33,471 bases of DNA from Candidatus Aenigmatarchaeota archaeon. Its GTDB lineage: Archaea; Aenigmatarchaeota; Aenigmatarchaeia; JACPZZ01. Shown in pieces: positions 1 through 33,471 of this stretch (its first letter is position 1; every line of letters begins with the position of its first letter). The DNA lies in contig JACPZZ010000030.1 of NCBI GenBank assembly GCA_016195275.1, positions 1-33,471 of the forward strand. Reading direction: 5' to 3'. The notes under the pieces were generated by a model, which did no database searches, was not told where the DNA came from, and was given only the letters and a program-made list of their open reading frames with translations. A program made the position numbers and the translations under genes.

Positions 1-2
1 AA

Positions 3-230
3 AATACGGAAGCGTCGGCAATTTGGCCTCAACAGGCGGCTGGACCCTGGCAAAAGGCGAGGCGATGGAACATTTCAATAAACTTGAACTCGTTAAACTT
101 AACACAGGGCAGCAGGCAGTTTTCGAGGAGGTCGCCAAAACTGGCCTTGTTGCAACTGGGCGCGGCGCAAGATCTTACAGCCGAAGATTTGCTGCCTAAA
201 AAGACGGGTGGCGGAAGCTGCGGCGTTTAA
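3..230 (+). CDS. C-terminal tail of an unidentified protein, truncated by the window edge (possible frameshift near 138)
   Basis: Frame 3 is open to TAA at 228-230, ending ...LGAAQDLTAEDLLPKKTGGGSCGV. Frame 2 looks more protein-like in the first ~130 nt. Confidence 0.35.
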   Translation, partial: NTEASAIWPQQAAGPWQKARRWNISINLNSLNLTQGSRQFSRRSPKLALLQLGAAQDLTAEDLLPKKTGGGSCGV

Positions 231-1399
231 AATAATTTCGCCATTCTGGGTTTGTCCGTTGCATTCCATATCTCGACCAGCCTTTTTAATTTCGCCTCGC
301 GCTCTTTCCCGATTATTCCGGTCTTGATAAGGTGCGCGCCGATGCCTACGGCAAAGTCTGAAATCCAGTTATCCGTAGTTTCAATTGACCTGTGCGATGC
401 AATAAGATAAAAACCTGCTTTCTTTGCCAGCATCGCAGCGTCTAACGACGCGGTCATAGTGCCGCATTGGTTCGGCTTTATTATCACGCCGTTCGTTGAT
501 TTCTTTTCAATGCCCTTTGCTATGAGCGCTTTATTCGTCGCGTACAGGTCGTCGCCCGCTATTACGCATTTTTTGACATTCGCCGTTAACTTCGCAGGGT
601 GGTCAAAGTCCTTTTCGAAAAAAGGGTCTTCTACATAAAAAAGGTCGTACGTCTTAACCAGGTTTTCAACAAATTCCTGCTGTTGCGCAGGGTTCAAGCT
701 TTTGTTCAAACAGTCATAGGAATATCTTCCGTCAAAATAAAACTGGGAGGCTGCCATATCTACACCCACGGCAGCGCCGTAATTTTTCGCTGCGGATGAA
801 AGTATGTCCAGAGTTTTGATGTCGTCCAGGCTGGTTGTTAGCGCTTTCTCGGCGTTTTCGCCGGTTAACCAGCCGCGCGCTTCCATCTGTTGCTTAACAG
901 TTTCCCTGATTTCCTTGTTCGTGCTGACCGCCTCTTCCATGGTTTTCGCTTTAATCGGGACTGTCAGAAATTCCTGTATCGACGTGTTGCCGCCGTGCGC
1001 GCCCCCGCCTATTACATTCCCTAAAGGAAACGGAAAAGTTGTTGCGAAAGAATTTATCAGTCTCCATATCTCGCCTTTCGCAGCGGCTTTGAAAACGGCC
1101 ATCGATATTCCAAGCGAGAGGTTTCCGCCTATTTTGCGGAAATTATTCGTACCGTCTGCCTGCTCTAATAAGCCGTCAATTTGCTCAAAATTATTTTCGT
1201 CCAGGCCGATTATCTTGTCTTTTAATGGAAAGAATCTGTTTTCAACAACATCTAACTGCAGATCCACGGCTTCCGAACCGCTTTTCGACGTTCCGGACGG
1301 AACGGAAACCATGTAATATTTGTCCGTCATCGCGCGTATCGCAACCGATTCGCCGCCCTTTGAATTCGGCACTTTCAAGAATCGCAGGTCTTTGATCAC
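227..1399 (-). CDS. eno: Enolase (divergent)
   Basis: 390 aa; IQEFLTVP, VDMAASQFYFDG, VEDPFFEKDF, IAGDDLYATN, IIKPNQCGT and SHRS.ET motifs of enolase. Confidence 0.9.
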   Translation of the reverse strand: MIKDLRFLKVPNSKGGESVAIRAMTDKYYMVSVPSGTSKSGSEAVDLQLDVVENRFFPLKDKIIGLDENNFEQIDGLLEQADGTNNFRKIGGNLSLGISMAVFKAAAKGEIWRLINSFATTFPFPLGNVIGGGAHGGNTSIQEFLTVPIKAKTMEEAVSTNKEIRETVKQQMEARGWLTGENAEKALTTSLDDIKTLDILSSAAKNYGAAVGVDMAASQFYFDGRYSYDCLNKSLNPAQQQEFVENLVKTYDLFYVEDPFFEKDFDHPAKLTANVKKCVIAGDDLYATNKALIAKGIEKKSTNGVIIKPNQCGTMTASLDAAMLAKKAGFYLIASHRSIETTDNWISDFAVGIGAHLIKTGIIGKEREAKLKRLVEIWNATDKPRMAKLF

Positions 1400-1431
1400 A
1401 GTAGAAATTTGGTTTTAATGCTGTATAAAAA

Positions 1432-1635
1432 TTAGGCTTTCGGCCTTATCACGGTTATGGGTATCAAGCCCTGATCCATTTCCTTTATCGCGATTTTTAC
1501 AGGGTCCATTTCGCCTTCCGCGTCCTTGACCAATATCGGCGCGCCCAAAGAAATTTGCAGCGCTCTAGCGCCTATGATCCTTACCTTTTCAAATCTTGTG
1601 TACTCCATCAAATCGCCTGAAACACTTGTCAACAA
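1432..1635 (-). CDS. rpoK: DNA-directed RNA polymerase subunit K (Rpo6)
   Basis: [27 protein letters not shown]... is typical of archaeal RpoK; the start may be the internal MEYTRFE. Confidence 0.9.
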
Positions 1636-1677
1636 TCATTTAATGTGCACTGCCATGCTTTTAAGCTTTAGATCCGA

Positions 1678-2469
1678 CTAGCCTATATACCTCAAATCCT
1701 CTTTTCCTTCTTTCTGGCCGCCCTTGGTCATTTCTTCAATGGCCTTCCGTTGCAGGCTTTCAACCTTGTTTATGAACGTCTCCATTTCTTTGACCCGCTG
1801 GTCTAAGGCCTTAAGATCAAGATTGATTCCCAATATCTTCATGAGTACCTTTAGTACGGATTCTGCAGACTTCGGGTCCGTGACAATGGGGAACCCGGAC
1901 GTCTCGCCCATTAAACACACGCCGTCCATGCCGCGAAGCTTTCCCAGCCCTATCAGCAATCCCGACGCCCCTACAATAGTGCCTACCTTGGAAGACACGC
2001 TGAAATCAATGCCGTAAGCCTCAAATTTTTTTCTCAGTTTTTGGGACGACAGGGCGCCGTAAACCTTAGGCGATTGGGTTTCCAACTGGCCTGTTCCCAG
2101 CCCGCCGAGAGTGTATATCTCCTTGCAGCCCAACCCTTCAACGAAGTTCAGTACTTTATCCACTATTTCATAATGTCCTACCTGGTCCAGGGACTGGGCA
2201 TCGCCGATCAGTACGATAATGTCGCGTGCGGCTTTCTTGCCTTTGATGTAATAGAATTCGTTTTTCAGCAACGCAATTTCAGAATTTTCATGGACAAGGA
2301 CAAAAGGCAGGAAGTGGCTCGAATGCAACTCGGCGAATTTCACAGCCTTTGTTTGATCTATAAGATAGCCTGCCGCAACGCGGCCGACATTCCCTATGCC
2401 CGGCAAACCTTCGATAAGAATCGGGTTGTTCAGTTTCGGTTTTTCACTGACAATGATTTTGGTTTCCAT
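1678..2469 (-). CDS. PAC2 family protein (proteasome assembly chaperone-like)
   Basis: METKIIVSEKPKLNNPILIEGLPGIGNVGRVAAGYLI... and TLGGLGTG. Start trimmed to METK because the longer ORF overlaps nop10. Confidence 0.82.
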   Translation of the reverse strand: METKIIVSEKPKLNNPILIEGLPGIGNVGRVAAGYLIDQTKAVKFAELHSSHFLPFVLVHENSEIALLKNEFYYIKGKKAARDIIVLIGDAQSLDQVGHYEIVDKVLNFVEGLGCKEIYTLGGLGTGQLETQSPKVYGALSSQKLRKKFEAYGIDFSVSSKVGTIVGASGLLIGLGKLRGMDGVCLMGETSGFPIVTDPKSAESVLKVLMKILGINLDLKALDQRVKEMETFINKVESLQRKAIEEMTKGGQKEGKEDLRYIG

Positions 2470-2501
2470 TTCACCACGATTAAAATTTGTTGTCCGGGTA
2501 T

Positions 2502-2651
2502 TTAAGCCATTCTCCTGTATTTCCCGTACCTGTCTTCCGGAGAAAATTTCATCGGGTGCACCGACCGCGTCCTGGAACCGCAAACAGGGCAGTTTTCCTT
2601 AAGCGTGTACACAGTGCACGCGCATTTTTTAATTTTGTTTATTGGGAACAC
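2502..2651 (-). CDS. nop10: H/ACA RNA-protein component Nop10, GTG start
   Basis: Read by hand: [49 protein letters not shown]. CxC..CPVCG..T...[14 protein letters not shown] is the Nop10 signature. Absent from the ORF track. Confidence 0.93.
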
Positions 2652-2654
2652 CGC

Positions 2655-3422
2655 CTAGTAAACAAACTCGTAACTTGCTTCGCCGCCGTTTTTTTCAATG
2701 CTCGTTGTTATCGAGTCGGCGACGGCCTTGATTTTTTTTTCGGTTTTTTTAGGATCCGTACCTGTCATTTTCATCATGTATATGGGAGCAGAAATGTACC
2801 TGATTTCGACGCCTTCTTTCCCGGCCTCGGTTAAGGCCTTCTTTATGGACAACAAACCGTCCGGCTTGGATGAAGTTAATGTCAGCTTGCATTTTATTTC
2901 CACCTCGCTCTCCTGGAAAATGTCCGCGGACGCTGCTGCTATGGCATCGGCGTATTTTTCGTCTAAACCTTTCTTGACCAGAAGTTTCTTGTCTTTTAAT
3001 GCGATTTTGAATGCCTTGAAAAGCGAGCCGAAATTATCCTGCAGTAAATAACCGACGTCGGCGTACATCTGGTCAAGGTTTTTGCCGAATTCCTTGCCCA
3101 AATCTTCCAAGATTTTTTCCGCCTTTTCCTCGCTCTTATAATCGGACATCTTGCGGTCGTATTCTTCCTTGCTCACGCGCTTCAGTGAAAGGTTGATATG
3201 GCCCTGCTCTTCATCGACCTTGATGACTTTGCAGACGCAGCGCTGATTTTCCTTGGTAAATTCCCGTATGTCACGGACCCAGCGCGAGGAAACTTCAGAA
3301 ATGTGTATCATTCCGAACCTGTCATACTCCTCCAGCCGCACGCCCGCAGAATAAGGATTCACGGTTGTAATCGTACCTACGACCAGCTCGCCGACAGCCG
3401 GAAACGCATCCCGCCTTTTCAT
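2655..3422 (-). CDS. eif2a: Translation initiation factor aIF2 alpha subunit
   Basis: S1-domain N-terminus (GELVVGTITTVNPYSAGVRLEEYDRFGMIHISEVSSRWV) and an archaeal/eukaryotic eIF2-alpha C-terminus. Confidence 0.93.
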   Translation of the reverse strand: MKRRDAFPAVGELVVGTITTVNPYSAGVRLEEYDRFGMIHISEVSSRWVRDIREFTKENQRCVCKVIKVDEEQGHINLSLKRVSKEEYDRKMSDYKSEEKAEKILEDLGKEFGKNLDQMYADVGYLLQDNFGSLFKAFKIALKDKKLLVKKGLDEKYADAIAAASADIFQESEVEIKCKLTLTSSKPDGLLSIKKALTEAGKEGVEIRYISAPIYMMKMTGTDPKKTEKKIKAVADSITTSIEKNGGEASYEFVY

Positions 3423-3470
3423 ATAAAATACCTGTCTGGTTTTTGATAAAACGATTTCTAATATGTTATT

Positions 3471-3647
3471 TTACTTCAACGTTTCAAGTATCTGAGCGTT
3501 TACTTTGCCCCGCCCGCCTGTTGGCTCTGCCAAAGTTTCTCCGCAGACCAGGCATTTGACAACAGTCGAAGGCCTTGAAAATATTGACTGTTCATTATTG
3601 CATTTGGCGCATTTCACACGCAGGAAGTTTGACTTGTCTTTTGTCAT
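3471..3647 (-). CDS. rps27e: 30S ribosomal protein S27e
   Basis: Read by hand: [58 protein letters not shown]. Absent from the ORF track. Confidence 0.95.
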
Positions 3648-3649
3648 AG

Positions 3650-3943
3650 TTAATCGCCAACGAACTCGAATTTTTTAACCCTGAAGCCTTTGCCGGAAGT
3701 ATGCTTTTTGCCGCACACCGTGCATTTAAAGCGGAGGTCGATTTTCGTTGTTGGTTTTGCCCGCCCTTTCGGGTTCGGCCTCGGAAATGAGCCGTAACCT
3801 GCTAATTTTCTTTCAAACCGCCTTTGCGACTGCGAATCCGGATGTCCGGCTGATCGCCCTCTTTTCTTTGCCCTTTCGACAACATGTTCCGTGTGCTTGC
3901 GGCAAACAGGGCAATATGTCCTGAGTTTCTTCGGGTATTTCAT
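3650..3943 (-). CDS. rpl44e: 50S ribosomal protein L44e
   Basis: [79 protein letters not shown]. Confidence 0.95.
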
Positions 3944-3954
3944 AAGCGTCTCCT

Positions 3955-4008
3955 TAAAACACTGTGGCATACTATTTAAAACATTATCTTTGATGCCACA
4001 GTGTTTTA
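3955..4008. repeat. Perfect 16-bp inverted repeat around a TATA-like loop in the L44e promoter region
   Basis: TAAAACACTGTGGCAT (3955-3970) and its exact reverse complement ATGCCACAGTGTTTTA (3993-4008); 22-nt loop contains TATTTAAAAC. Confidence 0.85.
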
Positions 4009-4112
4009 CATTAAAAGCAGGATGGGCTTAAATAGTCTGCTTCACGATTTTTCAGTGTTCGCTGTTTGCCGTTGGCAAAAGATATATATATGTGTTACTT
4101 ATTAGTAGTGCC

Positions 4113-5252
4113 ATGACAACTCAGACAATTTTAGCCAGGGTGTCCCACGGCAACGAACCGATAATAAGAGCCTTGAAAATAGCCTCGCATTTTCCCGAAT
4201 GCGACATAGTTTTGCCGGTTCCGCAGTCGAAAGCGGCTTTTCTAGGGGAAATAGCAAACGGCAATAACGTTGACAAGAAGCGTGTTTACATAGATACGGT
4301 CGCTCACGCACTCGCAGATGGCATGGGCCTGTACTGGGGCGGTGATCTTAGTCATGAACAATGGGTTGCAAACAACACAACATACATGGATCATATGGAC
4401 CGCATATTGAAAGACCACTACGGGCATTTCTGGGCAAAAAATCTGGACGGAGAAGAAAAAAACTTCGAAGCGCAGAATGTGAAAATGGTTCTGAATATCG
4501 GCGATTTCTACGACCAGCTGGGCGTCGACGCGCCGGTCGTATACGAATTCCCGTATCGCCACGGCGCGCTGTTCCAGAAAAGCAGGTCGGCAGGCTACGC
4601 CGGGTTCGGGAAATTTCTGGAAGCGCGCGAGAAGCAGCGAAGCGTAAGTTTTGTTCCTTTGATACACAGCTTATATCACGATTCCCGCTACCGCCCCTTG
4701 GGCAACGAAGAATTTGCGCCGCACATGAAAGAAGAGCCCGCTGATTTTGATTTGGCGTTGCCGGAAAATTCAATAGGAATGGTTTTCAGCGGGACCGGAA
4801 AAAAGGTCGACGTGCTGAAACGAATTGCCGCGCACAGCACGCACCCGATTGTCACGGGCACATTTTCTCCGGTCGAAGGCGACAGGTATGTGAAAATGGA
4901 ACCTCCGAGGGCTGAATTTGTTCACGTTTACGCAAAACCGCAGATACTTGCTGTTGTCGGGCAGACAGGCTACGGCATGTTGGGCAACACCTGGAACGCG
5001 GGCAAGCCTGTGATATCGCCGGTGTTCGAAGAGGGCGACGACCAGGAGTTTATCCACAATCTTAGAACAATCAAAAAACTCGGTTTAGGTGTTGTTGTCG
5101 AAACACCGGACCAGATAGACGCGGCTGTTGAAAAATCGCAAGCCTGTGTGGAAGCTGTGTTGATAATGAATCAAAGAATACGTAAAGAATTCGAAACGCT
5201 TGACGGCCCGTCTTATGTCGCGCGCAGGATCAGGGAATTGGGTTTATACTAA
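4113..5252 (+). CDS. Putative GT-B-fold glycosyltransferase-like protein (MGT/GT28-like C-terminus)
   Basis: C-terminal ILAVVGQTGYGMLGNTWNAGKPVISPVFEEGDDQEFIHNLRTIKKLGLGVVVE resembles the nucleotide-sugar-binding region of GT1/GT28 enzymes; N-terminus not recognised. Confidence 0.5.
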   Translation: MTTQTILARVSHGNEPIIRALKIASHFPECDIVLPVPQSKAAFLGEIANGNNVDKKRVYIDTVAHALADGMGLYWGGDLSHEQWVANNTTYMDHMDRILKDHYGHFWAKNLDGEEKNFEAQNVKMVLNIGDFYDQLGVDAPVVYEFPYRHGALFQKSRSAGYAGFGKFLEAREKQRSVSFVPLIHSLYHDSRYRPLGNEEFAPHMKEEPADFDLALPENSIGMVFSGTGKKVDVLKRIAAHSTHPIVTGTFSPVEGDRYVKMEPPRAEFVHVYAKPQILAVVGQTGYGMLGNTWNAGKPVISPVFEEGDDQEFIHNLRTIKKLGLGVVVETPDQIDAAVEKSQACVEAVLIMNQRIRKEFETLDGPSYVARRIRELGLY

Positions 5253-5264
5253 ATCATGTAATTC

Positions 5265-5912
5265 TCAAATAATCTCGACGCGTATTGATTTGTCCACAAG
5301 TTTCCTGAACTCGTTCGGGTCCGCCTTTATTTTTCCGTTCGAGTCGTAATGCATCGGCACAACAATTTTTGGTTTGATTGCGTTCGTTGCCATCGCAGCT
5401 TCCTTGTAATCCATTGTGTAGAATCCGCCTATAGGCAATAAGGCGACGTCGACCTTTCCAAGATTTTTCATTTCAGGGATAAAATCGGTATCGCCGGGAT
5501 GGTAAATTGTTAATTTGTTCACGGTAATCAGATAACCAACACCCAAGCCCTTTGGATGGAACGGCTTGCCGGGTTCGCGGAACTTGTTGATATTATACGC
5601 AGGCACAACCTTGATCGCAATTTTGTCTATGTCAAACTCGTCGCCCGCCTCCACCGTTTTTACGTCCAGCCCGTCCAGCATTTTCGCGCAGCCTTCCGGC
5701 GCTATCACCGTACCGTTTTCCAGCAAATCGCGTATGTTTTCTTCGGCGCAATGGTCGAAATGCTCGTGCGTTGTTAAAATCAGTTCAGCTTTCCTGCCAT
5801 CGTCCGGCTTTATGTACGGGTCTATGTAAAACGAATAATCTTTATGAGTTATACGGAAAGACGCATGGCCGAGATGCTCTATTTTCACGTCGTTTATCGT
5901 TAACTCGCCCAT
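5265..5912 (-). CDS. Metallo-beta-lactamase-fold hydrolase, UPF0173-like
   Basis: IEHLGHASFRI..., LTTHEHFDHC, YHPGDTDFIPEM, PIGGFYTMD. Confidence 0.88.
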   Translation of the reverse strand: MGELTINDVKIEHLGHASFRITHKDYSFYIDPYIKPDDGRKAELILTTHEHFDHCAEENIRDLLENGTVIAPEGCAKMLDGLDVKTVEAGDEFDIDKIAIKVVPAYNINKFREPGKPFHPKGLGVGYLITVNKLTIYHPGDTDFIPEMKNLGKVDVALLPIGGFYTMDYKEAAMATNAIKPKIVVPMHYDSNGKIKADPNEFRKLVDKSIRVEII

Positions 5913-5985
5913 GACAACACCACAACCATTTACTGCTTTTGTTTTTTATATGTTTTTAAATTTCAATACCGCCAAGTATGCATCA

Positions 5986-6924
5986 ATGTGGAATGGCAAA
6001 AAAGACCTGCTGGGCATGAATGACCTGTCCAAAGAGGAGATAGAGGGCGTAATACGTTATTCTTCAGCCCTTGAACCGCTTTCCGGCAAGGGCTCCAAGC
6101 TGGGCATATGCAGGGGCGAGATACTCATCAGCGCCTTTTTCGAACCGAGCACAAGGACAGTAACCAGCTTTGCAGCCGCGATGCACACCCTTGGCGGCGA
6201 TGTGCAGACGTTTCTCGAATCCGGCTCGTCCATTGAAAAGGGCGAAACCAAGGAAGACACAATACGCACGCTCGAACAGTACGGCGATGCCCTTGTCATC
6301 AGGGATAGCGATCCCGGTTCTGTTGCCCGTTACGCATCATTGGTCAAAGTTCCTGTAATAAACGCGGGCGACGGCATCAACGAGCATCCAACGCAAGCTT
6401 TGTATGACATGTACACCATATGGAAACAGTTTGGCAGGTTGACAAACCTTAGGATCGCGGTTGTGGGCGGCCTGAAATATTACAGGCCCTCAAACTCCCT
6501 GGTAATGGGTTTGGGAAAATTCGAGGGCAACAAAATATTCGGTATTTGCCCGCCGGGCCTTAGCTTGTCAAAACAATACAGCAACGGCTGTTACGAGGAA
6601 ATGCAGATTAACATGACCCATCTCAACGAGGTCCTGGAAAAAATAAAGCCGGATGTCGTGTATGTGACAAGGCTGAAAAAAGAGTACATGCCGCCGAATG
6701 AAGATACTAAAAATTACTTCTATGTTGTGGACAACAAGACAATGGCTGTATTGCCGCAGAATTGTATTGTCATGCACGCCCTTCCGCGGGTTTGGGAGAT
6801 AAACACCGAGATTGATTCGGATCCGCGCGCAATAATGTTCAAGCAGGCCCGCCATTCGCTGCAGGTGAGAATGGCAGTATTGGCCCTGTTTTTAGGACAC
6901 GAAGACGAACTCAAGAAACTCTAA
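5986..6924 (+). CDS. pyrB: Aspartate carbamoyltransferase catalytic chain
   Basis: FFEPSTRT, EKGETKEDTI, NAGDGINEHPTQALYD, HALPR. Start chosen at MWNGKKDLLGM because TATA-like tttttatatg lies ~40 nt upstream. Confidence 0.92.
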   Translation: MWNGKKDLLGMNDLSKEEIEGVIRYSSALEPLSGKGSKLGICRGEILISAFFEPSTRTVTSFAAAMHTLGGDVQTFLESGSSIEKGETKEDTIRTLEQYGDALVIRDSDPGSVARYASLVKVPVINAGDGINEHPTQALYDMYTIWKQFGRLTNLRIAVVGGLKYYRPSNSLVMGLGKFEGNKIFGICPPGLSLSKQYSNGCYEEMQINMTHLNEVLEKIKPDVVYVTRLKKEYMPPNEDTKNYFYVVDNKTMAVLPQNCIVMHALPRVWEINTEIDSDPRAIMFKQARHSLQVRMAVLALFLGHEDELKKL

Positions 6925-7867
6925 CTTTTCCGAACACGCGGGCTATGTTCCCGAATGTGAGGTCATCAAGTTGCTTTTCTGTAAACCCTCCTGTGCGAAG
7001 TCTTCCAAGAAGCGCGGCGTACAAATTCAAGCTTTGTATCCCGGACATGTACGGGCTGTTTAATTTTTCGTCTGCTGTGTGAGGCGCGTGATCTGTTTCT
7101 ATCCAGTCTATTTTTCCTTGCCGCAAGGCAAGCATCAAACCGTCCCGTGTTTTCGCATCCCGTATGGGAGGGTTCACTTTGAACATTAAACCGTTTTTCA
7201 TCGCATCGTATTCTGAATAAAGGAGATGATGCGGCGTTACTCCGCAAGTTATTCTGATGTTTTTTCTAGCTGCATCGACTAATTCAACAGCTTCAGGCGT
7301 GGATATGTGGCATACATGAACCGTGCCTTTGAAACCTGCCTCCTGCGCGAATTTTATCTGGTCGCGCACCGATTCAACCTCGGCGGCATTCGACCGTGCG
7401 TAATTCCATGTTTCAGGTTTGGCAGGATCCCACAAACCATTTCTAAACAGGCCTTCTTTCTCACAATGGACTGCAACAACGCCTTTGTATCCCGCGTCGG
7501 CAAGCGTTCTGTAAACAATTGCCTGATCCTTCCCATTAATAACAGAGATATCTCCAACAGACCGGCCGGCATACATTTTCATGCCGATAACGCGATCATG
7601 GTTTGTTACAAGGTCTACAGCTTCTTCTATCTGCTTAGGATCTTTTGTGACCCCGACATAGAGATAATATCCATTCTTAATTCCATATTCTTCCGCGGTG
7701 CGCAACCTTCTTTCAACCAGTTCGCGGGAAATTATAGGCGGCTCTGTGTTTGGCATGTCAAATACAATATCTACCCCGCTGGCTTTTGCAAGTGAAACCA
7801 CATCTTTTATTGTGGCCTTGTAAGATTGTTTCCAGTCGCGGCAATGAACATGAGGATCGATTCGCAT
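6911..7867 (-). CDS. pyrC: Dihydroorotase
   Basis: RIDPHVHCRD, DMPNTEPP, GMKMYAG, CHISTPEA, TPHHLLYSE, ETDHAPHT. Confidence 0.92.
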   Translation of the reverse strand: MRIDPHVHCRDWKQSYKATIKDVVSLAKASGVDIVFDMPNTEPPIISRELVERRLRTAEEYGIKNGYYLYVGVTKDPKQIEEAVDLVTNHDRVIGMKMYAGRSVGDISVINGKDQAIVYRTLADAGYKGVVAVHCEKEGLFRNGLWDPAKPETWNYARSNAAEVESVRDQIKFAQEAGFKGTVHVCHISTPEAVELVDAARKNIRITCGVTPHHLLYSEYDAMKNGLMFKVNPPIRDAKTRDGLMLALRQGKIDWIETDHAPHTADEKLNSPYMSGIQSLNLYAALLGRLRTGGFTEKQLDDLTFGNIARVFGKVRVS

Positions 7868-7900
7868 TTCATAACCAGCCTTTTATTATCTCTTAATCAG

Positions 7901-8803
7901 TCAAACGTCTTTAATTTCCCCATGAAATCTTCCAATTTTTCGTAACCTTTCTTTTGCATATACGCTTTCAGAATCGGGGCCCTGCTGCATGAACACGCTG
8001 CCCGCCTGCACTGCGGACGCGCCCGCAAGAATAAATTCAAAAACGTCCGTGCCGGTATAAACGCCGCCGCAGCCTATGATAGGAATTTCAGGTAGAAGCT
8101 CGTGGAATTTATTTACATTGGCAAGAGCTGTATACTTCACATATTTTCCGCCCAAGCCGCCGAAGCCGCCCTTCGGTTTTATGACCACGCTTTCTTTTTC
8201 CGGATCGATAACCAGCGCATTGCCTATGGAATTTATGCACGTGGCAAAAGCTATCCTGTGTTTTTGCAGTATTTCCGCCATCTGCTCAAAATGGACGAAA
8301 TCAAAATAAGGGGATAGCTTCACACCAATCGGTTTTTTGCAGACCCTAACCACCTGTTTCAAAACTTCATCGCTCTGCTCAAAATCATAGCACACCTGCG
8401 GTTTTCCGGCTATGTTTGGGCATGACAAATTAAGTTCGATAAGATCCGCCTCAGAATCATTGAATGCGCTGACGATCTCAACATTGTCTTCAAGTTTCAG
8501 CCCGGAAACGCTCGCGACAACAGGCTTTCCGTGTTGCTTCAGGACCGAGGTAAAATTAACATACTCCCTGTAACCCAGATTTGGAAGCCCCATCGAGTTT
8601 ATGGAGCCTTCGGGCAGGTCGTAATACCTTGGCTCCGCATTTCCTGTTCTCGGATCAAGCGTGCAGGACTTCATTGTTATTGCGGAAGACGCGGATTTCG
8701 CTATGGCTTCAAGCTCTTCAAGCGTTACATCTTTTGGGCCTGCCGCATTGAAAACGCAGTTTTCCAATTCCACGCCTGCGATCTTGGCGGATATATCTGT
8801 CAT
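7901..8803 (-). CDS. pyrD: Dihydroorotate dehydrogenase
   Basis: NAAGPKDVT, NSMGLPNLGY, ELNLSCPNIAGKPQVCYDFE, IGCGGVYTGTDVFEFILAGASAVQAGS. Confidence 0.92.
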   Translation of the reverse strand: MTDISAKIAGVELENCVFNAAGPKDVTLEELEAIAKSASSAITMKSCTLDPRTGNAEPRYYDLPEGSINSMGLPNLGYREYVNFTSVLKQHGKPVVASVSGLKLEDNVEIVSAFNDSEADLIELNLSCPNIAGKPQVCYDFEQSDEVLKQVVRVCKKPIGVKLSPYFDFVHFEQMAEILQKHRIAFATCINSIGNALVIDPEKESVVIKPKGGFGGLGGKYVKYTALANVNKFHELLPEIPIIGCGGVYTGTDVFEFILAGASAVQAGSVFMQQGPDSESVYAKERLRKIGRFHGEIKDV

Positions 8804-8932
8804 GTCAAAATTTAGCGTGGTTTTTTAAATGTATAAATCCGGTTTAACAACAGGAGAAAAAGTTGCAATACAGATAAACTATTTATACCTGCGACTATAG
8901 GATAATGTAGGATAACATACTACTGTGATGCT

Positions 8933-10126
8933 ATGGTTAACTTAACCGGGAAAAACGTCTTCGCCAAAGTGGACATGAACTCCTCTTTCGACGAGAAGAC
9001 GGGCTATTTCCGCGACATAGAAAAGATACTGCAAGCTGTTAAGACGATAAAATTTGCCTTTGAAAAAGGTGCGCGTTCCGTGATAGTCGCATCGCACCAG
9101 GGCGACCAGGGCAAGAACGAAACGCTAAAAAACCATGTCGTAGCCATTAAGCTCCACTTGCCGCACGTGGACATAAAATTCGCGGGCTTTCGGGCTTCTT
9201 CAGACATAACTGGCATGCTCGGCGGCAATGCTGTTGTTATTCTGGAAAACACCAGAAGCGACGAAGAGGAATGGAATTTTACTGATGTAAAAGAAACGAA
9301 AATGTACCGGATGATAAAACAAATCCCCAACCTGGCTTTTCTCAAAGACGACCCAGCTTCCCACAGAAAAGAATTGACAACATACCACATACCTAAAATG
9401 CTGCACGAAGAGGGCTGTGAAGTCGTCGCAGGCCCTGTTCTGCAGGAAGATATAGAACTTGCCGCCAAGGTCACCAAGATTCTGGAAGAAACGGACTCGT
9501 TTGCCATACTGGGCGGCAAAAAACTGCCCGACCAGCTCGAGATCTTGCCGCAAATGCTGAAAAAGTTCCCTCGCATGCGCGCGATGCTTGGCGGCCTGTT
9601 CTCGGTCTACGTGGAGCGGGCGCAGGGCAAAAACGTCGGAGAAAACGAAAAATTGTGGAAGGACGAAGAAAAGCTTCTCGAAGCTGCAAAATCAATGATA
9701 AACGAATTCAACGGCCGCATAATGCTGCCCTCGGATTATTGCATAAACAACGGTTTCGGTTGTGTGTGCGCGCCTGTTAGCGAGCTTGCCAATGGAAAGG
9801 TTATTGACATAGGGCCGGATACAATCTTGAAATACATGGAGACCATAAGCTCTGCAAAAAACGCAAGCATTCTAATCAACGGTGCAACAGGATTTTACGA
9901 GGCCGCGCCTTCAATAAACGAACCCGGGATGCGCGGCGCTGCTCACGTTTATTCTGAAGCGTTCGACGAAAAGCACGGTCACATTGTCATGGGCTTTGGC
10001 GGCGATTCGATGGTCGTGTTTAACCGCCTCGGATTTAAACCGCACGTCAACAGTTCTTCTGGAAAAGCTTTTTTCAAGCGCGTGATCTACGGACCTTACT
10101 ACGGCCTGGAGTGGTTGAAAAAATAA
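8933..10126 (+). CDS. pgk: Phosphoglycerate kinase (highly divergent)
   Basis: KVDMN, VASHQGDQG, VILENTR, ILGGKKL, LINGATGFYE, MGFGGDS; next to gapdh and tpiA. Confidence 0.82.
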   Translation: MVNLTGKNVFAKVDMNSSFDEKTGYFRDIEKILQAVKTIKFAFEKGARSVIVASHQGDQGKNETLKNHVVAIKLHLPHVDIKFAGFRASSDITGMLGGNAVVILENTRSDEEEWNFTDVKETKMYRMIKQIPNLAFLKDDPASHRKELTTYHIPKMLHEEGCEVVAGPVLQEDIELAAKVTKILEETDSFAILGGKKLPDQLEILPQMLKKFPRMRAMLGGLFSVYVERAQGKNVGENEKLWKDEEKLLEAAKSMINEFNGRIMLPSDYCINNGFGCVCAPVSELANGKVIDIGPDTILKYMETISSAKNASILINGATGFYEAAPSINEPGMRGAAHVYSEAFDEKHGHIVMGFGGDSMVVFNRLGFKPHVNSSSGKAFFKRVIYGPYYGLEWLKK

Positions 10127-10141
10127 TTCGGGGGTATTGAA

Positions 10142-11173
10142 ATGATTTCGGTGTGCGTAAACGGTTACGGAACAATTGGAAAACGCGTAGCAGACGCTTT
10201 GGGCAGGCACCCTGAAATAAAACTTGTCGGAGTTTCAAAATTCACGCCTGACGCGGACGCGCGGATCGCATCGTCAAAAGGCATCAGGATTTTTGTTCCA
10301 AAGGAAAATCACGACGCTTTCGTGAAATTTGGCATTCAGCCAGCCGGCGACACCGAAGAAATGATCGACGTTTCCGAAATCATTATAGACGCTTCCCCTG
10401 ACAAAAAAGGGATCAAAAACAAGGAGGAAATATACGTTCCGAAAGGCAAGCGCGCGATATTCCAGGGCGGCGAAAAGGAGAACGTTGCCGAAGTAAGTTT
10501 CAATGCGCGCAGCAATTTCAACGCAGCCAAAAACAAAAATTACGTCCGCGTAGTCAGTTGTAACACAACAGGATTATGCAGGATTATAAAACCGATGCTG
10601 GAAAACCGTGACGACCTGGAAAGGATATCCGTTTCATTGATAAGGCGCGGTTCGGACCCGAACGATTCCAAAGGATCCGCATTAAACTCTGTCGAATGGG
10701 AATCCAATTCACATCACGCGCACGACGTGCAAACTGTGTTAGGTTCGCTTCCCATAACGACAACCGCTTTCAAGGCCCCGCAAACATTGATGCATGTTCA
10801 TTCCATATCAATGCGTTTCAAAGACGCTGCGCCGTCAAAACAGGACGTGGAAAATATCTACGCAAAAGAATCGCGTGTCGCTTTGCTTCGTACCGCGTCA
10901 TCGACAGCGGACATCATTGAAAAGGCCCGCGACCTGGGCTTCAGCAGGAACGATATCTTCCTGGTAAACCTGCACTCAAACACCATAGTATCCGACAAAA
11001 ACGAGCTATCAATGGCGATAACAGTCCCGCAGGAGTCGATAGTTACGCCTGAGGATGTTGATGCTGCTGTATCCATGTCCGGCTTGATGAACCAGGAAAA
11101 TTCCATGGAATTAACAAACAAGATCATGGGGCTCGGCAACATTAAGAGCAAATTGGAAGCCGCGTTCGGTTGA
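10142..11173 (+). CDS. gap: Archaeal (type II) glyceraldehyde-3-phosphate dehydrogenase
   Basis: VCVNGYGTIGKRVADAL, IFQGGEK, VVSCNTTGLCRI (active-site Cys), RRGSDPNDSKG. Confidence 0.95.
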   Translation: MISVCVNGYGTIGKRVADALGRHPEIKLVGVSKFTPDADARIASSKGIRIFVPKENHDAFVKFGIQPAGDTEEMIDVSEIIIDASPDKKGIKNKEEIYVPKGKRAIFQGGEKENVAEVSFNARSNFNAAKNKNYVRVVSCNTTGLCRIIKPMLENRDDLERISVSLIRRGSDPNDSKGSALNSVEWESNSHHAHDVQTVLGSLPITTTAFKAPQTLMHVHSISMRFKDAAPSKQDVENIYAKESRVALLRTASSTADIIEKARDLGFSRNDIFLVNLHSNTIVSDKNELSMAITVPQESIVTPEDVDAAVSMSGLMNQENSMELTNKIMGLGNIKSKLEAAFG

Positions 11174-11201
11174 AATAAATTAAGATGGGGTTGGTGTACG
11201 A

Positions 11202-12293
11202 ATGAAGACTACGATAACAGTGATAAAGGCTGACATAGGCTCTATAGGCGGGCACACAAGGCCGTCCGAAGAACTTTTGAACAGCGTGAAAAAATATGTC
11301 AGTGATGCTAAAACAGCAGGCCTGATAATTGACAGTTACGTCGGCTACGCAGGCGACGACATACATATCGTAACGACGCACACCAAAGGTGTGAACAACG
11401 CCGAAATACACAAATTGGCCTGGGACGCATTCAGCAAAAGCGTGGCTGTTGCGAAGGAGCAGGGTTTGTACGGCGCAGGCCAGGACTTGCTGGTAGATGC
11501 ATTCTCGGGAAATGTAAGAGGAATGGGGCCGGGCGTGGCGGAAATGGAATTTGACGAGCGCCCGAACGAGGCCTTTGCCGTGTTCGCGGCGGATAAAACA
11601 GAGCCGGGCGCGTTCAACTATCCCCTGTTTACAATGTTTTGCGACATAAAATCAAACACAGGCTTGTTGATTAACCCGTCGCTTGCGAGAGGCGTTGTAT
11701 TTACAATAATGGATGTGATGAAAAACCGTGTTGTCGAACTGGAAACGTGGAACCAGATGCCGGAAATTGCAGCGATTTTGATGTACCCCGGCCGCTACGT
11801 CGTTGAGTCGGTGAAAACAAAGGACGGCGAACCGATCGTGTCCGCAACAACCGACCGTTTGCACAACATCAAAGGGACTTATGTGGGCAAGGATGACCCG
11901 GCCATGGTCATAAGGTTGCAAAAAACGTTTCCCGCTACAGAGGAGGTATGCTACGCATTCAAGGACGCGCACTTTGTTGCCGGCGACACGCGCGGATCCC
12001 ATCATATGACACTGATGCCGGTTAGGATAAACACGACCGCAACGTCCTACTTTTGCAATCCGCTCGTGTCCGCATTGCTGTTTAGTTCGCACAACGGGAA
12101 ATTAACAGGCCCAATCGACGGCTTCGAAGGATCTAACTGGGATTTGGTAAGGCAGAAAGCTGCGGAAAAGTCGGAAGGCATGCGCGCGCAGGGCTTCGTG
12201 CACCCGGCAACGCTGATCCCCGAAGAGCTGGAATACAACCAGGGCTACCAGGAGATAATGGGCCGCATAGAAAAATTATTCAGGCAGCGTTAA
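11202..12293 (+). CDS. fbp: Fructose-1,6-bisphosphate aldolase/phosphatase
   Basis: TVIKADIGSIGGHTRPSEEL, VGYAGDDIHIVTTH, YVGKDDPAM, RGSHHMTLMPV. Confidence 0.95.
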   Translation: MKTTITVIKADIGSIGGHTRPSEELLNSVKKYVSDAKTAGLIIDSYVGYAGDDIHIVTTHTKGVNNAEIHKLAWDAFSKSVAVAKEQGLYGAGQDLLVDAFSGNVRGMGPGVAEMEFDERPNEAFAVFAADKTEPGAFNYPLFTMFCDIKSNTGLLINPSLARGVVFTIMDVMKNRVVELETWNQMPEIAAILMYPGRYVVESVKTKDGEPIVSATTDRLHNIKGTYVGKDDPAMVIRLQKTFPATEEVCYAFKDAHFVAGDTRGSHHMTLMPVRINTTATSYFCNPLVSALLFSSHNGKLTGPIDGFEGSNWDLVRQKAAEKSEGMRAQGFVHPATLIPEELEYNQGYQEIMGRIEKLFRQR

Positions 12294-12295
12294 AG

Positions 12296-12955
12296 ATGTC
12301 CATTTTCGTGATAAACTTTAAATCGTACCAGGAAATGCTCGGCGAAAGCGGAAGAAAACTTGCAGAACACTCAAAAAAAATCTCCTCTGGCCTTGGCGTG
12401 AATATTGTAATCGCGCCGGCGTTTACAGACATAAGGTTTTTATCAGGCATCGTTCCTGTAATAGCGCAGCACATAGACAGCGCGGAGCCGGGCGCGCACA
12501 CCGGTTCAATAACAGCGGAATCGGTTAAAATGGCCGGTGCAATAGGAACCATTATCAACCATTCCGAAAGGAAACTCAGTTTTGAGGACATTGAACTGTG
12601 CATTGCGCGGGCAAAGAAAAACGATCTTATGACGATTTGCTGCGCCGATTCGCCGGAAACTGCAGCTTCAATCGCCAAGTTAGGGCCGGACTATGTTCTT
12701 ATAGAACCGCCGGAACTGATAGGAACCGTGAATTCTGTTTCAAAAACAAGTCCGGAAATAATAAAACGCACTGTAGAGCTTGTGAAATCCGCAAACCAGA
12801 ATGTCGGTGTAATCTGCGGAGCCGGCGTTTCAACAGGCGAAGACGCGCGCATAGCGAAATCGCTGGGTGCAATAGGCGTTGCCGCCGCATCGGCCGTTGC
12901 GAAATCAAAAACGCCCAAGCGTGTGATAGAAGACGTAGCAAGCGGTTTAGTTTAA
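12296..12955 (+). CDS. tpiA: Triosephosphate isomerase (archaeal type)
   Basis: FVINFKSYQEMLG, AQHIDSAEPGAHTG, INHSERKL, IEPPELIGT, CGAGVSTGED. Confidence 0.93.
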   Translation: MSIFVINFKSYQEMLGESGRKLAEHSKKISSGLGVNIVIAPAFTDIRFLSGIVPVIAQHIDSAEPGAHTGSITAESVKMAGAIGTIINHSERKLSFEDIELCIARAKKNDLMTICCADSPETAASIAKLGPDYVLIEPPELIGTVNSVSKTSPEIIKRTVELVKSANQNVGVICGAGVSTGEDARIAKSLGAIGVAAASAVAKSKTPKRVIEDVASGLV

Positions 12956-13668
12956 CTAGCCAGTTTTACAGCCCCGTATTTTTCATAATACTCAACCCAT
13001 AGCCTCTTGTTTTCTGCGCTGACCTTGTCTTTCATGACTTCGAATATATCGCTCATTTTTATTATCGGGAAAACGTTTATTCCGTAATCCCTTGCCATCA
13101 TTTCAGAAGCGCTTAAATCCTGCACATCCACGGCATCGCCCATTTTTTCCTGGCGGTCAACAGCTATGACCATGCCCGCTATTTTGTAATCGCCAAGCGC
13201 TTTCAGCTTCTCTATCGCTTCTGTTTTCGTTTCTCCGGTAGTTATCACGTCATCCACAACCAGTATCCTGCTGCCGGGTTTGAAATGGCTGGCACCGATG
13301 ATTATCTGGTCAGCCTTCTTGTCCCCATACGCTTTCATTTCCTTCCTGTCATAGATAAGCCGCCTATTGATGCCGTATAACTCACTTAACCCCTCGCAGG
13401 CTAGCGCAGCGAGTGTTATTCCCCTGTAGGCAAGGCCGAACACGAAATCAAAATCTTCGATTCTCCCTTCTTTCAGGAGTTCCATTATTTTTTGCGCAAA
13501 CGCTGTTTTTATCTTATTCAGGGATTTTCCGTCAGTCAGGTGTCCCATGTTCACATAATTCGGAGACTTGCGGCCCATTTTGAAAACGAAAAGGTCGCCT
13601 TTTCCCCTGGAAAATTTTATCGCACCTTCAGATGTTAAGAATTTTACAAAATCCTCCTCAAGGCTCAT
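12952..13668 (-). CDS. pyrE: Orotate phosphoribosyltransferase
   Basis: FGLAYRGITLAA, YDRKEMKAYGDK, ILVVDDVITTGETKTEAI. Confidence 0.92.
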   Translation of the reverse strand: MSLEEDFVKFLTSEGAIKFSRGKGDLFVFKMGRKSPNYVNMGHLTDGKSLNKIKTAFAQKIMELLKEGRIEDFDFVFGLAYRGITLAALACEGLSELYGINRRLIYDRKEMKAYGDKKADQIIIGASHFKPGSRILVVDDVITTGETKTEAIEKLKALGDYKIAGMVIAVDRQEKMGDAVDVQDLSASEMMARDYGINVFPIIKMSDIFEVMKDKVSAENKRLWVEYYEKYGAVKLAS

Positions 13669-14588
13669 GCCATGACCCTCCTGTTGATTTCCTCAGCTAT
13701 CAAAGATGAGATTGACACGCTGCTGACAGGCGTTTCTATAGAATCGCTTACAACAACCGCGTCTGTTTTGTTCCTCAGTATCTCAAGCGAGTTGCCGTTA
13801 AAAAGCCCGTGCGTCGCCGCAACAGCTATGCTTTTTGCGCCTTCTGCCCTGACTTTATCCACGGCCTTGACCATTGTGGAACCGGACGCTATCATGTCGT
13901 CCATGATTATTACCCTCTTGTCTTTAAAGTTGACATCGCTCCTGATTTCGCTGACTGCGTACTCCTTTTTGCGACCCGGACACCTGCATTCTGTTTCCGG
14001 TTTCCCGCAGTCAGGGCAAACCTTGTTCTTTGTCATGAATAAAGATTTACCGGTCGCGTATTGTATCATTTCAGACGATCCCATGTCCGGCCCGATGACA
14101 ATTGCTTCGCCGATTTTACCGCTTAAAGAGTCCAGCAAAATCCTGGCCGCCGACACATTAACCCCGTCCATGCCATGCAAGGTGAATTTTCCAGCTTTTC
14201 TATGGAAATGTGCGTCAGCCGTTATTAAAAACGAGATGCCCGAGGTCCTGAGCAGCTTCATCACAACCTCGAGGCTTGACGCTCCCCCATTCTGGAAAAC
14301 CTTATCCTGCCTTGAGTAGGCCAGATAAGGAATTACAGCAGAAAGGTTCTGCGCGCCTTTCCGGATCGCGGCGTCCGCAAGCAGCATAATCTCCATCAGG
14401 GAATCGTTTTGATTGGGATAACAAGTCTGCACGATTATGGCGTTTTCTCCGGCAAGCTCGTTGTCGATTCTGATATAGGTCTCCCCGTCCTGGAATTTTT
14501 TTGCATGCGCTTCTGCGACACGGCAGCCTGATGCCTGCGCTATGCGCGCCGCAAGTTTTGTTGAGTTGGAGCCGGGTATAACTATCAT
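13665..14588 (-). CDS. prs: Ribose-phosphate pyrophosphokinase (PRPP synthetase) with a Cys-rich loop insertion
   Basis: PYLAYSRQDK, TADAHFHRK, GPDMGS, RVIIMDDMIASGSTM; overlaps pyrE by 4 bp. Confidence 0.93.
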   Translation of the reverse strand: MIVIPGSNSTKLAARIAQASGCRVAEAHAKKFQDGETYIRIDNELAGENAIIVQTCYPNQNDSLMEIMLLADAAIRKGAQNLSAVIPYLAYSRQDKVFQNGGASSLEVVMKLLRTSGISFLITADAHFHRKAGKFTLHGMDGVNVSAARILLDSLSGKIGEAIVIGPDMGSSEMIQYATGKSLFMTKNKVCPDCGKPETECRCPGRKKEYAVSEIRSDVNFKDKRVIIMDDMIASGSTMVKAVDKVRAEGAKSIAVAATHGLFNGNSLEILRNKTDAVVVSDSIETPVSSVSISSLIAEEINRRVMA

Positions 14589-15379
14589 GCTGTTCCCGCC
14601 TTTCCCAGCATTTCATTATAATTTTTAAGCCTGCTTTTTACATCGTCCGAGAATATGACATCCCTTCCAAGGCTAACCAGCGGGTTTTCTGCCGGTTTTA
14701 TTTTTTCTATTTCGCCGCCTTGCGGGCCGAGTCCCTGCAAAAGGAACACTTTATCGTTTCCGGCCAGTCTCTGCACATTGGATATGTGCTCAGCCTTCAC
14801 AAAATTCGTAATGCCCACAACGCAGCCGTCCGCTCCTGTTGTTTTCACCTCTTTCGCTATACGCAGATAATATTCCTCGCCGTCCAATTTTGACAATATC
14901 GTCTTTTCCGCCTCCGGGTTTGACATTACAGTCAGCACTATGACTCCTAGACCCTTCCGGTGCGCATAGCTTGTGGTTTGCGCGGTGTTGCCTGCGAAAG
15001 GTGAGAATGTGAAAGCGTCGAACCCCATTTTTGATATCCAGCTTATCGCAGCCTCGTTGGTAGAGCCTATGTCCGACAGCTTGTGGTCCAAAATCGCCAG
15101 CAACCCGTGGTTTTTTGCGGCCTTGGAGATCTTTGCAAGTATTTTGGTATCGTTTAGGAAATATTGCGTATTCGGTTTTATGGAACAGCAGAGGTCAGAA
15201 ACTTTTTCTATAAGATCAAGTGAGAAATTTAGTATTGTTTCCGAATCGCTTTCCGACAGGAAATTTTTTGGTATCGTGTGGCTGCTGCGGTGCCATGGCA
15301 GGGCAGGATCCAGATTAATGTTTATTATGCTGCCCTTTTCGTCGGACGCTTTCCGATATTTTTCAAGAAACGTTTCCAT
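14585..15379 (-). CDS. pyrF: Orotidine-5'-phosphate decarboxylase
   Basis: ININLDPA, SIKPN, LDHKLSDIGST (DxKxxD), GLGPQGGE. Confidence 0.9.
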   Translation of the reverse strand: METFLEKYRKASDEKGSIININLDPALPWHRSSHTIPKNFLSESDSETILNFSLDLIEKVSDLCCSIKPNTQYFLNDTKILAKISKAAKNHGLLAILDHKLSDIGSTNEAAISWISKMGFDAFTFSPFAGNTAQTTSYAHRKGLGVIVLTVMSNPEAEKTILSKLDGEEYYLRIAKEVKTTGADGCVVGITNFVKAEHISNVQRLAGNDKVFLLQGLGPQGGEIEKIKPAENPLVSLGRDVIFSDDVKSRLKNYNEMLGKAGTA

Positions 15380-16082
15380 GATTAATCGCCTCATAGTGCG
15401 CATTTTTGGGTCTAAGGTGCATTACGCCTCTCTTTGTTCCTATTATGGCATGGCTTGCCATTAATATGAAAAGCCCTGTTTCCAGTACGCCGCTGGTTTT
15501 CTTCAGCCTCCTTTCCGCGTAGCTAAGGTCTGTTTTCCCTGTGTTCAGGTCCAGTATGAAATTTCCGCTATCCGTGATAAAAGGCTTTCCGTTCACATTC
15601 CTGAGCGCGGGCTTGAAATCCTTCAGGGCGTCAATTATGCCGGGATAGCTGTCTTTTGATATTTCTATGGGCAGGATTCCTTTTTTCCCCAGGCGTTTCA
15701 CCATTTTCGATTCGTCCGCTATTACGACAAAGATGCCCGCTTTCGACGCGACAACCTTTTCACGCAGCAATGCACCGCCGTATCCTTTTATCAGGTTTAA
15801 TTCCGGATCGATCTCGTCCGCGCCGTCTATTGCGATGTCTATTTTCTCCGCCTTTTCCGCAGGCAAAACCTTTAAACCCTGCTCTTTAGCAAGTTTTTTT
15901 GTTTCCCGCGAAGTGGGTATTCCAAAAAATTCCAGGCCGTTCTTGGCCCTTCTTCCAAGCTCTTCGAGTAAAAATTTGCATGTGCTTCCTGACCCTAGGC
16001 CTGCAATCTGCCCGCTCTGCACAAGCTTCGCAGCCTCGATCGCAGCCATTTTTTTCAGGGCATCCGAATCTGAACCACGCAT
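15363..16082 (-). CDS. rpiA: Ribose-5-phosphate isomerase A
   Basis: GLGSGSTCKFLLEELG, DIAIDGADEIDPELNLIKGYGGALLREK, PIEI, ETGLF. Confidence 0.93.
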   Translation of the reverse strand: MRGSDSDALKKMAAIEAAKLVQSGQIAGLGSGSTCKFLLEELGRRAKNGLEFFGIPTSRETKKLAKEQGLKVLPAEKAEKIDIAIDGADEIDPELNLIKGYGGALLREKVVASKAGIFVVIADESKMVKRLGKKGILPIEISKDSYPGIIDALKDFKPALRNVNGKPFITDSGNFILDLNTGKTDLSYAERRLKKTSGVLETGLFILMASHAIIGTKRGVMHLRPKNAHYEAINHGNVS

Positions 16083-16101
16083 AGTAAGGCCTCGTCAACT
16101 A

Positions 16102-16121
16102 CCACCTAACAAGTTAGGTGG
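16102..16121. repeat. 9-bp stem / AA-loop hairpin at the tnpB 3' end (IS605-type right-end hairpin)
   Basis: ccacctaac-aa-gttaggtgg; the tnpB stop codon lies inside the stem. Confidence 0.8.
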
Positions 16122-17248
16122 CTTGTAACTATGCTCTGTTGCAGTTGTGCTTTTGCACCAGCAACATCATCACACGAAACGTATGGGCTGTTGACAGAAG
16201 CCCTACCAAGCAAGGCATTGCCGAGCATGGCGATGTTCCTTGACGCATTGAGGTCTGCATCAAGATTAAGCCCGCATTTGTGACAGGAGAAAAGATTTCC
16301 ATGCCTGAAAGACTTTTGAGTTGTAGCACAGACAGAACAGGTCTGACTTGTGTAGGCGGGATTCACGAAGATGGTCCGCTTTCCGATGTCTCTGGTTTTG
16401 TATTCAACAAATCTTTGGAGTTGCCTGAAAGACCAGCTTCCGAGCTTCTTGTTGAATTTCCTGCCGAATTTTCTGTCCTTTCTGACAGACAGTTTTTCAA
16501 AGACGAACGTATTGTTTTTGCTATTTATAATCGTCTTGCTTATTTGATGGTTGATATCAGCAACGAAACGGTTTTCTCTCCCGCTTATTTTCTTGAGAAG
16601 TCTTTTTGCGGAACGAGTGCCTTTTTGCTGGAGTTTCCTTCGCATATAGAAAAACTCTCCTTTTCTCCTCTTCAAATGTTTGGACGCATAAAATGTATTA
16701 TCGGAACAGACAGCAATCTTGTTGATGCCACAGTCGATGCCGAGTGTTTTGATTCTTTTGTATTTGAACTGTTTATCTTTGATTTCAATAATAAGTTTGC
16801 ACAAAAAGAAATCCTGTCTTGGCGCAAGAACCATACCTTTGACAGTTCCAAAAGCGTATTTTTTGAAATGCTTTGGAATAGTTATTTGAAACTTTTTTCT
16901 GCCTTCAATCGTGCTTACGCTAATAATTCCCTGTTTGAGTTTAGGTGTATAAGTCCTTGCATTGTATCTGACAGAGCCATTAATCCTCTTGACAGGTTTG
17001 TTTCTTTCAAACCCGCTTCTTTTGAGAATATCGCTTGCCTGGTCTCTTGCACACTGGACGAGGGAACTTTGAAGAGAAGGATATGTCCTGCGAAGAAGCC
17101 TATAGGAATGTTTGTGCAATTCGTTTTTGTTGAAAGTCTTGGTTTCCCAGCCAATATCTATGCAATCCTGGACAGCCTTGTTAAAAATTGCTGTTGTTTT
17201 ATTGAGATTTTCATCATGCGGAATTTTAACAGCTATGGTTCTTTGCAT
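16106..17248 (-). CDS. tnpB: TnpB-family RNA-guided nuclease / IS605-IS1341 accessory protein (no tnpA nearby)
   Basis: LGIDCGINKIAV (RuvC-I), FVFEKLS (RuvC-II), TCSVC...FSCHKCG zinc ribbon, LDADLNASRNI (RuvC-III). Confidence 0.95.
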   Translation of the reverse strand: MQRTIAVKIPHDENLNKTTAIFNKAVQDCIDIGWETKTFNKNELHKHSYRLLRRTYPSLQSSLVQCARDQASDILKRSGFERNKPVKRINGSVRYNARTYTPKLKQGIISVSTIEGRKKFQITIPKHFKKYAFGTVKGMVLAPRQDFFLCKLIIEIKDKQFKYKRIKTLGIDCGINKIAVCSDNTFYASKHLKRRKGEFFYMRRKLQQKGTRSAKRLLKKISGRENRFVADINHQISKTIINSKNNTFVFEKLSVRKDRKFGRKFNKKLGSWSFRQLQRFVEYKTRDIGKRTIFVNPAYTSQTCSVCATTQKSFRHGNLFSCHKCGLNLDADLNASRNIAMLGNALLGRASVNSPYVSCDDVAGAKAQLQQSIVTSHLTC

Positions 17249-17376
17249 ATTATTTCATTAGAAGTGAGAATATTTATAGAAAACCATACTGCCGGACAAA
17301 GGCTGGATAATCAGGGAGCTTCGTGTCATGCCGGGGCATATACACCTGTTTATTTCTACACCTCCTTACGAATCGC

Positions 17377-18510
17377 CTACGGGAATGACGTTTTTTCTAT
17401 TCCTGCCTTTATGAAAATTTTTATCGCACTCTCATTTGATACAGGCTTCACATTCTTGGAAACGTCCTGGAACTTCCACTGCGGCTCGTATATTTTCTGT
17501 ATGTCTTCTATCGTCATGGTGTTATTGCCGCCTTCCAGCATATTTATTATGTCGCGCACGAGCAGTTCGTAGGGTGTTGCGCCCGAGGGTATTCCGCCCT
17601 CCACAACGCGCGGCTTGCCATCTGGGACTTCCCACAACTGCCATGTGCCTCTGAAGTCCGAATTATACTCCTGCTCCGAATCTGCGTAATTGATCTCCAG
17701 AAACGCGTCTGTCTCAAGGTAAAATCTGATTGTTTTGCATGTAACGCCGTGCGGGAACCCTTTGCCGACTCTTATTGTGACTGTGGCGCTGTCCGCAAAA
17801 AGCCGGCCTTTTACATTGAATACCGCCTGCACAGCAGTCGGGTTCACGCCGTCGTATTCCGGCCTTATGATAAAAGTCTCTACGCCCCTGCAGTCTGCAA
17901 ACTCGGCGCCGGCATATTTGTAAAGCACTTCGATCGGGTGTATCCAGTCAAGAAATATGCCCCCGCTTTCCGGTTTCAATATCCACGTTCTTCTTCTGTC
18001 TTCTGCGTTTTCCTGCTCAAAAAACGTGGCTGCAACCGATATAACTTTCCCGTATTCTCTGGTCGCGTTCACCAGAAGGCTTGGCAAACTCATCGTAAGA
18101 GCTTTCCTTAGGTAATGAAGGTGCAGGTGTACCTTATTGTACCAATTGTTTTTCTTGATATAATCAATGACCTTGTCCATTTCGGATTTGTTGATGCCGA
18201 AAGTTTTTTCAACTACGACGGCCTTGCCATGGTCTATACACTGCAGTATCTGGCTGGCATGGAACTGGTTGGGGCTGGCTATGTAAGCTAGTTGTATGTC
18301 CTGGAAAAAATTTTCCGGCAGGGGGTCGCCCGGATTTATCTGAAAATAGTTTTCCCTGCCAAGGCCCAGTTTTTCCATGATTCCGATTTTTTCCTCGTAA
18401 GATTTTAGGCCAACTGCCTTTGTTATCGCTATTCGCCCGCCGCGTTGTATAGATCTCTGGAGCCTTTCAAACCAGTGGCCCATGCCGATTGCGCCGAGAT
18501 TGTATGTCAT
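17377..18510 (-). CDS. Gfo/Idh/MocA-family NAD(P)-dependent dehydrogenase with G6PDH-like HYLxK motif
   Basis: MTYNLGAIGMGHWFERLQ; AVVVEKTFGINKSEMDKVIDYI; HLHLHYLRK; GGIFLDWIHPIEVL. Confidence 0.8.
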   Translation of the reverse strand: MTYNLGAIGMGHWFERLQRSIQRGGRIAITKAVGLKSYEEKIGIMEKLGLGRENYFQINPGDPLPENFFQDIQLAYIASPNQFHASQILQCIDHGKAVVVEKTFGINKSEMDKVIDYIKKNNWYNKVHLHLHYLRKALTMSLPSLLVNATREYGKVISVAATFFEQENAEDRRRTWILKPESGGIFLDWIHPIEVLYKYAGAEFADCRGVETFIIRPEYDGVNPTAVQAVFNVKGRLFADSATVTIRVGKGFPHGVTCKTIRFYLETDAFLEINYADSEQEYNSDFRGTWQLWEVPDGKPRVVEGGIPSGATPYELLVRDIINMLEGGNNTMTIEDIQKIYEPQWKFQDVSKNVKPVSNESAIKIFIKAGIEKTSFP

Positions 18511-18515
18511 ACGTT

Positions 18516-19433
18516 TCAACTTTTCGCTTCTTTGTTTTTCGCCTTGACCGCATGTCCGCCGAACTCGTTACGTAACGCCGCCAGAACTTTGTCGCTGAAA
18601 GAATCCTTTCTGGAACGGAACCGCGCAAAAAGCGCATGCGACAAACCCGTAAATGGCACGCCATGCTCGATGGCGGCCTGTGTGGCCCAGCGTCCCTCGC
18701 CCGTGTCCTCAACAAAACCTTCGATGTTCTCGAGCTTCGGGTCTTTGCTTAGCGCACGTTCAACCAGCTCAACAAGGTATGAGCGGACAACAGAACCGCG
18801 GTTCCATAGGTAAGCTATTTTTCTGAGGTCAAGCCCTTTGTAAGGCCCCTGTTCCAGAAGTTCAAAACCCTCGCCTATTGACTGCATCATGCCGTACTCA
18901 ATCGCGTTATGAACCATCTTGACAAAGTGGCCTGAGCCCGCCGGCCCGGTATACTCGACGCCTTCGGGAACGCTTACGTCCTTGAACAGAGGCTCCAGCG
19001 CCTTGAAAATTTCTTCGTCCCCGCCGACCATTATGCACATCCCGTTCCGCGCGCCAGACGGCCCTCCGGAACAGCCTGCGTCCAGGAAGTGTATGCCTCT
19101 TTGCAAAAGTTCTTTGTGCCGCCTTGCGCTTTCCTTATAGTTCGAGTTGCCGGCATCGATGATTGTGTCGCCGCTTTGCGTGTGCGGTTTAATCTTTTCA
19201 ATTACTTCGTCAACCGCTTCCGGCGGGACCATTATCCAGACTATTCTGGGCGGCGCAAGAAGCTTAACAGCCTCTTCAAAGCTGTACGCCGGTGCTGCGC
19301 CGCTTTGTTTTAATTCGTTTATGGGTTCGGGCGAACGGTTGGCTGCAACAACTTTGTAGCCTTTGGAAAGAAGCTGTAATGCGACGTTCTTTCCCATCTT
19401 TCCCAGCCCGATCACGGCAACGGTTTTGTCCAT
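18516..19433 (-). CDS. gnd: 6-phosphogluconate dehydrogenase, decarboxylating (short form)
   Basis: MDKTVAVIGLGKMGKNVALQL, DAGNSNYKES, LDAGCSGGPSGARNGMCIMVGG, GHFVKMVHNAIEYGMMQ. Confidence 0.92.
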   Translation of the reverse strand: MDKTVAVIGLGKMGKNVALQLLSKGYKVVAANRSPEPINELKQSGAAPAYSFEEAVKLLAPPRIVWIMVPPEAVDEVIEKIKPHTQSGDTIIDAGNSNYKESARRHKELLQRGIHFLDAGCSGGPSGARNGMCIMVGGDEEIFKALEPLFKDVSVPEGVEYTGPAGSGHFVKMVHNAIEYGMMQSIGEGFELLEQGPYKGLDLRKIAYLWNRGSVVRSYLVELVERALSKDPKLENIEGFVEDTGEGRWATQAAIEHGVPFTGLSHALFARFRSRKDSFSDKVLAALRNEFGGHAVKAKNKEAKS

Positions 19434-19526
19434 GCTATCTGTTGCATATGACGGTTCCAAGAAATAAAAAGGTTTATTTTATTTTCATCTCTTCCGGTAG
19501 CGTGATAAGAGGATATAACGAGTGGC

Positions 19527-20606
19527 CTAAGCCTTCAAATTTTTGTAACGCCTGGACAGGTAACCCAGTGCTATCCTGTAGAGCAGTTTGTTGTACGAAT
19601 AGTCGCGCCCGTTGATAGCGGATAAGATCCTGCTTTTGCCTTTGCTGCTGTTAATTGAGTTTATGATAAAATTATACGTCAGGTTGTTGCCGAATATTTC
19701 CTGCATGAAACGCGATACCATGGAATTTTTCAGCCTGCTTTCGAAATATTCAGTTGCCAACTCCTGATAATTTTTGTTTTCTATTATGCTTTTTGATGCA
19801 AGATAACCTGACGTTATCGCGCGCCTTATGCCGAAACCCAGGAACATGTCCTGCAGGCCCGCAGCCTCCCCCACGTAAAGTTTTCCGCCGGATTGGAACT
19901 CGTTTTTTAAGGAGAACGTGGCTACGCCGCCGACAGCCTTCGGATTCCTGATATCCGGGTCAAAATGCTTTTCAAAAATCTTTTTCGCGCTGTCGAAGCA
20001 GGCGTTCAGTTTTTGAAACTGGCCGGCGAGCATTGTGCACATGCAGCCGTAGCCGTTCGTAACCAGCATATACGCGTACGCTTTAACGTGGGCCTTGTCG
20101 TCTACAAGGCACACAACATGGTTTTCCATGCTGGTTTCGAAAACTATGCCCTTGTCAACCGCGAAAATTTCCTTGCCCGCAGGCCCCGTGGCTATGATAT
20201 TCGCCTCCTCCTTCGGCATTGTGCGGTTGAACGTTATCCGGACGCCGCTGTCAACAGCCTGCTCTTTGAGGCCTGTATCAAGGGTTCCCTTGAAAGGTCC
20301 GCGTTTGAAAAGGTAAAGAGGCGTATCCATTTTCATAGTGCATTGCCTTTCATCTGTCATTAATATGCACTCGTTGAAAGGGTCGCAGTCGAAATTTATT
20401 TTTATGTTCATATCAGCCAGGTCTTTGATTACGTCCTTGTCGTACGGCTTGGCTTCAAACCCCTGTAAATCCCCGCCAAACCTGTGCCCGCAATCTTTTC
20501 CGCTTTCAAAAACTTCCACCTCAAATCCGGCTTTGGCAAGGTTTATAGCTGCGGACAGCCCGGCCGGCCCTGCACCTGCTATTTTTATTTTATCCAATGC
20601 TACCAA
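19527..20606 (-). CDS. FAD-dependent oxidoreductase, geranylgeranyl reductase family
   Basis: IAGAGPAGLSAAINLAKAGFEVEVFE (Rossmann) and YVGEAAGLQDMFLGFGIRRAITSGYLAS. Confidence 0.85.
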   Translation of the reverse strand: MVALDKIKIAGAGPAGLSAAINLAKAGFEVEVFESGKDCGHRFGGDLQGFEAKPYDKDVIKDLADMNIKINFDCDPFNECILMTDERQCTMKMDTPLYLFKRGPFKGTLDTGLKEQAVDSGVRITFNRTMPKEEANIIATGPAGKEIFAVDKGIVFETSMENHVVCLVDDKAHVKAYAYMLVTNGYGCMCTMLAGQFQKLNACFDSAKKIFEKHFDPDIRNPKAVGGVATFSLKNEFQSGGKLYVGEAAGLQDMFLGFGIRRAITSGYLASKSIIENKNYQELATEYFESRLKNSMVSRFMQEIFGNNLTYNFIINSINSSKGKSRILSAINGRDYSYNKLLYRIALGYLSRRYKNLKA

Positions 20607-20655
20607 CCCCGAAGTTCGGCTAAAAAGGTTTTTATTGGAATTAGTTTATATTGAT

Positions 20656-21183
20656 TCAATTTATTTTCATTTCTTCGGCTTTCTTTCCACTGATCAGTAT
20701 TTCCGAGTTTTTCTCGGGTATTGACGCGATGTCGCCTTTTTTGAACGGGCCGTAAGAGATCATGTCCTCGCCAAGGAACGCGCCTACGTCGTCCGTAAAC
20801 GCAACAACCTTGAGAGGCGCACTGGTTTTCGGCTCCAAAACGTCCTCGCGCAACTGCTTGAATTTATTCAGCGACTCCAGTATGCTTTCGAAGAAAGGCT
20901 TTTCAGAGGGCATCAGGTTCTCCGGGGGCAGCCCTGTTCTTACAGAATACAAGGCCATGTTCAGTATCTTTCTTTCCCTGGTTTCCATTATGAAGCGCAG
21001 CCTGTGTTTCACGTTCTGGAATTCCTGGGCAGCTGCCGGATCGTTTTTTACAGAATCCTCTTTCGCCTTGATGTACTGGGTTGCCTTTTCGAAGAAATCG
21101 TCCGGTATTTTGGAAAGTTTAACTGACAACTCCTCGTCCTTGTGTATTCTACGTATTGTTTCAAAAGTTAGTATGTCTGACAT
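20656..21183 (-). CDS. Archaeal GINS complex subunit (Gins51/Sld5-like)
   Basis: RERKILNMALYSVRTGLPPENLMPSEKPFFESI and C-terminal VVAFTDDVGAFLGEDMISYGPFKKGDIASIPEKNSEILI. Confidence 0.85.
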   Translation of the reverse strand: MSDILTFETIRRIHKDEELSVKLSKIPDDFFEKATQYIKAKEDSVKNDPAAAQEFQNVKHRLRFIMETRERKILNMALYSVRTGLPPENLMPSEKPFFESILESLNKFKQLREDVLEPKTSAPLKVVAFTDDVGAFLGEDMISYGPFKKGDIASIPEKNSEILISGKKAEEMKIN

Positions 21184-21231
21184 TTCGGCCTATTATTCCT
21201 ATTATTAGATGAAAGGTAAAAATAAAAGCTG

Positions 21232-22707
21232 CTAATCAACGACATATCCGTCGTCTTCCTTTGTTCTGCGCCCTTTTACCGGCTTTTTGGCGGTTTTCCT
21301 TGAGGCCGCCCGGAAGCTCCTGATCGCGTATGTCACAGGGTTTCTGGCGTTCGCTTTTGTTTCCGTGTCAAAGTTTATCCCCATGGATCTGTAGAAATTC
21401 TCTTTATCAAAATTAGGCGGCAGCATTTTTTTCGACGCACGCAGCCACCTGATCTGGCCGCGCACATAATTCGCAGGCAGCGGCGGAGTGTTCTTTTGGT
21501 TCCATTCAGTTATGAAATTTTCGATTTCATCGTCGGACCAGTTCATGTTTCGCAGGAAATTAAAAAGTATTAATATGGACCTTTTCCGCCCGTCAGGCAG
21601 GCCGTATGTTATCTTCTGTATGGACGGGGGGAAAAATTCCTGCGGTATTTTGTCGGAGTTCAGTGCAATGAACCTTTTTTTGACCTCCTCTTCCTTGGCC
21701 TTGGAAGAATTCCAGTCCATGGCCTCTGTTATGAGCGTCTCCATTTCCTCGTTGTCCGTATTCTCCGAATTCAGAAATCTCTCAGCAACCTTCACGTTTT
21801 CCGGTTTGGCTTCCGATTTTTCGAATTTGTCTATGTCGGAAATTTTTATAGGCAGGCTTACTAAAAAACTGGATTCGTGCAGGGAATACGGCAACCGAAA
21901 CATATGACGGCTCGTGAATAGGCCGTATTCAGCAATTGACTTGCCAACGAATTCTTCGGTCGCTTTATTTCCTTCCATCTTTCCTTTATTTGATTCGTTA
22001 AGAGAGCCTTCATATTTCGGAGAATTCGGGTCGTTAGAAATTATTTTGCCTGCGCCGGGAGGTTTGTTGAGATTGAATATTTTACTTATATCCAAACCTT
22101 CTGAACCTATTAGTTTCTCGGGCGCAATCTGTAATTTTCTTGCCATCTCTGTTATATCCGGCTCTGTTCTGAGTAAGGCATCTTCCAGCTTAGGTTTTAA
22201 CTTTTTACTAAGGTACAAAACTATCACCTGCGGTATCAGTGGGTACTGTGTGCGCGTTGGCTTGTAGTCGATTTTTTCGGGAAACGATTCGAAGGGTATA
22301 CCCATATGGAACGACTTGCCTCCGGTGTATTTGACCCCAATGTTCTTTATGCCGTATTTTGTTAACTCATCAAAAAATATTTTAGTGTATATTTTTGCAA
22401 ATTCGAAATCCTTGATATCTATATCTATTATCAGCTCAAACCCCTTTCTTAGATCATCCATATCCTCTCTGCTCATGCCCGGCCTAAGCGACATCGGGTT
22501 GTCCCAGCGTTCAACAGAACCGTGGAATGAAACAGTTCCTGATTTAGCCATGTTTACGATATCAGTCGGATAGATCAGCACATTCGGTCTGTGGCCGAAA
22601 GAACCGTTTTTGAAAATCCCCGCCACTTCCCTGTCTTTAGAAGCTTCCAGTAAGGCATTCTGCACGTCTTCGCGCGAGTAATAATCAAGAATTTGCCTGT
22701 AGTTCAT
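21232..22707 (-). CDS. priS: DNA primase, PriS fused to a PriL C-terminal-like domain
   Basis: ELIIDIDIKDF (DxD), VKYTGGKSFHMGIPFESFP, SLHESSFLVSLPI; then FFPPSIQKITYGLPDGRKRSILILFNFLRNMNWSDDEIENFITEWNQKNTPPLPANYVRGQIRWLRA. Confidence 0.88.
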   Translation of the reverse strand: MNYRQILDYYSREDVQNALLEASKDREVAGIFKNGSFGHRPNVLIYPTDIVNMAKSGTVSFHGSVERWDNPMSLRPGMSREDMDDLRKGFELIIDIDIKDFEFAKIYTKIFFDELTKYGIKNIGVKYTGGKSFHMGIPFESFPEKIDYKPTRTQYPLIPQVIVLYLSKKLKPKLEDALLRTEPDITEMARKLQIAPEKLIGSEGLDISKIFNLNKPPGAGKIISNDPNSPKYEGSLNESNKGKMEGNKATEEFVGKSIAEYGLFTSRHMFRLPYSLHESSFLVSLPIKISDIDKFEKSEAKPENVKVAERFLNSENTDNEEMETLITEAMDWNSSKAKEEEVKKRFIALNSDKIPQEFFPPSIQKITYGLPDGRKRSILILFNFLRNMNWSDDEIENFITEWNQKNTPPLPANYVRGQIRWLRASKKMLPPNFDKENFYRSMGINFDTETKANARNPVTYAIRSFRAASRKTAKKPVKGRRTKEDDGYVVD

Positions 22708-22724
22708 TCAAATCTGTGTTTACT

Positions 22725-23050
22725 GATATCCTCCCATGAATAAATTCGTGGGGTTCCTTTTTCGACACATCGGTTTAAAAGTTCGTGGTCGCAGAGCATC
22801 CTTGCGTTACCTTTCAAGGGTATCACACCTTGCATACATCCCTGTCTGTATGCAATCGGGATATGCGCTTATTCGCATCTTTTGGATGAGTGCGGGAACA
22901 TTCCCAACTTCCTTGCGGAAGGTTTTATTTGAAAGTTTCCTGTGCGCTTCTTCAAAAGAAGAAGTCTTATTTGCAGGACTTTTCAATAATATAGTTTGCA
23001 TCTTAAAACCTATATACATTCGCATTCATCCCACGAAGAATTCGGCATGT
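22725..23050 (-). ncRNA. Hairpin-rich non-coding element with IS605-type right end (candidate omegaRNA-like or MITE-like RNA)
   Basis: Stem-loops at 22733-22752, 22830-22855, 22894-22905, 22908-22921 (GCAA tetraloop on the minus strand) and 22947-22964; right end AAGGAACCCCACGAATTTATTCATGGGAGGATATCA resembles the 33.3-kb element. Confidence 0.55.
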
Positions 23051-23073
23051 TAAATGGTTTTCTGTTGTAGCAT

Positions 23074-23826
23074 TCACTCGATCATGTGCGGCGCCAGCAC
23101 GAAAGACATGGAAAACTTATCGCCGTTGTAAAATTCCATCTTCATTGGAAACTCGGAAGAAAACCTGATATTAGCCGTATCCGCCAGCTTAGAGGCCTTG
23201 ACTATTTTCTTCAGATAATCAAGAGGGTAGCCGGATTTGACAGCGGCTGTCGCTTCAAGCTTTGTGATCATGGAATTGCCTTTTTCAAGCTCCAATTCGG
23301 TTGTGTTGGAATCGCCCTCAGACTTTATTTTAAAGCCGTCCGCAGACGCCTCGAAAATGACCACATCCGAAACTATTTCCGCGTCCGCTATCCCCTGCGC
23401 GAGCACGTCCGATTTCAGCTCCACAGACGACGAAAATTCAAGCTTGTCCGTTGGCGGCAATTCGGATTCCGCCATGTCCAATACCGGAACTTCAAAGCGC
23501 CGCGTTGAAGACCCTGTGATAAGCACCTTTAACCTGTTGCGGTTGTCCTCTTTTTTTAACGTTATCCTGTCGCCCGTGCCTGCGCGGCGCAAAACGGAAA
23601 CAAAATTGTTCATATTAACGCCAACAGACGCGTCTTCCGTAACTTCGAGTTTTTCAAAAGCGGCCGCTCCTATTTTCAGGTCAACGACAGCCACCAGAGC
23701 CCGGTCTGCCGCGACAAAACGCAGGCCGTTTTTGCTTATCCTGAAAATACCCTCGTCTATAATCTCCGCAGCTATGCCGACGGAATTCTTCAGCATGTCG
23801 ATGTCCGAAATCGTTAGTTCAAACAT
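23074..23826 (-). CDS. pcn: DNA polymerase sliding clamp (PCNA)
   Basis: 250 aa; GLRFVAADRALVAVVDL, VGVNMNNFVSVLRRAGTGD, YPLDYLKKIVKASKL, VLAPHMIE. Confidence 0.95.
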   Translation of the reverse strand: MFELTISDIDMLKNSVGIAAEIIDEGIFRISKNGLRFVAADRALVAVVDLKIGAAAFEKLEVTEDASVGVNMNNFVSVLRRAGTGDRITLKKEDNRNRLKVLITGSSTRRFEVPVLDMAESELPPTDKLEFSSSVELKSDVLAQGIADAEIVSDVVIFEASADGFKIKSEGDSNTTELELEKGNSMITKLEATAAVKSGYPLDYLKKIVKASKLADTANIRFSSEFPMKMEFYNGDKFSMSFVLAPHMIE

Positions 23827-24151
23827 TATGTTCCCTTTCCAATGATCTGACCTTTTTCAAAAGTTCCGCATCGATGCCGTTGACGTTTTGAAGCGATTCG
23901 GCGCGCAATTCGAAACTGTTTTCCGAGGCAAAAACCCTTCCGATAACCTTTATGCTGTCATTAACCTTTATCAAATCGAGGTTTATTTCAGGGTCCGTTG
24001 TCACTTGGACGCTTCCGCTGCCGTCGTCAACCACAAACGAATCCCCGCCCAGCCCGACCACTTTTCCGATGATCTTTACCCGTATATCCTTTTCCGGCTC
24101 AATCTCGTTTATCGACTTTTCGGCAACAGGCAGACGCTTCTGAAATTCCAT
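23819..24151 (-). CDS. OB-fold nucleic-acid-binding protein (RPA-like), overlapping pcn by 8 bp
   Basis: IRVKIIGKVVGLGGDSFVVDDGSGSVQVTTDPEINLDLIKVNDSIKVIGRV. Confidence 0.75.
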   Translation of the reverse strand: MEFQKRLPVAEKSINEIEPEKDIRVKIIGKVVGLGGDSFVVDDGSGSVQVTTDPEINLDLIKVNDSIKVIGRVFASENSFELRAESLQNVNGIDAELLKKVRSLEREHNV

Positions 24152-24252
24152 GAAAAACCAACAGATTTTGATTACCCTTAAAGATATAAAAAGGCCGCCC
24201 GTGTTTTGCGAACGCGGCCGGCGGTGTTGCAGCGGTATCACAACAAAAAACA

Positions 24253-24261
24253 CTTATAAAT
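24253..24261 (+). promoter_or_regulatory. Putative TATA box for DUF655-ksgA-MGMT
   Basis: cttataaat in an A-rich context about 70 nt upstream of the first candidate start. Confidence 0.4.
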
Positions 24262-24324
24262 CTCGGTTTTGTAAAGAAATCTATGAAGCGGTAGGAATGC
24301 TGAGTTACTGGTATATACCGTATT

Positions 24325-24891
24325 ATGGTGCGAAAAATGAGAGACGAGTGGGTAATAGTCATAGATTTCCTTTCCCGAGGCAGGCTGGGAATGCAACGTT
24401 CCGAACCGATTGCCCAGACAATCGGCGAGAAGTATTTTTCTTTGCTGGAAATAATGCCGCGTGAAGGCACCGAATTAACTGTCGGCGAACGGGTGTACAT
24501 AGGCGAAGGCAAACGCGACAAGGTAAAGTACATACGCGGCCGGATAGGTTATTCAGACCTGACCGTGGCATCAAAGGAAGAGCTGCAGACGGTTGTAGAA
24601 AAGCTCGTGGACGCAGACCAGAAGAAGTTCGTTGATTTTTTCTCAAAGGCCGGACCTGTTACAAACCGTTTGCATCAGTTAGAGCTGATACCTGGGATCG
24701 GGAAAAAACACCTATGGGACATCATAGAAGCGAGGAAAGAACGTCCATTTGAGTCTTTCGAAGACCTCTCTAACCGCGTGAAATTGCTGCCGGACCCGAG
24801 AAAAATGATTATCAGGAGAATTCTCGATGAACTCGAGGACAGGGACAAATACAAGCTTTTCGTGTCCGGTGCGGTTCAAAGGCCGCAGTGA
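24325..24891 (+). CDS. DUF655 family protein with HhH-like region; start may be internal (MRDEWVIVIDF)
   Basis: WVIVIDFLSRGR, RVYIGEGKRDKVKYIRGRI, LELIPGIGKKHLWDIIEARKERPFESFEDLSNRV; located next to ksgA as in other archaea. Confidence 0.88.
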   Translation: MVRKMRDEWVIVIDFLSRGRLGMQRSEPIAQTIGEKYFSLLEIMPREGTELTVGERVYIGEGKRDKVKYIRGRIGYSDLTVASKEELQTVVEKLVDADQKKFVDFFSKAGPVTNRLHQLELIPGIGKKHLWDIIEARKERPFESFEDLSNRVKLLPDPRKMIIRRILDELEDRDKYKLFVSGAVQRPQ

Positions 24892-24897
24892 TTTAGC

Positions 24898-25722
24898 GTG
24901 TACGACATACGTAAACTGCTTTTATCAACAGGTATCAGGCCTTCGGACAAATTGTCACAAAATTTCCTTATAGATAGTAACATAGTAGAAGCGGAGATCG
25001 GTTTCGCGGATTTGCGCAACGACGATGTGGTTCTGGACATAGGGTCGGGCTTCGGTTTTTTGGCAGAACAGGCTTCGAAAAAGGCGCGTAAAGTGATAGC
25101 CGTAGAACTTGATCGTCGGTTGGCGCCTTATCTAAGACGCCATTTCGAAAAAAACAAAAACGTGGAAGTTGTCGAAGGCGACATTTTGGACGTGGTTAAA
25201 AACTTGGAATTCGACAAAGTCGTTGCAAACATACCTTATTCGATATCGTCGCAAATAACCTTTAGCCTGTTTGACAAAAACTTTGAATTGGCTGTCATCT
25301 GCTACCAGAAAGAATTCGCGCAAAGGATGGTTGCAAAGCCGGGCAGCGGCGATTACTCAAGGTTGTCTGTAATGACGAATTATTTTGCCGACGCCGACAT
25401 CCTGATGACCGTGCCGAAAAAAAGTTTTTATCCGCAGCCTGATGTGGATTCGGGAATTGTGATGATAAAACCGAAAAAAGAAAAGCCGTACAAAGTGGGC
25501 GATGAAAAATCCTTTTTCAAGATCGTCTCAGTGTTGTTCCAGCACAAGAAACAGACCGTGCGCAATGCGCTCGTCCATTCCTCAAAGACCCTTGGCCTTG
25601 GAAAAAAAGAAATCAAAAATATCGGGCTGGGTAGTCTGGAATCGCGTCGCGTGTTCACTTTAAGCGGAAAAGAAATCGCAGCCGTATCCGAAGAGGTTAA
25701 AAAATATGCACAACGCAATTAG
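24898..25722 (+). CDS. ksgA: rRNA small-subunit dimethyladenosine transferase (RsmA/KsgA), GTG start
   Basis: KLSQNFLID, VLDIGSGFGFL, VVANIPYSISS, FYPQPDVDSGIV. Confidence 0.93.
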   Translation: MYDIRKLLLSTGIRPSDKLSQNFLIDSNIVEAEIGFADLRNDDVVLDIGSGFGFLAEQASKKARKVIAVELDRRLAPYLRRHFEKNKNVEVVEGDILDVVKNLEFDKVVANIPYSISSQITFSLFDKNFELAVICYQKEFAQRMVAKPGSGDYSRLSVMTNYFADADILMTVPKKSFYPQPDVDSGIVMIKPKKEKPYKVGDEKSFFKIVSVLFQHKKQTVRNALVHSSKTLGLGKKEIKNIGLGSLESRRVFTLSGKEIAAVSEEVKKYAQRN

Positions 25723-26029
25723 GCTTTTGAAAAAAATACCCGGGGGCAAAGTTACGACATACAAGGAGCTGGCGCGCGCAATTAAAACGCACCCGCGCGC
25801 TATAGGCATGATTATGCGCGCCAACAGGTTTCCTTCCGAATATCCCTGCTACAAAGTTGTGATGTCCGACGGCTGTGTGGGCGGCTACAGCGCAACCGGC
25901 GGACAGCAAAAGAAGATCAAACTTCTGGAAAAAGACGGGATAAAGGTTCACAATAGCAAAATAGACCTTGGAAAGTACATGTTCAGAATGTCAGCAACCC
26001 AAGGTAAACTGTTAACGAAGAAAGGATAG
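25706..26029 (+). CDS. Methylated-DNA-protein cysteine methyltransferase-like (MGMT/Ogt)
   Basis: IPGGKVTTYKELARAI, RAIGMIMRANRFPSEYPCYKVVMSDG.VGGYS; PCYKVV in place of PCHRV. Confidence 0.88.
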   Translation: MHNAIRLLKKIPGGKVTTYKELARAIKTHPRAIGMIMRANRFPSEYPCYKVVMSDGCVGGYSATGGQQKKIKLLEKDGIKVHNSKIDLGKYMFRMSATQGKLLTKKG

Positions 26030-26597
26030 AAACCGTAAACGGCACGGACAAGTTGTCGTTGATCTTTGTGTCAACGGATTCGACAAGCATTCCGACAAAG
26101 GCCGCGAAAATCGCCATGGGTATGTTGGTTATCGCCGTACACACAACACCGGATGCAACAAAACCTGACAGGCTTCCTTCCCAGGATTTTGACCTGTTAT
26201 GGAAAAGCCTGTTTTTACCCAGTGAACGTCCTACCAATGCAGACACGCCGTCTCCTATGCAAAGCACGATTAAAGCGACTGAAACCGCCTGGATCGGGAA
26301 AATTAAGGAGATCGCACCTATGCTGGCAAAAAAGTACATCGCTCCCCTGTAGCGCTTGTGGTCCTTTCGTTCCAGAAAATCAAGGGCATTCCTGAAACCC
26401 TTTGTAAAACCCGCAAGAACAGTTTTTTCGGATTTTTCGGCAAAAGAAGGATAGAGGTAAAGGGCTGCGGACAGTGAGAAAAACAGGGCCGCGGTTTTGG
26501 CCGGGCCTAATTGTTGCAACAAGGGAATGACAAGCACGCCTGCCATATGCACGGCTTTTCTGGCAATTTCACCCGCGGATAAGCGCATAGATAACAT
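25983..26597 (-). CDS. Dolichol kinase/phosphatidate cytidylyltransferase-like membrane protein
   Basis: CIGDGVSALVGRSLGKNRLFHNRSKSWEGSLSGFVAS with multiple hydrophobic segments. Confidence 0.75.
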   Translation of the reverse strand: MLSMRLSAGEIARKAVHMAGVLVIPLLQQLGPAKTAALFFSLSAALYLYPSFAEKSEKTVLAGFTKGFRNALDFLERKDHKRYRGAMYFFASIGAISLIFPIQAVSVALIVLCIGDGVSALVGRSLGKNRLFHNRSKSWEGSLSGFVASGVVCTAITNIPMAIFAAFVGMLVESVDTKINDNLSVPFTVSILSSLTVYLGLLTF

Positions 26598-26672
26598 ATC
26601 TGCAGGATCGGTAATATACCCGGCTTGTTTCCAGCTTCTCTGCTTTTATCCGAAAACTTACAATACTATACT

Positions 26673-27608
26673 ATGATACTCGACCAGGAGCGCAAAAGGA
26701 ACCTCAAAATACAGGAAAGGTCCGGTATAAATATGGGTTTAAAAGACTCATTCCGTGAGGTCGAAATGGTTGTCCCGAGCCAGTTTGGCAGAGTTGTGGA
26801 AACCTTGAAAACATGCTACAAATACGGTTTCCGTTCCCTCGTGGTACCGCAAAATGTTTTGGCCGCGCCGTCCAACCCCAAGAGCCTCGTAAGCATGTCC
26901 GGCCTCTACAAGGAAATTTATACCGGTTTGTTGCAGATCAACCGGACAGCCAAAAAGTACCGTATTGGGCTTTCTTTCCACGCCGACACCATGACCGTAC
27001 TTAGCTCGGATGAAGCGCATAAAAAAGAGCTTTACCGGGAGGCGATACGTGTCTTTTGTCACGCCGCGCACATTCTTGACGGCCGCCTTTTCGGGATAAA
27101 ACCGGGCGAAGCAAAAGGCATGTACGACAAGGAGGCGGTCCGGGCCGCGGCTCAGGAATTAAATAACATAGTAGATTCCCTGAAGGTGGACACGCCCATA
27201 GGCGTGGAAACCATGGGTAAACTGACGGATATAGGAAGCCTTAGCAATGTTTTGGAAATTGTCAAAAACACGCATCAGACAGAGCCGCTGATAAACTTAG
27301 GCGCGATCCACGCCCGTGGCTCTGGCTCATTGACATCACAGCAGGACATAGCCAAAATCTTCGACGAGGTAGAATCCAAACTCGGCGCGGAATACCTGAA
27401 AAACCCTGTAATGTACTACTCAACCCTTTCCTACGGCCCTTCCGGCGAAACGGGCGTCACGACAATGGCAAAATCCAGCCTAAAATTTGAGTACATAGCA
27501 AAGGAATTGATAGATCGCGGCATCCAAGCAACAATAATCGTTGACACGCCGGGCAAGGAGATGGACGCGTTGAAATGCATCAAGGTTATAGACGAGAATA
27601 TGAAATAG
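26673..27608 (+). CDS. Endonuclease IV / xylose isomerase-like TIM-barrel protein with degenerate metal-site motifs
   Basis: GIKPGEAKG, PIGVETMGK, INLGAIHARGSGSL, YYSTLSYGPSGETG, TIIVDTPGKEMDAL. Confidence 0.72.
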   Translation: MILDQERKRNLKIQERSGINMGLKDSFREVEMVVPSQFGRVVETLKTCYKYGFRSLVVPQNVLAAPSNPKSLVSMSGLYKEIYTGLLQINRTAKKYRIGLSFHADTMTVLSSDEAHKKELYREAIRVFCHAAHILDGRLFGIKPGEAKGMYDKEAVRAAAQELNNIVDSLKVDTPIGVETMGKLTDIGSLSNVLEIVKNTHQTEPLINLGAIHARGSGSLTSQQDIAKIFDEVESKLGAEYLKNPVMYYSTLSYGPSGETGVTTMAKSSLKFEYIAKELIDRGIQATIIVDTPGKEMDALKCIKVIDENMK

Positions 27609-27635
27609 GTAAAATGGATGAATGCAAAAGGTGTT

Positions 27636-27792
27636 TTGTGAAACCAAACAGTTTTTGGGGTCACAAGTTTTGCAACAGCAAAACAGCGAAAAATCCTTCA
27701 AGGATTTTTCACGTGCAGGTTACTGCGTAACCTTGCACTGTGCAAGGAAACCAAAGGTTTCCTTTGTTTAAAAGACCTTTTTTTGAAAAAGG
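27636..27792. repeat. Array of six consecutive stem-loops in the endoIV-like/cmk intergenic region
   Basis: Stems at 27636-27666, 27667-27684, 27688-27710, 27714-27737, 27744-27764 and 27776-27792. Confidence 0.85.
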
Positions 27793-27800
27793 GATTTGGT

Positions 27801-28400
27801 ATGAAGACGTTCATCAAATTGCTGGAAAATTATGAGAAAGACCTGGAAAAGAGAATAACAAAAAAGGGCGTGACGGTTACCGTATCCGGTTTGTCCGGCG
27901 TCGGGAAAGGCACGGTCGCCGAAGCGCTTGCAAAAAACCTGAACCTGCAAAAGGTTGTGATGGGAGACATTTTCAGGAAAATAGCAAAGGAGCGCGGAAT
28001 CGGACTTGAAAAATTATCCGCAACACGCGAGGATGAATTGGATCTTTTGGTTGAAAAAACCGCCCTTGAGCTTGCGATGACGGGCAATGTGGTTCTCGAT
28101 GGAAGAATGACCGCCTTGTCCGCAGGCAACAATGCGGATTGCAGGATCCTGATAGAATGCATGATGGAAAAAAAGTCTGATAGGGTTGCGAAACGCGAAA
28201 ACATTTCCATCGAAGAGGCCGCTATCCGGTTAAAGTCCAGGGATGCCGCTGATTCTGCAAAATATCTGCGGCTGTACGGCTTGGACGTGTCTGAACGCTC
28301 TTTTTACGACGTGGTTATAGAAACCACAAACATGGATATTGAAACAACTAAAAACGAGGCCGTAAAAATAGTCCGGCAGGTTTTGAAGGATAAACTCTAA
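27801..28400 (+). CDS. cmk: Cytidylate kinase (archaeal type)
   Basis: VTVSGLSGVGKGTVAEALAKNLNL, MGDIFRKIAKERGI, LDGRMTAL; start at atgaagacg. Confidence 0.85.
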   Translation: MKTFIKLLENYEKDLEKRITKKGVTVTVSGLSGVGKGTVAEALAKNLNLQKVVMGDIFRKIAKERGIGLEKLSATREDELDLLVEKTALELAMTGNVVLDGRMTALSAGNNADCRILIECMMEKKSDRVAKRENISIEEAAIRLKSRDAADSAKYLRLYGLDVSERSFYDVVIETTNMDIETTKNEAVKIVRQVLKDKL

Positions 28401-28518
28401 TAACCGCAAGTCAAGCACGTTTGGCCACATCCTTATAGGAACATTTCCTTTCATATCGGAACTTCGTTTAAGCGAAACCCGCTTTATTAGTCCCGAACAA
28501 TCCAGCTTAGGTGATAAA

Positions 28519-28650
28519 ATGGTAAGCGAAGTTGATCAGTTTTTGAATGAGTTGGAAATTAAGGCCAAAGAAATGGAAATAAACGAATTTTTGAACAGGC
28601 CCAGCCTGAAAGCCCTGAAAAAGGAAGAAATCGCGTTTGAGAGGGTATAA
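28519..28650 (+). CDS. 43-aa charged microprotein of unknown function
   Basis: MVSEVDQFLNELEIKAKEMEINEFLNRPSLKALKKEEIAFERV*, preceded by SD-like aggtgat. Absent from the ORF track. Confidence 0.6.
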   Translation: MVSEVDQFLNELEIKAKEMEINEFLNRPSLKALKKEEIAFERV

Positions 28651-28658
28651 ACCTATGG

Positions 28659-29627
28659 CTAACTGTCCTTTCCTTCGACCGTTGAAAAAATATACCTTAA
28701 TTTTTTGACGCTGTTAACCTCATGATTTATCGCAATAGCTGTATAATGTTTCATTGTAGTAATTAATTTTCTTGATGCTGAAAGTATCAAAACCCCTGCG
28801 ACTATTATCACGGCGCCCGCAAACTGGTTTTGTGTTACGCTCGAATTTGTGAAAACCGAAGTGAATATTACCGTGAATAGCGGCGCTGTTGAAAGTATGG
28901 CCGCGGATCTTTCGGCCTCTATCAGCCTCAACCCGTAGAAGAAAAGCAGGGCTGGTATCAGCGAAGCAAAAACCGCGAGGAACAGAAGATAGGACCACGC
29001 CTGTGCGCTTAACAGAACCGCTCCGGACCCGACAAAAAACAGCGAAGCTATCAGCGAGACAGAACCTCCGACAAGCCTGTCATAAAGCGAAACTATCCAG
29101 GGGTTTACTGTAAGAAGGGATTTCCTTTCCATCACAGCGGCCGCGGCGCCCACAATCGAAGCTGCTATAAGCATAAACGCGCCCACAGAGCTGCCGAAGC
29201 TTATTTTGTTAAGCATAATCCATACGCCGATTACGACCAGTAAGGTTCCTGCCAGTTCATCCGCTCGTATTTTTTCCTTTAGGAAAACCATTCCAAACAA
29301 ACCCACCCAGACCACGCCTATGTTGGATATCGAAGACGCTGTTATCGGGTCTGTCAAAAATAATCCTGTGTAAAAAAGTGCAGGAAGAAGCGCCGCACCA
29401 AGCACGGAAGCCAGGAAAAGCCTTCGCCCCGCCAGCCTGCTTATGTCCATGTTGACACGTCTGGATCTAAGGTAAACGAAAATCATGAAGCCTGCTATGA
29501 AATAGCGCCACGCCCCCATTACAACAGGGTTAACATAATCCATGGCAGCCTTTTCGACTATCGGTGCGCCGCCCCAAATTATAGCCGCAGCCGCGGTGTA
29601 TAAAGAGCCTTTCAGTATAGAATCCAT
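28659..29627 (-). CDS. EamA/DMT-family membrane transporter
   Basis: 322 aa with ~10 hydrophobic segments; AAAIIWGGAPIVEKAAMDYVNPVVMGAWRYFIA and IPALLFFYGLRLIEAERSA.LSTAPLFTVIF. Confidence 0.88.
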   Translation of the reverse strand: MDSILKGSLYTAAAAIIWGGAPIVEKAAMDYVNPVVMGAWRYFIAGFMIFVYLRSRRVNMDISRLAGRRLFLASVLGAALLPALFYTGLFLTDPITASSISNIGVVWVGLFGMVFLKEKIRADELAGTLLVVIGVWIMLNKISFGSSVGAFMLIAASIVGAAAAVMERKSLLTVNPWIVSLYDRLVGGSVSLIASLFFVGSGAVLLSAQAWSYLLFLAVFASLIPALLFFYGLRLIEAERSAAILSTAPLFTVIFTSVFTNSSVTQNQFAGAVIIVAGVLILSASRKLITTMKHYTAIAINHEVNSVKKLRYIFSTVEGKDS

Positions 29628-29650
29628 ACTAATGATTATAGGAATTATCC

Positions 29651-29673
29651 AAAAAAAGCTTTTGCAGCAAAAG
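29651..29673 (-). terminator. Hairpin plus T-run downstream of the PRC-barrel gene
   Basis: Minus strand: CTTTTGC-T-GCAAAAG followed by CTTTTTTT. Confidence 0.45.
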
Positions 29674-29684
29674 GGTTGCTTATT

Positions 29685-29987
29685 TCATTCTGCTACTGCA
29701 GTGTCAGCAGGCATTTCCTCTGTCATCTCGCCTGTCGGCGCAGTTATGTGCTTGATCACAACAACATCGCCCACCGCCTGCACCATGGGAAACGGAACAA
29801 TAACGCCGCGCTTGCCGCCGACTATCTGCGCCAGATAAGAGCCTTTAACAGACTCTATAACAACAGCCCGGATTTTGTACTTTGTAAGATCAAATTCAAG
29901 GTCGGATACCTTGCCGCAATAAGCGCCCCTATCAGTAAAAACGTCCTTCCCGAAAACTTCAGAAACATCTTTTACGTTGATTGGCAT
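29685..29987 (-). CDS. PRC-barrel domain protein
   Basis: DVSEVFGKDVFTDRGAYCGKVSDLEFDLTKYKIRAVVIE. Confidence 0.85.
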   Translation of the reverse strand: MPINVKDVSEVFGKDVFTDRGAYCGKVSDLEFDLTKYKIRAVVIESVKGSYLAQIVGGKRGVIVPFPMVQAVGDVVVIKHITAPTGEMTEEMPADTAVAE

Positions 29988-30075
29988 TAATCCACCTGTT
30001 AACCCTATTATTCTAAAAGGATATTTATTCGTACAAATATAAAGCTTTTGCGAATGGGTATACTGAAAGTTAGAA

Positions 30076-30237
30076 GTCGGGGTCGCCTAGCCAGGTTAGG
30101 GCGCAGGTTTGCTAAACCTGTTGGCGTTAATAGAGCTGGAAGCAACGGTAAACAGAAGCATATCATAGATATGCTCCAGTCTGAGTTTGCTTCAGTCTGC
30201 GACGCAGCCAACGCGGGTTCAAATCCCGCCCCCGACG
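30076..30237 (+). tRNA. tRNA-Ser(GCT) with an intron-like insertion in the variable arm
   Basis: Acceptor GTCGGGG/CCCCGAC, anticodon arm CAGGT-TTGCTAA-ACCTG, variable stem TTGGC/GCCAA separated by 81 nt, T-arm GCGGG-TTCAAAT-CCCGC. Confidence 0.9.
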
Positions 30238-30288
30238 CTATTAAAAATAACAACCATAAATAGGGAAAGATAGTCCTGTAAGCAGACT

Positions 30289-30319
30289 GAAACAGACACA
30301 TACCGAAAGTGTCTGTTTC
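30289..30319. repeat. 11-bp perfect stem-loop between tRNA-Ser and tRNA-Gly
   Basis: GAAACAGACAC-ATACCGAAA-GTGTCTGTTTC. Confidence 0.75.
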
Positions 30320-30330
30320 TAGCTACAACT

Positions 30331-30404
30331 GCGGCGGTGGTCCAGCCTGGCTAAGACATGAGCTTGCCAAGTTCAAAACCCGGGTTCAAATCCCGGCCGC
30401 CGCA
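30331..30404 (+). tRNA. tRNA-Gly(GCC)
   Basis: Acceptor GCGGCGG/CCGCCGC, anticodon arm TGAGC-TTGCCAA-GTTCA, T-arm CCGGG-TTCAAAT-CCCGG. Confidence 0.93.
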
Positions 30405-30526
30405 TGGCCCTTTTAAAAAAGCGCCAGCGGAAAATAGTTTGAACCGTTGTTTTTATTATATTACCTACTAAGTAGGAAAAGGTAGTGGTAAGCCGACCTA
30501 TAAACTGTAATGCGTCAGTTGCAACG

Positions 30527-30639
30527 GCTCGGATGACAGATCGGCTATGTGGGCGCCTGCAGTCGAACTTTTCCAAAAAGTTTGATCAAAATAGAACGGC
30601 AGAAAGCGTCAGAGGGGAGTTCGACTCTCCCTCCGAGCT
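30527..30639 (+). tRNA. tRNA-Cys(GCA) with canonical 37/38 intron (~30563-30604)
   Basis: Acceptor GCTCGGA/TCCGAGC, discriminator U, anticodon stem GGCGC/GCGTC with CTGCAG before the intron, T-arm GGGAG-TTCGACT-CTCCC. Confidence 0.87.
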
Positions 30640-30803
30640 ATTAAAATTTATCGAGGAATAAATTATGCCAGAAATGCTGGCTGATTACGGAATGAAAATA
30701 ACCATTTGCGATTATAGTTAAAATTGAACACGGCGACAATAACTTCAGTAAAAATGCGCTGATATATACTATGAGAACGTTAAAATTTTAGAATAGTGAT
30801 TTT

Positions 30804-31208
30804 ATGATGATAATCCGTAAATGCGCCCTTCTGCTGGTCAGGAACAAGAAGCTTTTACTGTCCCGTGAATTTGGCGATAATCGCTTCCTGACCGTAGGCG
30901 GCTCCTTCGAGGACGGTGAAACAGACCTGCAGTGCCTTCAACGCGAACTGTTGGAAGAAGTCGGTACGAAGGCCAAAGAAAGCACGTTGAAATTTCTTGA
31001 CGAGTTCGTATATACGGACGGGCAGGAAAAGGTTATACACATACGCGCTTATGCGGGCGAATTGGAAAAAGACCCCGAAGCCGCGGGCGAAATCGAAGAA
31101 TTAAAATGGTTTGACCGCAACGACCTTGAATCAACGCCTGTTGAAATAATGTCCGAAATAACAAAACACAAGATACTGCCGTTCCTGATAGAAAAGGGTC
31201 TTGTATGA
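30804..31208 (+). CDS. Nudix hydrolase
   Basis: GGSFEDGETDLQCLQRELLEEVGT matches the Nudix box; 4-bp overlap with cysS. Confidence 0.92.
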   Translation: MMIIRKCALLLVRNKKLLLSREFGDNRFLTVGGSFEDGETDLQCLQRELLEEVGTKAKESTLKFLDEFVYTDGQEKVIHIRAYAGELEKDPEAAGEIEELKWFDRNDLESTPVEIMSEITKHKILPFLIEKGLV

Positions 31209-32584
31209 AAATATTCAATACGCTGAGCAGGGAAAAAGAGGAGTTAAACAAAAAAGAAATAAAAATGTTCGTTTGCGGCCCGACTGTCTACGATAACTCG
31301 CACCTCGGGCATGCGCGTACATACATAGCTTACGATATCATCGCAAAATACCTTCGTTATCGGAAATACGGCCTGTTCTTCCTTATGAACATAACCGATG
31401 TCGACGACAAAATAATAAACCGCGCCGCCGAAACTAAAAAAGACCCCAAGGAAATTGCAATACAGTTTGAAAAGGCGTTTATGGAAGATTTGAAAACGCT
31501 GGGTATCGACAGCATAGACAAGTTCGCACGCCCCTCCGAGCACATCAAGGAGATAATAGACCAGATTCAGAGGCTGTTAAAAAAGAAGTTCGCCTACGAA
31601 ACGAAAACAGGCGTTTACTTCGATATAACAAAATTCGCAGACTACGGCAGATTATCGCACCAAAACACCGAGGAGTTGAAAAAACACCGCATTGAGCCTG
31701 ACCATACAAAAAAGCATCCCCATGATTTTTCGTTATGGAAAAAAAGGGAAAAAACAGAAATGGGCTGGGACTCTCCATTCGGCTTCGGCCGCCCGGGCTG
31801 GCATATAGAAGATACGGCCATATCGGAAAAGTACCTGGGCCAGCAATATGAAATACACGGAGGTGCTATAGACCTTGTATTCCCGCACCACGAAGCCGAG
31901 ATCGCGCAAATGGAATCGGTATCCGGCAAAAAACCCATGGTTCGCTTATGGACACACACAGGATTTCTCCTCGTCAACGGCGAGAAGATGGCGAAGTCGC
32001 TGGGAAATTTCGTAACAATCAAAGAAGCCCTGAAAAAACACGGCAAAGAGGTTTTGCGCCTGTTTTTCTCGATGTCCCATTACAGGAGCCCCATAGATTT
32101 TGATGAAAATAATTTAAAGCGGACGAAAAACACCTTGGACACGATTTACAACTCATTGGTTGTTCTTGAGAGCATAGACAAAGGTAAAGATCCCGAAACG
32201 GAGATTGACTCCGAAGTGGAACGCATCAAATCAGCCTTTATAGAGCACATGGACGACGATTTCAATACGCCTTATGCGTTGTCCTCTTTGTTCGAACTTG
32301 TGGATCTGATAAACAAGTACGCGTCCACGGGCAAAAAAATAAGCCACGGCTCAAAGGGGCTGATTGAAACAACCTTGCTGGAAATATGCGCCATATTCGG
32401 AATACTTCAGGATTACGCGCCGGTCAAAATCACGGGCGAAATCAAAAAGCTGGTCGCAGAGCGCGAAGCTGCAAGGACGAAAAAAGATTACAAGAAGGCC
32501 GACGCATTGCGCAGCAAACTTGAAAAGATGGGAATAACCATCGAAGACACTAACGCCGGCGTCATACTGAAAAAGAAATCTTAG
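31205..32584 (+). CDS. cysS: Cysteinyl-tRNA synthetase
   Basis: MFVCGPTVYDNSHLGHARTY, MNITDVDDKII, GRPGWHIEDTAIS, IDLVFPHHEAEIAQ, GEKMAKSLGNFVT. Confidence 0.96.
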   Translation: MKIFNTLSREKEELNKKEIKMFVCGPTVYDNSHLGHARTYIAYDIIAKYLRYRKYGLFFLMNITDVDDKIINRAAETKKDPKEIAIQFEKAFMEDLKTLGIDSIDKFARPSEHIKEIIDQIQRLLKKKFAYETKTGVYFDITKFADYGRLSHQNTEELKKHRIEPDHTKKHPHDFSLWKKREKTEMGWDSPFGFGRPGWHIEDTAISEKYLGQQYEIHGGAIDLVFPHHEAEIAQMESVSGKKPMVRLWTHTGFLLVNGEKMAKSLGNFVTIKEALKKHGKEVLRLFFSMSHYRSPIDFDENNLKRTKNTLDTIYNSLVVLESIDKGKDPETEIDSEVERIKSAFIEHMDDDFNTPYALSSLFELVDLINKYASTGKKISHGSKGLIETTLLEICAIFGILQDYAPVKITGEIKKLVAEREAARTKKDYKKADALRSKLEKMGITIEDTNAGVILKKKS

Positions 32585-32990
32585 ACTGGTAATCCCGCAT
32601 CATGCAGCGGTTTTGGATAAAAATTAAACCGGCTTTTTCCGCCAACAGCTTCGCCTTGTCGTCCTGTATGCCCAGCTGCGCCCATATGACCTTAAGCGAA
32701 GGGAAATTGGCTTTCTCTTTTAAAATGGATTCTACTATGCCCGTTAATTCTGCCGAAGGCCTGAATATGTTAACCACTTCTATCCGGTCCTTCAGATCAT
32801 AGGGAATTTCTGCCATAGATTTGTAGGATTTTTGCCCCATAATTTCTTCTCCGGACGGGTTTATCGGAATGATGCGATAGCCTTTGGATTTCATGTACGC
32901 CGGTACTGTGTGCGCGTCCTTTGTCACGTCGCGCGAACAGCCTATTACCGCAATTATCTGGTATTTTCTTAGTATCTGTGCCGTATCCAT
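32562..32990 (-). CDS. CoA-binding domain protein (YccU-like)
   Basis: IIAVIGCSRDVTKDAHTVPAYMKSKGYRIIPINPSGEEIMGQKSYKSM, VNIFRPSAEL, WAQLGI, QNRCMMRDY. Confidence 0.85.
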   Translation of the reverse strand: MDTAQILRKYQIIAVIGCSRDVTKDAHTVPAYMKSKGYRIIPINPSGEEIMGQKSYKSMAEIPYDLKDRIEVVNIFRPSAELTGIVESILKEKANFPSLKVIWAQLGIQDDKAKLLAEKAGLIFIQNRCMMRDYQSKISFSV

Positions 32991-33014
32991 GGAATTAATT
33001 CGCGGCTAACCGAT

Positions 33015-33324
33015 TTAAGACAGCTTTGTAACGGCATCGGCAAAACCGTCGCGCACAATTTGCATTTCCCTGCCTGTAGACGGGCTTACATAAAGATGTT
33101 TGCTGCGATATACCTGTCGCTTCAGGCAATGCGGAAAATATTTCCCCAGATCCTCGACAAAGAACGGCACATGTGCGTCGTATAATTCGTCAGCAGAAAA
33201 TAAGCCTTGGTATTATTCCCCTTTCCGCCACTTCAGGTGAGGCCTTCCTTTTTGCTTCCAGGTAATCCCATCATTGATCGACTGCGCATTTCACTTCGTC
33301 CGTAGTTACGGGCAGTTCTTTCAT
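33015..33324 (-). pseudogene. Frameshifted remnant of an unidentified ~105-aa protein
   Basis: MKELPVTTDEVKCAVDQ / WDYLEAKRKASPEVAERGIIPRLIF / ADELYDAHVPFFVEDLGKYFPHCLKRQVYRSKHLYVSPSTGREMQIVRDGFADAVTKLS* lie in different frames. Confidence 0.55.
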
Positions 33325-33342
33325 AAACAATAATGACATCCT

Positions 33343-33362
33343 CCCGCGACTAAAGTCGCGGG
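33343..33362. repeat. IS605-type right-end hairpin (9-bp stem, AA loop)
   Basis: cccgcgact-aa-agtcgcggg, flanked by gacatcct. Confidence 0.8.
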
Positions 33363-33367
33363 TTTCC

Positions 33368-33471
33368 TTAGGCGAATGTCACGTTGTGATGTTCTACCTG
33401 ACCCTCAACGTAACGGATCTGCGTATGCACGTCCGTTAGACCTGTCGTCACAGCGTAATATCCGCGGCTCC
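33368..33471 (-). CDS. tnpB: Probable C-terminus of a TnpB-type protein, truncated by the window edge
   Basis: Open frame ...SRGYYAVTTGLTDVHTQIRYVEGQVEHHNVTFA* ends directly before the right-end hairpin, the usual tnpB position. Confidence 0.55.
   Translation of the reverse strand, partial: SRGYYAVTTGLTDVHTQIRYVEGQVEHHNVTFA

Follow-up and report, generated by a model that had tools for sequence, protein, structure and literature searches.

The window, a 33,471-nucleotide stretch on contig JACPZZ010000030.1 of a Candidatus Aenigmatarchaeota genome, probably encodes an oxidative pentose phosphate branch in which a glucose-6-phosphate dehydrogenase (G6PDH) of the Gfo/Idh type feeds 6-phosphogluconate dehydrogenase (Gnd), RpiA and Prs. 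In the proposed route, a Gfo/Idh/MocA protein would take the place of Zwf and oxidize C1 of glucose 6-phosphate (G6P) with NAD(P)+ to 6-phosphogluconolactone. The lactone could open spontaneously or by means of an unrelated hydrolase. Gnd would then yield ribulose 5-phosphate (Ru5P) and CO2, RpiA would form ribose 5-phosphate (R5P) and Prs would form PRPP, which PyrE and PyrF would use for UMP in the window's strain. The substrate, product, cofactor, flux and co-transcription in this scheme are predictions. Ribose phosphate is supplied by the RuMP route in most archaea and by Azf and Gnd in haloarchaea; to our knowledge, its origin is unknown in many DPANN archaea. The window comes from a 1.07 Mb metagenome-assembled genome that is 83% complete. 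Class-wide counts refer to the 156 genomes grouped with it.

Table 1 Genes of the window discussed in the text, with strand and family evidence
Feature	Position	Strand	Evidence	Start
gnd, short-type 6-phosphogluconate dehydrogenase	18516..19433	minus	NF007161 383 bits (cut-off 271), TIGR00872 382 bits (cut-off 297)	ATG at 19433; in-frame TTG upstream at 19460
Gfo/Idh/MocA-fold oxidoreductase, candidate G6P 1-dehydrogenase	17377..18510	minus	PF01408, weak, 31 bits, over cut-off	ATG at 18510; TTG at 18519 possible
tnpB, RNA-guided nuclease of IS200/IS605-type element	16106..17248	minus	NF040570 161 bits	
rpiA, ribose-5-phosphate isomerase A	15363..16082	minus	TIGR00021 232 bits (cut-off 126)	
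pyrF, orotidine-5'-phosphate decarboxylase	14585..15403 (longest ORF)	minus	PF00215 74 bits	three in-frame ATGs
prs, ribose-phosphate diphosphokinase (PRPP synthase)	13665..14588	minus	TIGR01251 217 bits (cut-off 113)	
pyrE, orotate phosphoribosyltransferase	12952..13668	minus	TIGR00336 118 bits (cut-off 107)	
pgk, gapdh (type II), bifunctional FBP aldolase/phosphatase, tim	8933..12955	plus	gluconeogenic cluster, convergent	
pyrD	7901-8803	minus		
pyrC-like dihydroorotase	6911-7867	minus		
pyrB-like carbamoyltransferase	5911..6924	plus	PF02729/PF00185	

ORF and family scans bore out the six minus-strand genes of the first-pass annotation, gnd, Gfo/Idh, rpiA, pyrF, prs and pyrE, both in their families and in their order (Table 1). 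The genes are also nearly contiguous, as had been described, with tnpB as the sole interruption. A gap of 5 bp separates gnd from Gfo/Idh, whereas pyrF/prs and prs/pyrE each share 4 bp. The rpiA/pyrF overlap reaches at most 41 bp and varies with the ATG at which pyrF starts. From these overlaps we infer that the cluster forms one transcription unit. The top NCBIfam match of pyrF (TIGR02127, 75 bits) lies below its cut-off. The rest of the pyrimidine pathway is also found within the window. The plus-strand pgk-gapdh-fbp-tim cluster, which ends 4 bp inside pyrE and is also kept in a congener, is the likely upstream source of hexose phosphate.

Judged by its sequence, Gnd is a true short-type 6-phosphogluconate dehydrogenase (6PGDH). 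It exceeds both curated family cut-offs, and its nearest solved structures in the PDB are 6PGDHs (E 1e-66). The catalytic K-x-x-H-N-x-x-E motif (KMVHNAIEYG) and the SGG substrate motif (CSGGPSG) are present and conserved in relatives. The second strand is followed by NRS, which in 6PGDHs points to NADP+ and suggests this cofactor here. Weaker gnd matches in three class genomes (G126, G026 and G005) lacked the HN of K-x-x-H-N in a motif alignment and resemble 3-hydroxyacid dehydrogenase-type proteins.

The protein encoded beside Gnd belongs to the Gfo/Idh/MocA family and not to Zwf, by both sequence and fold. Top Foldseek matches of its AlphaFold model (pLDDT 89.5) are Gfo/Idh family members or fold relatives, including glucose-fructose and aldose-aldose oxidoreductase. 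Profile-profile comparison gave 99% probability for ordinary Gfo/Idh proteins versus 27% for Zwf. Membership in Zwf was rejected on this weak profile match and on the lack of G6PD_N and G6PD_C matches in the genome; of the RIDHYLGKE, EKPxG and GxxGDL motifs, the protein retains HYxxK and EK but not the full sequences. The low-probability alignment to Zwf runs ungapped from EK to HYLxK, and the Lys-to-His spacing is 30 in both.

In the human enzyme G6PD, the EKPxG lysine, Lys171, touches both the G6P O1 and the ribose of the nicotinamide, and the phosphate is bound by His201, Tyr202 and Lys205. The catalytic dyad there consists of Asp200 and His263, with Asp258 close to the substrate (PMC11448927). 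Alignment to this enzyme pairs K102 with Lys171, H132 with His201, Y133 with Tyr202, K136 with Lys205, D188 with Asp258 and H191 with His263. All aligned pocket residues are retained in the family except Asp200, which is replaced by Leu131. K102, H132, Y133, K136, E165, D188 and H191 are invariant in 7/7 family members, and the combination of H132 with K136 occurs in none of 17 ordinary Gfo/Idh proteins of the class. The family differs from G6PDHs in having Thr or Ser for the Pro of EKPxG, a D-H spacing of 3 instead of 5, and a GxGHW turn where Zwf has GxxGDL. Together, the fold match and the retained pocket residues point to a member of Gfo/Idh whose substrate site resembles that of G6PDH, a likeness that may have arisen by either convergence or shared ancestry. 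In such a site, K102 would position the nicotinamide together with the G6P O1, the general base would be H191, and the 6-phosphate would be bound by H132-Y133-x-x-K136. The protein is a good candidate for the absent G6P dehydrogenase.

The distribution of the family follows that of Gnd. A profile built from seven members was run over the 156 class genomes and detected the family in 7 of them at 94-626 bits, with the next protein at 35 bits. A 6PGDH match above 100 bits is present in 8 genomes, and these include all 7 (hypergeometric 2e-11, assuming independent genomes, though class genomes share kinship). The eighth, G148, carries glk-gnd-pgl-canonical zwf instead; its Gnd is 51% identical to the window's, and it is the only genome of the 156 above the G6PD_N cut-off. 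On bacterial plasmids, too, zwf adjoins the same kind of gnd. As both arrangements place zwf beside this gnd type, the Gfo/Idh gene appears to occupy the place expected for zwf.

The gnd-Gfo/Idh pair recurs in further class genomes and in two other phyla, either adjacent or one gene apart. The two genes are neighbors in G000, G001, G083, G119, L008 and L009 (with the order swapped in L009), and one gene lies between them in G052, in G040, where the Gfo/Idh copy is broken, and in G096, which carries a distant member. By tree placement, L008 belongs to Microcaldota and L009 to Methanobacteriota; in the latter phylum the Gfo/Idh gene is rare (1/394 genomes). The Gnd partners are of the short subtype (TIGR00872) in most cases, of the long subtype (TIGR00873, 695 bits) in G052, and divergent and below cut-offs in G083. 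Because they belong to different subtypes, the pairing appears to follow function and not the transfer of one block. No viral relatives of the family were found, and plasmid relatives were limited to distant ordinary Gfo/Idh proteins (23-32%).

A relative free of tnpB supports the gene order. Congener G001 (locus L028) keeps gnd-Gfo/Idh-rpiA-prs within the order gins-gnd-Gfo/Idh-rpiA-prs-FAD oxidoreductase, with no tnpB between Gfo/Idh and rpiA and with 4 bp overlaps at both Gfo/rpiA and rpiA/prs. The window's tnpB is therefore probably a later arrival in a compact transcription unit, and the recurrence argues that the grouping is more than chance. The cluster of this congener contains neither pyrF nor pyrE, and gnd, Gfo/Idh and prs were not detected in three other congeners. 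In G083, which belongs to another family, prs and rpiB follow a pyrF that shares 60% identity with that of the window, and pyrE is divergent. RpiB is unrelated to RpiA and is the isomerase of the same step, so the R5P-PRPP-UMP grouping seems to recur by function. No prs was detected in G052 and G040, both of which carry gnd and Gfo/Idh, and NADPH supply would thus be an equally good role there. The first-pass annotation had proposed an oxidative pentose phosphate route dedicated to nucleotide synthesis. The oxidative route is upheld by the genuine Gnd and by the lack of detected zwf, HPS and PHI, whereas we do not adopt the dedication to nucleotides, given the congener cluster without pyrF and pyrE and the two genomes without detected prs.

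Searches of the 83% complete genome for HPS/PHI, canonical zwf and pgl returned nothing over cut-off. For zwf there was no PF02781 match at E up to 10 and no PF00479 match at 0.001. HPS (HxlA) had no match and PHI (HxlB) none over cut-off; the sole PHI-like match is GlmS. The only two PF02779 matches, considered as transketolase, are both pyruvate dehydrogenase E1-beta subunits encoded beside E1-alpha. No Pgl of PF01182 was detected in the window's genome. A PF01182 match in the genome of L008 is nearer to glucosamine-6-phosphate deaminase by NCBIfam. The MBL-fold hydrolase at 5265-5912 of the window reaches only 43 bits (cut-off 306) against L-ascorbate-6-phosphate lactonase, making a lactonase role speculative. 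At 83% completeness, none of these absences is more than suggestive. With a genuine Gnd, no HPS/PHI and no transketolase, the oxidative branch is the only hexose-to-Ru5P route detected.

Several observations count against reading the Gfo/Idh protein as a G6PDH, among them the replaced Asp200, the altered EKPxG proline and D-H spacing, the weak match to Zwf, the lack of a detected Pgl and the occurrence of the L065 protein on a short contig without gnd. Gfo/Idh enzymes act on many sugars, and the protein could instead oxidize another phosphosugar, or another carbon of G6P, and work with Gnd in a pathway other than the classical oxidative branch. The phosphate-binding motif argues for a phosphosugar only and not for oxidation at C1, the Asp200 dyad partner is missing from the family, and the top Foldseek matches include enzymes acting at several sugar positions. 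Bacillus NtdC, reported to be a G6P 3-dehydrogenase, would be a precedent for oxidation at another G6P carbon. We nevertheless consider this explanation unlikely in view of the unvarying partnership with 6PGDH, an enzyme that acts on precisely the hydrolysed product of G6P C1 oxidation, and of the equivalent place held by canonical zwf in G148.

6-Phosphogluconate could also come from elsewhere, through gluconate and a kinase or by uptake from a host, leaving the Gfo/Idh protein as a dehydrogenase of gluconate or another sugar that is loosely tied to Gnd. An external source would fit the lack of a PF01182 Pgl in the genome, and dependence on a host is common among Micrarchaeota (PMC12892359). 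Gluconate, however, would hardly call for a pocket that binds phosphate, no gluconate kinase was seen in the gnd neighborhoods examined, and a loose link sits poorly with a pairing conserved across phyla and Gnd subtypes, so we find this origin improbable. We likewise give little credence to a G6PDH of another type encoded elsewhere in the genome, such as an SDR-family Azf or an F420-dependent enzyme, with a different job for the Gfo/Idh protein. Haloarchaea do use an SDR-type G6PDH (PMC8506132), but a separate enzyme of this kind would leave the strict linkage of Gfo/Idh to gnd unexplained.

The proposed Gfo/Idh-type route resembles that of Haloferax volcanii, an archaeon that likewise reaches Ru5P via Gnd with a G6PDH other than Zwf; there the enzyme, Azf, is a short-chain dehydrogenase (PMC8506132), whereas the candidate here has the Gfo/Idh/MocA fold. 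With classical Zwf (G6PD_N/G6PD_C) the candidate shares the Lys of E-K, H-Y-x-x-K at the identical 30-residue spacing, the pocket Glu, Asp and His, and the place beside gnd, but it is about 100 residues shorter and lacks Asp200, GxxGDL and the Pro of EKPxG. Glucose-fructose and aldose-aldose oxidoreductases of the Gfo/Idh/MocA family share its fold, sequence profile and catalytic EK and D..H residues. Ordinary members differ from the window's family, which has HLHYxxK, E165, EKT or EKS rather than EKP, and linkage to gnd. The glk-gnd-pgl-zwf cluster of G148 and the bacterial gnd-zwf-pgl clusters likewise set a G6P-oxidizing gene beside a short Gnd of the same kind, but use canonical Zwf and Pgl. 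Micrarchaeota with a predicted oxidative pentose phosphate pathway have been described before, namely the Anstonellales (PMC12892359). The main text of that report leaves the enzyme of the first step unnamed and does not mention a Gfo/Idh type.

Three types of G6PDH have been described (PMC8506132), and we found no report of an archaeal Gfo/Idh-type G6PDH in the open-access literature. If the assignment is true, the enzyme would be one more type and would account for the incomplete oxidative branch that annotation pipelines assign to such genomes. We lean slightly towards the broader view that a further class of G6PDH, drawn from within Gfo/Idh/MocA through a Zwf-like phosphate-binding H-Y-x-x-K that was acquired or ancestrally kept, opens the oxidative pathway to several small-genome archaeal lineages without Zwf, RuMP or transketolase. 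The Zwf fold is distantly related to that of Gfo/Idh, and a Gfo/Idh-type G6PDH would bear on the origin of Zwf. The signature EK[TS] ... HLHYxxK beside gnd offers a means of finding the enzyme elsewhere. Variants of the motif also occur, with D-H-H-x-x-K in the distant member L033 and D-H-Y-x-x-K in L065, where a protein with the same pocket is fused to an HPr-like domain on a short contig.

The canonical zwf occurs in only one of the 156 genomes of the class (G148), which encodes a full bacterial-type oxidative branch in a single cluster. The window encodes, beside gnd, a Gfo/Idh protein that is the candidate G6P dehydrogenase. Another Gfo/Idh protein, from G138 (L108, an ORF of locus L065), has an N-terminally fused HPr-like domain and possesses the same pocket, D-H-Y-L-x-K with Glu, Asp and His. 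Its 5.5-kb contig lacks gnd. This fusion may be a phosphotransferase-linked phosphosugar dehydrogenase. In the Gfo/Idh copy of G040 the frame is disrupted and the segment that should contain HLHYxxK is gone, through either decay or an assembly error, yet an intact gnd lies two genes downstream.

Features discussed, with coordinates
Feature	Coordinates	Genome or position
tnpB and terminal inverted repeat	16101-17248	window, between Gfo/Idh and rpiA
FAD oxidoreductase, distantly like geranylgeranyl reductases	19527-20606	window
Dihydroorotase-like protein, 318 aa	6911-7867	window
Glucokinase-gnd-pgl-canonical zwf	L031:3130-7244	G148
Broken Gfo/Idh copy	L029:8673-9684	G040
pyrE with divergent pyrF-prs-rpiB	L098:15-2834	G083

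The otherwise packed operon of the window is interrupted by tnpB, which has no adjoining tnpA and carries a 3'-terminal inverted repeat, ccacctaac tt gttaggtgg; the congener (G001) has no tnpB at the corresponding place. The FAD oxidoreductase gene lies upstream of gnd in the window, whereas in the congener its place is downstream of prs; it has thus moved within the cluster. The G083 genes are analogous to the window's PRPP/UMP cluster, but with ribose-5-phosphate isomerase B in place of isomerase A.

The dihydroorotase-like protein had no Pfam match at 0.001 and fell below the cut-off of every NCBIfam model among the matches listed. Its G052 homolog is encoded on the opposite strand, between gnd and Gfo/Idh.

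The window's source genome, a 1-Mb archaeal genome, also encodes two separate pyruvate dehydrogenase E1 alpha/beta pairs (L088 and L094, contigs 24 and 2), one followed by an E2-like gene.
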